This document shows positions 1-55,993 of a DNA stretch of 55,993 nt, in pieces. Positions within the stretch are counted from its first letter, which is position 1. Every line of letters starts with the position of its first letter. The notes under the pieces were generated by a model. That model did no database searches. It was not told the origin of the DNA and saw nothing but the letters and a program-made list of their open reading frames with translations. The position numbers and the translations under genes were made by a program. Source of the DNA: an uncultured Bacteroidales bacterium (GTDB lineage Bacteria > Bacteroidota > Bacteroidia > Bacteroidales > P3). The stretch lies in the NCBI GenBank assembly GCA_900318665.1, contig ONLQ01000012.1, positions 1 through 55,993 on the forward strand, given 5' to 3'.

Positions 1-3000
1 GCGGGTGGCGACGCGGTAGGAGGCTCCTGCCACGGCGTCCCATGCGAGCGACACGCTGTTGTCGGTACGGGCCGAGACGGCGAGGTTCTGCACCGTGGCG
101 CAGGTGTTGGCGCTATCGACAACTATGCTGTCGATGGCAAGGTAGTAGTCGGCGGTGCCTGCCGTGCCTGCCCAGCGGATGGCTATCTGTGCGTCGGCGG
201 GGTAACTGTTGCCGTCGCGGCTGAAGTCGTAGTTGACTCTTGTAAATTGATCGGTAAGCGGATATTCCTGCAGCGTGGTCCACTGCGGCGTGGCACCCAT
301 CACGCCCGTGACGTAGCCCAGTTGCACCTTGTTGGTGCCGCTGTAGGCGTCATGCGTGCGGTAGTAGAAGGTTATCTGCAAGGCGCTGAGGCTCGATGAC
401 ATCAGCGGCAGGATGCCCGTGGCGCCGTAGGCCGACGTGGTGGTCTTCAGCAGGAGGCTCTTAGGCGTGGTGATGTCGCCTGTGGCGTTGCGCCAGCCGC
501 CGGCAGTGTATTGCAACGAGGCTTGCTCGGTAAGGAACGCCTGCGGATAGGTGGTGGCGTTGGTGGTAATGGGGTTGAAGCCCGTGCCACTCTTGTCAAA
601 GGTCCAGCATGTGGGCAGGAAGTGGCGGTCTTCGAGGTCGGTATAGCGCGTCGGGGCGTTGTGGTTGCTGCTGTAGTGGTCGGCGCTACCCACATACTCG
701 TCAAACGATTCTTTGTAAGGTATATCCTGCGGACGGCAGGGGGCGGTGAAGGTAATACGTGCCACACCCGACGAGTCGCTCTCGGAGCAGACCATACGGA
801 CATAGGCATCGTAGCGCAGACCCGAGGTGAGTCCGCTGATAGTCATTGTAGTACCTGTTGTGGTGCGGCGTGTGCCATTGCCAAGGGCGAAACCTTCAAG
901 GCCGTATTCTACCACATAGTGGTCGGGTGTGCCCTGACCAGCCCAAGAAAGCGTGATGCTGCCATCGGTCATAGCACTGCTGGCATTGACGGCAAGATTG
1001 TTGGGAGTGGGACAGGTTGGAACGCGCGTTACCGCAACAGAATCGATATAGAGGACACCCGAATTACGGATAACATTGTTGTCCTGCGTATGGTTAAAGT
1101 TGTATTTGATGGCGAGATAGTACTCGGTATTCTCGTCGGCAAAACCATAGAAGGTGGTGCTGTCGGTACGATAGACCTCGGTGCTGTCCAATTGCTTGAC
1201 AGGAATGAAGGCATTGGCACCAGCAGCATTGTTGGTGGTTACGAGACCGAGCCATGCCTGACCACGATATTTGTTTTGGAAACGGTAGTTGAGTTTCAAC
1301 TGCAGGTCTTTGGCATGGACTGTGAACTTGGGCAGGATGGCGACCTGCGGCTTGTTGTACCACGACACCAAAACCAGACCGATATTATGCTGGATATAAT
1401 CGGTATTGTTGGAAAGGAACGACTTGGGGAAATAGCCCGAATTGTGGCCATAGTCGTTGTGGTAAACATCACTAATATTGAGCGGGAAAAACCAGCAGTA
1501 GGGACGTTGCGGACTTTCGATGCTCTGGCCATAGATATTGGTGGTATAGTAGTAGTGATTAGAGATATTGCCATTGATGGGGCGAGTGGTGGCAGGTGGT
1601 GTATTGGTGTGGTTGTAAGAATAAGCGTAGATATCGAAATCCTCGTAGTATGGGATGTCGTGGGCAGAACAGGTATATGGCAGCGAACGATAGGTCAGCA
1701 GGGTGTCGGGGCCATGGGTGTTGCCGCTGGCGCAGTAGGCGTGGACATAGAAGTCATAGAGTTCGTTGGTGTCGAGTATTTGTGCCAGCACGAGGCTGTT
1801 GCCAACAACGTTGGTATCTTTGCCCGTGCCTTGCTGGAAGCCGTGCAGGCCGTATTCTACAACATAGTACTGGGCGGCACGCTGGGCAGTCCATGTGAGA
1901 GTGGTGTTGCCTGCGGCCTCAGTGATGGCGAGACCCTGCATGGCGGCACATCCTTCGGAACGATAGACATTGATATTGTCAAGAACACAGAAGTTATCGT
2001 AATTGTTGTCGCTTGTCTTGGTATAGCGGAAGGCTATGACGGCACCACTATGCTGCTCGTTAGCGTGGGCGGGGTCGGCAAAATAGTCGGCAAAATCGAA
2101 CACACGCTGCTTGAATGTATAGGAGCGGTCGGTGCCATAGTTAAAGACAGAACGGAATGTCGATGGGTCATTAGCATCAAGCATATAGCCCAACTCCAGA
2201 TTTCCTCGGTCGGTACGGCGGTCACGATTGTAGAACGAAATAGTAAGACTATCTATAGGCAGATTGAATGTAGGCAATGCGGCAGTGGGGTTGTTGGTGG
2301 TCTGTGTGCCGCTATAGATGACAAGACCGTTCCCCTCGACAGCCATCGGTGTGTTCAGGCTTGTACCGCCATCATACATGGTGCCTCGTGCCAGATAAAT
2401 ATTGGGGAATACTCCATCAACCTGATTGCGGTTGGCAAAGGTCCAGCAATCGGGCAGGTAATGGTCGTTGAAGTTGTAGCGTACAGGACGATATGGCCAA
2501 CGATTGGTTGTGTATTGCACATCAGTAAGATAAGGAGCCTCACTACCATACGAGTCGAAATTCTCGGTGTAGGGCAAGGTATAGACGTTGCAAACGGTGG
2601 CAGCGTTGGCGGTACCGGCATTGCCGTAACCGTTCTCATCGCCACAATAGGCATAGACGTAGAAGGTGTAGCGTGTGCCTGGTTCGAGGTTGGTGAAGGT
2701 GGTGTAAGGCGTGGTAACGCTGGGATAGATATAGGCATCCTCCTCGGCAACACCCGACGGGGCTATGGCTACACGGTAACGCTCGGCACCTGCCACAGCA
2801 TCCCAATCCAGACGGGCACCCGTGGTGGTAATGTTGCTGACACGCACATTCTGTACCTGCGGACAGTCTTTGGCAACCTCCACATGGATGTCGTCAACCA
2901 CAATGGCATGCAGATAACCATTATTATTGTTATGACGGCTATAAAGCACAATGCGCGCACCCTCTGGTACATCGATACCATCGTTGCGGAAGTCATAGAC

Positions 3001-6000
3001 GACGTTGCGACGATAGGCATAGCGCGGGAAGGTGTAGAGTGCCACATAATCGCCATAGTTATTAGTCGTAGGGTTATAGTTGGTGATATAACCTATCTGC
3101 AACGGTCCGCCATAGTCGGTACGGTTCTCATAGAGCGAGAACTCTATTTGCAGACTATCAATAGGTTTCTCAAAGTTTGGCAGAATAGCATAGCCCTGCG
3201 TATTACCATTGGTCCATGTCCAGAACTCAAGACCGCGACCCGATGCCACAGCATTGACATCGGTGGTCATAAAGAACTTGTAGCCATTATTGTCGTTGGT
3301 ATAGTTGCGGTTGGTGAATGTCCAACAGGAGGGCAGACAGGTGTCGTAGGCAGCCAACGAGCCATAACCTGCCGAAGGACGTGAACCCACACCCGTACTA
3401 TAATAGGTGGTAGCAGCGGCATACTGGTTGAAATTCTCATCGTAGGGCAGTGCAGTAGGCATACAGGTGGTGCGGAAATTGTAGGTGCGTGCCGTGGGCG
3501 ACGAGGTACCATCACAGTTGGTACGCACTATGACGGTATATTCGGTGTTGGGCTGCAGGTGACGCAACACATAAGTGGGATTGTCGCTGACATTGACTAA
3601 CAGACCAGTACCCTCAGTGAAACCACGCAGACCATATTCAAGTGTCCAATGGTCATCACCATAGGGGGCTTCCCAACTGACAACAGCGGTATCGCCACTC
3701 ATCTGATCGACAAGCAGGTTCTCCACCGGCGGACAGACCTGATACATGGTTATTTCGTCAACCACACCGCCTGGATTCAACGCACCCTGGTTGTTGTTGT
3801 ACCAATAGAACACCATCTTGTATTCGCCATCAGCAGGCACGTCAAGATAACCCTCGTTGTAGGTAAATGCCGTGGTGTTGTAACGCTGGCTATTACCATC
3901 CATATTGCGCCATGTGGCTTGTGGCGTATTATTATAACTTATGCCGTTGGCAGTGGCCGCAAGTGCATAGGATGCCGGCATCAGATAAACACGCATATAG
4001 GCGGCATTGCTACGACCATAGCACTTCCAATAGTATTTATAGTAATAGGTTCCTGCCTCGAGGTGCAACTGACGGTAGGTATATGAGTAGTCGTAGTTAT
4101 AGACCGAATACTGGGCATTGGTACCGCTGTTGTTGGAAATATACATACTATGGGTGCCATTGTACTGCATACTGGCAGCCGACCCCACAAACCATTGGTT
4201 GGTAGCATTATTGGTAAGACGTCCCTGCGTCCATATCCTACGCTCGTGGATATTCTCGAAGTCGCAGTGGTAGGGCATAGTGGTGGTGTCTTTGCAAATA
4301 ACCACACTCCACGGACTGGTATCCCCTACTCCGCAAACGGCACGCACTTGGAACTTGTATTCCAAGTTATTGGCAAGACCCGTTGAGGCATAGGTCATAG
4401 TATTGTCGACAATAGCACTATCGGCAGTAGTATTGATTTGTGCATCGAGACCATAGTAGCGACGCACCTGCCATTGTGTTTCATCACCATCGAGACCACG
4501 CTCCCATGCTATTGTGATATTGTCGTTGCCACGTGCCACACTATGCACATTGACGGGTGCGGGACAGCACGAAGGCATGGTAAACTGGAAATGTGTCCAC
4601 GGACTGAAATTAGGTTCTGCCAGCGTACCACAGTTGTTGGCCACATACATCTGATAGGTCTGCTCGCAGGTGAGACCGCTCAAATCCTGATGGTTGGCAT
4701 TGACCTGATGGCCGTAGGTAACAACATTCTCCATTCCCTCGAAATCGGTTACAGTATCGACAGCAGCCAACGTTGCCGCATCGATAGCGGCAGTGGAGAC
4801 GACATAGATGTAGTTGCTGTCCTGACGAGGCGACTGCTCAGTCTCGGTGGCAGTCCAACTGATACGGGTATGGGCTTTGTCGCTCGGAGTAGAAACCATA
4901 TCCTCTGGGGCACGGCATTCAGCATAGGTGTGGAACGTGCCGCCCTGCCATGTAGGACTGAAACGGTTGGCACCCGTCTCTACGCCACCTGCCAAGCACT
5001 GCGCACGACCATAGATATAGTAGGTGGTGCCAGGCGTAAGACTGGTGAAATCGACTCTGTTGACCGAGATGCCCTCGGCAAAATAACGACCAGCCCATGC
5101 GGCAAAATCAGTAACAGGCTCGGTACTGAGAATAATGTCATAGCCGCTCAGATAGTCGGCAGTAGGGATGTCCCATGTGGCACCGCCCGTGGTGGTACCC
5201 TCGCCCGTGAGCGTGGCAACGAAATTGGTCAGGTTGGGACAGCCATACGAGGTGTTGGCCGTCAGTTGGTTGGCAGTAACCCATGTGCTATTGGTGCCAC
5301 CGCACACATTTCTCACATACACATAATAGCGTGTGTTCTTCTGCAAACCTGTGGCATTATAGGTGCGCTCGCCATTGGTGAGATGGATAACGGTACCAGT
5401 GTATTGGTCGGGATTAGCAACCGTGGTGGGGCTTACGATGACATCGTGGTTCATGGCCGAGGCATCAGCATTGTTCCACGAGATAGTCAATCCACGCGTA
5501 GTACCTGCTGTTTGTGTAACCGTCAAGCCCGTAGGTACGGCACACGCCTCGTAATGGACATTGACCGTCCAGTCGTGGACATAGTTGATATCTTCGGCAA
5601 AGAGATGATAGACCAACGGACCACCACTGAAATTGTTGGTGGTAGTGCCTGAGGTCTGCACTGTGGTCCCGACCTTGGCAGTGGGAGAGGTTCCGCCCAT
5701 AGTAAATACTCCGCGCACAGCAGTGAGGTCGGTACCGTAGGGCACTACTACATCAACGGTCTTAGTAGCATAGTCCAATGTTCCCGTTTGAGTGACCGGA
5801 CTATTGATGGTGTAAGTGAGGAAATACGACACAGTGTCGAGCGTGCGCTTATTGACCGACGGAGCGGCATATTCGCTATAGTTGCCTGCGCCGCAGAGCG
5901 AACGCACATGGAAACGATATTGCGTGTTGGGCAGCAGGTCGGTGGCCACCACCGAGCGACTGTTGACCACACGGCGCACGGCGTTGTCCTGACTGTCGGC

Positions 6001-9000
6001 AACGTTGCCATAGACCCACACGGCCTCCCACTGCGTTTCGTTGCCATACTGACCCGAGTTCCACGAAATGGTGGCACTATTGGAGGTGATGGGGTTGACG
6101 ACAAGACCCATAGGCTGCGTGCAGCATACAGGCGTGGTGAACTTAGCACTCTCCTTCCACGGGCTGACATCGCCATCGCCGCAATAAGCGGCCACATAGA
6201 GATAGTAGTCGGTATTGCAGGTCAGACCTGTAATATTGAGATTGTTGGCCCCATGCACACTGCCAGTGCTGTCGGCAATCTTCATGGTGTCCAACTGCTG
6301 ACGCACGGTTGTAACCTTATAGAGATAGTCGTTCACCTGCGAAAGCGAAGGACGTGTCCACTGGGCATAGACAGAAGTCTTGCCTGTAATGGTGACATCG
6401 ATAGTCGAAGTTACGGGCTGGCAATCAGTGGTGGTATGGAATGTGGTCTGCTGCCAGGTGCTGCGAGTGCTGTCGGGGTCTTGGTCGCAGTTGGTGCGCA
6501 CATAGACATAGTACTGGCGGTTGTGGCGTAGATTGGCGAGTGCCTTGCTCAACGTGTTCTCGCCATCGTTGATATGATAGACCAAGGTGTCGCCCGTGGT
6601 CTTATCAACGGTGTTAGCAAGCATCACGCCACGAGGATTAGCAATCTCGTTGGTGCTGACAATGATTTCGAAACCTGTCAGATAGTCGGCAGTGTCAAAC
6701 TCCCATGTGATATTGGCCTTCTCCGTCGGGTCTTCGCCATCGAGCGTTGCCGTCAGATTGGTTACAGCAGGACAGATGTCAATAGGCGTACAGAAATTGA
6801 ACTTAATATTAGCACGCCAATAATCCTGCGTACCGCCTGTCACTATAGCATTGTTGTAAACTGGCTGTCCCTGGTCATTAAACGTTATCGGATTAGCGTT
6901 GTTATCATTATTCGAGTAGATTCTACGAGTGTAAGTGCCATATTGAGTACAGTAAAAACCACTAAAATTACTTACCGTATTGGTACAAATTCCCGTCTGC
7001 TCAGATTTTGTTGCAACCACAATGCCATCGCCATTATAGTAGAACGGTTGGTCAAATACAATTTCCGTCCAATAACCAGCGGCATTAGCAGCACTATAAC
7101 GATATGTATGGCATCGACGAGAGACAACCTCTGTCATTTGGGTTACTGGATAAAATGTATTAGTCGGCAAGTTTTGGATCGTTGTATTGCCAAGATACAT
7201 GACAATTTCCTTATTAGTCACTGTACCATTGTAATAGTTGAACGATACCGACTTTATCCAACCAGGCTGATGATTGATGGAAGCACTATTATAGAGGAAT
7301 TGACTATAACATTTGCGCTGATTAATATGTACGGGGCCTGCCTGCATTGTGTTAGTGTTAGCACCGCATTGTTTTGCAGTAATCACTCCGCAATCTATCG
7401 TGTCGTCGGTACTTGTCGTTAATGATACCCATTCGCTTACGCCGTCCTCGCCACAGTTGGCGCGGAGATAGGCGTAGTAGCGGGTGTCGCGTTGCAGACC
7501 AACGGTGTCAAGAGTGTTAATTCCCGAAGCGATGACACGCTTCTGTGCGGCAGACAATGCAGCGGCATCGAGAGGCGTGGTACTCAGCACGAAATCGTGT
7601 GCCTTCTCGTCGCCAGGCTGTGTCCATGTGAATGTGAGACGGCGACGACCCACGAAATCGGTGGCGAAATCGGTGGGTGTGGGACATCCCTCGACACGCA
7701 GGACGATTCGCCATGCCTGCATCTTGGTAACATCCTCTGCCACAACGGTGAAGGTCAGTGTGCTGTCCTCTACCTCGGCCCACGAATTGGAGCCTGTGCC
7801 ACTGGTCTGCTCGGTCGATGAGGGATTGAGCAGTTTCGACGTAGCAGAGCCCAGCGTGAAGTTGGCCACGATAGCGGAGAAATCAGTGCCGTAGGGCAAC
7901 GTTACGGTAATAGTATGGTTCTCATGGTCAATGAGGCCTGCCATCTCGGTAGCCACCGAGCCACCGGCAGCATAGGCCGTGATGTCGGTGTTATCGTTCT
8001 TGGTGCGAGTATAGGCGGCATTGCTCCAGTCGGCGCAATAGGTCGGGTCGTCGGTGAGTTTGGCTCGGATGAAGAAAGCATACGAGGTGTCGGCAGTGAG
8101 ACTGCTGACAACCTTTTCGGCCGCCTCGCCATCATCAACCGCCACAAGCGTATAGGTGTCGTCGTCATCAAGGTCGATAGTGCGACGGAATCCGTAGGCA
8201 ATCTGATAACCCAGAGCACCGTCGGCGGCAGTCCATGTGAGACGTGCCGTGTCGCTACCAGCGGAAGCCACGGCGAGGTCAGTAATCTGACAGTCGGCAA
8301 CCTCGGGAGCATCGCCATCGGTCTTGAAACTCTTCACGTCACTCCACGACGAGGTGCAGGGCAGCGAGGCGTTGCGTCCCTGAATGGCGAACCAGTAGCG
8401 TGTGCCTCTCTGCAGACCTGTTATCTCCTTGTCGAAAGCCAAGACAGCAGTGCTGGTCTGCGGCACGGTGTATTCCACCGAGCCCGTCCATGTGTTGGGG
8501 TCGGTCGGGTCGAAATCGGCGTCAGTACTATAGGCAATGGTATAGGACGTGGCGTGAGGCACGAGGATGTCCCAATAGACCGTACCGCTGTTTTCGGTAA
8601 CGGCACTATCGGTGATATTGGGCATGCGGCAGAGATTGGCAACGGGTTGCACATTGACATTGTCAATGAAATAAGAACGGTCGCCATAACGTGTAGTATT
8701 GATAATACTATCACGCCATCCGATGTAATAGTAATGACTTGTATCCTTGCGGATATCCTCGGGCATTATTGATGCCAAATCCACCCAGTTCTGCGAGCCA
8801 GTGCCGAGGGGCAAACTAACAACAATCTTACGATAGGTTGAAGCATCAGACGGATTAGTTGTAACAATAAGACTTGCCTGCTGATAGTTAGTTCCATACA
8901 CCTTATAGTCGTAACGCAGGGCCACATCCTGTGCTGATAGGTTAAAGTGTGGCATAATGGCATGTGCCGGACGTATAGTAGCATCGTAACGATAAGGGTG

Positions 9001-12000
9001 TATACCCAACGCACGTGGCGCACTGGTATAGTAAGAAGCGTTAGATGTTAAGAACGCATAGTTATTCCAATTGTTATTATACGTTGTGGTCGTATTGTCC
9101 GACCAATTCCAGCAGGAAGGCATATATAGCGGATTGGACGGATAACTCTGATTATACCAATTGTTATTAGCCGAATTGGTCAGATAACTATCAAAATTCT
9201 CGACGTATGGCAGTTCAAATGTACCGCAAGGCGAGGTAAAGGTCTTCTTGACTAAACCACTATGACTTGTAGAATTGCAATTGGTGGAGAAATAGATATC
9301 ATACTGCTTGTTGGCCATCAAGCCTCCAATAGTGACGCTGTTACGACCAGCAGGAACGGTTACCACGGTACCATGTCCGCGCTCGAATCCTGTAAGACCA
9401 TACTCTATGGTGTAACTCTCGCAACCCGGGACGGCAATCCAGGTGTATTTCACGCTGTCAGTGGTAATCTCAGGAGCACTGCAAATCAACGGACGACGGC
9501 ACTGCTCCTCAACAACAGAGAGATTATCCATATAGAACGTCACGTTGCTGTTCCAGCCATTGCTACCTGAGTACCAATCCCTGATGACAATATACTTATT
9601 ATGCGTAGTATCACAAATACCATGGTCGTAACCATAGTCGTAGAAGTTCAATTCAACCGGGGTTGTATTAATATTTGTTCTATTACGGTCAAGAAGCAAC
9701 AATGGTACAAATGTACTGGCAGGGTCTTCGGGCGTAGTACAATAACCAATTTGAGTATTACCAACTCCACTATTATAATATCTATAATTGAATTTAATAT
9801 TGAGATATGCCAATGGTTTATCCATCATTGGCAGAACTGCATAAGCATTTTTAGCCACAGCCTCAGTCCTCGTAGTCTGCTGTCCCGAACCTGTAGCAAT
9901 CGCCAACGCATTACCACTAACATACAGGGCACCATTAGTTGCAGAACGAGTCAACCAATATTTAGGTACCGAATTGTTCTGTGTGGTGGCATTAGTTCCA
10001 TCCCATGTGCCAATCAATGAACCTTCTGGAGTAAAACGCCAACACTGCGGCAACGTTGCATTGGCCCATGTTATCCATTGACCAGATAAATCATTGTATG
10101 GGTAATCACCACGGGTACCAGTGCTCCATGCAATGTGATATGGGTCATCGCCATAATAGTCAAAATCCTCGTAATATGGCGTGTTTACGGGGTCGGCACA
10201 CTGTGTGCGATAGCGGGCGGTGCCATAATCGCCATAGCATTCGCCGCAATAGGCCACGATATAGAAATCATAGACGGCGTTGGCATCGAGGTTTAGTGTT
10301 ATGCTGTTGGTTGTTACTTCACGCACCGTGCCAGTGCCCTGAGTGAAACCCTGACGGCCATACTCTACCTCGTATTTCGAAGCACCCGCCAAGGCACTCC
10401 AACTGACCACCGTGGCATGAGGTGTGCTGCCGCCAAAGACAATATTACTCACCTTGGGACATTCGGGCGACTTGGTTACAACTACCGAGTCGAGACAGAC
10501 CACATTGCTGGCATTGTTGCCAACATACTTGAAGGCAGCCACAGTACCAGCCGGCAGACCCGTGAGACCCTGCTGACTGAAATCAATCTCTATGCGGTTC
10601 CAATTGGTGTTGGAGGCCGTATAGGTGCCAAGTGCCACAAAACTATTGAGGTCGTAGGGGTTGGTCATATAGCCCAACTGCAACGAGGCACCGGCAACAT
10701 TCGTGGCCGTATGCTTATAGTCGAAACGCACCACGATACTATCTATCGACGCAGTGAAAGTAGGCAGTGTGGCATAGACAGGGCGCACCGCAGCATCGGT
10801 ACGCAGGATGAGCGACTTGGTAGTAGTGGTATTTTCTCGCGTATAGGCGGCTGTACCTTTGAAAATATAGGCCTGCGGATAGGTAACGTTGGTGCTGCTG
10901 AGGTTGGTGAAACGCCAGCAGTAGGGCAGGTCGTGGAGCGGGTACTGGCCAAGGTTGCTATTGGTGTTATAGACATTGCCGAAATAGCCATTAGTGATTG
11001 CATAAGAAGGATTCTCAAACGCCTCGATGTAAGGCAGTTCGCGGTCGGCACAAGCGGGACGAGCAGTTATCTTCGACGACTCACCATAAACGTTGCCACA
11101 CTTGGCGGAAACATAGAAATCATACAATTTCGAGATGCTCAGCCCCGCAATGGTATCGGTAGGTTGGACACAATAACTGAAAAGACCCGTTCCCTCCGTG
11201 AAGCCACGCTCGCCATACTCCACACGGTAGCCACTGGCGGCACCCACGGCGTCCCACCGTAGCGAGACGGCATTGGGCAGTTGCTCACGCACCGCCAGAT
11301 TGCTGATTGACGGACAGGGAGGAGCAAAATCAACCACCACGTCATCAACATCGACATAATACTGCGTTGTAGATGAGAAGGCAGGATAGCGCAACGCCAT
11401 ACGGGCACCCTCGGGGAACGTGCGCCCATCGGTACGGAAATTATATTCAAACTGCGTCCATGCCGAGGCACGAGGCACCGTAGTCAATGCAACAAAAGTA
11501 GCGGGGTCGTCAGGATTGGTCATATAGCCCACCTGGAGTTGCGAACCCTCGGTAAGACTGTTGTTCTTGTACCAGAACGAGAGCATCAGCGTGTCAATCT
11601 CGTAGTCGAAAGCAGGCAGAGCCACACAGACATTCTCGGTAGTATTGCGATTGGCGAAATGCAAGGAATATTCGCTGCTATGCGCCGTGCCTTGATTGCC
11701 ATATACAATATATGTACGCGCGAGAGAGGTTGCCTGCTGGTTATTGGCATTTGTAACACCAGAATACATCCAGCATTGAGCCAAATCGTGGTTAGGATAT
11801 TTAGATGGAATCCATGTATTTGCGTATCCTCCGGTACCGGTACCAGCAATATAGCGAGCATCAGTGATACGACCGGTAACATCGCCAGCAACAAGATACT
11901 GAGCAACACAGTTGTCAAAATTTTGAGTATAGGGTACCTGATATGTACCACAGGCAGTGGTAAACTCCTTGGAGACAAAGGCACTGGTTCCGTTGACGCT

Positions 12001-15000
12001 ACCGCAATCGCTCTTGACTTTTACTGTATAGGTGGTACTTGGTATAAGGTTGCGCAAGACACATGATGGAGAGCCAGTAACGGTAAAAGAACTATCTGGC
12101 GCCGTATAACCACGCGGACCATATTCCACAATCCAACCCTCGGCACCAACCGAAGGTGTCCACGAGAAACATGCAGAATCCGACCCTATGGCAGTAACCG
12201 TCGGACTTGTGGGTGCCGCACAGACTGGAGTGGTTGGACGGGCACAGATACGGAAATAGATGTCGTTACGATAGGTTAACCTTCCCGTTGCAGCGACATT
12301 AGGATTTGTTGGGTCGGGAGTAGTAGTGTTGCGATAGGCACCAGGATTCCAATACATAGCCTTATAGGCACTGCCTGGACTGGTACTCACTGCAAAACGA
12401 ATATTAGTACTACGGTTACTATTATCGACCTGGTCCCATGCAACCACAAGATTACTTACACCATCATAATAATAGTCTGTAATATCTATACCCAACCATC
12501 CTGTCGTACCATTAATGGTTGAACCATATCTTGCATCTGGCCATGTCACACCAGCATTCCATACATTGGTCATGCCACCGCGTACCCAGTCGGAAGTGTT
12601 GTCAAAGGTACTCTTGCTGGTATGTCCCAGCCAGATACGCTGTGTTCCTACTCCATACGCACCATTATAATAGTTTTTGCGAATATAAATATGAGTTATA
12701 AAACCCTCTCGAAGTTCAGAAGCATCAAATATCTGCTGGCTCAACGCACGATAATAGTAAGGATATGTCGGTAGCGTTGTATATACACTTCCTGCATTGG
12801 CATTACTACCAATATATTTCCCCCAACAATTTTCGGCAGTAACCATGGCCACCCTAGTGGTATTGGTCCAATCGGTAGTGCTGCCATCGGCATAAACTCC
12901 GCGAACTTTGAAATAGTAATAACTATTGGGGTCAAGTCCACGGACAAGATAACTTGTATTGGTTATATTGTCAATCTCAACATAGGTAGTAGGTTCTGAG
13001 GCTTCGCTGTAACTAAAAGGTATATCGCTATAACGCAACTGATAGTGGTCGATACCATCGTCAGGACTATTCCACTCGTTCTGTGCGCACCACTGCTCGT
13101 ATGCAGTAACGTATGTGGATGCCGTGGTCAGCGTCATATTGGCCGTAATATTCACATTATCTACAAAAGCAACATTGGTTTGGTCAACGCCGCCTTGCGG
13201 CACCATGCGGAAAGCGATATGATAGACCGTGTCCTCGCTCAAACCCGCATTGTCAAAATTATAGGTATATCTTACCCATGCACCATTATTATATGTTGCA
13301 CGAGGATATGTTACCAACGGACGGAAAGTACTGCTATCGTTGCGGTCGGTCATCACACCCAACTGCAACTGTCCCGTCTGGCCTGTACCATAGAAACGAT
13401 AGTTGAAACCTATCGACGTGCGACTGACATGACGGTCGAGATACGGTACCACCGCCACAGCAGGAGCGTAGGCATTGTAACTCTTGAGTGCCATGGCTCG
13501 TGGCGACGAATGATATCCACTCTGTGTGAAAAAGACCTGCGGATAGGTGGAGATGTTATTGACATTGGTAAACTTGGCATCCGGGAAAGACCAGCAGGCA
13601 GGAAGTGCCGTAACCGTTGCCGTAGGATAATGCCACTGTGTAGAACCAGTGATAGAACCATCAAAGGCCTGTGCATACGGCACTGCAACGGGCGAGCAGT
13701 TGGTGGAGAACGATGCTATGGGACCGAAATCCGAAGTATCGCTACCGCAGATTGTACGCACCGATAATTTATACTGCGTTGATGCGGTAAGAGATTTAAG
13801 TTGGTACCCATTTGCCACAGCATTTGCTGCAACCGTGTCCGAATTAATCCACGTACCGGCAGAAGACACGTCGAAATCACTGCCACCATAATAAATAATG
13901 TAGCCAGTGGCATCGTCCGATATGTTCCAACGAGCCACGGCGCCAGTATCTGTGATATTGCGGAACGACACTATCGGAGCAGCACAAGTAGAAACATTGC
14001 TCAGGTTTATATCGTCTATATATAGGTATCCAATTGTGGTACCAGCATTGACCAAGCGGAATCCGAGATACTTATACACACTGCCATCTACACCATATTG
14101 AGACAAATCAACCGGGCCAAATTCAAGCATGCTGGCAGTACCCTCAAGTGTTTTTAACACCACGGCTGATGTCAAGTCGTTCGGGCTTCGCAACGCTATA
14201 AGTTGAGCCTTGCCGACAAAACTATTGTCGTAATGACGATACTTGAACGAAAGACGCAGATTGTTTATGTCTTGTCCAAGATAAGGCATCACAGCGTAGG
14301 CGTTCCTATCGTTGGCACTCTTAAGCACCAACGAGCGACTGCCATTAGCATAGCCCGACACCGTGGTCAGCCACGAATACGACACACCCGTATAATCTGC
14401 CGTTCTTTCGGGGAAATACCAGCAAGGTATCGAGGTCTTTGCACCATCGGGCGTGGTGGCATTGGCCACATAGTACTGCTCGTCATCGTAGGCGTCGCCA
14501 TCAAAATTCTCGGTATAGGGAAGCGACACGGCGGCACACGGCATGGTGGCACTGACACGATAGGCCACACCATAGTCTGACCCACAATAGGGTTGGACAT
14601 AGAAGTCATAACTGCTGCCAGAGGTCAATTCTGCAATATTAGCATAGAGGTTAGTGGTCTCTATGGTATCGATTGCGGCACCGGCAGTCTCCATAGCGAA
14701 ACCTGCGGCACCATATATTATACGGTATTTCGATGCATTGCCAGGATTGTTCCAACTGATGGTTGCCGCCGTGGGCATCAAACCGCTGACAGCGACACCC
14801 GTCAGATGCTTGCAACTGTTGCTCTGCGCCACATAGACATTCTCAATATGCAGCGGATTGTCGGCAGATCCACCCTGATACTTGATGGCGATAACTGCAC
14901 CCAATGGATAGCCACCGCCATCAACACCAAAGTCATGCTCCCAGAAAGTCCAATCCATAGTGTTGGAAAGGGTCTGCACCACGGTGAACGAGTTTGGGTC

Positions 15001-17316
15001 GGTAGGGTCGGTCATATAGCCTATCTGCACAGTGCCAGGCGTAGTCACGCCGTTGTTACGGTAATAGAGCGACACATAGAGGCCATTCAACTCGGAGGTG
15101 AACGATGGCAGCGTGGCATAACTGATGCGCGCCGCATTGCCATCATTGCGAAGTATCAACGCATTGCCACTGCCGCCAAGCGTATAGGCGGCCCCATTGG
15201 CACTGCCCGACGCCACGAGAAATGCCTGCGGATAGCTGCTGGCTCCATTGGAAAGATTCAGAAAACGCCAGCAGGTAGGCAAGGCATAACTGCCCGAAGT
15301 ATAGCCCGAAGGCACAGCGGTAGGCGTGGCCGACACTCCGACAGCGGCATAACTGTTGAAACTCTCGAAATAGGGCAACGCAACATTGGAACAGTAGGTA
15401 CTGGCGGCAATATGCACGCTGTCGCTGGCCGTGATGGCATCGCAAAGTGTTTTGACATAGAAATGAAAGAGCGTGCCACCCGTAAGACCCGTAACCACGA
15501 GACGAGCAGTAGTAACGGTGTCGAAACGACTGTTGCCGGGAGTCAGTTCCAGACCATCGGCAATAGTGCGCACCACATATCGCTGTGCACCTGCCACGGC
15601 ATTCCACGTCAGTGTAACGCTACTTGTCGTAATATTTGCCACGGCAAGATTCGACACCGAGGCGCATACCAAGGCGGTATCGACACGGATGTTGTCGATG
15701 ATGGCATAGTAGTCGGTGCTGGACGAGGTGGTGCTCGGCATACGGAACGCCAGGCGTGCGTCGGCAGGGAAGGTCATTCCCGTGCGGCTGAGGTCTACAA
15801 GCACCGAACGATAGGTCTCGCTGAGGGCATAGTCGCTGCCTATCTGGTAGAACGTCGGGGCATCGACATCGCCAGTTATGTAGCCCAGTTGCAACTTCGT
15901 GCCAGTATAACTGCTGTTGTTGCGATACTCAAAAGCAACACGCAATTCATCAAGCGGTTTGGCGAAAGTCGGCAATGCGGCAATAGCACTCTGCGTAGCC
16001 GTGGCCGATGATGCGGCCGACCGCAGCACCATAGCCTTGCCCGTACCGCCTTTGACAAGCGCGGCATCGCCAGTAAGATAAACCTGAGGATAAGTGGTGG
16101 TGCTGGTGGTGTTCATATATGGGAATCGCCAGCAGTACGGCTGATAATGAGTATCTCCCTGATAATGTTCAGGAGTAGCAACGCCCGTAGGGGCATATTT
16201 ATCCTCATCAGAACCAAAAGAATTGAAATTCTCAGTCCAAGGCAACGAGACAGTAGCAATATCCGGACAATCTGTGTGGAAATGGTTCGTCACTGTATCG
16301 CCTGAGTTGTAATCGTTACACGAACATACGCCAGTGACGTAAACATTATAATCGACTCCTGCTGAAAGTCCTGTGATTGTATAGGTGTTGCCTGTCACCA
16401 ACTGTTTGCTGTTGCCGTCTGCGCCACATATACCCGTTCCCCATTCCACCATATAGGATGTGGTTGCAGGAGAAGCAGTCCAAGTAACACGGGCAGAGGT
16501 TTTGGTGATACCATTTACAACAGGAACGTTTTTGATGTAGCACGCTGGTTTGAAACTATACCATCTGTATGACTCTGGCCACTGTGCTGAAGTACGCTGC
16601 ACAGCGGTGTTCCCCGCCACATAATTGATGTTGTTTGACCCGTCAACATACCACGTATAACCATTCACATCCTTTACACCAATTTGAAAAGCGCGATTGA
16701 GATTGTTTGCGGGGCGCGTACCGTAAACAATGCGAATAGTATTAGTCGTTTCAAAAAGTTGCACTTGAACATACAAAGCCGTAGCATCGCCAGACTGCCC
16801 CCATGCATGCATACGGTATTCCACAACTCGCACACGATTTGGAAACTCACCAAAAAGTTGTGTACGCATATAGTCGCCAGTATACATACCGCCATCCATA
16901 CCACCAATGGCAATCTTGGGAAGGAAATTAGTCTGATTGAGCGGATTGTTATAATCGGTGGACCAACCATTGTTAGATGTTCCTTGCGAAGCAGGACCTG
17001 CACCAGTAGCAGTTAGAGAGATTCGTCCATCACCAGAGCCATAGACTCGCTGATAAACACCATTACCGAAAACAAAATCAAATCCTATATCTTCCGTCCA
17101 CGAATTGCAGTAATCGCAATTAGTCCCAGACATATAGAAGAACTGCGTATATTGCTCTGCATCATTCATCTCATACCACGCATTTTCATCAATACCCGTA
17201 GCAACGGTATATGTGGCAAATGGCCACGGACTACACTGCGCATACGAAACATTGCCTAACTGCACAAAAAACAGACATGAAAGAAAAATCACAAAACAGA
17301 ATACTGCTTTTTTCAT
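1..17316 (-). CDS. Giant secreted fibronectin III / MAM-like repeat protein (C-terminus beyond window)
   Basis: The minus strand is read in one frame from the ATG at 17314-17316 to base 1: 5772 codons, no stop found in the many stretches I translated. Residues 1-26 are a signal peptide (MKK, hydrophobic core, SYA-Q). Fibronectin type III units alternate with about 13 choice-of-anchor J/MAM-like modules, each opening with a variant of LPYxExFDxY and containing CWxF, YPQxFL, LQLGYMT and IDDVxV; openings lie near 16245, 15370, 14515, 13680, 11930, 11035, 10175, 9210, 4270, 3440, 2565, 1650 and 725. The stretch 8.6-4.3 kb is almost only FN3, with two cadherin-like/DUF5018-like inserts (about 7.9-7.7 and 5.8-5.5 kb). 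A different beta module occurs twice (about 12.8-12.3 and 7.4-6.8 kb). Such proteins are usually T9SS-exported adhesins; the expected sorting domain would lie outside the window. No ligand can be named. Confidence 0.9.
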   Translation of the reverse strand, partial: MKKAVFCFVIFLSCLFFVQLGNVSYAQCSPWPFATYTVATGIDENAWYEMNDAEQYTQFFYMSGTNCDYCNSWTEDIGFDFVFGNGVYQRVYGSGDGRISLTATGAGPASQGTSNNGWSTDYNNPLNQTNFLPKIAIGGMDGGMYTGDYMRTQLFGEFPNRVRVVEYRMHAWGQSGDATALYVQVQLFETTNTIRIVYGTRPANNLNRAFQIGVKDVNGYTWYVDGSNNINYVAGNTAVQRTSAQWPESYRWYSFKPACYIKNVPVVNGITKTSARVTWTASPATTSYMVEWGTGICGADGNSKQLVTGNTYTITGLSAGVDYNVYVTGVCSCNDYNSGDTVTNHFHTDCPDIATVSLPWTENFNSFGSDEDKYAPTGVATPEHYQGDTHYQPYCWRFPYMNTTSTTTYPQVYLTGDAALVKGGTGKAMVLRSAASSATATQSAIAALPTFAKPLDELRVAFEYRNNSSYTGTKLQLGYITGDVDAPTFYQIGSDYALSETYRSVLVDLSRTGMTFPADARLAFRMPSTTSSSTDYYAIIDNIRVDTALVCASVSNLAVANITTSSVTLTWNAVAGAQRYVVRTIADGLELTPGNSRFDTVTTARLVVTGLTGGTLFHFYVKTLCDAITASDSVHIAASTYCSNVALPYFESFNSYAAVGVSATPTAVPSGYTSGSYALPTCWRFLNLSNGASSYPQAFLVASGSANGAAYTLGGSGNALILRNDGNAARISYATLPSFTSELNGLYVSLYYRNNGVTTPGTVQIGYMTDPTDPNSFTVVQTLSNTMDWTFWEHDFGVDGGGYPLGAVIAIKYQGGSADNPLHIENVYVAQSNSCKHLTGVAVSGLMPTAATISWNNPGNASKYRIIYGAAGFAMETAGAAIDTIETTNLYANIAELTSGSSYDFYVQPYCGSDYGVAYRVSATMPCAAVSLPYTENFDGDAYDDEQYYVANATTPDGAKTSIPCWYFPERTADYTGVSYSWLTTVSGYANGSRSLVLKSANDRNAYAVMPYLGQDINNLRLSFKYRHYDNSFVGKAQLIALRSPNDLTSAVVLKTLEGTASMLEFGPVDLSQYGVDGSVYKYLGFRLVNAGTTIGYLYIDDINLSNVSTCAAPIVSFRNITDTGAVARWNISDDATGYIIYYGGSDFDVSSAGTWINSDTVAANAVANGYQLKSLTASTQYKLSVRTICGSDTSDFGPIASFSTNCSPVAVPYAQAFDGSITGSTQWHYPTATVTALPACWSFPDAKFTNVNNISTYPQVFFTQSGYHSSPRAMALKSYNAYAPAVAVVPYLDRHVSRTSIGFNYRFYGTGQTGQLQLGVMTDRNDSSTFRPLVTYPRATYNNGAWVRYTYNFDNAGLSEDTVYHIAFRMVPQGGVDQTNVAFVDNVNITANMTLTTASTYVTAYEQWCAQNEWNSPDDGIDHYQLRYSDIPFSYSEASEPTTYVEIDNITNTSYLVRGLDPNSYYYFKVRGVYADGSTTDWTNTTRVAMVTAENCWGKYIGSNANAGSVYTTLPTYPYYYRALSQQIFDASELREGFITHIYIRKNYYNGAYGVGTQRIWLGHTSKSTFDNTSDWVRGGMTNVWNAGVTWPDARYGSTINGTTGWLGIDITDYYYDGVSNLVVAWDQVDNSNRSTNIRFAVSTSPGSAYKAMYWNPGAYRNTTTPDPTNPNVAATGRLTYRNDIYFRICARPTTPVCAAPTSPTVTAIGSDSACFSWTPSVGAEGWIVEYGPRGYTAPDSSFTVTGSPSCVLRNLIPSTTYTVKVKSDCGSVNGTSAFVSKEFTTACGTYQVPYTQNFDNCVAQYLVAGDVTGRITDARYIAGTGTGGYANTWIPSKYPNHDLAQCWMYSGVTNANNQQATSLARTYIVYGNQGTAHSSEYSLHFANRNTTENVCVALPAFDYEIDTLMLSFWYKNNSLTEGSQLQVGYMTNPDDPATFVALTTVPRASAWTQFEYNFRTDGRTFPEGARMALRYPAFSSTTQYYVDVDDVVVDFAPPCPSISNLAVREQLPNAVSLRWDAVGAASGYRVEYGERGFTEGTGLFSYCVQPTDTIAGLSISKLYDFYVSAKCGNVYGESSKITARPACADRELPYIEAFENPSYAITNGYFGNVYNTNSNLGQYPLHDLPYCWRFTNLSSTNVTYPQAYIFKGTAAYTRENTTTTKSLILRTDAAVRPVYATLPTFTASIDSIVVRFDYKHTATNVAGASLQLGYMTNPYDLNSFVALGTYTASNTNWNRIEIDFSQQGLTGLPAGTVAAFKYVGNNASNVVCLDSVVVTKSPECPKVSNIVFGGSTPHATVVSWSALAGASKYEVEYGRQGFTQGTGTVREVTTNSITLNLDANAVYDFYIVAYCGECYGDYGTARYRTQCADPVNTPYYEDFDYYGDDPYHIAWSTGTRGDYPYNDLSGQWITWANATLPQCWRFTPEGSLIGTWDGTNATTQNNSVPKYWLTRSATNGALYVSGNALAIATGSGQQTTRTEAVAKNAYAVLPMMDKPLAYLNIKFNYRYYNSGVGNTQIGYCTTPEDPASTFVPLLLLDRNRTNINTTPVELNFYDYGYDHGICDTTHNKYIVIRDWYSGSNGWNSNVTFYMDNLSVVEEQCRRPLICSAPEITTDSVKYTWIAVPGCESYTIEYGLTGFERGHGTVVTVPAGRNSVTIGGLMANKQYDIYFSTNCNSTSHSGLVKKTFTSPCGTFELPYVENFDSYLTNSANNNWYNQSYPSNPLYMPSCWNWSDNTTTTYNNNWNNYAFLTSNASYYTSAPRALGIHPYRYDATIRPAHAIMPHFNLSAQDVALRYDYKVYGTNYQQASLIVTTNPSDASTYRKIVVSLPLGTGSQNWVDLASIMPEDIRKDTSHYYYIGWRDSIINTTRYGDRSYFIDNVNVQPVANLCRMPNITDSAVTENSGTVYWDILVPHATSYTIAYSTDADFDPTDPNTWTGSVEYTVPQTSTAVLAFDKEITGLQRGTRYWFAIQGRNASLPCTSSWSDVKSFKTDGDAPEVADCQITDLAVASAGSDTARLTWTAADGALGYQIAYGFRRTIDLDDDDTYTLVAVDDGEAAEKVVSSLTADTSYAFFIRAKLTDDPTYCADWSNAAYTRTKNDNTDITAYAAGGSVATEMAGLIDHENHTITVTLPYGTDFSAIVANFTLGSATSKLLNPSSTEQTSGTGSNSWAEVEDSTLTFTVVAEDVTKMQAWRIVLRVEGCPTPTDFATDFVGRRRLTFTWTQPGDEKAHDFVLSTTPLDAAALSAAQKRVIASGINTLDTVGLQRDTRYYAYLRANCGEDGVSEWVSLTTSTDDTIDCGVITAKQCGANTNTMQAGPVHINQRKCYSQFLYNSASINHQPGWIKSVSFNYYNGTVTNKEIVMYLGNTTIQNLPTNTFYPVTQMTEVVSRRCHTYRYSAANAAGYWTEIVFDQPFYYNGDGIVVATKSEQTGICTNTVSNFSGFYCTQYGTYTRRIYSNNDNNANPITFNDQGQPVYNNAIVTGGTQDYWRANIKFNFCTPIDICPAVTNLTATLDGEDPTEKANITWEFDTADYLTGFEIIVSTNEIANPRGVMLANTVDKTTGDTLVYHINDGENTLSKALANLRHNRQYYVYVRTNCDQDPDSTRSTWQQTTFHTTTDCQPVTSTIDVTITGKTSVYAQWTRPSLSQVNDYLYKVTTVRQQLDTMKIADSTGSVHGANNLNITGLTCNTDYYLYVAAYCGDGDVSPWKESAKFTTPVCCTQPMGLVVNPITSNSATISWNSGQYGNETQWEAVWVYGNVADSQDNAVRRVVNSRSVVATDLLPNTQYRFHVRSLCGAGNYSEYAAPSVNKRTLDTVSYFLTYTINSPVTQTGTLDYATKTVDVVVPYGTDLTAVRGVFTMGGTSPTAKVGTTVQTSGTTTNNFSGGPLVYHLFAEDINYVHDWTVNVHYEACAVPTGLTVTQTAGTTRGLTISWNNADASAMNHDVIVSPTTVANPDQYTGTVIHLTNGERTYNATGLQKNTRYYVYVRNVCGGTNSTWVTANQLTANTSYGCPNLTNFVATLTGEGTTTGGATWDIPTADYLSGYDIILSTEPVTDFAAWAGRYFAEGISVNRVDFTSLTPGTTYYIYGRAQCLAGGVETGANRFSPTWQGGTFHTYAECRAPEDMVSTPSDKAHTRISWTATETEQSPRQDSNYIYVVSTAAIDAATLAAVDTVTDFEGMENVVTYGHQVNANHQDLSGLTCEQTYQMYVANNCGTLAEPNFSPWTHFQFTMPSCCPAPVNVHSVARGNDNITIAWERGLDGDETQWQVRRYYGLDAQINTTADSAIVDNTMTYASTGLANNLEYKFQVRAVCGVGDTSPWSVVICKDTTTMPYHCDFENIHERRIWTQGRLTNNATNQWFVGSAASMQYNGTHSMYISNNSGTNAQYSVYNYDYSYTYRQLHLEAGTYYYKYYWKCYGRSNAAYMRVYLMPASYALAATANGISYNNTPQATWRNMDGNSQRYNTTAFTYNEGYLDVPADGEYKMVFYWYNNNQGALNPGGVVDEITMYQVCPPVENLLVDQMSGDTAVVSWEAPYGDDHWTLEYGLRGFTEGTGLLVNVSDNPTYVLRHLQPNTEYTVIVRTNCDGTSSPTARTYNFRTTCMPTALPYDENFNQYAAATTYYSTGVGSRPSAGYGSLAAYDTCLPSCWTFTNRNYTNDNNGYKFFMTTDVNAVASGRGLEFWTWTNGNTQGYAILPNFEKPIDSLQIEFSLYENRTDYGGPLQIGYITNYNPTTNNYGDYVALYTFPRYAYRRNVVYDFRNDGIDVPEGARIVLYSRHNNNNGYLHAIVVDDIHVEVAKDCPQVQNVRVSNITTTGARLDWDAVAGAERYRVAIAPSGVAEEDAYIYPSVTTPYTTFTNLEPGTRYTFYVYAYCGDENGYGNAGTANAATVCNVYTLPYTENFDSYGSEAPYLTDVQYTTNRWPYRPVRYNFNDHYLPDCWTFANRNQVDGVFPNIYLARGTMYDGGTSLNTPMAVEGNGLVIYSGTQTTNNPTAALPTFNLPIDSLTISFYNRDRRTDRGNLELGYMLDANDPSTFRSVFNYGTDRSYTFKQRVFDFADYFADPAHANEQHSGAVIAFRYTKTSDNNYDNFCVLDNINVYRSEGCAAMQGLAITEAAGNTTLTWTAQRAAQYYVVEYGLHGFQQGTGKDTNVVGNSLVLAQILDTNELYDFYVHAYCASGNTHGPDTLLTYRSLPYTCSAHDIPYYEDFDIYAYSYNHTNTPPATTRPINGNISNHYYYTTNIYGQSIESPQRPYCWFFPLNISDVYHNDYGHNSGYFPKSFLSNNTDYIQHNIGLVLVSWYNKPQVAILPKFTVHAKDLQLKLNYRFQNKYRGQAWLGLVTTNNAAGANAFIPVKQLDSTEVYRTDSTTFYGFADENTEYYLAIKYNFNHTQDNNVIRNSGVLYIDSVAVTRVPTCPTPNNLAVNASSAMTDGSITLSWAGQGTPDHYVVEYGLEGFALGNGTRRTTTGTTMTISGLTSGLRYDAYVRMVCSESDSSGVARITFTAPCRPQDIPYKESFDEYVGSADHYSSNHNAPTRYTDLEDRHFLPTCWTFDKSGTGFNPITTNATTYPQAFLTEQASLQYTAGGWRNATGDITTPKSLLLKTTTSAYGATGILPLMSSSLSALQITFYYRTHDAYSGTNKVQLGYVTGVMGATPQWTTLQEYPLTDQFTRVNYDFSRDGNSYPADAQIAIRWAGTAGTADYYLAIDSIVVDSANTCATVQNLAVSARTDNSVSLAWDAVAGASYRVATR

Positions 17317-17854
17317 ATGTTTTATTTTAAAAAGAGTCTTACAATTCATAATATTGACAAATACATTAACCTATAGGCAAATATTATTATAATACTATTT
17401 TCCAATAGGTTACTACATAATACATCCAAAGGTTATTACATCTTATTGAATTGTCAAAAATATATAAAACTATTCAACAAAACAAGTTTCAAGCGCATTA
17501 TAACTAACATTTGAAAGTTGAAAAGGAAATATTGTAAAATATTGCAGCATAAAAGCATATTTTCATTTCAACATTTTACAATTTTACGTTATAAACATTG
17601 TTGATAATCTCGATGAGAAAATTGAAACATTTGTACATTTTGCCCCTTAACGCCATTATCACATTCCACTCTACCACATTGAACCGCCACGGCAAATCTC
17701 TAATCATCAATATCTTTTCTCCATTTCACATTTTTTCTTATCTTTGCCTTTCGGCGCTGTGGATGCCGCAGACCTGTCAATGCGATAACATTCAGAGCGT
17801 TAGATAATGTTTAACCCGTCGGGCAGGCGACACAAAAACAAACAAAACACATTT
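17317..17854. other. AT-rich divergent intergenic region
   Basis: This 538-bp stretch separates the giant minus-strand gene from rpsA. It is very AT-rich and I see no convincing gene. On the plus strand a TATCTTTG box at 17739-17746 probably serves rpsA. On the minus strand the best -7 match is TATTTTTG at 17455-17462, about 140 bp before the giant gene, which would imply a long leader; that assignment is weak. Confidence 0.5.
17739..17746 (+). promoter_or_regulatory. Bacteroidota -7 box (TATCTTTG), probable rpsA promoter
   Basis: Exact match to the TAnnTTTG box used by the Bacteroidota primary sigma factor. No clear TTTG -33 element is seen at the usual 19-21 bp upstream. It lies about 110 bp before the chosen rpsA start, leaving room for a leader that could carry autoregulation. 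Confidence 0.55.
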
Positions 17855-19636
17855 ATGAACTACAAGGACGTGCAACCGGACCCCAATTTCGACTGGGGTG
17901 CAATTGACAAAAAAGAAGAGCGCGCCAACGAACAGATGGAGAAAGCCTACGAGGAGACCTTCAAATCGTTCACCGAGCAGGAAGTCATCGAAGGCACCAT
18001 CGTTGCAATTAACGACCGCGAGGCCGTGGTTAACATCGGATTCAAGAGCGACGGCGTCATTCCTTCGTCGGAACTCCGCTACAATCCCGATCTGAAACCC
18101 GGTGACAAAATCGAGGTCTATGTCGAGAGCCAGGAAGACAGCAACGGCCAGTTGCAGTTGAGCCACAAGAAAGCCCGCATCCTGAAATCATGGGAGCGTG
18201 TCAACCAGGCCTACGACAACCAGGAAATCATCAAGGGTTATGTGAAGAGCCGCACCAAGGGTGGTCTTATCGTTACCATCTACGACAACATCGAGGCCTT
18301 CCTGCCCGGCAGCCAGATTGACGTGCGTCCTATTAAGGACTACGACGTCTATGTGGACAAAGAGATGGAATTCAAGGTTGTGAAGATCAACCACGAGTAC
18401 AAGAATGTCGTCGTCAGCCACAAGGCTCTTATCGAGGACGAAATCGAGGCTCAGAAAGCCGAGATTATCTCCAAACTGGAGAAGGGTCAGGTGCTGGAAG
18501 GCACTGTCAAGAACATCACCAGCTACGGCGTGTTTGTTGACCTGGGCGGTGTTGACGGCCTTATCCACATCACCGACCTCAGCTGGGGTCGTATCAGCCA
18601 TCCCGAAGAGGTGGTCAAGGTTGACGACAAAATCAATGTCGTCATCCTCGACTTCGACGAAGCCAAACGTCGTATCCAACTGGGTCTGAAGCAACTCACT
18701 CCTCACCCCTGGAGCAACCTCGATCCCAACCTGAAAGAGGGCGACCATGTGAAGGGCAAAGTCGTTGTCATTGCCGACTACGGCGCATTCGTGGAGATTA
18801 TCCCCGGTGTCGAAGGCCTTATCCATGTCAGCGAGATGAGCTGGAGCCAGCATCTGCGTAGCGCTCAGGACTTCCTGCACGTTGGCCAGGAGGTTGAGGC
18901 CGTTATCCTCAGCCTGCGTCGCGACGAGCACAAGATGAGCCTCGGTATCAAGCAACTCATGCCCGACCCGTGGTTGAACATCACCGAGAAATATCCTGTG
19001 GGCAGCAAACACACCGCCACCGTGCGCAACTTCACCAACTTCGGCATCTTTGTCGAACTTGAGGAAGGCGTTGACGGCCTTATCCACATCAGCGACCTGA
19101 GCTGGAGCAAGAAAATCAAACACCCCGCCGAGTTCACCAAGATTGGCGAGAAGATTGATGTCGTTGTTCTCGAAGTCGATGCCGAATCCCGCCGCTTGAG
19201 CCTCGGCCACAAGCAGTTGGAAGAGAACCCCTGGGATGTCTATGAGACAGTGTTCCCGCTCGGTTCCGTACACCAGGGCACCATCACCTCTATGAACGAC
19301 AAGGGCGCCGTCGTCACTCTGCCTTACGGCGTTGAGGCTTTCGCTTACAGCCGTCAACTCGAGAAGGCCGACAAGACCAAGGCCCGCGTCGATGAGACCC
19401 TCGACTTCAAGGTCGTTGAGTTCAGCAAAGAGAACAAGCGCATCGTGGTCTCCCACACCCGCACCTTCCAGGAGTCGGAAGAAGAGGCCCGCGTAAAGGC
19501 TGAGACCGAAGAGGCAAAGAAAGAACGCGCCACCAAGAAGAGTGTGAAGAAAATCAACGAGCAGTTGGAGAAAACAACCCTCGGCGATGTCTTCGGCAGC
19601 CTGCTCAACGAGCAACTTGAGAAGAAAGGCGAATAA
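17855..19636 (+). CDS. rpsA: 30S ribosomal protein S1
   Basis: A 593-residue protein with about six consecutive S1 (OB-fold) RNA-binding domains. The clearest repeats contain the pattern GxVxxxxxYGxFVxLGGVDGLIHITDLSW, seen near residues 215-285, 300-375 and 385-460; the first two domains are more divergent, as in other S1 proteins. The C-terminus is a charged, Lys/Glu-rich helix. S1 binds mRNA leaders on the 30S subunit and promotes initiation, which matters in Bacteroidota, where Shine-Dalgarno sequences are rare. I start at MNYKDVQPD; an in-frame ATG at 17807 would add 16 basic, non-conserved residues. Family and length fit well (Bacteroidales S1 is about 590-600 residues). The gene is monocistronic, ending in a strong terminator. 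Confidence 0.95.
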   Translation: MNYKDVQPDPNFDWGAIDKKEERANEQMEKAYEETFKSFTEQEVIEGTIVAINDREAVVNIGFKSDGVIPSSELRYNPDLKPGDKIEVYVESQEDSNGQLQLSHKKARILKSWERVNQAYDNQEIIKGYVKSRTKGGLIVTIYDNIEAFLPGSQIDVRPIKDYDVYVDKEMEFKVVKINHEYKNVVVSHKALIEDEIEAQKAEIISKLEKGQVLEGTVKNITSYGVFVDLGGVDGLIHITDLSWGRISHPEEVVKVDDKINVVILDFDEAKRRIQLGLKQLTPHPWSNLDPNLKEGDHVKGKVVVIADYGAFVEIIPGVEGLIHVSEMSWSQHLRSAQDFLHVGQEVEAVILSLRRDEHKMSLGIKQLMPDPWLNITEKYPVGSKHTATVRNFTNFGIFVELEEGVDGLIHISDLSWSKKIKHPAEFTKIGEKIDVVVLEVDAESRRLSLGHKQLEENPWDVYETVFPLGSVHQGTITSMNDKGAVVTLPYGVEAFAYSRQLEKADKTKARVDETLDFKVVEFSKENKRIVVSHTRTFQESEEEARVKAETEEAKKERATKKSVKKINEQLEKTTLGDVFGSLLNEQLEKKGE

Positions 19637-19660
19637 TACAAAACCTTTCATAATCAGCAA

Positions 19661-19692
19661 AAAGGTAGTGTTTCGGCACTACCTTTTTTTTT
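19661..19692 (+). terminator. Rho-independent terminator of rpsA
   Basis: Stem AAAGGTAGTG / CACTACCTTT with loop TTTCGG, followed by an uninterrupted T run. It lies 25 bp past the rpsA stop, in the expected orientation. Confidence 0.9.
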
Positions 19693-19709
19693 GTATCAAA
19701 AATATTTCA

Positions 19710-19717
19710 TATCTTTG
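19710..19717 (+). promoter_or_regulatory. -7 box TATCTTTG of the T9SS-sorted protein / recQ transcript
   Basis: Exact TAnnTTTG match immediately after the rpsA terminator and 55 bp before the next start. A TTTG lies at 19690-19693, slightly closer than the ideal -33 spacing. Confidence 0.6.
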
Positions 19718-19772
19718 CAGATTGGAAATGTTATGCACAACGCATAAGCAAAGCCAAGCCCAAATAGGCAAC

Positions 19773-21254
19773 ATGAAGAGAATACTGCTGACAATCATAA
19801 TGGTTCTAACGCTCACCGTGGGCGCTTGGGCACAATATGCCACATCGATAAACCTCTATGTATCGAAACACGAGGTATGCTTAGGCGATGTGGTGACGTT
19901 CCAAGACAACACCGTCCGCGACGGTGTCATTGTGCGTCAGTGGACTTTCAGCGATACCGTCATCCGCGGCCACGCCATAGGCGAGCAACTCACAATCTAC
20001 CGCCAACTTGTGCAGGACACCAACCCTGTCATGCTGATGCTGGTGCGCAACCTTCCCGACACCATCATTAATGAAATCAAAGACACGGCGATTTCCGTGA
20101 CCGTCGATTCCATCATCGTTGGCACCGACACCACAGTCACCACACGTCGCGACACTACCATACACATAACACGCGACTCGGTGCCTATCTGGTACAACGA
20201 CACCCTCTACGCCTACGACACCGTGCGAGTGTTCCTGCCCAAAAAGATGCACACCGTCGGCGACAGCATTGCCTGCCCTGGCGACTCGGTCAACATCAAG
20301 ATGGAGCCAGTCCTCAACGGAGTGAGTTATTCGTGGTTCACACAGCCGTTCGACAACGGCAACCCCTTGGCCTATGGATCGAGGCTGAAAACAGAGCCCT
20401 ATTCTAAATCGGCATTATACTTCCTTAAAATACAGAACGCCAACGGCTGCGTGGCGTGGGACAGCGTGAGAGTCTATATCATGCAGAACACCCTCACCAT
20501 CGACCCCGAAGATGGCAACATCTGCGCTGGCAAAGCCGCCACGCTGACGGCTGGCAAGGCCGACCACTACCTATGGCAGTCTATGCCCGCCGACTCCACG
20601 CTCGACACCATGAGCCTCATGGCGCAGATTGCCGTATATCCCGAAGTTACAACCATCTACGCCTTCACACCTTTTGGCACCAACGGCTGCAAGGGCGAGA
20701 CGCAGTATGTAACCATAACCCCGCACGCCGTACCCGTGCAGAAAGTGGCACTGTCGCCACGCTTCATCGACCCCGAAAATCCTGTAATGACGCTCACCGA
20801 CCTTTCGGAAAACACCGCCAGTTCATTCTGGAGTTTCGGACTCAGCGACTACGCCGACGGACAACAAGTGGAGCATCGTTTCACCGAACTGCGCTACGAC
20901 TCGACGGAAATAACCCTTCGCAGCACCAACAGCATTGGCTGCTATGTTGACACCGCCTTCCGCGTGCCGGTGCAGCGCTTTGCCTCCTGGGCGCCCAACA
21001 CCTTCACCCCCAACCGCGCCGAGAACAACACGTTCCGCATACGCACCATCAACGAAGTTGACTATTTCTCGATACACATCTACACCCGCGAGGGCAAAGA
21101 GATTTTCCGCTCCATCGACCCGCAATTCGTATGGGACGGCACCCACAAAGGCAAAGACTGCCCGCAGGGCGTATATGTGTATATCTGCAAATACCGTCGC
21201 GCTGGCACCGGCGACGTGACACAGATGAAAGGCCTCATAACGCTGCTGCGCTAA
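19773..21254 (+). CDS. Surface protein with T9SS type B (gliding-motility-type) C-terminal sorting domain
   Basis: 493 residues starting at MKRILLTII; the frame is open upstream, but the upstream part overlaps rpsA and its terminator and does not look coding. Residues 1-20 are a Sec signal peptide ending VGAWAQ. The middle contains beta-sandwich, PKD/Ig-like segments, including a YSWFTQP...YFLKIQNANGC stretch typical of PKD-like modules. The last about 90 residues (APNTFTPN..., FSIHIYTREGKEIF, WDG, CPQGVYVYICKY) match the CHU_C / T9SS type B sorting domain, so the protein is probably exported by T9SS and kept on or released from the surface. Specific function is unknown. The next gene begins 2 bp after its stop, suggesting co-transcription with recQ. 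Confidence 0.87.
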   Translation: MKRILLTIIMVLTLTVGAWAQYATSINLYVSKHEVCLGDVVTFQDNTVRDGVIVRQWTFSDTVIRGHAIGEQLTIYRQLVQDTNPVMLMLVRNLPDTIINEIKDTAISVTVDSIIVGTDTTVTTRRDTTIHITRDSVPIWYNDTLYAYDTVRVFLPKKMHTVGDSIACPGDSVNIKMEPVLNGVSYSWFTQPFDNGNPLAYGSRLKTEPYSKSALYFLKIQNANGCVAWDSVRVYIMQNTLTIDPEDGNICAGKAATLTAGKADHYLWQSMPADSTLDTMSLMAQIAVYPEVTTIYAFTPFGTNGCKGETQYVTITPHAVPVQKVALSPRFIDPENPVMTLTDLSENTASSFWSFGLSDYADGQQVEHRFTELRYDSTEITLRSTNSIGCYVDTAFRVPVQRFASWAPNTFTPNRAENNTFRIRTINEVDYFSIHIYTREGKEIFRSIDPQFVWDGTHKGKDCPQGVYVYICKYRRAGTGDVTQMKGLITLLR

Positions 21255-21255
21255 G

Positions 21256-23169
21256 ATGGCTACGCCTTCCGAAATCCTTAAACGCTACTTGGGCCACGAC
21301 GCTTTTCGCCCCAACCAACTCGAAATCATCTCATCGGTGATGTCGGGACACGACACCCTTGCGCTTATGCCCACCGGCGGCGGAAAGTCGATATGCTATC
21401 AGATTCCGGCATTGCTGATGGACGGCTTGGCGCTGGTAGTGTCACCGCTCATAGCCCTGATGAAAGACCAGGTGCAGCAGTTGAACGACCGCCACATCAA
21501 GTCGGCATGCCTCACCAGCGGGCTCTCGTCCAACGAGCAGTTCATCGTCCTCAACAACTGCATACACGGCGATGTGAAGATACTCTACGTGTCGCCCGAG
21601 CGCCTGAAACAGCGCGTATTCATCGAGCATCTGCGACAGATGAGGGTAAACCTCATAGCCGTCGATGAGGCACACTGCCTGTCGCAATGGGGGCACGACT
21701 TCCGTCCAGCCTATCTCGACATTGCTGCCATACGCGCCTACCACCCCAAGGCGCCGATGCTGGCACTGACGGCAACCGCCACGCCAGCCGTGGCCGCCGA
21801 CATACGAACAATACTGCGTTTCGGCAAAGACAGCCAGACTTTCACCACCAGTTTCTCGCGCCCCAACCTTGCCTATATGGCCCTGCACGAGACCGACAAG
21901 GCGGGACGCCTGCTACGCCTGCTCAATAATGTGGGCGGCAGCGGCATAGTGTATGTGCGCAGCCGACAACGCACGCACGAGGTAGCCATGATGCTGAAAA
22001 GCAAGGGCATACCAGCCGAATACTACCATGCGGGACGCAGCCAGCAGGAACGCGACCTCTGCCAAAAACTATGGATGGAGGACAAGATACGCATCATAGT
22101 GGCTACCAACGCCTTCGGCATGGGCATCGACAAACGGAACGTGCGTTTCGTGGTGCATCTCGACCCGCCCGACTCGCCAGAAGCCTATTTCCAAGAGGCT
22201 GGACGTGCAGGACGCGACGGACGCAACGCCTACTGCGTGATATTCTACAACGAGAGCGATATTGCGCGACTGCGCGAATCCTTCGCCGACAAATACCCTC
22301 CGCTCAAGACGATACGGAACATCTACAACGGGCTGTGCAACTACTACAAACTGCCCATAGGCAGCGGCGACGGGACCGAGTTCCCTCTCGACATAGAAGC
22401 CATCTGCCGCACCTACAACCTGCGCCCCATATTGTTCTACAACGTACTCCAGCACCTTGAGCGCGAAGGCATCATAGCCCTGCCCCCCGAAGACTCCGTA
22501 CAGTCGCGCCTGCACATACCCATCGAGCGCGAAGAACTGTACCGCTTCCAACTGGCACACCCACAGTACGATGCGCTGCTGCACTGCATTTTCCGCTCCT
22601 ACGGCGGGTTGTTTTCCGACTACATAGTCATCGACGAACGCCTCATAGCGCGCCGCATATATCAGAGCGTTAGCGACATACGAAAGGCGCTGATGAAACT
22701 CGACGCGCTGCAGATAGTGGACTACAAGCCCAGCATAGCAGGCGCCAGCATCTGCTTTGTGGCACCACGAATAGACTCCAACGGGCTGTACCTCAACGAA
22801 CAGAACTATCCCGCCCTATGCCAGCATGCCGAACAGCGCATGGAACAGATGATAAACTATATGCAGGCCGACACAGGATGTCGCAGCGAATACCTGCTAC
22901 ACTATTTTGGCGAGGCCGACACCAAGCCATGCCAGTGCTGCGACCTCTGCATAGCCGCCCGCCGCGACCATAAACCACAGACCCACGACCTACGAAAACT
23001 CATACTTGAAATGCTGCAGCAAGGCCCGCGCAGCGTTGGCGAGATAGTCGATACGCTCATAGCCCAACTGCACGGCGCTGCCACGGTAGAAGAGATACAA
23101 CAGGCCGTGCGCGACCTCATAGACAGCCGCAGCGTAGGAATGAACGACATGGGACAAATCCACGTCTGA
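21256..23169 (+). CDS. recQ: RecQ-family ATP-dependent DNA helicase
   Basis: 637 residues. The N-terminal superfamily 2 helicase core has Walker A in PTGGGKS (Lys44), the Walker B box DEAH (137-140) and the RecQ-specific aromatic loop CLSQWGHDFRP just after it. The second helicase domain has the typical ATNAFGMGIDKRNVRFV and QEAGRAGRDG motifs. Near the C-terminus the cysteine set CRSEYLLHYFGE...CQCCDLC forms the RQC zinc site, followed by a winged-helix-like end. No HRDC domain is evident, so this is the short type common in Bacteroidota, which often have more than one RecQ. RecQ unwinds DNA 3' to 5' in recombination and fork repair. Its start is almost fused to the upstream stop, an operon arrangement with no obvious functional link. 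Confidence 0.95.
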   Translation: MATPSEILKRYLGHDAFRPNQLEIISSVMSGHDTLALMPTGGGKSICYQIPALLMDGLALVVSPLIALMKDQVQQLNDRHIKSACLTSGLSSNEQFIVLNNCIHGDVKILYVSPERLKQRVFIEHLRQMRVNLIAVDEAHCLSQWGHDFRPAYLDIAAIRAYHPKAPMLALTATATPAVAADIRTILRFGKDSQTFTTSFSRPNLAYMALHETDKAGRLLRLLNNVGGSGIVYVRSRQRTHEVAMMLKSKGIPAEYYHAGRSQQERDLCQKLWMEDKIRIIVATNAFGMGIDKRNVRFVVHLDPPDSPEAYFQEAGRAGRDGRNAYCVIFYNESDIARLRESFADKYPPLKTIRNIYNGLCNYYKLPIGSGDGTEFPLDIEAICRTYNLRPILFYNVLQHLEREGIIALPPEDSVQSRLHIPIEREELYRFQLAHPQYDALLHCIFRSYGGLFSDYIVIDERLIARRIYQSVSDIRKALMKLDALQIVDYKPSIAGASICFVAPRIDSNGLYLNEQNYPALCQHAEQRMEQMINYMQADTGCRSEYLLHYFGEADTKPCQCCDLCIAARRDHKPQTHDLRKLILEMLQQGPRSVGEIVDTLIAQLHGAATVEEIQQAVRDLIDSRSVGMNDMGQIHV

Positions 23170-23221
23170 CGCGCCTAATCGTAGCGCGACCCGCAATCCT
23201 CAAAAAAAAAAACTGTGACCG

Positions 23222-24247
23222 CTATTTCTTCCAGTTCAGGAAAAAGCGAAGACCGGCAGTTTGATACATCTGCCAATGCCCGTACTGCCCAATGCCAGCA
23301 AAGTCGGTGTCGTACTTCATATTGAGCGACGCATTGAGCGAGCAACGCCGCGTGAGTTTATAGTTGGCGGTAATCTCAAAGTTCACGTCCGTCTCGTGGA
23401 TTAGGCAGCGCCCCAACTTCTTGAAATAAGTGTCATAGGCTGGCGACTGATTGTCCCAGTTCACAAGGTCGGGCTTGTTGTAGTCATAGAAGAGTTCCAA
23501 CTTCGTGTAGAGGTTGAAATTGGGGAAGATATCCTTCTTGAAATAGAACTTGAAATACGAGCCAATGGCGTGATACATACGTTTGCCGTCGGTGGTGTCA
23601 ATACCGTAGAGTTGCCCCGCGTTGATGACCTCCTCCGAACGCACTATGGTTGTCTTGCCCGAAAGGAAAGAGATAGAACCGTTCCAGTCGTTGGTCTTAT
23701 ACTCGTAACCCACCGAGGTGGTTAGGTAGCCTGGCGACAAGAATTTCGACACGAGTTTCTTCTCATCGTTACCCGGTCCCGAATAGGTGTAGCCTTGCGC
23801 GAACTGCGTCTTGAAGTTTATCGACACGTTGACGTTCATCCACGAATAAATCTTGCGCGAATAGGTGGTGGTGAGGTCAATCTTGTCTTCCGACTTGCGC
23901 TGCGACTCCAAATTGCGGTTGCCGTCAAGGTCCTGCATATCAATGCCGAGCCCAAGTTTAAAGACATTGTCAATCACATAACTTGGGTGAGTGTATTTGT
24001 AGGTGCCGTCAAAGCCCGCAACAAAAGACAGCAGCGAGTTGCCCGCCGCCGACCAGTTGTTGTAGAGTTTTTCGTTGACCGTCAGCGCCGGGGTTGTGGA
24101 CGTAGCCCACACGCCCAAGGGCTTCTTTGCCGCGGTGTCGGCGTCAACCACCTCAATGGCAAACACCGAGACACTGACAATCAGCATCAGCAACAAAACC
24201 AGACTATATCGTACTATCTTCAAAAAAAAACGTATTTCAAAATTCAC
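23222..24247 (-). CDS. DUF3078 domain outer-membrane protein
   Basis: 341 residues. An N-terminal signal peptide or anchor (hydrophobic residues about 13-30, ending VFAIE) is followed by a region typical of DUF3078: WATSTTPALTVNEKLYNNWSAAGNSLLSF, then many alternating amphipathic strands with an aromatic C-terminus (GLRFFLNWKK). I infer a beta-barrel in the outer membrane; the family has no established biochemical role. Its start overlaps the end of recX by 11 bp, so it is probably translated from the recX mRNA. The first ATG (MNFEIRFFLK) is used; an internal start is possible because residues 1-12 are unusual for a signal peptide. Confidence 0.8.
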   Translation of the reverse strand: MNFEIRFFLKIVRYSLVLLLMLIVSVSVFAIEVVDADTAAKKPLGVWATSTTPALTVNEKLYNNWSAAGNSLLSFVAGFDGTYKYTHPSYVIDNVFKLGLGIDMQDLDGNRNLESQRKSEDKIDLTTTYSRKIYSWMNVNVSINFKTQFAQGYTYSGPGNDEKKLVSKFLSPGYLTTSVGYEYKTNDWNGSISFLSGKTTIVRSEEVINAGQLYGIDTTDGKRMYHAIGSYFKFYFKKDIFPNFNLYTKLELFYDYNKPDLVNWDNQSPAYDTYFKKLGRCLIHETDVNFEITANYKLTRRCSLNASLNMKYDTDFAGIGQYGHWQMYQTAGLRFFLNWKK

Positions 24248-24722
24248 ACTCCCCTTTCACCAATTCTTCCGCAATCCGATAGACCAATCCGCTCTCAAAA
24301 CCTCGAGACATCAGGAACGACATCAATTTGGTCCTTACGGCGAATGGCGTGCCTTTCAGCGACTCAAGTTTGCGCTCTGCCACACCACGCAGAATGGCCT
24401 CATACTCATCATCATCCACATTGGTCATAGCCTCCGCTATCACATCTCGTTCTATGCCCTTGGAGCGCAACTGATACTCCACCTTGCTCCGTCCCCAATG
24501 CTGATAGCGCAACTTGCTCTCAACGTAAGCCTTGCAGTAGCGTCGCTCGTCAACGAAACGCTCGGCGCACAGCCAGTCAACAATTCTCTTCGCCTCATCG
24601 CCGTCGCTCCCCCACTCCGTCAGTTTTCGGCTCACCGATTGGCGGCACTGCTCGTTGGCCACACAATAGGCCGCAGCCTTGCTTCTCAATTCTTGTTCAG
24701 AGAGTTTCTTGCTGTCTTTCAT
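24237..24722 (-). CDS. recX: Regulatory protein RecX
   Basis: 161 residues, the usual length. It contains the three tandem three-helix repeats of RecX: the first around CRQSVSRKLTEWG, the second around FVDERRYCKAYVESKLRYQHWGRSKVEYQLRSKGI, the third around FAVRTKLMSFLMSRGFE. RecX binds RecA filaments and limits recombination and SOS activity. It is the first gene of a two-gene minus-strand unit with the DUF3078 protein, and a -7 box lies 18 bp upstream. recA itself is not in the window, so RecX is separated from its target gene here. Confidence 0.92.
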   Translation of the reverse strand: MKDSKKLSEQELRSKAAAYCVANEQCRQSVSRKLTEWGSDGDEAKRIVDWLCAERFVDERRYCKAYVESKLRYQHWGRSKVEYQLRSKGIERDVIAEAMTNVDDDEYEAILRGVAERKLESLKGTPFAVRTKLMSFLMSRGFESGLVYRIAEELVKGECEF

Positions 24723-24739
24723 GGCTTATTAACGCGTCG

Positions 24740-24747
24740 CAAAAGTA
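24740..24747 (-). promoter_or_regulatory. -7 box TACTTTTG for recX
   Basis: Minus-strand TAnnTTTG match 18 bp before the recX ATG, so the leader would be very short. It faces away from the plus-strand box at 24778-24785, giving a compact divergent promoter pair. Confidence 0.55.
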
Positions 24748-24777
24748 CAAAAAAAACACAATATCAAGAAATTTAAG

Positions 24778-24785
24778 TATTTTTG
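24778..24785 (+). promoter_or_regulatory. -7 box TATTTTTG for the starch-synthase-like gene
   Basis: Plus-strand TAnnTTTG match 24 bp before the ATG at 24810. No clear -33 TTTG element is seen. Confidence 0.5.
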
Positions 24786-24809
24786 CATTGCTATCAATAC
24801 GTACCAAAT

Positions 24810-25640
24810 ATGGCAAAAGGAAAGATACTCTATGTAAATCAGGAAATTACGCCCTACATCCCCGAAAATGAGAATTCCATCTTCGGTCGATACCTGCCGG
24901 CCAAATGCCAGGAGTGGGGACGCGATATTCGTGTCTTTATGCCTCGCTACAACACCGTTAGCGAGCGTCGCCACCAACTGCACGAGGTCATCCGCCTGTC
25001 GGGCATGAACCTGATTGTGAACAACTGCGACCACCAACTCATCATCAAGGTGGGTTCCATCTCTTCGGCTCGCATGCAGGTCTATTTCATAGACAACGAG
25101 GAGTATTTTTCCAAAAGCGGGGCCTTGCTCGACGAGAATGGCAATCTGCAGCCCGACGACGACGAGCGCATACTCTTCTTTGGCCGCGGCACCCTTGAGG
25201 CCGTCTGCAAACTGGCATGGCAGCCCCACCTCATCCATTTCACCGGCTGGTTCAGTTGCTTAGTGCCTTTCTATATGCGCCGCATCAACAAGGAAAAAGG
25301 CTTTTTCAAAGACACCAAGACCGTTTTCACCATTACCGACGACGCTTTCCAAGGCCGCTTCGCCGAAGAGATGCTCAAAAAGATGAAGACCGACGGCGCC
25401 ACCGCCAAGGACCTGCGCCTTTATGAGGAACTCGACTATATGGCGCTGTGCAAAGCCGCCATCACCTACGCCAACGGCATCGTGATAGGCACCAAGAACC
25501 CCAACCCCGAACTGGTGGCCTTTGCCCGCGAAAACAAAAACGCAAAATACATACTCGACTACAACGAGAACCAAGACGAGTTCTACGCCCAGATTAACAA
25601 ACTCTACGAAACACTTATAGGCAAGGAAATCAACCTCTAA
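24810..25640 (+). CDS. Glycogen/starch synthase-like protein, GT5 N-terminal domain only
   Basis: 276 residues from MAKGKILYVNQ; an ATG nine codons upstream overlaps the promoter box and is less likely. It matches the starch-synthase catalytic (GT5) N-terminal Rossmann domain: ILYVNQEITPY, the GRDIRVFMPRYNTV segment, LIHFTGWFSCLVPFYMRR (where the full enzyme has its HxHDW region) and KTVFTITDDAFQG. Two things are missing: the second GT-B domain, and the KxGGL nucleotide-sugar motif, replaced by PENENSIFGRYLP. The protein is therefore probably not a glycogen synthase; a structural or regulatory role is inferred. I recall the same short form beside a DUF4270 gene in other Bacteroidales, the arrangement seen here. 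Confidence 0.82.
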   Translation: MAKGKILYVNQEITPYIPENENSIFGRYLPAKCQEWGRDIRVFMPRYNTVSERRHQLHEVIRLSGMNLIVNNCDHQLIIKVGSISSARMQVYFIDNEEYFSKSGALLDENGNLQPDDDERILFFGRGTLEAVCKLAWQPHLIHFTGWFSCLVPFYMRRINKEKGFFKDTKTVFTITDDAFQGRFAEEMLKKMKTDGATAKDLRLYEELDYMALCKAAITYANGIVIGTKNPNPELVAFARENKNAKYILDYNENQDEFYAQINKLYETLIGKEINL

Positions 25641-25698
25641 GCCCATCACAACCGCACCACATCTTATGGCTCGTCTTAACACCACTTCTTCTTTTACA

Positions 25699-27003
25699 AT
25701 GAAACTGCGCAACACGCTCCTTTTCCTCGCCGCCACACTGATGATGACGGCATGTACCGACGACGAGAGCAACATCGGCACCTCGCTGCAAGACCCCGGC
25801 ACCATCTACAACGCCCAGTTTGACACCATCAAAGGCAACGACATCTATATCGCCACAATCTACGACGACTCGTTGCTCACCAGCGGCTACACCACAGGAA
25901 TGATAGGCCGCTATACCGACGGCGTCTATGGCACCGTGAAATCGACAATCTACACCCAGGTGGCACCCGTCAACACCACCGGCATCGACTTCAGCGACCG
26001 CAGCACCGGCACCTACACCATCGACTCCGCCGTGCTCTACCTCCAACTCTCCGAAGTCTTTCCCGACAGCAACAGCCACACGCTGCACCTCACAGTCAAA
26101 CAACTCGACGAGACCATAAACAACGACTCGTCCTATATCTCGACCGACCAGATTGGCGCCACCGCCACCTTCTACGACGAGACCTTCACCTTTTCTCCCG
26201 CCGACAACGGCGTTCTGCGCCTCAAACTCGACAACGACGTCATCATACCGCTCATCAAACAGCAATTCCAATCGCAAGACGATTTCAAAGAGCGTTTCCG
26301 CGGCCTGCGCATCCGCCTGGAGGACGACTCCGACCCACTGATGCTCACCGTCAACTTCCAGGGTTCCAGCACGCTGATGAAGGTCCACTACACCCATGTG
26401 TCGGACAACGCCACCATGCACGACACCGTCAACTTCCTCGTGGGTTGCAACGCCTCTACGTCAAACATCAACCACTTCTGTCATTTTGAGCACGCCTACG
26501 GCTCCTCTCCAATAGCGGCCCTTGCCTCTGGCGCACTCGACAGCCTGAAAGGGACCTACAAAATCTATTTCGAGCCCATGGGCGGCACCATGGTCTATCT
26601 GAACATCAACGGCTACATTCAGCGCTTCCACGAGGCTCATCCCAACGCCGTTATAAACTACGCCGAACTGCTGTTGCCCACGGCCGACGATGCCGACGAC
26701 ATGAAGCCCGACCAGATTGTGGCCTACAAGCAGTATGCCAACGGCTATATGCTGCCCATCAGCGACAACAACTCAATGACCAGCCCCTACGCCTATGGCG
26801 GTTTCGACGGCACCTATAACGTGTCCACGGGCTACTATCGCCTGCGCATCTCGCAATATATGCAGGAACTGCTGCGCGACGGCACCGACTACGGCATGAT
26901 GCTTTTCCTCAACCGCCGCCGCTCCAGCGCGCGACGCACCGTGGTGAACGGCTCCGCCCACGCCACCAACCCCGTACGCATTGCAATAATCTATTCGGAA
27001 TAG
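25699..27003 (+). CDS. DUF4270 domain lipoprotein
   Basis: 434 residues from MKLRNTLLF; an in-frame ATG at 25666 would put eleven polar residues before the signal peptide. The lipobox MMTA-C places the lipidated cysteine at residue 19, followed by an acidic linker (TDDESNIG), which in Bacteroidota often marks export to the cell surface. The body is beta-rich with the repeated SYTTGxxGxYxDxxYGxVK-type opening typical of DUF4270 and the conserved end (YRLRISQYMQELL, RTVVNGS). It lies 58 bp after the starch-synthase-like gene and is probably in its operon. Function is unknown. Confidence 0.85.
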   Translation: MKLRNTLLFLAATLMMTACTDDESNIGTSLQDPGTIYNAQFDTIKGNDIYIATIYDDSLLTSGYTTGMIGRYTDGVYGTVKSTIYTQVAPVNTTGIDFSDRSTGTYTIDSAVLYLQLSEVFPDSNSHTLHLTVKQLDETINNDSSYISTDQIGATATFYDETFTFSPADNGVLRLKLDNDVIIPLIKQQFQSQDDFKERFRGLRIRLEDDSDPLMLTVNFQGSSTLMKVHYTHVSDNATMHDTVNFLVGCNASTSNINHFCHFEHAYGSSPIAALASGALDSLKGTYKIYFEPMGGTMVYLNINGYIQRFHEAHPNAVINYAELLLPTADDADDMKPDQIVAYKQYANGYMLPISDNNSMTSPYAYGGFDGTYNVSTGYYRLRISQYMQELLRDGTDYGMMLFLNRRRSSARRTVVNGSAHATNPVRIAIIYSE

Positions 27004-27087
27004 AGCCCACGCGCATTTCCAATAATGCTGCAAACAAAAGCACAATGCACATTCATTCAAAAACGTCCATAAACCACACAAAATAAA

Positions 27088-28290
27088 ATGAGAAAATCAA
27101 GTCTTTTCCTTCTGCCCCTTTTGCTTCTGGCTTTTGTTGCCAATAGTCAGACTCCCTACAAAAAGTATTTCGACTACAAGAAGAAACACATCTCCATCGA
27201 AGGCACGCTGAGCGACGACAGCACCCGCATAGGCGACTGGACATGGTGGTATCGCTCTGGCAAACTCTACAAGCAAGGCAGTTACGACAACCAAGGTCGC
27301 AAAATCGGCATCTGGAAAGTCTTTTACGAGGACGGCAGTCGCTGCATCGAGGAATGTCACAGCGGCAACGGCTACAACCGCTCTTGGTTTGAGAACGGCA
27401 ACCTGCAAAGCGAGGTCGAAATCGTTGACGGTCTGCAGCAAGGCGCCTACACCTCGTGGTATGCCAACGGACAGAAACACGAAGAGGCCACCTATCGCGA
27501 CGGCATGCGCCAGGGCGAAAGCAAAGAATGGCACGAGAACGGCCAACTGAAGATGCAAGGCACCTTTGTTGACGGCGAACTGCAAGGCAAAGCCACCTGG
27601 TGGACCATCGACGGCAAGAAAGATATGGAAGGCAACCTCGAAGAAGGCGAGCAAGAAGGCGAATGGATTTTCTACTGGCGCACCAACGGCAAAATAGGCA
27701 TTCGCGGCACCTACCACGCTGGCGAGGAGACAGGCGTATGGACCTACTACTATGAGACCGGCGAGAAATGGCGCGAAGGCGAATACCGCAACGGTGAACG
27801 CCAAGGTGTATGGACCACATGGTACGAGAACGGCAACAAACTGCACGAGGGCGCATATAAAGACGGCAAGGAAGAAGGCAAATGGACCGCTTGGTACGAG
27901 GACGGCAAGCGCATAGACTACGAGGGCAACTTCGTCAACGGCAAGAAAGACGGCACATGGAAAGCCTTCTACGACGACAACAGCCCGCGCTACGTCATCA
28001 ACTACAAAGACGACCAACTGCACGGCAACAGCACCCACTACTATCCAAACGGCAAGGTGGAACGCGTTGAAAACTACCAGAACGGCGTGCGCCACGGCAA
28101 ATACGAGCGCTACAACGAGGCTGGCAAACCCGAAGAAAAAGGACAGTTTGTCAACGGCGAGAAAGATGGCAAATGGATATGGTATGACGAATTTGGCAAA
28201 GAGGGCGTCGTGGCACAATTCGTGGGCGGCAAAATGACCTCGATGAAGGACAATATCCCCGCCACCAAGCCCAAAGCCCGCAACCGCTAA
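27088..28290 (+). CDS. Secreted MORN-repeat (YwqK-like) protein
   Basis: 400 residues. A signal peptide (MRKSSLFLLPLLLLAFVANSQ) is followed by about fifteen 23-residue MORN-type repeats with the pattern GxWxxWYENGKxxxEGxYxxGxxxG, for example IGIWKVFYEDGS, GVWTTWYENGNK and GKWTAWYEDGKR. The repeats fill the whole mature protein; no enzymatic domain is present. Pipelines often call such proteins 'toxin-antitoxin system YwqK family antitoxin', but nothing here supports that and no toxin lies nearby. A periplasmic or outer-membrane scaffold is a reasonable inference. The maf gene starts 25 bp downstream. Confidence 0.85.
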   Translation: MRKSSLFLLPLLLLAFVANSQTPYKKYFDYKKKHISIEGTLSDDSTRIGDWTWWYRSGKLYKQGSYDNQGRKIGIWKVFYEDGSRCIEECHSGNGYNRSWFENGNLQSEVEIVDGLQQGAYTSWYANGQKHEEATYRDGMRQGESKEWHENGQLKMQGTFVDGELQGKATWWTIDGKKDMEGNLEEGEQEGEWIFYWRTNGKIGIRGTYHAGEETGVWTYYYETGEKWREGEYRNGERQGVWTTWYENGNKLHEGAYKDGKEEGKWTAWYEDGKRIDYEGNFVNGKKDGTWKAFYDDNSPRYVINYKDDQLHGNSTHYYPNGKVERVENYQNGVRHGKYERYNEAGKPEEKGQFVNGEKDGKWIWYDEFGKEGVVAQFVGGKMTSMKDNIPATKPKARNR

Positions 28291-28315
28291 AAAGCGCACT
28301 CCCCCGCCCTTCTCT

Positions 28316-28888
28316 ATGAAAATTCTTTTAGCCTCCAAGTCGCCCCGCCGACGCGAACTGCTGTCGCAACTGGGCTACGAACTTGCTTTCGTTGACATCG
28401 ACTTTGACGAAAGCACGGTCAAAAGCACCCAGATGCCTATCGAAACAACAGCACAGACTCTCGCTCACTGCAAGGCCGCAGCCTACGACACCAGCACCCT
28501 CGACGACAACACCGTGCTCGTCACTGCCGACACCGTGGTGGCGCTGGACGACAAAGCGCTCGGCAAACCCGCAAACCGCGATGAGGCCATAGCCATGCTG
28601 CAATCGCTCTCCAGCAGGGCACACACCGTTTACACGGGCGTATGTGTGCGTGGACGGACCGCCGAAAAACTCTTCACCGAGGCCACACAAGTCCATTTCC
28701 GACAACTCAGCGACGGCGAAATCTGCTATTATGTCGATACCTATCGCCCCTACGACAAAGCAGGGGCCTACGGCATACAGGAATGGATTGGCATGATAGG
28801 CATCGAACGCATCGAGGGCGACTACTACAACGTCATGGGACTGCCGGTGTGCAGTCTCAATCAGGCCCTCGCATCCTGGAGTCTATAG
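28316..28888 (+). CDS. maf: Maf-family nucleoside triphosphate pyrophosphatase
   Basis: 190 residues, normal for the family. The N-terminal ASKSPRRRELL motif, the central VTADTVVALDDKALGKP and the later YRPYDKAGAYGIQEWIG carry the residues that bind the nucleotide and metal. Maf/YhdE enzymes hydrolyse dTTP/UTP or modified nucleotides to monophosphates and act as house-cleaning enzymes; older annotations call them septum formation proteins. It lies 25 bp after the MORN gene, probably in the same transcript, and is convergent with the gene at 28907. Confidence 0.93.
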   Translation: MKILLASKSPRRRELLSQLGYELAFVDIDFDESTVKSTQMPIETTAQTLAHCKAAAYDTSTLDDNTVLVTADTVVALDDKALGKPANRDEAIAMLQSLSSRAHTVYTGVCVRGRTAEKLFTEATQVHFRQLSDGEICYYVDTYRPYDKAGAYGIQEWIGMIGIERIEGDYYNVMGLPVCSLNQALASWSL

Positions 28889-28906
28889 CCGTCGCCGACT
28901 ACAGCA

Positions 28907-29707
28907 TTAAGAAAAAACGATTTTCACGAGTTGCAATTTGCGCAATCCGAAAAGTTGACTCACATTGCCCGACGGCAACGTGGTGCTAATCACCAAATTG
29001 CCCGTAACCGACACCGAGAGGAGCAATTCTATCTGCGATGCTACGTCACTCACCACCGTCGGCACGTCAAACTGCGACAGCGTTATCTTGCTCTCGCGCA
29101 GCACAACGGTAAAGTCGCGTCCGTTGCGATAACGCTCAAACTCGTCAATATTGATGCCCAGATATGCATTACCGTAGGCGTCAATATAGGCGATATACAC
29201 CTTCATTCCGTTCTCCTCGACAATGTAACTATAGGTGGACACCGGGGTAAGTTGCTCACATATTGTGCCTATCTGCTCCATCGGTTTGCCTGCGGCAATG
29301 GCGGCGGCAGCAGGGCAGAACACGTCGTAGGCAAGGAAGTTGCCTTTATCGTAGGGCTGCTTGATGTCGGGGAGACGCACGGCACGATTGTAATTGGTGC
29401 CGAACAGCAACGTCGGCAGGCCGTTGTCAACCATGATATAGTAGCGGCCATCAGCCTCCACAACCACGACATCGCCCGTGGCTCGCGTGCCCGTGACGTC
29501 AATCAGATGTATCGACCCTTCTGGAAAATCGCAGCAGGTGTTTTTGGCAATAAACGCCGCCGACATCTTGTCGGCAATAGGCACCTCGTGCGAAATATCG
29601 ACTACGCGAACATTGGGAATCAGCGAGTAAAGCCTCCCCTTCACCTTGCCCACAAAGTGATTTTGGGTTGTCCAATCCGACGTGAGTGTGATGATGGGTG
29701 AGTCCAT
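28907..29707 (-). CDS. SAM hydroxide adenosyltransferase (chlorinase/fluorinase-like family, DUF62)
   Basis: 266 residues. The N-terminus PIITLTSDWTTQNHFVGKVKGRLYSLIPNVRVVDISHEV matches the DUF62 fold, with Asp11 as the conserved acidic residue. The central HLIDVTGTRATGDVVVVEADGRYYIMVDNGL corresponds to the family's DPGVGxxR...PDNG region, though the usual DPGVG is altered. Characterised homologues use water to cleave S-adenosylmethionine to adenosine and methionine; halogenases are rare and no halide-pocket case can be made from sequence. The physiological role is unclear. It is monocistronic, with a good promoter at 29765. Confidence 0.88.
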   Translation of the reverse strand: MDSPIITLTSDWTTQNHFVGKVKGRLYSLIPNVRVVDISHEVPIADKMSAAFIAKNTCCDFPEGSIHLIDVTGTRATGDVVVVEADGRYYIMVDNGLPTLLFGTNYNRAVRLPDIKQPYDKGNFLAYDVFCPAAAAIAAGKPMEQIGTICEQLTPVSTYSYIVEENGMKVYIAYIDAYGNAYLGINIDEFERYRNGRDFTVVLRESKITLSQFDVPTVVSDVASQIELLLSVSVTGNLVISTTLPSGNVSQLFGLRKLQLVKIVFS

Positions 29708-29764
29708 ATCGTAGTGCTACAAATACAAGAGATTGACCTCGCTGCCTATAGATATAATGATTTG

Positions 29765-29797
29765 CAAAGTTAGCATATTTTATCCACAGAGAACAAA
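29765..29797 (-). promoter_or_regulatory. Promoter (TTTG-N21-TAACTTTG) for the SAM hydroxide adenosyltransferase
   Basis: On the minus strand, TTTG (29794-29797) and TAACTTTG (29765-29772) are separated by 21 bp, matching the Bacteroidota -33/-7 consensus. The start codon is 58 bp downstream. Confidence 0.7.
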
Positions 29798-29880
29798 GTT
29801 TTTTTCTTGATGTGTCACTAATCGTCCCAGCCCCATCATCAGCAACGGAAGGTAGCAACATCCAAGACCAGAAAAAAGAG

Positions 29881-29888
29881 TACCTTTG
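29881..29888 (+). promoter_or_regulatory. -7 box TACCTTTG for the M23 peptidase gene
   Basis: Exact TAnnTTTG match 20 bp before the ATG at 29908; no -33 element is evident. Confidence 0.55.
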
Positions 29889-29907
29889 CGCAAAAAACTG
29901 ATACGCG

Positions 29908-30426
29908 ATGAAACGACATAAGGTACTAAAAATTTCATTGTTAGTCCTATTGGCGATATTTGCCATCGTCATGCTGCTGCCCAAAGACATACAAAATCCG
30001 GTGGAAGGCTGCGGCAGCAAGAGTTACAACCACAACTCGTTTTGGCATCCGTGGGGCGACCACAACCACCGAGGCGTTGACATTTTTGCCAAGAAAGGCA
30101 CGCCAGTGCATCCCGCCATTGGCGGCATAGTGGTCACCACCGCAAGCAACAAACTAGGCGGCAATTGCGTCCTTGTGTTCAGTTCGGGCTTCCGCCTCCA
30201 CTACTACGCCCACCTCAGCGAAGTCAACACGCATTTCGGCGCCATAGTGACGCGGAAATCCACCATCGGCAAAGTGGGCGACACTGGCAACGCGGCTGGC
30301 AAACCCGCTCATCTGCATTACAGCATTTCCTCGCCCATTCCGCAAGGTGACTGGCGTTTCGACCCCAAACTGCCATCGTTCTACATTAACCCTATCCGAG
30401 AATTGGAGAAATCGGCCAAAAACTAA
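29908..30426 (+). CDS. M23-family metallopeptidase (LytM-like), membrane-anchored
   Basis: 172 residues. Residues 9-24 form a single hydrophobic N-terminal helix, so the protein is anchored in or exported across the inner membrane. The peptidase domain has both zinc motifs: HRGVD (HxxxD) and HLHY (HxH), plus the YYAHLSEVN segment preceding the active site. M23 enzymes cut peptidoglycan cross-bridges. This is a minimal form with no coiled coil, LysM or SH3 domain, so it could be an endopeptidase or a small lysostaphin-like factor. The next gene starts 71 bp downstream. Confidence 0.9.
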   Translation: MKRHKVLKISLLVLLAIFAIVMLLPKDIQNPVEGCGSKSYNHNSFWHPWGDHNHRGVDIFAKKGTPVHPAIGGIVVTTASNKLGGNCVLVFSSGFRLHYYAHLSEVNTHFGAIVTRKSTIGKVGDTGNAAGKPAHLHYSISSPIPQGDWRFDPKLPSFYINPIRELEKSAKN

Positions 30427-30464
30427 ATCCTCCCACTGTGTCGCAATTTGGCATGCAGCATCCA

Positions 30465-30472
30465 TAGCTTTG
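30465..30472 (+). promoter_or_regulatory. -7 box TAGCTTTG for the exonuclease gene
   Basis: TAnnTTTG match 24 bp before the chosen ATG at 30497; a TTTG at 30447-30450 is too close to be an ideal -33 element. Confidence 0.45.
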
Positions 30473-30496
30473 CATCTCGAAAAAACAACAGAAACA

Positions 30497-31000
30497 ATGC
30501 AAGATTTCGCAGCAATAGATTTTGAGACAGCCAACGGGCAGAGGTCCAGCGTGTGCAGCGTCGGCATCGTTGTAGTGCGTGGCGGCGTGATGACAGACAC
30601 ATTCTACAGCCTCATCAAGCCAGAGCCTAATTACTACAATTGGTTTTGCCAAGAAGTGCACGGCCTCGGCCACGAGGACACCGACAACGCCGAGGTATTC
30701 CCCAAAGTGTGGGCCAAAGTAGAGCCGCTCATCGAGGGGCTGCCACTCGTAGCACACAACAAACGATTTGACGAGAGTTGCCTACGTGCCGTAATGCAGG
30801 TCTATCAGATGGATTGGCCCGATTATGACTTCCGTTGCACGCTGCAAGCCTCACGCCGCAAACTCCGCAACCTCGAAAACCACCAGTTGCACACCGTGGC
30901 GGCAGCCTGCGGCTACAATCTAGAACATCACCACCACGCCCTGGCCGACGCCGAAGCCTGCGCCGCCATAGCAATAAAACTAATGGAAGAAGACCTATAG
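30497..31000 (+). CDS. DnaQ-like 3'-5' exonuclease
   Basis: 167 residues from MQDFAAIDFETANG. An in-frame ATG at 30347 would overlap the peptidase gene by 80 bp and add a non-conserved stretch. The exonuclease motifs are intact: ExoI DFETA (Asp-Glu), ExoII HNKRFDESCL, and ExoIII HHALADAEACA (HxAxxDA). Length and motifs match the standalone exonuclease group often annotated as polymerase III epsilon-like or exonuclease X-like rather than the replicative epsilon subunit. It probably degrades single-stranded or mismatched DNA in repair. It is the last plus-strand gene before the accessory region. Confidence 0.88.
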   Translation: MQDFAAIDFETANGQRSSVCSVGIVVVRGGVMTDTFYSLIKPEPNYYNWFCQEVHGLGHEDTDNAEVFPKVWAKVEPLIEGLPLVAHNKRFDESCLRAVMQVYQMDWPDYDFRCTLQASRRKLRNLENHQLHTVAAACGYNLEHHHHALADAEACAAIAIKLMEEDL

Positions 31001-31141
31001 CAGTAACACTGCAATTCAATTTACTATTCAGTACATCCCTGGCAGGTTACAATGACGTGCAAAGAACACGTTATTCTTTCGACTAAATTCGCAAATGCAA
31101 GGCTTTTTGAAAAGCACATTATTGAATATCAGCAATAAACA

Positions 31142-31176
31142 ATTATACCATTTAGCATAATACTAAATGGTATAAT
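31142..31176. repeat. Perfect 14-bp inverted repeat between convergent genes
   Basis: ATTATACCATTTAG and its exact complement flank the 7-nt spacer CATAATA. An outer pair of 8-bp arms (GCAAATGC at 31091-31098, GCATTTGC at 31190-31197) surrounds it. It sits between the exonuclease gene and the WYL gene, which converge. It could be a bidirectional terminator, but there is almost no G+C in the stem and no proper T run, so a protein-binding or recombination site is also possible. Confidence 0.6.
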
Positions 31177-31206
31177 GAAAAGCAGACTCGCATTTGCATT
31201 GCGACG

Positions 31207-32112
31207 CTAATCCTCTTCTTGATACTTTTGCGCCATTTTGGCTGCCTCTTCCCTCATCTCGACACGCAGTGTTTCCGGCTTCAACACCTCGAGGCTGCTG
31301 CCAAAGGATAGCAGACGCTGGCGAAGGTCGAAAGTGGGACGCAGACGGAATGAGAAGATAGAATAGTCCTTTTCGTGGCGCAGTTCGTACTGCGAACTAT
31401 GCAACGGCAGCGAGCGCAGATAGTTGGCCTGATAGGCGTCAACCTTTATCCATACGCTCTCCACTTTGCTGTCGTCAATTATCACGCCGTAGGCGCCATC
31501 AAACATCTGCTCAAGGTCGAAATCCTCGTCCCGCTGATAGGCCTCCTCTTGCGCTTCCACATTCGAAATCCTATCGAGCGCGTAGATGCGGTGCTGGCCG
31601 TTGTCGCCATAGCGGCCTATCAGATACCAGCGGCGCTCAAACATTTTCAAAGCGTGCGGCTGAAAGTTGAAATAGTGCGTAGCATGGTCGCTCCAATAGG
31701 GCGCATAATCGAAAGATACCATGTTCTTATCCTTCAAGGCTTGGAGCAGCGGCGACAGCGACTCAGTGTGCGTCGGCTCAACGGCGATATACTGCGCTGT
31801 CTCGCGGCTAGCCTCCACCACACGGTTTATCGCAATGGAGTCCATCAGCCAACGGCGGAAATAGTCGTTGCTACCGCTGTCGGCAATACGGTAGAGATGA
31901 TTGCCAGAGTCGCCGACATAGCACTCTATCTCAATGCCGAAGACGTCGCGCACCTCGTTGCGATGGCGATGGAAAGAGCGCTTGTTATAGGCGTTGCCCC
32001 CGTCCACATCGTCATAGTAATAGCGTCGGCAGATTTGCTCCAACGTCAGTCCTCGGCTGCCGCCACGCATCAGCGTGTCCACGAGCCAGATATACTTCTT
32101 CAAAGGAGTCAT
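31207..32112 (-). CDS. WYL-domain transcriptional regulator
   Basis: 301 residues from MTPLKKYIWLVDTL; starts at 32145 or 32205 are possible but add non-conserved residues. The N-terminal winged helix-turn-helix is about residues 1-78, with SRGLTLEQICRRYYYDD as the recognition region. The WYL domain follows (about 125-190), with the name-giving RWYLIGR at 161-167 and RIYALDRI after it; the WCX-type end (FRLRPTFDLRQRLLSFG) completes the fold. Characterised relatives (PafBC, BrxR, CapW) sense nucleic-acid ligands and control DNA-damage or phage-defence genes, often binding dyads at their own promoters. It is the last gene of the minus-strand cluster led by a 52-residue peptide and a repeat protein, both with the shared dyad at their promoters, so autoregulation is a natural inference. 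Confidence 0.88.
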   Translation of the reverse strand: MTPLKKYIWLVDTLMRGGSRGLTLEQICRRYYYDDVDGGNAYNKRSFHRHRNEVRDVFGIEIECYVGDSGNHLYRIADSGSNDYFRRWLMDSIAINRVVEASRETAQYIAVEPTHTESLSPLLQALKDKNMVSFDYAPYWSDHATHYFNFQPHALKMFERRWYLIGRYGDNGQHRIYALDRISNVEAQEEAYQRDEDFDLEQMFDGAYGVIIDDSKVESVWIKVDAYQANYLRSLPLHSSQYELRHEKDYSIFSFRLRPTFDLRQRLLSFGSSLEVLKPETLRVEMREEAAKMAQKYQEED

Positions 32113-32236
32113 ATATTTCGATTCTTTTATGAAATAATAACGCATAAGTTGTTGTTGCTGGTATCTAAACCTTCTACCATTTCGAAAAACGTTACCAGCC
32201 ATCACCCCAAAAGATGTGGCAGGTAACGTCGATTGA

Positions 32237-32767
32237 TTAGCAACCGCCTGTGAGTTCCCTCTTTATGCGTTCTGCCTCCTGTTCCTGCATCTTTTGAAGC
32301 AGGCTGGAATTGCCCAAGAAAGCGTGCATCGGGATGTGGCTACGATAGCGTTCAAAGAATTCGCGACCATATATGTCCTCGCCACGATAACCACGGTCTA
32401 TCAGTTCCTCCCAGTCCCATCGGTCTATGAAACGGTCAATAAACAGATAGTCGAGATTCAAATTGTAGTTACCCGACAACTTATGCCAGTTCCAGCGGTT
32501 AACGAAATAGGCAATAACGTCGGGGGTAAGCAGATACTCGTTGCTACTGTCCGAGAGAGCCTCCCAGTCCAGACGGTCCGCCCACTTCTCAATGAGCCTC
32601 ACCGTCCAGCGAATCCCGCTGTTCTGCGACACATTGTTCCAATTCAGTTTGTCGGCGTATTTCTCCAGCATTTCCTCGTTCAGACCGTAGTTGCGAGAGA
32701 TTTCGTCCCATGCATTCGTGTTGATGATGCAGTCAAGCACCTCGTTTTTTAATTCCTTGCAATTCAT
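32237..32767 (-). CDS. Hypothetical protein with W-rich (NWxxLS) helical repeats
   Basis: 176 residues, no signal peptide. Four to five degenerate repeats of about 26-30 residues are visible, each with an aromatic-acidic turn: AWDEISRNYGLN, NWNNVSQNSGIR, DWEALSDSSNEYL, NWHKLSGNYNLN, WDWEELIDRGY. Between them lies a helix of the type IEKWADRLDW or IDRFIDRWDW. I recognise this repeat style from uncharacterised Bacteroidota proteins but know no function; a protein-interaction scaffold is an inference. It sits between the 52-residue peptide gene and the WYL regulator, probably in one transcript, and has its own copy of the shared dyad at 32835-32855. Confidence 0.75.
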   Translation of the reverse strand: MNCKELKNEVLDCIINTNAWDEISRNYGLNEEMLEKYADKLNWNNVSQNSGIRWTVRLIEKWADRLDWEALSDSSNEYLLTPDVIAYFVNRWNWHKLSGNYNLNLDYLFIDRFIDRWDWEELIDRGYRGEDIYGREFFERYRSHIPMHAFLGNSSLLQKMQEQEAERIKRELTGGC

Positions 32768-32810
32768 AATAATTTTGTTTTTAGTTGTTATTAATTTGTT
32801 TGTTTAACGT

Positions 32811-32969
32811 TCACGCTACAAAGATAGCAACCCAGTGTGCCAAATCGCGACACACTCCGAAAAGAATTAGTAGGCCTTCCAAAGCAGTGGCAATCACCGC
32901 CACCCGCAAAGCCAGCCATCCGCCGTCGCTCTCGTCAAGCCATTGATAAAGTTTCTTATTCATCTTCAT
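32811..32969 (-). CDS. 52-residue predicted single-span membrane peptide
   Basis: Small open frame MKMNKKLYQWLDESDGG..., ending at TGA (32811-32813). The first 16 residues are polar and charged; residues about 18-39 form one hydrophobic helix (WLALRVAVIATALEGLLILF), followed by a short tail with CRDLAHW. An alternative start is Met3. Support for it being real: a good promoter with the shared dyad lies 45 bp upstream (33015-33051), and its end runs into the promoter of the next gene, whose -7 box starts 6 bp from its stop. Against it: no homologue is recognisable. It could be a small membrane effector or toxin-like peptide, or the region may simply be a leader. Confidence 0.5.
   Translation of the reverse strand: MKMNKKLYQWLDESDGGWLALRVAVIATALEGLLILFGVCRDLAHWVAIFVA
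32819..32855 (-). promoter_or_regulatory. Shared dyad operator + -7 box, copy 1 (repeat-protein/WYL cluster)
   Basis: Minus strand: GTGTGTC-N7-GGCACAC (32835-32855), then exactly 9 bp, then TATCTTTG (32819-32826). The two 7-bp arms are complementary at all but one position. The repeat-protein ATG is 52 bp downstream. One of four copies with identical geometry. Confidence 0.8.
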
Positions 32970-33014
32970 TGTTTGTTTCAAATTAAAAGTAGGAATTAAT
33001 CCCGATTACGCCGA

Positions 33015-33051
33015 CAAAGATACCAAAGCAGTATGCCAGATCATGACATAC
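33015..33051 (-). promoter_or_regulatory. Shared dyad operator + -7 box, copy 2 (52-residue peptide)
   Basis: Minus strand: GTATGTC-N7-GGCATAC (33031-33051), 9 bp, then TATCTTTG (33015-33022). This is the best copy and fits the four-site consensus at every position. The peptide ATG is 46 bp downstream. Confidence 0.8.
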
Positions 33052-33064
33052 ACAAAAAAAAACA

Positions 33065-33091
33065 TAAAAAAAGGCGCCACGTCGTGACGCC
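33065..33091 (-). terminator. Terminator of the DUF262 gene pair
   Basis: Minus strand: GGCGTCAC-GAC-GTGGCGCC (one G-T pair) followed by TTTTTTT. It lies about 110 bp past the second DUF262 stop and just before operator copy 2, insulating the downstream cluster. Confidence 0.75.
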
Positions 33092-33200
33092 ATAATTAAT
33101 TAAATACACTAGAATATACTAGTTTAGGTTAAGTGTATGGTTTTTCAATATAGGTTCACTAAAAAAAACTCTACCACTGTGATTATTAGATCTATTATTA

Positions 33201-35762
33201 CTACAATTGCACCGAATCATTACTTACCTCACCATCCTGCAGACATGAAAGATTTTTTTCATCCGCTTTCTTTTGAGCAATTAAGCAATCGAGGTTGGCA
33301 AGAAAAACATTTGGCGTAATAGTCTCGTTAACTCTAAAACAGAAATAATTACCCTCATCTGTAATATTATCTACTAATGGTTTTTCGCGTTTCTGATAGT
33401 CCTTCCACTCTTCCTCCATCAAATAGACATCTAATTCCGTTTCTGAAGGATTTCCATACCATTGGAAATAATAGCCATTGTATTTAAAATCAATATCCCA
33501 TCCCAATAGATAATTGGTATTTGAAATTTTCTGTCCCTCTTTTATCTCAATTTCTTGTGTGAACAACAAACTATTCCTCGGATGATTAATTACAATTACT
33601 TCCTCCCAACGATTTAATTTACCCTCAATACGGTTAGAGTACGTTGTCAATACATCATACCCCCTCCATTGTTTGAGGATATGCCATCTTGACTGTTTTT
33701 CAAACAAATCTTGAAGCAATTTATCATTTGTTATCCAATCCACTTTACAGCCTGTAGAAATAGTGGGGTCTGTTGTTAGCAATTCATGTATTATAGACTT
33801 ATTTTCGTTAAGCAACAATTCTGTACGCCAAAACGTCACCTGCTCACTGAACCACTTTTCAGAAATATCAATTCGAGATAATAATGCACGTAACAGATTA
33901 GCCTTATTATATTCATCGGACACACCCTTGCAATTAAAGAACTTCCGAGAATGTTCAAATTTATTATCAAAATCATCCCAGCAGACCTCTCCGTTTTCAT
34001 TGGTAAATAAGAATCGAATTGCACCTTTGAAAAAGGCTGTTTTTTCTGCATCTTTGATTATATCTTCCCACGTTTCGTATTCAGTTCTTTCCTCTTTCTT
34101 ACAATTCCCACAATATTTTCGCGGTTCACCTTTTTCGTCAAGAATCTGTTTGGCCTTATTTATTTCTTCAATACATCTACTCTCAAATTCTGACGGTTTA
34201 TCCCATTGGAAATAATTTTTTATTAGGGATTCGTAAACATGATGGCTATCAAGTTTATCTATAAAACCAATGGCATCACGGACTGCTTTAGTACTTCTGA
34301 TTTGGGCTTTGCCATCAGGGCTTTCTCCCGAAACCAAATTCCATACAACGCGCATCCAACGACGAAAAGAAATCTCATCAAAAAAGACATTATTCTCAAC
34401 CTCTTTAAAATACTTACATACAGCGAAGAAGATAATTCGATGGACTTGGGTAAGAGGAGTCACCTTCCATATTTTATTCCCACTTTTATCCTGAATCTCA
34501 ATATTTTTATCATAATCATCCTTCTCGTATTCTGGGATAAATTTAAATTCCTTATCCCACGGACAACCAAATAAATCTGATAGATTGGATTGTTTTTCGA
34601 ACCATATATAATATGTATCTAGTACTACTTGTAAGTCAGTAAACAACTGATATGGTATCTCGTTAGAAAAATATTGATACACATCCAAACCTTGATAAGA
34701 TATTGTCGTATCATAATCATATTGACCAGAATCTGAATTGTTTAGATACCGATATGATGCATTGTTGTTTTCTTGCGTTGAACTACCATCACCTTTACCA
34801 ATATCAAGAATAAACCCATTTTTTTCATCTTTTGCTATAAACAATTCATTCCAAAAGAATCTATTCAGAAACGCAAAGAAAACCTCATCTATCTTGTAAT
34901 CTGTTGATTTATTATGCCAAAAAATATTAGTCCACGTATTGTCCATCTTAAGAGGAATACCATTTTGGGCATCCAATAACGATTCCCACTTTTCACGTTT
35001 CACTCCATCTGATGAGTCAACCTGATCTCTAATATATCCGACCAAATCAGCCTTGAAATTTTCAAAACTAGTCAGTTGTTTCCCTCGGGCATTCATTTTG
35101 ATGTATAAGTCATCAGAGAGTCCGAAGTCTTTTAACGAAAAGTCATAAAAAACTATCAAATCATCCTTGCTCAGTTTTTCAAAATACTCCTTATATTTAT
35201 TAGAATCACTGTCCAGAAAGATTTCCTCAATACCATCAATAATATCATCGCCCTTTTTGTCAGCTATTTTGGTTCCACTTAACATTCTGAGCATTGACTG
35301 GATGGTTGGGTCTTGTTTCCAGGCTGAATAAAACCAAGTTTGGTTAGTGATAAAGCCGACCACATCGTTTCCATCAAAATCTTCGAAATAATTTGGATTG
35401 CACAGATTCTGACAAAACTCACGAGATGAAATCCTCGTCTCGTATGTAAATTTCTTTAAGGTTTCTGAAGCATCCGACAGCTTTCCTGCTCGTAAAGCAA
35501 TATACCAATGTAAAAGCCATAAAGTTGTAAGACGTTGCTGTCCATCTAATGGATTAAAATGACCATTTTCCACTGAGCCATAGATGAAATCAAGTTTTAA
35601 TTCTTCTCCATCAAGTGCTCTCTTTAAACTTGAAAGAAAATTCTTGCGCAAATACTCTTTTCCCAGTCTTCCTTGTGCATAATCACGCTGAATGATGGGA
35701 ATTTCTATTGAATTATCTTTTAAGAACTTCCAAAAGGATGTTTTGTCTGTATTATTGATCAT
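33201..35762 (-). CDS. DUF262 domain protein (GmrS-like N-terminus), second gene of a DUF262 pair
   Basis: 853 residues. The N-terminus has the DUF262 (ParB/Srx-like) motifs: IPIIQRDYAQGR at 21-32 and LDGQQRLTTLWLLHW at about 72-86, the DGQQR element thought to bind nucleotide and drive hydrolysis. The long remainder is helical and unlike anything I recognise; I see no clear DUF1524 HNH motif, so its nuclease partner may be the neighbouring protein. The C-terminal about 120 residues look beta-rich (GWDIDFKYNGYYFQWYG). Its ATG overlaps the stop of the upstream DUF262 gene (ATGA), giving translational coupling and a likely complex. Base composition is markedly AT-rich, suggesting transfer. GmrSD and SspE relatives attack modified phage DNA; that role is inferred here. 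Confidence 0.83.
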   Translation of the reverse strand: MINNTDKTSFWKFLKDNSIEIPIIQRDYAQGRLGKEYLRKNFLSSLKRALDGEELKLDFIYGSVENGHFNPLDGQQRLTTLWLLHWYIALRAGKLSDASETLKKFTYETRISSREFCQNLCNPNYFEDFDGNDVVGFITNQTWFYSAWKQDPTIQSMLRMLSGTKIADKKGDDIIDGIEEIFLDSDSNKYKEYFEKLSKDDLIVFYDFSLKDFGLSDDLYIKMNARGKQLTSFENFKADLVGYIRDQVDSSDGVKREKWESLLDAQNGIPLKMDNTWTNIFWHNKSTDYKIDEVFFAFLNRFFWNELFIAKDEKNGFILDIGKGDGSSTQENNNASYRYLNNSDSGQYDYDTTISYQGLDVYQYFSNEIPYQLFTDLQVVLDTYYIWFEKQSNLSDLFGCPWDKEFKFIPEYEKDDYDKNIEIQDKSGNKIWKVTPLTQVHRIIFFAVCKYFKEVENNVFFDEISFRRWMRVVWNLVSGESPDGKAQIRSTKAVRDAIGFIDKLDSHHVYESLIKNYFQWDKPSEFESRCIEEINKAKQILDEKGEPRKYCGNCKKEERTEYETWEDIIKDAEKTAFFKGAIRFLFTNENGEVCWDDFDNKFEHSRKFFNCKGVSDEYNKANLLRALLSRIDISEKWFSEQVTFWRTELLLNENKSIIHELLTTDPTISTGCKVDWITNDKLLQDLFEKQSRWHILKQWRGYDVLTTYSNRIEGKLNRWEEVIVINHPRNSLLFTQEIEIKEGQKISNTNYLLGWDIDFKYNGYYFQWYGNPSETELDVYLMEEEWKDYQKREKPLVDNITDEGNYFCFRVNETITPNVFLANLDCLIAQKKADEKNLSCLQDGEVSNDSVQL

Positions 35763-37699
35763 TGTTTTCTAATTTTATTTGTTGATTCCAATTTTTCAAG
35801 GCAATATTCAATATCTTTTTTGTAACCTCCTGCATCAATTTTTGTCCAATAATTTAACTCACTCATTGATGGCGAATAATATTTCATGAAAATATGTTTC
35901 GTACATGGCGGAACAAATGAAGATTTAGCATCCGTTTCTACGCCCAGATGTATTTTTTCATTCTTTCCATCCCTTGATATCTTCGGTATTGCAATATTTT
36001 TCCCCTTATCCTTACCAATAATCACACGCCGTTTCCCAGAAAAGATTGTATTTCCATAACTTTTATTAGTCGACGAATCCAGTAGAGTATAATTCCAAAT
36101 ACGATTTTTTTCTTCGGATGTCCATTCTTCGGTCTGAGGCATCTTCTTCTTTATTTCTTCATATATCGCTTTCTTTTCATTCTCAGAAGAATTAAAATAG
36201 CGACAAATATCTTCTTGAATACTCTCGTCAACTCCTATATATATATTTAGAAGCCATTCTGATTGCGTGGCATCATCTTCTTCTGCATTAGTCGTATTTG
36301 AATTTATGTGTTCCACATCCCATCCCTCAAGTTTGTATAAATGGAATGGGAATTTGTAAAACACACCTATTTGATATTTTTCGTTACTTATATAATTAGC
36401 GTTCTGATTAATAATGGTCTGAATATTGTGAAACAATAGAATCGGCTTACATTTTTGTTTATCACCACCATCTTCCTTGTATTGAAAATCCACACTAGGG
36501 CACCGCTTAATTATATCTTTTATCTTTTCTCTCAAATACGCAACAAATTCCTTTTTATCCGATACCTCATTCCATTTTTTCACCAATTCTCGTAATGATT
36601 TTTCATTCTCCATCTCCACGAGAAAACCAACATAATGATACAATTCCAAATCATTGAACCACTCTTGAAATGTTTGAAAGAAACTCTTTACTTCTCTCCA
36701 ACAGTTTTCAATCTTAGATTCCTCTTCGTTTGAATCATTGTTGAAATACTCATAAAAATAGCGAAAAGTTCTATAATTATCAGATCCTATTTTTTCTATT
36801 TGTTTATCTATTAGTTTCATTGAATTCATCTCGCATATTAAATCAAAGATAAAATCAATTCTTGTAGGCCGTTCATAGCCTTTTTTGTGAAGAAAAAGCC
36901 AGAACTCATCGTTCTGAAGCGTGTATTCGATGTTATCCCATTCGCTTGCGATTTCCTGCTGACGTAGTTTCAAATGCCCAGCTTCTTCTCCTCCAAAATT
37001 TGATCGATTAAGGAAAAGTGCTTTAATAAGTTCCGCATTGGTAAGAGAAATTTTGCCAATATTTAGCCTTGTAAAAACTTTTACAGGATCTTCATCGACA
37101 GATTCATACCAAATAAACTTTGTTTTTGAAAGTGTTTTAGATTGGAACTCATTATTATCAAAGGAAGAACCACACATATCAATAGCCCATCTATTAATTT
37201 CATTATACGTCTGCTTCATATAATGAAAATCAATATAATCATAATCTAATCTTTTCTCACTAAATGATTTAGCCTGCCCAAATTCATCTATTACCAATGA
37301 CATTAAATAATCATAACTATCATTTCGTGTTTCATATTTTATGATTGGTAATTGTTTCTTTTGTTTTCCAACCCACATTTCATTGAAATAATGAACAAGA
37401 AGAAAAATTGTAGTTAACCTTTGCTGTCCATCTATAACTTCATACCAACCATTTTTTTCTTCAGTAAAGTCCAAACGATCATCTTCTTCGCTCATATGTT
37501 TTACAACTAATGGCTGCAAGCAATACCATGTATCTTCATTGGTATCCTTTATCTTTTCTGGTTTGAATTCGTTTATGTCATTCAGCAAATCCAATACCTG
37601 TTGTTCCTTCCAACGATAGCCCCTCTGGTAAGAGGGAATAAAGAACCTCATATCGAGAAGTTCTCCAACTGATTTCAATTCTATTTTATTATCTTCCAT
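35759..37699 (-). CDS. DUF262-DUF1524 protein (GmrSD-like putative nuclease), first gene of the pair
   Basis: 646 residues. DUF262 motifs: IPSYQRGYRW (21-30) and IDGQQRLTTIFLLVHYF (about 89-105). The C-terminal half matches DUF1524: VEHIN with His464 as the likely HNH/His-Me-finger residue, then the family's WNYTLLDSSTNKSYGNTIFSGKRR around 530-560. A fused DUF262-DUF1524 protein is the architecture of single-chain GmrSD type IV restriction enzymes, which use NTP to cleave glucosylated or otherwise modified DNA. Here it is paired with a second, longer DUF262 protein overlapping by 4 bp. No methylase or specificity subunit lies nearby. AT-rich like its partner. The start MEDNKIELKSVGELLD is preceded by a -7 box at 37731. 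Confidence 0.87.
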   Translation of the reverse strand: MEDNKIELKSVGELLDMRFFIPSYQRGYRWKEQQVLDLLNDINEFKPEKIKDTNEDTWYCLQPLVVKHMSEEDDRLDFTEEKNGWYEVIDGQQRLTTIFLLVHYFNEMWVGKQKKQLPIIKYETRNDSYDYLMSLVIDEFGQAKSFSEKRLDYDYIDFHYMKQTYNEINRWAIDMCGSSFDNNEFQSKTLSKTKFIWYESVDEDPVKVFTRLNIGKISLTNAELIKALFLNRSNFGGEEAGHLKLRQQEIASEWDNIEYTLQNDEFWLFLHKKGYERPTRIDFIFDLICEMNSMKLIDKQIEKIGSDNYRTFRYFYEYFNNDSNEEESKIENCWREVKSFFQTFQEWFNDLELYHYVGFLVEMENEKSLRELVKKWNEVSDKKEFVAYLREKIKDIIKRCPSVDFQYKEDGGDKQKCKPILLFHNIQTIINQNANYISNEKYQIGVFYKFPFHLYKLEGWDVEHINSNTTNAEEDDATQSEWLLNIYIGVDESIQEDICRYFNSSENEKKAIYEEIKKKMPQTEEWTSEEKNRIWNYTLLDSSTNKSYGNTIFSGKRRVIIGKDKGKNIAIPKISRDGKNEKIHLGVETDAKSSFVPPCTKHIFMKYYSPSMSELNYWTKIDAGGYKKDIEYCLEKLESTNKIRKQ

Positions 37700-37730
37700 A
37701 TTCTTTATTTTATTAATTGTTTATGATTTG

Positions 37731-37738
37731 CAAATCTA
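37731..37738 (-). promoter_or_regulatory. -7 box TAGATTTG of the DUF262 pair
   Basis: Minus-strand TAnnTTTG match 31 bp before the ATG. A half-site resembling the shared dyad (ATGTGTC, 37763-37769) lies upstream but is one base out of register and its partner arm is absent, so I do not count it as a fifth operator. Confidence 0.5.
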
Positions 37739-37992
37739 CATAAAATCCACGAATCACACACAGACACATGAGTTTTTTTCATGATATTCAGAGAAAATAT
37801 ACAAAAATCCCCACACTCAAACATCAATGTGGTAGATCCAACGAATAGTTGTCAGTGATTATTTATCAAAAAGTCGGAATATGTATTTCAAAAGCGTTTT
37901 TTGCGGGATGTTTTTGTTCGAGTTTCCTTCGAGTTTTCTTCGAACATTGCTCAAGGTTGATTTCTGATATTTTTTGTAAATTATTCTCTTCC

Positions 37993-38370
37993 TTAGTTGT
38001 GGTCGTATATCGGATATTTTTTGTGACGGCTGATAACGAAGTCGTAAAGTTCTTTGTCTTTCTCCTTCAGATATTCGAGGCAGATGCCCTCGAACTCGGG
38101 ATATTCAACACCAACACTAGGACGTTGGTCAAAACGGGGAAAACCGTATGCCCAGTATTCATTTTTGAAATCTTCGAGTTTAGAGTACATCCCGCAACTT
38201 GTTACAACAGTGGAAACGACAAACTCATCGTCACTGTCTCCGAGCCTGTTGTGAGCCCACAGCGACAGGCCTCCCGGCACGAACTTGTGCCGTGCAAACA
38301 CATAGTCGATAAACTCATGATTTTTAACAAAGAGCCAGAAAAACTTTTCATTTAATTCAAATCTGTCCAT
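37993..38370 (-). CDS. Hypothetical protein, 125 residues
   Basis: Starts MDRFELNEKFFWLFVKNHEFIDYVF and ends near HKKYPIYDHN. No signal peptide or membrane span; rich in aromatic and acidic residues, with a compact mixed alpha/beta look (LSLWAHNRLGDSDDEFVVSTVVTSCGMY). I do not recognise a family. It lies upstream of the DUF262 pair on the same strand but about 300 bp away, and downstream of the structured RNA region and operator copy 4, whose transcript could reach it through a leader of about 270 nt. An immunity or accessory role is speculation. Confidence 0.6.
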   Translation of the reverse strand: MDRFELNEKFFWLFVKNHEFIDYVFARHKFVPGGLSLWAHNRLGDSDDEFVVSTVVTSCGMYSKLEDFKNEYWAYGFPRFDQRPSVGVEYPEFEGICLEYLKEKDKELYDFVISRHKKYPIYDHN

Positions 38371-38479
38371 ATCTAATAATTTTTGGTTAGTTGTTTTTTT
38401 CTATTTTTAAATTCATCAAAGCGTCAAATAATCATTCCATACATATAATAAATTAAATACTGAAAGCAAAACTTTAGCG

Positions 38480-38641
38480 TTTTAATATTTTTTAAGCAAG
38501 CAACCGAAGATAAAAAACAGAAACAATGGATTCTCGTTTTTTGTCCTCACGTGGCAAAATGGCACGGGCCTTTTGTATAAGGCGACACCCTGATTCGTGG
38601 TAATCATGGCCTTGCAGCCCGTCAGACAACACGCAAACTTT
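38480..38641 (-). ncRNA. Candidate structured RNA or structured leader
   Basis: Read on the minus strand, a G+C-rich segment in an AT-rich gap folds into nested stems: TTGTC/GACAA (38625-38629 with 38541-38545), ACGGGC/GCCCGT (38617-38622 with 38564-38569), AAGGC/GCCTT (38609-38613 with 38579-38583) and TGATT/AATCA (38602-38606 with 38591-38595) closing on a 6-nt loop. The promoter with operator copy 4 points into it, with the predicted start a few bases upstream of the first stem. The end is uncertain; a weak T run occurs near 38490-38510. It may be a free small RNA or the 5' leader of the 125-residue gene. Confidence 0.45.
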
Positions 38642-38647
38642 TTTTAG

Positions 38648-38684
38648 CAAAGATAGGCATATGGTATGCCCTACTGCGACATAG
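38648..38684 (-). promoter_or_regulatory. Shared dyad operator + -7 box, copy 4 (structured RNA)
   Basis: Minus strand: CTATGTC-N7-GGCATAC (38664-38684), 9 bp, then TATCTTTG (38648-38655). The 9-bp spacer adds a third half-site, so GGCATA-CCA-TATGCC is itself a perfect palindrome. Confidence 0.75.
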
Positions 38685-38770
38685 GGCTAAATGCCTTGTT
38701 TTTTTTTCTTTATTTTTGCTCGCCTACGCATTTTTTTAAAAAAATAGTATAACGGAAAGGAAAAATTGCA

Positions 38771-38778
38771 TAATTTTG
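38771..38778 (+). promoter_or_regulatory. -7 box TAATTTTG for the lipoprotein
   Basis: TAnnTTTG match on the plus strand. It would give a leader of about 160 nt before the ATG at 38946. No -33 element is evident. Confidence 0.5.
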
Positions 38779-38945
38779 CAACGTCTAAACAAAGAAGGAT
38801 TTTCCGTTAGCAACAAGACCCAAAACACACTCATCTACAAACTATTACAACTACACCAACCATCTCCCATTCGCTTACGGACTCGACCTTTTAATTTAAT
38901 TTACACCGAAAAAAAACAATCAACCAATAAAAAAAAGGAAACATC

Positions 38946-40205
38946 ATGAAAAAAATGAGATTTTTAGCAGCCCTTATGGCTTGCCTGATGCTCGCAGTAT
39001 CATTCTCTTCGTGCGAAAAGGATGAAGAGCAAACAAACAACACATCAAACCAAGGCCAGACCACGGCCTTCTTCCCCACTGGCTATGACCGCAGCGCTGT
39101 GGTGGCATGGTTCACCGGCATCGAGTACCAGAGCGACGGACAGGTCAACGTGCAGGCCATCTATATCTTCAACGATGGCAGCATGCTTTCCACTCTCTAC
39201 AAGAAGAAAGCCGACGGCCGAGAGAGTCGCAAAATCGATGTCACCGGCACCTGCCGACTGACCAGCGGCGACTACACCAACGGCACCGCTATTGTCAGCA
39301 TTCCCAGCCTCGGCATGGAGATGAATATAACAATCCGTAACGGCGTGTTCTCCGTAGAAGGTGTGACTTTCACTAAACAGGACAACGACAAAATACCCGC
39401 CGCACAGGAGCCTACAGGCGATAACGGTGGTGGCACCAACAGCAGCACCCTCCTGACCGACGCCTATCTGCCCGCCGCCTACGGCGACAAGACTATCGTG
39501 GCATGGTATGCCTTTAGCAACCAGGAGAACGACCGCATCAAGACCGAGGCCGTGTTCCTCTTCGACGACAACACACTGGTCGTGACCAAGCACAAGGAGT
39601 ACACCAGCGGCAGGGCTCCCGAGAATGAAATCGAAGCCGAAGGCACCTACCGTCTCACCGAGGGCGACTATGAGAACGGCACAGCCAGCGTGATGGCAGG
39701 CGACAGAAGCATCACGGCGACGATAGTCAACGGTGTTCTCTCCGCTATGGGCGAGCAATTCACCAAGCAGGACAACGCCAACGCCCCCGAGCCAACAAAA
39801 AGCGAGGACAACGGCGGTGAGAATGGTGGCGAAGGAGAAGTAAGCGCAACGGCCTACCTGCCCGCCAGCATTGCCAACGGCAAGACCATCGCAGCCTGGT
39901 ACAGCAACACCAACGAGACTTCCGACAGAGTGAGAATCGAGGCTGTGTTCCTCTTCACCGACAACACTATGGTTGTGACCAAGAGCAAGGTATATTTCGA
40001 CGGACGTACCCCAAACTTTGAGAAAGAGATTGAATTCACTGCCACCTACGAACTCATCGAGGGCGACTATGAGAATGGCATCGCCAGCGCAACAGTAGAA
40101 GGTCAGGTTATGCGGGTACAGATTTCCAACGGCATTCTCATTGTTAGCGAAGACAACACCTTCACCAAGCAGGACAACGCCGACGCTCCCGCACCTACGG
40201 AATAA
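38946..40205 (+). CDS. Lipoprotein with a triplicated beta-rich domain
   Basis: 419 residues. Signal peptide with lipobox SFSS-C (Cys23) and an acidic start of the mature chain (EKDEE), typical of surface-exposed Bacteroidota lipoproteins. Three consecutive copies of a domain of about 110-120 residues follow, starting near residues 40, 170 and 300. Each has the order AYLPAxxxxKTIAAWYxxxNxxxDRxxxEAVFLFxDNTxVVTKxKxY, then YxLxEGDYENGxAS, then ITxxIxNGxLxxxxxxFTKQDN. The linkers are Gly/Asn/Glu-rich (NGGENGGEGE). I do not recognise the domain. The triplication at similar nucleotide level suggests recent expansion. It is the only plus-strand gene in the accessory region. Confidence 0.8.
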   Translation: MKKMRFLAALMACLMLAVSFSSCEKDEEQTNNTSNQGQTTAFFPTGYDRSAVVAWFTGIEYQSDGQVNVQAIYIFNDGSMLSTLYKKKADGRESRKIDVTGTCRLTSGDYTNGTAIVSIPSLGMEMNITIRNGVFSVEGVTFTKQDNDKIPAAQEPTGDNGGGTNSSTLLTDAYLPAAYGDKTIVAWYAFSNQENDRIKTEAVFLFDDNTLVVTKHKEYTSGRAPENEIEAEGTYRLTEGDYENGTASVMAGDRSITATIVNGVLSAMGEQFTKQDNANAPEPTKSEDNGGENGGEGEVSATAYLPASIANGKTIAAWYSNTNETSDRVRIEAVFLFTDNTMVVTKSKVYFDGRTPNFEKEIEFTATYELIEGDYENGIASATVEGQVMRVQISNGILIVSEDNTFTKQDNADAPAPTE

Positions 40206-40230
40206 TAGACTTTTGAATTTCTAACATAAA

Positions 40231-40264
40231 CCACAGCGAGCGCCCAAATGGGCGCTCGCTGTGG
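40231..40264 (+). terminator. Strong hairpin after the lipoprotein gene
   Basis: Perfect 15-bp stem CCACAGCGAGCGCCC / GGGCGCTCGCTGTGG with loop AAAT, 25 bp after the stop. No T run follows, so it may act as an mRNA-stabilising hairpin or a non-canonical terminator. Confidence 0.65.
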
Positions 40265-40321
40265 CTATATCCATATCGTATTTATGCCGAGAAAACAGAG
40301 ACACACGCTTCCAATCAGGAC

Positions 40322-40348
40322 CAAAAACGCACGCTCAAAGGCGTGCGT
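40322..40348 (-). terminator. Terminator of the glycosylase-like gene
   Basis: Minus strand: ACGCACGC-CTTTGA-GCGTGCGT followed by TTTT. It lies 35 bp past the stop of the minus-strand gene ending at 40383, facing the lipoprotein hairpin. Confidence 0.8.
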
Positions 40349-40382
40349 CAGTAAAACAGAATGTGGTTTTATTGCATAACCA

Positions 40383-41528
40383 TTAATATGCGTACTCTCC
40401 ATTTTTGTTTACAAAACATCGTGCTATTTCATAAGCGGTTTGGTAATCGCCCCTACCATAATAATAAGCCCAAGCACTTGAAATCACTTTATAAATCCCC
40501 CTTCCTCCATCTTCAGAATATCGTCCTCCATAATTGGTTGTGACATCATTCATATTAAATATTCTTGCCAAGTTACCCCCATACATTACCGCATTTTTGG
40601 GGACTAAAGAATGTGCTATAGAGGCTATCAATTCGGCTTTATAGTCCATTGTGGCCTTGTTATCAACTGATGGGGTGTTGTCTTGCCAATCTTCACCTGT
40701 CTTGGGCAAAGTGTCCCAAACATTGTAGTTTACAATATCTTTAATTAGCGAATCCACATAGCTGTCTATCCCAATTCCACTATAGAGCCCCATCCATGTG
40801 GGATGCGGCAAATGGAACACGTGGGTAGCCGAATCGCGTAGGTAATAGTAGTTGTATTTGGGATTCTCATTGTTCAATTTCAAAACATTTCTTCTTTGCT
40901 CGAAATTTTTTCCGAAAATATCACTCAAAGTGGTTTCGTTGAGGATGTAATTTTTTTCATCAACACCACTATAGATTATGAAAATAACCTTGGGCATACA
41001 TGAATTGATAATGTGGTTTAGATCATCAAATCTTCTACTCGCACTTTTCACAACATTCCATGAGTCAATCTCTGCTCCTTCCCACTTACTTGTCACCTCA
41101 TATCGCTCAATGCAATTCGCATTTGCCCATACAAAACTTTTAAGAATTGAACTGGACGTGACATCACCCTCCTTTGCAACCAGTTTTTTAAAATCAACCT
41201 TATAAAATTTAGCAAGAAACTTGAACACAAATGCCCAAAACGTGGCGTGACCATTGGCCATCCATCCGAGATGCTCTAAATCATTGAGCCGAGTGTCCGA
41301 GTCCGACAAATACTCATCTTCACTACGCAACATAAAGTCTTCCATCATATTCCATCCGTAGGTTTCCATTCCACAGAAAGCAAACTTATACTTTGCCAAA
41401 TCATAACATTCTCCAACTCCAGGGAAATGGGGACCAGTAATACCCTTGATATTTACATCTTTAACATCGTTCTTGAAGTCTTGAATAAGCGGACCATATT
41501 CCGCATTTCGTCTATCAATACTGCTCAT
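40383..41528 (-). CDS. Hypothetical protein, possible uracil-DNA-glycosylase fold
   Basis: 381 residues, no signal peptide. Residues 46-59, KYKFAFCGMETYGW, resemble motif 1 of a prokaryotic UDG-like group (VLFVGQETNGW in relatives I remember), and HLPHPTW (239-245) resembles the HPS-type motif of UDG enzymes; between them is a strand PKVIFIIYSG (179-188) as in that fold. The last about 120 residues (AELIASIAHSLVP..., GGRYSEDGGRGIYKVISSAWAYYY) look like a separate domain. The catalytic residue cannot be assigned, so activity is uncertain. The gene is more AT-rich than the ATPase gene beside it. It has its own promoter at 41567 without the shared dyad. Confidence 0.6.
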   Translation of the reverse strand: MSSIDRRNAEYGPLIQDFKNDVKDVNIKGITGPHFPGVGECYDLAKYKFAFCGMETYGWNMMEDFMLRSEDEYLSDSDTRLNDLEHLGWMANGHATFWAFVFKFLAKFYKVDFKKLVAKEGDVTSSSILKSFVWANANCIERYEVTSKWEGAEIDSWNVVKSASRRFDDLNHIINSCMPKVIFIIYSGVDEKNYILNETTLSDIFGKNFEQRRNVLKLNNENPKYNYYYLRDSATHVFHLPHPTWMGLYSGIGIDSYVDSLIKDIVNYNVWDTLPKTGEDWQDNTPSVDNKATMDYKAELIASIAHSLVPKNAVMYGGNLARIFNMNDVTTNYGGRYSEDGGRGIYKVISSAWAYYYGRGDYQTAYEIARCFVNKNGEYAY

Positions 41529-41566
41529 AAGTTTATTTTTTTTTGTTTAACAATAAAATTGACGTG

Positions 41567-41574
41567 CAAATGTA
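41567..41574 (-). promoter_or_regulatory. -7 box TACATTTG for the glycosylase-like gene
   Basis: Minus-strand TAnnTTTG match 38 bp before the ATG, located in the 63-bp gap after the AAA+ ATPase gene. Confidence 0.55.
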
Positions 41575-41591
41575 CGTTTTTTTTTACTTTC

Positions 41592-43256
41592 TCACGACGA
41601 GAAACCTATGCGGTTTTTTGTGGGATTGTCGAGGCGTTCTTTGTCGCAGTGGGGGGCTAACTGGTCGTAGGTGGGCTGGGAGATGCCGTGGATAATCTGG
41701 TCGATGGCGTAGTGGCGCGCGATGTTCTCTATCTGTCCGCCACTGAAGTCGTAACGCTCGGCGAGGCGTGAAGCATCGGACATTTCGAGGTCAGGCAGCA
41801 TCTCGCGCCAGATGGCAGCACGGGCATCGACGGTGGGACAGTCAAAACGTATTTTGTAGAGGAAGCGGCGCTCGAAGGCACGGTCCATGTTCTGCGCCAG
41901 ATTGGTGGTGGCAATGAGTATGCCGTCAAGGGTCTCCATCTCTTGCAATATGATGTTCTGGATGGAGTTCTCCATCTTATCGACGGCACGCTCGGCACCC
42001 TCCTGTCGCTTGCCGATGATGGCGTCGGCCTCGTTGAAGAGGAGGATAGGGGCTATGGTCGATTCCTTGACGCGCCGGCGGTAGGTGTCGAAGAGGGCTT
42101 TGACGTTCTTCTCGCTCTCGCCAACCCAGCAACTCTTCATCTCGGCGAAGTTGACTTGCATAATGTCGCGTCCAGTGCGGCGAGCCAACTGCAAAGCGGT
42201 TTCGGTCTTGCCAGTGCCTGGTGCGCCATAGAATAGACAGGCGAAACCGCAACGAAGACCCTTTTGCTGCAGTCGCTCGTGGATGTCGCGGTAGTGCTCC
42301 TCGTCGAGTAGGCGTGCCAGGTCGTCGATGCTGTGGGTTATATCGGTGGAATAGAAGAGTTGGCGGGGCTTGATGTCGGAGGCACGGAGCAAATTGCGGC
42401 TCGGCTTGTTCTCCGTCAGCGACGGCAATTGCAACTCGTCAAGCAGTTCACGCTTGGCATTCATGGTAAGGCGGTAACGTTCACGGTCTGCCATTCCGTC
42501 GCTACCACTGTTTTCTATCAGTTTTTTTTCTTGTAGGTCGTGGTTTCCATATTGCAGGTAGCGTTTGATGTAGCGCATTTCGCTCTTGGTAAAAAAGAAA
42601 TCAAAGTCTCGATAACCTATATTGTCATCGCTATTTTCCACAAATAGATGACAGAATATGATGAGTAATGCAAGGTCGCTGCCCTCCAAATTGAGAGCAT
42701 TCACCTTCTGCACGAAGAGCAGTTGTGGGTTCTGTCCGAGCAACATCTCGAAGTGCGCCACGGCGGTGTAGTAGTCCATATCTTCGTCAATTACATGGTC
42801 GATGATGTTGGCAAACTCGTTGAATAGGTCTTGACAGGAGAGTCCGGTATAACTCTTGGGTGCAAAATCTTCGTTAAGTTTGAAGGACTCTATAACCTCC
42901 AGCGGCACGCTGTAGGAAAGCGACCTGTGCGAGCGACTACGAATGACGAGACCACGGCACACCAACTCGTCAATATCGTTCATATAACGAATGATGCGCG
43001 TATTGCGACAGTCTGTGTAATTGGAGAAATCGCTGGTCTGAATACAAGAGTCGTTACACATATCAATAAAAAGTGCCATCATGACGCTCTGTTCTTTCGT
43101 GAGGTTGAGGCGAGTGCCTAAATACTTGATTGGACGAGCGGCTTTCTTGTAGAACTCTGGCGACAACTGCGAGTTCTTAGCCAAATCTACGATACACTCA
43201 ACTGCCGACAGCAAGTCTAACTTACTCTTTCTCTGTTTCTTTTCTTGTTCTTCCAT
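41592..43256 (-). CDS. AAA+ ATPase with long helical N-terminal region
   Basis: 554 residues. Residues 1 to about 290 are helical and carry no domain I can name. The AAA+ module follows: Walker A GAPGTGKT near residue 343, a FAEMKSCWVGESEKNVKALF segment as in classical remodelling ATPases, Walker B LLFNEADAI near 407 (Asn where most have Asp), sensor 1 LIATTNL, and the arginine-finger region DRAFERRFLYKI. The NEADA form is seen in a Bacteroidota group of AAA+ proteins annotated only as ATP-binding. It probably remodels a protein or nucleoprotein. Its promoter carries operator copy 3, linking it to the WYL cluster 10 kb away. G+C content looks like the host core, unlike the DUF262 genes. Confidence 0.85.
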   Translation of the reverse strand: MEEQEKKQRKSKLDLLSAVECIVDLAKNSQLSPEFYKKAARPIKYLGTRLNLTKEQSVMMALFIDMCNDSCIQTSDFSNYTDCRNTRIIRYMNDIDELVCRGLVIRSRSHRSLSYSVPLEVIESFKLNEDFAPKSYTGLSCQDLFNEFANIIDHVIDEDMDYYTAVAHFEMLLGQNPQLLFVQKVNALNLEGSDLALLIIFCHLFVENSDDNIGYRDFDFFFTKSEMRYIKRYLQYGNHDLQEKKLIENSGSDGMADRERYRLTMNAKRELLDELQLPSLTENKPSRNLLRASDIKPRQLFYSTDITHSIDDLARLLDEEHYRDIHERLQQKGLRCGFACLFYGAPGTGKTETALQLARRTGRDIMQVNFAEMKSCWVGESEKNVKALFDTYRRRVKESTIAPILLFNEADAIIGKRQEGAERAVDKMENSIQNIILQEMETLDGILIATTNLAQNMDRAFERRFLYKIRFDCPTVDARAAIWREMLPDLEMSDASRLAERYDFSGGQIENIARHYAIDQIIHGISQPTYDQLAPHCDKERLDNPTKNRIGFSS

Positions 43257-43283
43257 AGTGATATTTATTTAGTTTTTCGACGA

Positions 43284-43320
43284 CAAAGAAATGCACTACA
43301 TGTGCCAAATAATGACATAC
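43284..43320 (-). promoter_or_regulatory. Shared dyad operator + -7-like box, copy 3 (AAA+ ATPase)
   Basis: Minus strand: GTATGTC-N7-GGCACAT (43300-43320), 9 bp, then TTTCTTTG (43284-43291), one mismatch from TAnnTTTG. The ATPase ATG is 28 bp downstream. Confidence 0.75.
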
Positions 43321-43516
43321 GCGTGTTTTTTTTCTTCACTCTATGTAATAAATTACTTTATCAAGCTCAAATTTTAGTCAGACACCCACAAAAAAAGACC
43401 GCCGTCGTGACGTTTTTGACAGACGAGGAATGATGTGCTCCTTTATTCTTTTGGCGGACGAGGACGTCCGCGGTCCAGATGGGTGATTTTATACTCTGCA
43501 TCTCGCCGAAAATCAG

Positions 43517-43524
43517 TATATTTG
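43517..43524 (+). promoter_or_regulatory. -7 box TATATTTG for sufC
   Basis: TAnnTTTG match 64 bp before the sufC ATG. Its presence suggests sufCD are transcribed on their own here rather than from an upstream sufB promoter. Confidence 0.5.
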
Positions 43525-43587
43525 TTTTTTTATAGTGCAGTCAATCTTGCACACTAAAACAAATAGAAACAATAGATTAGCAATATT

Positions 43588-44343
43588 ATGGCGTTATTAT
43601 CCATACGCAACCTCCACGCCTCTATAGGCGACAAAGAAATACTGAAAGGGGTAAATCTCGAAATTAATCGTGGCGAAGTACACTCCATCATGGGTCCCAA
43701 CGGCAACGGCAAGAGCACCTTGGCGGGCGTGATAGCGGGCAATCCGAAATACACCGTCACGCAGGGCGAGGTGATTTACAACGGCAAGAACATTCTCGAA
43801 ATGCCTGTTGACGTGCGTGCCGCCGAGGGCATTTTTCTGGGATTTCAATATCCGGTGGAGATACCTGGCGTGAGCATCACCAACTTTATGCGCACCGCCG
43901 TCAACGAGCAACGCAAATACCGTGGGTTGGACCCGCTGAGCGCCAGCGAGTTTCTGAAACTGATGGAGGAGAAGAAGAAGGTGGTAGAGATGACCACGAA
44001 ACTGGCCAACCGCTCGGTGAACGAGGGCTTTAGCGGCGGCGAGAAGAAGAAAAACGAGATTTTCCAGATGGCTATGCTCAATCCGACGCTCGCAATACTC
44101 GACGAGACCGACTCTGGCCTCGACATCGACGCGCTACGCATAGTGGCCTCGGGCGTCAACCAACTGCGCACTCCCGACAACGCCACCATCGTCATAACCC
44201 ACTATCAGCGCCTGCTGGACTATATAGTGCCCGACTTTGTGCATATCCTCTTCGAAGGCCGCATAGTTAAGACCGGTCCCAAAGAGTTGGCTCTGCGCCT
44301 CGAAAAAGAGGGCTACGAATGGATACGTCAGGAAATGCAATAA
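43588..44343 (+). CDS. sufC: Fe-S cluster assembly ATPase SufC
   Basis: 251 residues, typical length. Walker [10 protein letters not shown] (36-44), Q-loop [15 protein letters not shown] signature [10 protein letters not shown] (about 148-157), Walker [17 protein letters not shown] and H-loop VITHYQR. This is the characteristic SufC variant sequence, with GEKKKNE instead of GGQxQR. SufC powers the SufBC2D scaffold that builds Fe-S clusters. sufD follows with a 1-bp overlap (TAATG). Normally sufB lies directly upstream; it is absent and the AAA+ ATPase gene of the accessory region is there instead. Confidence 0.97.
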
Positions 44344-45638
44344 TGCCGCACCCTATGGAAGCAATCTTACAGCAATTTGCCGACTTGCGCCGCAGGCTGC
44401 ATAAAAACGAGGTGTGGCGCAACGTTGATTTCACGCCCTTCCTATCGGCCGAGATGCGTATGCCCCACCCCGACGAAGGCGGCGACTACACGCTGCACTG
44501 CAACGTACCAAACCTCGACACCTACAGCGTAGTGATAGAGAACGGCTACTGCCGTCAGCCGCTGACCACCACAGCCGAGGGCATCATAATGGGCAGTCTG
44601 CGCCAAGCCATGCAGCAATATCCAGAGCAGGTGGCAGAGGTGGCGGCACACTGCGAGGGCGACAACGACTACTGCCGCATGAACCGCGACAACTACAGCG
44701 ACGGGGCTTTCATCTATGTGCCTCGCGGCTGTACGGCGGCAAAACCCATACAACTGCTCTCCATCCACAGCGCCAACGACCCACTGCTGCTGCAAACGCG
44801 CAATGTCGTGCTGCTGGGCGACGACAGCCACGCCACCCTGATACACTGCGACGACTCTACCAACCAGCAAAGCACCTTTGCCAACAACGTAACACAGATA
44901 CTCATAGGCCGCAACGCACGTCTGGAGCACTACAAGATGCAGAACATCAACGACCAGACGGGTCTGCTGAACCACACCTATGCCGAAATGGGCGAGGGTG
45001 CGGCGCTCTGCTCGGTGTCGCTGACGCTGAACGGCGGCCACATACGCAACCACTGCGAGGTGCGCATGGCTGGCGAGCACTGCAGCACCGAGGTGCACGG
45101 ACTGTATCTGAACGACCGCAGCCAGGAGGCCGACAACTACGTGTTTGTGGACCATCAGCACCCCAACTGCGAGAGCCACGAACTCTTCAAGGGCATACTC
45201 GACGACTCGGCCCACGCCACCTTCAACGGCCATGTGATGGTGCGCGACGGCGCCACCAAGACCGACGCCCACATGACCAACCGCAACATACTGCTGACCG
45301 ACAAGGCCACAATATTCACCAAGCCATTTCTCGAAATTTATAACGACGACGTGAAATGCTCGCACGGCAGCAGCATAGGACAGATGGACGACGACGCCAT
45401 GTTCTATCTTCGCAGCCGCGGCATCAGTGAACGCTCGGCACGCACACTGCTGCTCTACGCTTTCTGCGACGAGGTGGTGGCCAAGATAGGCCTCGAACCA
45501 CTGCGCCAGCGCATCAGCGACATCATCAAACAACGTCTGCACGGCGAACTGACGGTGTGCAGCGACTGCGCGCTGTGCTGCTCCTCGCCCTGCGGATGCG
45601 CCGACAGCCATTTCGAGATAGACCCCACAAAACTCTAA
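44343..45638 (+). CDS. sufD: Fe-S cluster assembly protein SufD
   Basis: 431 residues from [12 protein letters not shown], an ATG overlapping the sufC stop; Met5 is an alternative. The N-terminal half is the variable helical part. The C-terminal beta-helix core has the SufB/SufD features: LLQTRNVVLLGDDSHATLIHCDD, LEHYKMQNIN, GHIRNHCEVRMAGEHCSTEVHGLYL, then NGHVMVRDGATKTDAHMTNRNILLTDKA, and the conserved DDVKCSHGSSIGQMDDDAMFYLRSRGISERSAR. It is the SufD type rather than SufB by length and context. sufS, often next in Bacteroidota, is not seen. Confidence 0.95.
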   Translation: MPHPMEAILQQFADLRRRLHKNEVWRNVDFTPFLSAEMRMPHPDEGGDYTLHCNVPNLDTYSVVIENGYCRQPLTTTAEGIIMGSLRQAMQQYPEQVAEVAAHCEGDNDYCRMNRDNYSDGAFIYVPRGCTAAKPIQLLSIHSANDPLLLQTRNVVLLGDDSHATLIHCDDSTNQQSTFANNVTQILIGRNARLEHYKMQNINDQTGLLNHTYAEMGEGAALCSVSLTLNGGHIRNHCEVRMAGEHCSTEVHGLYLNDRSQEADNYVFVDHQHPNCESHELFKGILDDSAHATFNGHVMVRDGATKTDAHMTNRNILLTDKATIFTKPFLEIYNDDVKCSHGSSIGQMDDDAMFYLRSRGISERSARTLLLYAFCDEVVAKIGLEPLRQRISDIIKQRLHGELTVCSDCALCCSSPCGCADSHFEIDPTKL

Positions 45639-45649
45639 CAGCGACGCCC

Positions 45650-47497
45650 ATGAGAAAAGCCCTCGCCATCCTCTTCGCCATAGTCCTCGCCACAGCGGCC
45701 AAGGCTCAGACCTCCTGCGGCACGCCGCTCAAAGGGCAGAACCAACAGCGATATGAGGAGGCCGTGGAGGCCTATAGGGCAAAGAACTACGACAAGTGCG
45801 CCACCATAATCAGCAAACTGGTGAAGGCTGCACCTCGCAACGCCGATGTGCACCTCTACGCAGGCCTTGTGGCAGCGCACCGCAACAACCCCGCAGGCAT
45901 ACGTACCCATTTCGGCAAGGTGTTCTCTATCTGTCATTCACCTGCCGACGCGCGAGCCTACCTCTACCAGGGCATAATACGCTACAGCGATGACGATTTC
46001 GACGGTGCGGTGGCAAGTCTGAACCGCTATTTCGACATAGTGAATGCCGACCAGAGGCCCGAATACATGGTCTATTACAACGAGGCGTCCAACTATCTGC
46101 ATTGGTCGCAGTTTCTTGCCGACGCACAGCGCGACAAGGTTCCCTTTGCCCCGCAGGTGATGCTCGGTGCCTCGTCGCGCCACGACGAACTGATGCCCTA
46201 CATAACCTTCGACGGCCAAGAGATTTACTACATACGCTATGTGCCTGAAGACGATGCGCCCACATTCTATCAGCGCGAACTGGAGCACAAAGTGCCACGC
46301 CTGTGCATAAGTCGCTGGAAAGACACCACCTACAGCGAGGGACAGGTGCTGCCAGAGCCATTCAACACCCACTCCAGCGAGGGCGGCATAACCATCACCG
46401 CCGACGGGCGCACTCTCTACATTGCAGCGATGCAGTCGAAAAAAAGAGACTATACCAACTTCGACATCTTCACCTCGACGCTGAAAGGCGGCAAATGGAC
46501 ACCGCTGCAACCCGCCTCGTCGGCCATAAACGGCGAGCGCACATGGGAAGGACAGCCCTCCATAACGCCCGACGGGCAGTTCCTCTATTTTGCCAGCAAT
46601 CGCCCCGGCGGACAAGGCGGCACCGACATCTGGCGCTGCCGTAGGTTACCCAATGGCGACTGGAGCCGTGCCGAAAATCTCGGTCCCTCGGTCAACACGC
46701 CGGGCAACGAAAAATGCCCCTTCATTCATGCCGACGGCCACACGCTCTTCTTTGCCTCCAACGGCTGGCAGGGATTTGGAGGATACGACACCTATTTCAT
46801 CAACCTCAACGACCCGACAAACAATATTCCAACCAACCTCGGGTTGCCTATCAATAGCGAGAAAGATGACATCTGCTTCGGCGTGATGAGCAACGGACAG
46901 AAAGCCTACTACGGCGGACAGCACCCCGTGCGCGGCATGGGCGGACACGACATCTTACAGTTCGACCTCTACGCCGCGGCACGCCCCGAAGGCATGACCC
47001 CCTGCAAAGGCCATGTGGCGGCAGCCAACGGCAAACCCATAGCCGCACAGATACACCTGAACCGCACAGGCAGCAGCGACGCCCACTACCCACTGGACAG
47101 CACGGGCCGCTACTGCGTGATGCTCTCCACACAGCAGAACAACCTTGTGTGGGCCACCGCCGACGGTTTCCTGCCGTGGGCCACCATAGCCAGCCGTCAG
47201 AACCCCACACTGCCACAGCAAATAACGCTTCAGCCGCTCAAAAAAGACAGCCGCACACCATTGGCCATAGGCTCCACCAACGGCAACCTCACACCCGACG
47301 AGAAACGCCTGATAGACGTATATGTCGATTTCCTGCTGCAGCACCCTAAAATCTTTATCCGCATAGAGACCCCCAACCCAAAACAGGCAAAAGCGGTTTA
47401 CGACTATATGGTGTCGCGCAAGTTGAGACCGGCACGCATAGAATATCTTAGCGGCTACGGCATAGAAAACTCACGACTGGTAGTAACCCAAGAATAA
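45650..47497 (+). CDS. PorE-like TPR / PD40 propeller / OmpA-type protein
   Basis: 615 residues from MRKALAILF, with signal peptide ending ATAAKAQ. Domain order: TPR-like helices (residues about 35-150: QRYEEAVEAYRAKNYDKCATII), a beta-propeller of PD40/WD40-like repeats (about 180-440: ITADGRTLYIAAM, SITPDGQFLYFASNRPGGQGGTDIW, HADGHTLFFASNG), a small carboxypeptidase-regulatory-like beta domain (about 450-530) and a C-terminal divergent OmpA-like peptidoglycan-binding domain (about 545-615). That order matches PorE of the type IX secretion system, a periplasmic part that touches peptidoglycan. Other OmpA proteins share the layout, so PorE identity is an inference. The start is 11 bp after sufD. 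Confidence 0.82.
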   Translation: MRKALAILFAIVLATAAKAQTSCGTPLKGQNQQRYEEAVEAYRAKNYDKCATIISKLVKAAPRNADVHLYAGLVAAHRNNPAGIRTHFGKVFSICHSPADARAYLYQGIIRYSDDDFDGAVASLNRYFDIVNADQRPEYMVYYNEASNYLHWSQFLADAQRDKVPFAPQVMLGASSRHDELMPYITFDGQEIYYIRYVPEDDAPTFYQRELEHKVPRLCISRWKDTTYSEGQVLPEPFNTHSSEGGITITADGRTLYIAAMQSKKRDYTNFDIFTSTLKGGKWTPLQPASSAINGERTWEGQPSITPDGQFLYFASNRPGGQGGTDIWRCRRLPNGDWSRAENLGPSVNTPGNEKCPFIHADGHTLFFASNGWQGFGGYDTYFINLNDPTNNIPTNLGLPINSEKDDICFGVMSNGQKAYYGGQHPVRGMGGHDILQFDLYAAARPEGMTPCKGHVAAANGKPIAAQIHLNRTGSSDAHYPLDSTGRYCVMLSTQQNNLVWATADGFLPWATIASRQNPTLPQQITLQPLKKDSRTPLAIGSTNGNLTPDEKRLIDVYVDFLLQHPKIFIRIETPNPKQAKAVYDYMVSRKLRPARIEYLSGYGIENSRLVVTQE

Positions 47498-47503
47498 TCC
47501 CCT

Positions 47504-49336
47504 ATGAAGCCTATCTGGCGCGTGCTGCGCTACATAAAACACTATCCTTTCCTATTGAGCCTGCACATAGGCTTCATACTGCTGCACGCTCTCTTCAACC
47601 TTTCTTCCTACGTCCTCATCATTCCCTTCCTCGAACTCATTTTCGGCATGACGGCGCCCCCCGACACGCTGCCCGAACTTGCACTGAACGCCTCGTCGCT
47701 GTCCGACTATATGCTCTACCACCTCTACGCCATGAAGGACAGCCTCGGCATTTGGAACTGCCTGCTCATAATCTCGGCGGCCTATCTCGCCATGTCGTTC
47801 CTTGCCAACCTGTTTCGCTTTCTATCGCAATTCTTTGTGGCACCAATACGCAACGGCATAGTGCAACATCTGCGCGACGACGTCTATCGCCAAATAACCA
47901 TCCTTCCGGTTTCCTATTTCAACTCGCGACGTCGCGGCGACATCATCAGCCGCATGAGCAACGACCTTGCCGATGTGGAATGGAGCGTCGTAACCACCAT
48001 CACCGCGCTCGCCAAAGACCCCGTCAACATCATCTTTTTTGCCACCACGCTGATAGTCATAAACGCCCGACTCTTCCTCTACATGCTGGTCATTGCACCT
48101 GTAACAATCTTTCTCATAGGACTGATAGGAAAGAGTCTGAAACGCAACTCATTCAAAGGGCAGACGGCATTGGGCGGTCTCTTTTCCATTCTCGAAGAGG
48201 GGCTTGGCGGCATACGCACCATCAAGGCCTTTGGCCGCGAAGGCGACATGCAGCAGCGCTTTGAAGAGAGCAACAGCGAATACACTCGCCGCATGATTCG
48301 CGTGGCCAAACGCAAAGAGTTGAGCGGTCCTCTCTCCGAAATTCTCGCCACGCTCGTGCTTGTGGCAATCTTGATTATCGGTGCCTCGCTGGTCATTGGC
48401 GGCGAGATGGGGTCATCTACGTTCATCTTCTTCGTGCTCATCTTCCTGCGCCTCATTCCCCCTGTCCATTCCATTATCAAAGCCTACAACAACCTGCAAA
48501 AAGGCAACGCCTCGGCAGCCCGTTTCTTCCAAATCATTGATGCCGACGAGCAGATTATAGAAAAGCCCAATGCGGAGGAAATCAAATCGTTCGACAACAC
48601 TATAAATTACAGCGACGTCTCCTTTGCCTACACCACCGACGCCCCAAACGCAGCACCCGTAACGGTGCTGGACCACATCAATCTCTCTATTCCCAAAGGG
48701 CGCAGCATTGCCATCGTGGGACCGTCGGGAGCCGGAAAGACGACGCTCATCGACCTGCTGCCACGCTTCTACGACTGCACCGGCGGAGAGATTCTTATTG
48801 ACGGCAAACCTATCAAAGACCTCAACATCACATCGCTGCGATCGCTCTTCGGCGAAGTGTCGCAACACTGCATACTCTTCAACGATACCGTGGCCAACAA
48901 CATAGCCTTCGGCCACGAACACTATCCACGACAGAAAATCATAGAGGCCGCCCGCCTTGCTAATGCCGACGAGTTTATCAGCCAACTGCCGCAAGGCTAC
49001 GACACCCCCATAGGCGACCGAGGCATGACGCTATCGGGCGGACAACGCCAACGCCTCAGCATAGCGCGCGCCATACTCAAAAATCCGCCAATACTAATCT
49101 TCGATGAGGCGACATCTGCCCTCGACGCAGAATCGGAAAAAGCAGTACAGCAAGCCCTTGAGAACCTAAAACAAGGACGCACAACCATCACCATTGCCCA
49201 CCGTCTGGCAACCATCAAAAACGCCGATGAAATAATAGTGATGGACAAAGGCCACATTGTGGAGCAAGGCACCCACGACACCCTAATCCAGCAAGGCGGC
49301 CTATACAAGCACCTCGTAGAAATGCAGTTGCTGTAG
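47504..49336 (+). CDS. ABC exporter, MsbA-like (fused membrane and ATPase domains)
   Basis: 610 residues. An N-terminal six-helix exporter domain (to about residue 340) is followed by the nucleotide-binding domain: Walker A VGPSGAGKTT (near 405), Q-loop VSQHCILF, signature LSGGQRQRLSIARAIL, Walker B ILIFDEATSALD and H-loop TIAHRLATI. The family exports lipid A precursors, lipids or peptides; MsbA is the usual annotation in Bacteroidales, but substrate cannot be read from sequence. Its ATG is 6 bp after the stop of the PorE-like gene, so it belongs to the sufCD-downstream transcript. Confidence 0.93.
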   Translation: MKPIWRVLRYIKHYPFLLSLHIGFILLHALFNLSSYVLIIPFLELIFGMTAPPDTLPELALNASSLSDYMLYHLYAMKDSLGIWNCLLIISAAYLAMSFLANLFRFLSQFFVAPIRNGIVQHLRDDVYRQITILPVSYFNSRRRGDIISRMSNDLADVEWSVVTTITALAKDPVNIIFFATTLIVINARLFLYMLVIAPVTIFLIGLIGKSLKRNSFKGQTALGGLFSILEEGLGGIRTIKAFGREGDMQQRFEESNSEYTRRMIRVAKRKELSGPLSEILATLVLVAILIIGASLVIGGEMGSSTFIFFVLIFLRLIPPVHSIIKAYNNLQKGNASAARFFQIIDADEQIIEKPNAEEIKSFDNTINYSDVSFAYTTDAPNAAPVTVLDHINLSIPKGRSIAIVGPSGAGKTTLIDLLPRFYDCTGGEILIDGKPIKDLNITSLRSLFGEVSQHCILFNDTVANNIAFGHEHYPRQKIIEAARLANADEFISQLPQGYDTPIGDRGMTLSGGQRQRLSIARAILKNPPILIFDEATSALDAESEKAVQQALENLKQGRTTITIAHRLATIKNADEIIVMDKGHIVEQGTHDTLIQQGGLYKHLVEMQLL

Positions 49337-49429
49337 TTCCTCTACTTTCAAACGAATTAAAGGCAAAGCCTAATCCCGAAATTCACACGGGGATTGAAAT
49401 CCTAAAATCCAATTTTGGGGGGATTATAG

Positions 49430-49459
49430 ACCCACGCACTAATTTTGGATTGCGTGGGT
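49430..49459 (+). terminator. Possible terminator after the ABC exporter
   Basis: 9-bp stem ACCCACGCA / TGCGTGGGT with a 12-nt loop, followed by the T-rich ATTCTCTTTCC. About 95 bp past the stop; weaker than the other terminators. Confidence 0.5.
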
Positions 49460-49490
49460 ATTCTCTTTCCTATTGGGTTGTGCAATGCAC

Positions 49491-49520
49491 AAAAAAACCT
49501 CGTCCTTTTTGGGGACGAGG
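49491..49520 (-). terminator. Terminator of rpmG-DUF4295
   Basis: Minus strand: CCTCGTCC-CCAAAAA-GGACGAGG followed by TTTTTTTG. It lies 26 bp past the DUF4295 stop. Confidence 0.88.
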
Positions 49521-49545
49521 GTAAAACAAAAGCGTATGAAAAAAT

Positions 49546-49701
49546 TTATTTCTTTTTCAGAAATTCCTGAACGTTCTCCTGAAGCATCACATCTTCTTTG
49601 AACATATAGGCGTTCGTCTTGGGAGAACGAACCATGCGGATAACCTTTGCATACTGTTTGCTTGTACCAGTCTTAAGGGTTGCAACAACTTTTTTTGCCA
49701 T
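49546..49701 (-). CDS. DUF4295 small basic protein (ribosome-associated context)
   Basis: 51 residues, MAKKVVATLKTG... ending FLKKK, read from the ATG at 49699-49701 to the TAA at 49546-49548. Strongly basic, with the conserved YAKVIRMVRSPKTNAYMF core of DUF4295, a small family I know only from Bacteroidota, where it follows rpmG. A ribosomal-protein-like role is inferred from context. It starts 18 bp after the rpmG stop. ftsY, which often follows, is absent. Confidence 0.85.
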   Translation of the reverse strand: MAKKVVATLKTGTSKQYAKVIRMVRSPKTNAYMFKEDVMLQENVQEFLKKK

Positions 49702-49719
49702 AGTACGTTTCCTCCTTCG

Positions 49720-49908
49720 TTACTTGATTTCTTTATGAACGGTCATTTTCTTCAGGAACGGGTTGTATTTTTTCAACTCCAAACGTTCCGGGGTGTTTTT
49801 CTTGTTCTTGGTGGTGACATAACGGCTCATACCAGGAACACCACTTTTCTTCTGCTCGGTGCATTCAAGAATCACTTGCACTCTTGCGTCTTTGTTCTTC
49901 TTTGACAT
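49720..49908 (-). CDS. rpmG: 50S ribosomal protein L33
   Basis: 62 residues, the Bacteroidota length. Contains [38 protein letters not shown], the L33 signature with conserved KNKKNTPxRLELKKYxP. It lacks the CxxC zinc pairs of some L33 forms. In most Bacteroidota rpmB (L28) directly precedes rpmG; here the upstream 250 bp contain no L28, only a -7 box, so the pair has been separated. Confidence 0.95.
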
Positions 49909-50001
49909 TGTATTTTAACGTTTTTGACGTGATTAATAAAAAAACGTGCTCGATGTTCCAACGGATACTTTTTCTCGTAACTTGGTTCTCGAAAGCGGGT
50001 G

Positions 50002-50009
50002 CAAAAGTA
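50002..50009 (-). promoter_or_regulatory. -7 box TACTTTTG for rpmG-DUF4295
   Basis: Minus-strand TAnnTTTG match 93 bp before the rpmG ATG. The remaining bases between rpmG and aroQ are AT-rich with no supported gene. Confidence 0.55.
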
Positions 50010-50166
50010 CGACTTTTTTTTTAATTAACAATCTTTTTTTCATAAATCCCACATTTTTCCTCTTTTGCACGACCTCCGAAACTGCCATTTTGCCCTACCA
50101 TAAAACACGATTTCATCAAAAATGGGCCTTTATTTTTTTGTTTTTATGGCAGTGAAAACAAGTTTT

Positions 50167-50589
50167 TTATTGTGCTGCGAGGTGGGCTATGGCGTAGCGG
50201 TAGCCTTCGAGGCCTAAGCCGCATATTGTGGCTTGGCAGACGGGGCTTAGCAACGAGTGGCGGCGGAACTCCTCGCGGGCGTAGATGTTGCTGATATGTA
50301 CCTCTATGACCGGCGCGGTAATGGCGGCCACAGCGTCGCGGATGGCTACGCTGGTGTGGGTGTAGCCTCCGGCATTGAGCACTATGCCGTCGGAGGTGAA
50401 GCCTACCGCCTGCAACTGGTTGATTATCTCGCCCTCGACATTGGACTGGAAATAGTCTATCTCTACATCGGGAAAGGCGGCTCGCAACACGGCAAGGTAG
50501 TCGTCGAACGACTGACAGCCATAGATTTCTGGCTGCCGCACACCGAGAAGGTTTAGGTTCGGACCGTTTATTATGTTTATCTTTTTCAT
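50167..50589 (-). CDS. aroQ: Type II 3-dehydroquinate dehydratase
   Basis: 140 residues, typical. Motifs: IINGPNLNLLGVRQPEIYG (flexible lid with the active-site Arg and Tyr), DYFQSNVEGEIINQLQ, VLNAGGYTHTSVAIRDA (catalytic Asn and His region) and EVHISNIYAREEFRRHS (Arg and His of the substrate pocket). The enzyme forms dodecamers and converts 3-dehydroquinate to 3-dehydroshikimate in the shikimate pathway. No other aro gene is adjacent. Its end lies 258 bp from rpmG. Confidence 0.96.
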   Translation of the reverse strand: MKKINIINGPNLNLLGVRQPEIYGCQSFDDYLAVLRAAFPDVEIDYFQSNVEGEIINQLQAVGFTSDGIVLNAGGYTHTSVAIRDAVAAITAPVIEVHISNIYAREEFRRHSLLSPVCQATICGLGLEGYRYAIAHLAAQ

Positions 50590-50601
50590 TAGGGCAGAAT
50601 C

Positions 50602-50638
50602 AAAAACACACGGTCGGCATCAAAGGACGCCGACCGTG
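50602..50638 (-). terminator. Terminator of the His-rich protein gene
   Basis: Minus strand: stem CACGGTCGGC / GCCGACCGTG with a 10-nt loop, followed by TGTTTTTG. It separates the broken gene at 50660 from aroQ, whose ATG is 13 bp further on. Confidence 0.82.
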
Positions 50639-50659
50639 ATATGTCTGTGTTATTGCGTT

Positions 50660-51591
50660 TTAGTCTTCTTCATAGATGAGGAGTTCGCCATCGTTGTAGA
50701 GGAAGAGCAGCGGGTCTTTGTTGTTTTTCTTCATTATCCAGCAGCCGCCATTCTCTTTGTCAACCTCCATCAGGCAGTATTTCCTGCTGACTTTCTGCTG
50801 TGCCAGTAGGTTGTCGCTTTTGTCGAACACCTGGAGGAAGGTGTCGCCATCTTGCTCGGCGAGGGCGTACATATAGTCGCCGCTGATGACATAGGTCACG
50901 AGGTCGGTGTTGTATTTTTCGCGGACATACTCGCGCACCACCACGATGTCGCTCACGCGATAGTCATGCCAGTAGCCGTAGCAGTAACTCCAGAAGCCTG
51001 GCCAATAGTGCACATGGAACGGTACGGGGTCCCAGAATATGGGGCGCATGTGAACATGATGGTGATGTATGGGGTGATAGAAATAGGGGGCAGGACGGAT
51101 GTGGCGATGAGCCGGCGGCATGGGTCCCGGACGGCCTATGCGGCCATAGGCTGGAGCGCCAGCAGGACGGGGAGCGGGAGCGCCATATCCATGGGCGTGA
51201 GCAGGACGGCCACCGCCAACGGGGTGTTTGCCGTAGCGAGCCACCGACGAGGGACGCGTGGCTGTTGCGGGCGTGTGCATAGGACGCGATGTGCCAGGAG
51301 TGTAGCCACCTTTGCTGCCGTGGCCGTGAGGCGCAGCATACGTTGATGCCGAGGGGCGATGGGTACCTGCCGAAGGGCCGTGGCTGCCTTTAGACGGCGC
51401 ATGGCCGTTGTAGGAGCCAGACGAATAGCCTCCCGACGGGCGCGACGAAGAAGGAGATGGCCGACTGCCGAACGATGACGACGGACGGCTGCTGAAACCT
51501 CCCCACCATGTCCGGGGCGTTGTGCCGAGAGAGGTGCCAGACCGAGAGCAGCGACGGTCAGCAAAACTAAAAATGCTTGTGATGTTTTCAT
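50660..51591 (-). pseudogene. Secreted His/Pro/Gly/Ser-rich protein, split by one frameshift
   Basis: The signal peptide (MKTSQAFLVLLTVAALGLAPLSAQ, start 51591) and the rest of the protein lie in different frames. The switch falls at a run of four C on the minus strand (51514-51517): before it the frame reads LSAQRP, after it the other frame reads RTWWGGFSSRPSSSFGSRPSPSSS and continues without a stop to 50660. Restoring one C gives a 310-residue protein. It would have a Ser/Gly/Pro-rich linker, a His/Pro/Tyr/Trp-rich part (YHPIHHHHVHMRP, HVHYWPGFWSYCYGYW) and a C-terminal beta domain of about 110 residues (IVVVREYVREKYN to LLIYEED). It may be a real lesion, phase variation at the C run, or a sequencing error. 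The His cluster suggests metal binding, as an inference only. Confidence 0.72.
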
Positions 51592-51934
51592 GGCTCTTGT
51601 TGTTTTAGTGTGTTTCTGTTAATTTAGTGTAGGATAGTGTAGTTTTATTGCTACGCGTCGTTTTATTTCACCGTGCAAAATAAGATAATTTTCTTTATTT
51701 CTGCAAGTTTCATTTTCTTTTTCACCCGTCAGAAGGCGCTCCTTTTCAGTTTTATTTTGCCTATTTTATTATTATTGCTACCTTTGCATGAAAATTTCAT
51801 TCTTATATAATATTGTATAAAAACTCATTTTCAGGGAGAAATATACGTTTTTTCTTAATCCTCATACAATTTTTCCCAGAGTTTGAATACAAATAAAAGA
51901 ATCAACTTCATCAAATAACCTAAATACAATCAAC
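51592..51934. other. Intergenic region upstream of the outer-membrane protein gene
   Basis: 343 bp, strongly AT-rich, between divergent genes. It holds the promoter at 51756-51786 and a leader of about 140 nt before the ATG at 51935. No gene is visible. Confidence 0.6.
51756..51786 (+). promoter_or_regulatory. Promoter TTTG-N19-TACCTTTG of the outer-membrane protein gene
   Basis: TTTG at 51756-51759 and TACCTTTG at 51779-51786 are 19 bp apart, a perfect Bacteroidota -33/-7 pair and the best housekeeping promoter in the window. It predicts a leader of about 140 nt. Confidence 0.8.
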
Positions 51935-52750
51935 ATGAAAAAAACAATTATTTGCCTTATTATGGCTCTCGCCGTTGCTGGCATGGCTACCGCACAGAGC
52001 GACAACGCACTTCTGAACAGAATTGCTGACCGCACCAACAAGACGTCCGCCAAGACTCCCGCATCAGAGGAGACCACCAAAGCCACCTCTAAAACCCAGT
52101 TTGCTTTCTTAATGGGTTGGGACGGACTTGGTTCCAGCATGTTCGGCGGTCTGCAGTCAGACGAGAAGAACGCCTACAGCACCAAACCTTGGTTCAATAG
52201 CTGGCAGTTGGAAATTGTTTACAATTTCTACAAAAACAACGGCGTTAAAATCTTTGCCGGTGTTGGCTATCAGAGCGATGTCTATAAGATGAGCCACGAC
52301 TTCATCTATCTGGACAGAAACTACATCCCCGTCGGAAGCACAGTAAAGCAGCCCACCATGCTCGTTGACGACTTGCATGCCGCTCGTATTGCCAAAGGCA
52401 TCACAAATTTCGATGGCTGGGAGAGCCGCATCTGCGCCCGCTATGTGAACATTCCCATCGGAATCGACTATGCTTTCAGCAATAATTTCGGTATCGGACT
52501 GACCGCTGTTCCCGGTTTCAATTTCGCAACCAAGCACACCGGTCTGAAATACAAACAGAACGGCGACAACCAAGCCTCTCAGCGCGATGCTCTTGATGGC
52601 TACATCAACCCCTTCAAATGCGACATCCGCGTGAACGTCAACCTCTCTCTGCTCAGCATCTTTGCTCAGGTATCTCCCATGCCTTTGTTCAAAGACACCG
52701 ACAGCGACGAAGTTTATCCCATGCGTTTCGGTTTAATGCTGAAATTCTAA
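51935..52750 (+). CDS. Outer-membrane beta-barrel protein
   Basis: 271 residues. Signal peptide MKKTIICLIMALAVAGMATAQ, then a Ser/Thr/Lys-rich linker (residues about 22-50) and eight or so amphipathic strands, with WQLEIVYNFYKNNGVKIFAGVGYQ, VNIPIGIDYAFSNNFGIGLTAVPGFNF and a final YPMRFGLMLKF ending in an aromatic residue, the usual C-terminal barrel signal. It resembles the PorT/OmpW-like porin-family barrels of Bacteroidota; no specific substrate can be given. A very good promoter and a strong terminator suggest a well-expressed single gene. Confidence 0.83.
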   Translation: MKKTIICLIMALAVAGMATAQSDNALLNRIADRTNKTSAKTPASEETTKATSKTQFAFLMGWDGLGSSMFGGLQSDEKNAYSTKPWFNSWQLEIVYNFYKNNGVKIFAGVGYQSDVYKMSHDFIYLDRNYIPVGSTVKQPTMLVDDLHAARIAKGITNFDGWESRICARYVNIPIGIDYAFSNNFGIGLTAVPGFNFATKHTGLKYKQNGDNQASQRDALDGYINPFKCDIRVNVNLSLLSIFAQVSPMPLFKDTDSDEVYPMRFGLMLKF

Positions 52751-52763
52751 TTCGCAATACAGT

Positions 52764-52807
52764 AAAAAAAGCGGTCGGGGCTCGCATTGAGCCCCGACCG
52801 CTTTTTT
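52764..52807. terminator. Bidirectional terminator between convergent genes
   Basis: A-run, GCGGTCGGGGCTC, loop GCATT, GAGCCCCGACCGC, T-run: a 13-bp perfect stem with A/T tracts on both sides. It serves the barrel gene (plus) and the GH3 gene (minus). Confidence 0.93.
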
Positions 52808-52826
52808 GTTATGGCTGTTAAGCACG

Positions 52827-53936
52827 CTATTTCAGCATACGCTTCATTGCTCTTACTCGCTCAGCAGAGGCGTGAATCTGCGTGGCAGTGATGCGGCCTT
52901 CTTTGACGAGTTTGAGGATAATCTCTACTGTCTGCGGCACGAGTTCTGGGTTATAGGCTTTGCCATTATTGCTAAGACATAGCAGGTCGTTGCCGGCATC
53001 TATAGCCTGGAAAATGACCGTTTCGTAGTCGTACTGATTGATAATGGCACCCATGGCGAGGTCGTCAGTTACGATGACGCCTTTGTAGCCCATCTTCTTG
53101 CGCAGCAGGTCGGTAACCGTGGCGCGCGACAGCGATGCGGGCCACACGGGGTCTATCTTGCCGTTGATGACATGTGCCACCATGATGGCAGGGACCTTGC
53201 CCTCGGCAATCAGTTTGCGATAGGGTGCCAATTCGCAGGGCTTCCATGTCTTGGTAACATCGACAAGTCCCTCGTGGGTGTCGCCCGTGGCGGAGCCGTG
53301 GCCTGGGAAATGTTTAAGACAGCCCACCACGCCGCTGGCAGCGAGGCTCTTGAGCCAGATGCGGCAGCAAGCAGCGACCTGGGTGGTGTCGGCCGAGAAA
53401 CTGCGACCGAGTTTGCCAATTATGGGGCAGTCAGGATTGACATCGACATCGGCGACAGGGGCATAGTCGAAGTTCACGCCAGCCTCACGCAGCATGCGCG
53501 CCGTAAGGTCGGCATAGTAGCGAACGGTGTCGAGTCCAGCCTCGGCACAGTATTTGGGCGAGGGCACGGCTGGGAAACCATCCACCTTGCGCATACGGCA
53601 TACGAGGCCGCCTTCCTGGTCGATGCCTATCAGCAGTTTCCCGTCGGAAAACGACTGCAACTGCGCGCAAAGTCTTTTCAACTGCGACGGCGATGCCACA
53701 TTGCGGTGGCGTTTGCCCGTCGGGCCATCGCGCTCGAAAAGGATTACGCTGCCAACGTGGTACTTGGTTATGTCGCGATAGATATGGCTGTTTTTATCCA
53801 CCGACTGTCCGCGAAAGCCCACCAAAAGCATCTCGCCAATGTCGCGACGCAGGTCGTTGTTCTGCGCCGACAACGGCAGCAAGCCTACAAAAGCAAGCAG
53901 AAAACAAGAGAACAGCAATAATGATATACGTTTCAT
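52827..53936 (-). CDS. GH3 beta-N-acetylglucosaminidase-like hydrolase
   Basis: 369 residues from MKRISLLLFS; the frame is open to 54026 but the extra 30 residues precede the signal peptide and overlap the promoter. Signal peptide to about residue 24 (LLPLSAQ). The GH3 barrel shows GIDQEGGLVCRM, FDYAPVADVDVNP, the NagZ-type KHFPGHGSATGDTHEGL with the loop Asp-His dyad, and VTDDLAMGAI with the nucleophile Asp. The His-Asp pair is the hallmark of the NagZ branch, which releases GlcNAc from peptidoglycan fragments. Unlike enterobacterial cytosolic NagZ this one is exported. The second GH3 domain and a fused beta-lactamase, common in other Bacteroidota forms, are absent. Confidence 0.92.
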   Translation of the reverse strand: MKRISLLLFSCFLLAFVGLLPLSAQNNDLRRDIGEMLLVGFRGQSVDKNSHIYRDITKYHVGSVILFERDGPTGKRHRNVASPSQLKRLCAQLQSFSDGKLLIGIDQEGGLVCRMRKVDGFPAVPSPKYCAEAGLDTVRYYADLTARMLREAGVNFDYAPVADVDVNPDCPIIGKLGRSFSADTTQVAACCRIWLKSLAASGVVGCLKHFPGHGSATGDTHEGLVDVTKTWKPCELAPYRKLIAEGKVPAIMVAHVINGKIDPVWPASLSRATVTDLLRKKMGYKGVIVTDDLAMGAIINQYDYETVIFQAIDAGNDLLCLSNNGKAYNPELVPQTVEIILKLVKEGRITATQIHASAERVRAMKRMLK

Positions 53937-53972
53937 GGTTAAGTATGTTTTTTCCTTGTTACGAAAGCAATG

Positions 53973-53980
53973 CAAAAATA
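53973..53980 (-). promoter_or_regulatory. -7 box TATTTTTG for the GH3 gene
   Basis: Minus-strand TAnnTTTG match 37 bp before the GH3 ATG. It stands back to back with the Hsp20 regulatory sites. Confidence 0.5.
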
Positions 53981-54029
53981 CACTTTTTTGGCAACAATAC
54001 GGCCATTTTCTGCCATATGCGCACACAGT

Positions 54030-54087
54030 ATTATGTCATTTTGACATAATATAACGCATCCAATTAAAAATATCTGCCATTTTGACG
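54030..54087 (+). promoter_or_regulatory. Two upstream activator sites for hsp20
   Basis: Two copies of TGYCA-TTT-TGACR: TGTCATTTTGACA (54034-54046), extended to a perfect 9-bp-arm palindrome ATTATGTCA-TTT-TGACATAAT, and TGCCATTTTGACG (54075-54087). Their centres are 41 bp apart, about four helical turns, so they lie on the same DNA face. They sit 23 and 64 bp from the sigma-54-like promoter, the arrangement expected for an enhancer-binding protein, though closer than usual. Confidence 0.6.
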
Positions 54088-54097
54088 CGTTTCATAA

Positions 54098-54113
54098 TTG
54101 GCACAGGAGTTGC
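54098..54113 (+). promoter_or_regulatory. Sigma-54-type -24/-12 promoter for hsp20
   Basis: TTGGCACAGGAGTTGC matches the RpoN consensus TGGCAC-N5-TTGC, with the GG and GC pairs exactly 12 bp apart. No TAnnTTTG box competes between here and the ATG. Predicted start near 54125, leader about 86 nt. Confidence 0.72.
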
Positions 54114-54210
54114 GATTTATTAGGGTGTAGGCGGTTGAAAGGAGCCGCCCACAGAAAGAGAAACAAAACAAACAAAATAATAAACAATAAAAAAATAGGA
54201 GATTAAAACG

Positions 54211-54651
54211 ATGTTAGTAACAAGAAACAACAACTGGATGCCCGCTCTGTTCAACGAGTTTTTGAACCTCGACAACTGGAACAACAGCGTATGTGAGACC
54301 ACGCAGACGATGCCCAAGATGAACGTTAGCGAAAGCGACAACGACTACCGCATGGAACTCTGCGTCCCCGGTCTGAAGAAGGAAGACCTCAACATCTGCA
54401 TCGACACCGACAACAACCTCGTAATCGAGATGGTGAAAACCAACGAGCACAACGAGGAGAAGAAAGAGGGCCGCAAGTATCTGCGCCACGAGTTCAGCAC
54501 CATGCAGTTCAAGCAGATGTTCAGCCTGCCCGAGAACGTGAAGAAAGAAAACATCAGCGCCAAAGTGGAGCACGGAGTTCTGACCATAGAACTGCCGAAA
54601 TTCACCACCGAGGAGAAGAAGGCTCTCGCGCAGAACATCGAAATCAAATAA
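54211..54651 (+). CDS. Hsp20 / alpha-crystallin small heat-shock protein
   Basis: 146 residues, MLVTRNNNWMPALFNEFLNLDNW, preceded by TAGGAG, an unusually good ribosome binding site for this phylum. The N-terminal arm is about 35 residues; the alpha-crystallin domain runs about 38-130 with NVSESDNDYRMELCVPGLKKEDLNI, YLRHEFSTMQFKQMFSLPENV and the family's conserved AKVEHGVLTIELPK. It is an ATP-independent chaperone that holds unfolding proteins. Regulation looks like sigma-54 with an activator rather than a heat-shock repressor; no CIRCE element is seen. Single gene with a strong terminator. Confidence 0.95.
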   Translation: MLVTRNNNWMPALFNEFLNLDNWNNSVCETTQTMPKMNVSESDNDYRMELCVPGLKKEDLNICIDTDNNLVIEMVKTNEHNEEKKEGRKYLRHEFSTMQFKQMFSLPENVKKENISAKVEHGVLTIELPKFTTEEKKALAQNIEIK

Positions 54652-54676
54652 CGCTGTCGCGCTCAAACAGAAGAAG

Positions 54677-54706
54677 GACCGCCCTAAAAAGGGCGGTCTT
54701 TTTTTG
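54677..54706 (+). terminator. Terminator of hsp20
   Basis: Stem GACCGCCC / GGGCGGTC with loop TAAAAA and a run of seven T, 26 bp past the stop. Confidence 0.93.
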
Positions 54707-54795
54707 CCATTCCGCATCAATTCCACCAAACAAAAATAGAACGCGCCGATAGCATACGCCATGCTTCAGAACAATTTACATTTGGCAAACTCATA

Positions 54796-55425
54796 GTGCC
54801 CGCCACAATGATAACCATGGGCGCCATTGGAGTCAGCAACACTTTTATCTGCGATACAAAAAACAACCTTCATCACAAAATGGAAGATTTGTGTGGCGGA
54901 AAATTCATCCACATTGACGACTACGCACAATACCTCCCATTTGCCACAGGTGTCGCCCTGGAATTCGCCCATGTGCCAGCCAAACATTCATTCCGCGAGC
55001 GTGTTGCCACTACCGCGACGGCGGTGCTCATCATGGGGACAATAGTGTCAACCGTAAAATATACCGTCAATGAGAGACGCCCCGACGGCAGCGAGACAAA
55101 CTCCTTCCCTTCGGGACACACAGCAACGGCTTTCACTGGAGCCGAGATTGTCCGGCACGAATACGGACTTGGCTATGGCATAGCGGCATATACGATAGCC
55201 ACCGGCGTAGGTTTTTTGCGCATATACAACGCCCGCCACTATCTCAACGACGTTGTTGCAGGCGCAGGCGTCGGCATACTGTCGGCCAACATTGCTTATT
55301 GGCTCCTTCCATGGGAGCGGAGGCTTTTAGGCTGGGACGAAAGCAGCACCTCCACAATGGTCCTTTTGCCGACCTACAGCCCCACCCAAAATAGTTTCGG
55401 ATTGGCCTTTTCCATGACATTCTAA
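54796..55425 (+). CDS. PAP2-family phosphatase, 5' end unclear
   Basis: The three PAP2 motifs are intact: KYTVNERRP, FPSGHTATAF and RIYNARHYLNDVVAG, with several membrane helices and an aromatic C-terminus (GLAFSMTF). Members dephosphorylate phosphatidic acid or undecaprenyl pyrophosphate-like lipids. The start is a problem: 209 residues from GTG at 54796, or from ATG at 54808, leaves no signal peptide, yet the frame upstream reads like protein (ADSIRHASEQFTFGKLIVPAT) back to the stop at 54685 inside the hsp20 terminator, with no ATG, GTG or TTG available. Homologues normally have a signal peptide before that LIVPAT region. A deletion that placed the gene next to the terminator, or a frameshift, are the likely explanations. 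Confidence 0.75.
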   Translation: MPATMITMGAIGVSNTFICDTKNNLHHKMEDLCGGKFIHIDDYAQYLPFATGVALEFAHVPAKHSFRERVATTATAVLIMGTIVSTVKYTVNERRPDGSETNSFPSGHTATAFTGAEIVRHEYGLGYGIAAYTIATGVGFLRIYNARHYLNDVVAGAGVGILSANIAYWLLPWERRLLGWDESSTSTMVLLPTYSPTQNSFGLAFSMTF

Positions 55426-55572
55426 CACCTCTTCCGAACATCTTTGTCAGACAAATAAAACGACCGGTATCATCTATGAGTACCTGTTGTTTTTTTATGT
55501 TATTGATGTTCGCTAAAACCTTTTAGACGCAATAAGGCGGTTAAATGTTTGTATATAAGATAAGGAATTAAG

Positions 55573-55956
55573 ATGGATAATATATTTAGTCTTATATGTA
55601 TATGTCTTATTACTGTCATATGTTTTATAGTTTTGATTATTCAAAGTAAAACAAAAGTAAAGAAAGAAGAGAGAATTGCTGCTAAAGCTAAATTAAGCCA
55701 ACCTGACGTATCAGAACAAAACCCGATTTTTATTGAGACAACAAATTATAATACGATACCGCTAAGGATTACTCATATTCTTCCTGATATTAGAGAAGAG
55801 ACAATTAAGTTGGCAATGGAATTTTGTGAACATGAATTACTTAAAAGTGCAGCAAAAAGTATAGATTATAAAATAAGAGATACCAGTTATGACAGAGAAT
55901 TAACTGCCACATTACTTATGGCTAACAGTCAGTCAAGCAGAGATGCTGACTGTTAA
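55573..55956 (+). CDS. Hypothetical small membrane-anchored protein, AT-rich
   Basis: 127 residues, preceded by AAGGAATTAAG. Residues about 5-24 form a hydrophobic helix (IFSLICICLITVICFIVLII), followed by a basic stop-transfer stretch (KTKVKKEERIAAKAK) and a soluble part of about 85 residues (THILPDIREETIKLAMEFCEHELLKSAAKSID). Topology is probably N-out, C-in with a cytosolic tail. I recognise no family. Codon use is far more AT-rich than the genes to its left, which suggests transfer or the beginning of another accessory region. A 10-bp hairpin overlaps its stop, and a further ATG (55984) lies 27 bp downstream at the window edge. Confidence 0.65.
   Translation: MDNIFSLICICLITVICFIVLIIQSKTKVKKEERIAAKAKLSQPDVSEQNPIFIETTNYNTIPLRITHILPDIREETIKLAMEFCEHELLKSAAKSIDYKIRDTSYDRELTATLLMANSQSSRDADC
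55923..55955 (+). repeat. Inverted repeat overlapping the stop codon
   Basis: TAACAGTCAG / CTGACTGTTA, perfect 10-bp arms with a 13-nt loop. The right arm contains the first two bases of the stop codon. No T run follows, so it is not a standard terminator; it could slow ribosomes or stabilise RNA between this gene and the next. Confidence 0.6.
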
Positions 55957-55993
55957 ATATATAAATAACGAGAGGACGTTATCATGAAATTTT

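What the first reader, a model, noticed from the sequence alone, without database searches (positions are those of the whole stretch)
32819..43320. A 21-bp dyad with fixed spacing at four promoters: a small regulon in the accessory region
Four minus-strand sites share GTRTGYC-N7-GGCAYAC followed by exactly 9 bp and a TAnCTTTG-type -7 box: 32835-32855, 33031-33051, 43300-43320, 38664-38684. Arms, 7-bp spacer and 9-bp distance are identical in all four, although the spacer bases differ, which is what a protein-binding site looks like. The sites control the repeat-protein/WYL cluster, the 52-residue peptide, the AAA+ ATPase and a structured RNA. The WYL protein is the only transcription factor in the region. 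The operator overlaps the -35/-20 zone, so repression until a signal arrives is the simplest model.
Basis: partly seen in the sequence, partly recalled or inferred. Interest (0 to 1): 0.85.

Follow-up and report, generated by a model that had tools for sequence, protein, structure and literature searches.

The report
WYL-linked promoter operator in Bacteroidales
Five promoters in this stretch of a gut bacterium's genome carry the same two-fold symmetric DNA site at one exact distance from the start signal; the site travels with one regulator gene across many related bacteria and most likely lets that regulator switch on a set of defence and DNA-handling genes.

Summary
The dyad is real and non-random. 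The window holds five sites, not four: one on the + strand, before a DEDDh exonuclease, was missed. The spacer to the -7 box is 8 bp, not 9, and only two of the four reported sites match the arms exactly. The 2.3-Mb genome has seven good sites, five of them here. In 101 loci, 94 of 116 dyads have a box at exactly 8 bp; two boxes lie elsewhere. The site clusters around genes of one wHTH-WYL-WCX family (32 of 34 close, 28 of 44 distant WYL loci; reversed-sequence control zero) and often precedes the WYL gene itself.

The 52-residue peptide and structured RNA are not supported. Recurrent targets: an AAA+ ATPase, the exonuclease, WYL itself and small families of unknown function; GmrSD-type genes are occasional. 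One of two ssDNA-binding arginines of PafBC/SiwR is missing, so the ligand is open. Bacteroidales are reported to lack the Bacteroidetes LexA-like regulators, which makes this regulon a useful test case.

The parts
   Evidence: 0 mismatches to TRTGTC-N7-GGCAY-N10-TANCTTTG
30497..31000 (+). DEDDh 3'-5' exonuclease gene (167 aa)
   Evidence: RNase_T 4.6e-18; PDC-S48 6e-28; relatives preceded by the site in other loci
31207..32112 (-). WYL regulator gene, wHTH-WYL-WCX, 301 aa from the likely ATG (the longer ORF starts at 32205)
   Evidence: WYL 4.5e-13, WCX 9.4e-12; fold closest to DriD
32237..32767 (-). 176-aa protein gene with repeats (by eye) upstream of the WYL gene, likely same operon
   Evidence: relatives in other WYL loci
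32819..32855 (-). dyad promoter of the 176-aa protein/WYL operon
33015..33051 (-). second dyad promoter, about 200 bp upstream of the previous one; no convincing gene between the two
   Evidence: the 52-aa ORF is not conserved in the fetched loci
33201..35762 (-). GmrSD_N protein gene, 853 aa
   Evidence: GmrSD_N 1.3e-19
35759..37699 (-). GmrSD_N protein gene, 646 aa, overlapping the next by 4 bp
   Evidence: GmrSD_N 3.3e-29; Orf5, HEC-06, SspE models
37993..38370 (-). 125-aa ORF, first minus-strand ORF of 60 aa or more downstream of the 38648 site
   Evidence: no Pfam match
38648..38684 (-). dyad promoter; about 280-nt leader, then the 125-aa ORF and possibly the GmrSD pair (operon not shown)
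40383..41528 (-). 381-aa protein of unknown family downstream of the AAA+ gene
   Evidence: no Pfam match; relatives in loci L079, L094, L103 and L111
41592..43256 (-). AAA+ ATPase gene, 554 aa
   Evidence: AAA 3.1e-23; IetA 3.7e-30; its relatives are the largest family downstream of sites
43284..43320 (-). dyad promoter of the AAA+ gene (box TTTCTTTG)

Best explanation
A dimer of the WYL protein encoded at 31207-32112 binds the dyad TRTGYCAYGATNTGGCAYA at the five window promoters and at two more in the genome. The dyad centre lies 19 bp upstream of the first base of the TAnnTTTG box, about -31 if that base is at -12 (numbering recalled), so it takes the place of the -33 element. When a ligand fills the WYL domain, the bound dimer holds RNA polymerase at these promoters and turns on the AAA+ ATPase, the exonuclease, its own operon and probably the GmrSD-type genes. 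Shown here: the sites, their geometry, their linkage to this WYL family, and the absence of a TTG element at the usual -33 distance. Inferred: that this protein binds them, that it activates, and that the signal is a nucleic acid or nucleotide released by DNA damage or phage attack.
Against: No binding or expression was measured. The matrix was trained on 14 sites, 7 of them from relatives, and some recur in L092-L125, so one search is not independent of training. The dyad's own conserved bases exclude a TTG at -33, so 0 of 157 shows replacement, not measured weakness. In one search the second-best offset (2.83) is close to the best (3.04) and no significance was computed. The WYL model is of middling quality (pTM 0.52) and full-length TM-scores to DriD are under 0.5. 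BrxR of Acinetobacter also covers -51 to -27 (PMC9122589, passages), so overlap with -35 is not unique to activators. G002, G018 and G021 have good sites but no close WYL orthologue. 23 of 29 WYL loci in the broad sample show no site. The match between recognition-helix residue and operator base is not significant once the tree is used (3 independent pairs).
Confidence: 0.6

Rival explanations
1. The WYL protein binds the dyad as a repressor that blocks RNA polymerase until a ligand releases it, as CapW and BrxR do.
For: The dyad overlaps the promoter and the WYL gene is often under its own site (16 of 153 downstream ORFs). CapW and BrxR are WYL repressors of defence genes (PMC9122588 and PMC9122601, passages).
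Against: A repressor does not need one exact spacing, yet 94 of the 96 boxes found lie at 8 bp. CapW sites overlap -10 and the BrxR R-BOX1 lies downstream of it. Fold and sequence are closer to the activators DriD and PafBC.
Confidence: 0.25
2. A different DNA-binding protein reads the dyad, and the WYL gene is only a frequent passenger of the same islands.
For: Good sites in G002, G018 and G021 without a close WYL orthologue. Only 6 of 29 broadly sampled WYL loci carry the site.
Against: The site stands directly before WYL genes in several lineages, with arms changed on both sides in some (L137, L138, L155, L165). None of the other nine window proteins scanned matches a DNA-binding regulator model above its Pfam cut-off (the 176-aa protein has a non-significant HTH_45 hit, E 0.094).
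Confidence: 0.13
3. The motif is a specialised promoter form for an alternative sigma factor rather than an operator.
For: Dyad and box go together at one distance.
Against: The box is the ordinary TAnnTTTG of the primary sigma factor (consensus in PMC7366714, passages), and the upstream part is two-fold symmetric, which fits a dimer. By eye, sigma-54 spacing does not fit.
Confidence: 0.02

Closest known systems
[quoted passage not shown]
   Same: wHTH plus WYL plus WCX protein; best structural match. A 20-bp pseudo-palindromic site at one fixed distance from the -10, overlapping a poor -35 (PMC12340889). Small regulon that includes an endonuclease (bapE), recJ and dnaG.
   Different: About 20% identity. 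I saw no DriD operator sequence in the passages read, so the two operators were not compared. The first arginine of the R-L-x-R pair seen in DriD and PafBC is alanine here. In the own genome 5 of 7 sites sit in one island with candidate defence genes.
PafBC (mycobacteria), WYL sigma-adaptor
   Same: Sequence-profile match (6sj9, 1.9e-14). WYL protein that serves promoters lacking a normal -35.
   Different: Heterodimer that uses a -26 promoter motif, thought to be non-palindromic (PMC11804915 and PMC6789036, passages). Here one gene and a symmetric site.
SiwR (mycobacteria)
   Same: Activator with a 19-bp imperfect palindrome between -35 and -10 (PMC10693628, passages).
   Different: Controls an adjacent operon; whether it has other targets is left open in the passages I read.
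BrxR and CapW, WYL regulators of BREX and CBASS
   Same: WYL regulators in defence loci; palindromic sites of about 19-27 bp at the promoter.
Non-canonical LexA of Bacteroidetes
   Same: Operator-defined stress regulon in the same phylum.
   Different: Motifs CTAA-N5-TTAG or GGA-N5-TCC; both groups reported absent in Bacteroidales (PMC8565304, passages).

Membership tests
WYL transcription factors with WCX (PafBC-like class A) | WYL domain followed by WCX domain | tested here: met
   both above the Pfam cut-offs
WYL transcription factors with WCX (PafBC-like class A) | N-terminal winged helix-turn-helix | tested here: met
   three helices and a two-stranded wing at residues 3-76, aligned with DriD and PafB; no Pfam HTH model was listed for it at E 0.1
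DriD-type WYL activators | pseudo-palindromic site of about 20 bp at one distance from the -10 element, overlapping the -35 | tested here: met
DriD-type WYL activators | both arginines of the R-x-x-R pair that binds ssDNA in PafBC and SiwR | tested here: not met
   YALDR where DriD has WRLDR; first arginine is A (S in one row) in the 13-row alignment; second is invariant
DriD-type WYL activators | raises transcription when ssDNA is bound | not testable with these tools
   needs in vitro transcription or a deletion strain
PafBC | PafB/PafC heterodimer and a -26 motif that is not a palindrome | tested here: not met
   one WYL gene of this family found in the own genome (93.6% complete); the site is a two-fold dyad
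BrxR/CapW repressors | represses its own defence operon | not testable with these tools
   no expression data
Bacteroidetes non-canonical LexA | operator CTAA-N5-TTAG or GGA-N5-TCC | tested here: not met
   operator here is TRTGYCA-N5-TGGCAYA (motifs)
Bacteroidetes non-canonical LexA | S24 peptidase domain in the regulator | tested here: not met
   only WYL and WCX listed for the candidate regulator at E 0.1

The most novel reading that the evidence does not exclude
Bacteroidales, which are reported to lack LexA-type SOS regulators, use a family of WYL activators as sensors of damaged or foreign nucleic acid. A movable dyad at a fixed place in the promoter lets each lineage recruit its own set of defence and repair genes (AAA+ ATPase, DEDDh exonuclease, GmrSD and PLD proteins, occasionally RtcB, a gyrase-B-like protein or dnaE) into one inducible programme.
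Probability: 0.3. Interest if true: 0.8.

Novelty: new variant of a known kind. Interest (0 to 1): 0.6.

Why it matters
How Bacteroidales sense DNA damage or phage attack without LexA is, as far as the passages I read show, open: the LexA-like regulators of the phylum are reported absent from the order (PMC8565304, passages). A concrete operator, a concrete regulator family and a list of targets make the question testable in cultured strains. The operator with its exact spacing can also be used to find regulated defence genes that no existing model names.

Tried and rejected
RtcB as a general regulon member: two motif-linked cases (L169, and L207 behind a 154-aa ORF) suggested it, but 0 of 30 other RtcB loci scanned had a site of score 12 (30 loci, from 52 genomes with a match). 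dnaE as a conserved member: site in the own genome only, 1 of 30 dnaE loci. AAA+ as a general carrier: of 30 further AAA+ loci 4 have sites of score 12, two of them (own genome and G055) already known and the other two weak (12.8-14.9). Structured RNA downstream of 38648 and the 52-residue peptide: not supported. LexA box: motif differs. Sigma-54 promoter: spacing does not fit, judged by eye. Proof of binding by co-variation of recognition helix and operator: residue 49 is R with T or A in 34 of 39 loci, N or H with C in 23 of 27, and D or T with C in 2 of 2 (81 loci with an aligned WYL protein, 68 with sites); on the tree this is only 3 independent pairs, sign test median p 1. An earlier count by a text search for the helix left 28 sites unassigned and misread one locus (L089), so I use. 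The searches on WYL (listings with titles and starts of abstracts) showed no title or abstract on a WYL operator in Bacteroidales; the library holds open-licence PMC papers only.

Full report
What is there. Read on the strand of transcription, each site is a 21-bp imperfect dyad, 8 bp, and a TAnnTTTG-type box (TTTCTTTG at 43284). A fifth site, 30436-30472 on the + strand, precedes a DEDDh exonuclease whose ATG is at 30497. The dyad alone with up to three mismatches is no better than chance in the window (31 hits, 25.65 expected). Dyad plus spacer plus box is rare: in the 2.30-Mb genome (73 contigs; the window is one whole contig) there are 7 sites with at most one mismatch, 5 in the window, and 3 further ones at three mismatches. 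The reversed-pattern control gives 4 at up to three mismatches and none at up to two. The two other good sites precede genes that I recognise by eye as dnaE and a BspA-like leucine-rich repeat gene (ORFs; no family search was run on them).

Related genomes. In 61 genomes, own included, the pattern at up to two mismatches hits 21, and many hits lie beside close orthologues of the window's WYL gene. Of the 37 same-genus genomes, own included, 10 have a close WYL orthologue, 57% identity or more. Sites with at most one mismatch occur in 7 of these 10 and in 3 of the other 27 (G002, G018, G021); Fisher p 0.001. Those three genomes count against the WYL reading. G021 holds a divergent WYL protein whose match is interrupted by an insert, plus two partial ones; G018 has partial or distant matches; G002 has none. 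Several of the 37 genomes are incomplete.

A position matrix from 14 sites (7 of this genome, 7 of relatives), with the 8-bp spacer not scored, gave 44 sites at score 12 or more in 23 loci and 0 in the same sequence reversed. A named-genome search with a 13-sequence WYL alignment returned 78 loci, the best of more than 500, many from uncultured Bacteroidales of ruminant guts. At score 18, 32 of 34 close WYL loci have a site (78 sites) and 28 of 44 distant ones do (55 sites); reversed control 0. In 148 Bacteroidales genomes searched with the WYL alignment alone, 82 match; the 29 narrow loci issued for the best of them (own genome left out) were scanned at score 12: 6 have sites, 9 sites in all, control 0. 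Two of these six genomes (G120, G149) had already been found by motif, and G055 and G057, without a site in these narrow loci, were in the earlier set.

Geometry. Of 116 distinct dyads picked by the dyad alone in 101 loci, 94 have a box at exactly 8 bp, 1 at 0, 1 at 30, and none at any other distance from 0 to 44. Of 157 distinct sites at score 18 or more, 153 have an ORF of at least 45 residues starting within 250 nt, median distance 28 nt. TTG at 19-21 bp before the box occurs in 18% of 227 other TAnnTTTG promoters of the same loci and in 0 of 157 dyad promoters. The motif itself excludes it there, so the dyad has taken the place of the -33 element. The consensus is TRTGYCAYGATNTGGCAYA-N9-TATTTTTGCA (written from the table). 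In WYL promoters that the matrix misses, symmetry is highest 19 bp before the box (mean 3.04 of 7 pairs; other offsets 1.4 to 2.8; 23 boxes; no significance computed). Some lineages changed both arms together, for example TATGACA/TGTCATA in L137 and L138. One dyad can carry boxes on both sides (L144 at 16268 and 16285).

What it controls. For each of the 157 sites I took the longest ORF starting within 250 nt; by BLAST clusters these are the AAA+ ATPase 24, a small family 22, WYL itself 16, another small family 14 and the DEDDh exonuclease 8. Smaller clusters and single genes include the 176-aa protein family, GmrSD-type, PD-(D/E)XK, PLD, gyrase-B-like and RtcB proteins (names or by eye). Families that recur around the WYL gene in 79 loci are the exonuclease (30 loci), the AAA+ ATPase (26), RhuM-like and PLD proteins (21 each). 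In a Lentimicrobiaceae genome the order is site, WYL, site, AAA+, exonuclease, at a lower score of 16.8. In the window the AAA+ protein resembles IetA and the 35759-37699 protein resembles Orf5, HEC-06 and SspE in the defence library. A strict motif search of 392 Bacteroidales genomes found 15 sites in 11 genomes with none in the reversed control; some lie near WYL, DprA-like and RtcB genes, others near genes with no such link (L202, L203, L206, L208). RtcB and dnaE are not general members.

Mechanism. DriD sites lie at one distance from -10 and overlap a poor -35, where the dimer anchors RNA polymerase (PMC12340889, passages and section 11). The present sites have the same plan. CapW and BrxR repress from other or varying positions (PMC9122588, PMC9122601 and PMC9122589, passages), though the Acinetobacter BrxR site also covers -35. 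I put activation by the WYL dimer at 0.6 and repression at 0.25. The ligand is unknown.

Novelty. The searches on WYL listed no paper on such an operator in Bacteroidales in the library held. The LexA-like regulators of Bacteroidetes read other motifs and are reported absent from Bacteroidales (PMC8565304, passages).

Noticed in passing
L012:504-539 (own genome, contig C40:39803-39838): A good dyad promoter lies between a UvrD/PcrA-like gene and dnaE (both named by eye) in this genome only; 29 other dnaE loci scanned lack it.
   Followed up: yes
L169:8236-8271 and L207:1501-1536: Dyad promoters upstream of RtcB RNA ligase genes in two lineages; in L207 a 154-aa ORF lies between, and a DUF2201 vWA gene lies upstream of the site. 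Not general.
   Followed up: partly
window 40383-41528: A 381-residue protein of no Pfam family follows the AAA+ gene and has relatives in other loci of this set.
   Followed up: partly
L144:16268-16320: One dyad with a -7 box at 8 bp on each side, a possible two-way promoter.
   Followed up: no
L095:7310-9235: A gyrase-B/ParE-like gene follows two dyad sites in one relative.
   Followed up: no
window 38946-40205: A plus-strand gene inside the island encodes a probable lipoprotein with three similar repeats (by eye), no Pfam match.
   Followed up: no
G021:C60:81170-82744 and G027:C22:33621-35366: WYL-family proteins in open frames of 565 and 597 residues in which the match to the profile is interrupted by a long insert.
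   Followed up: no
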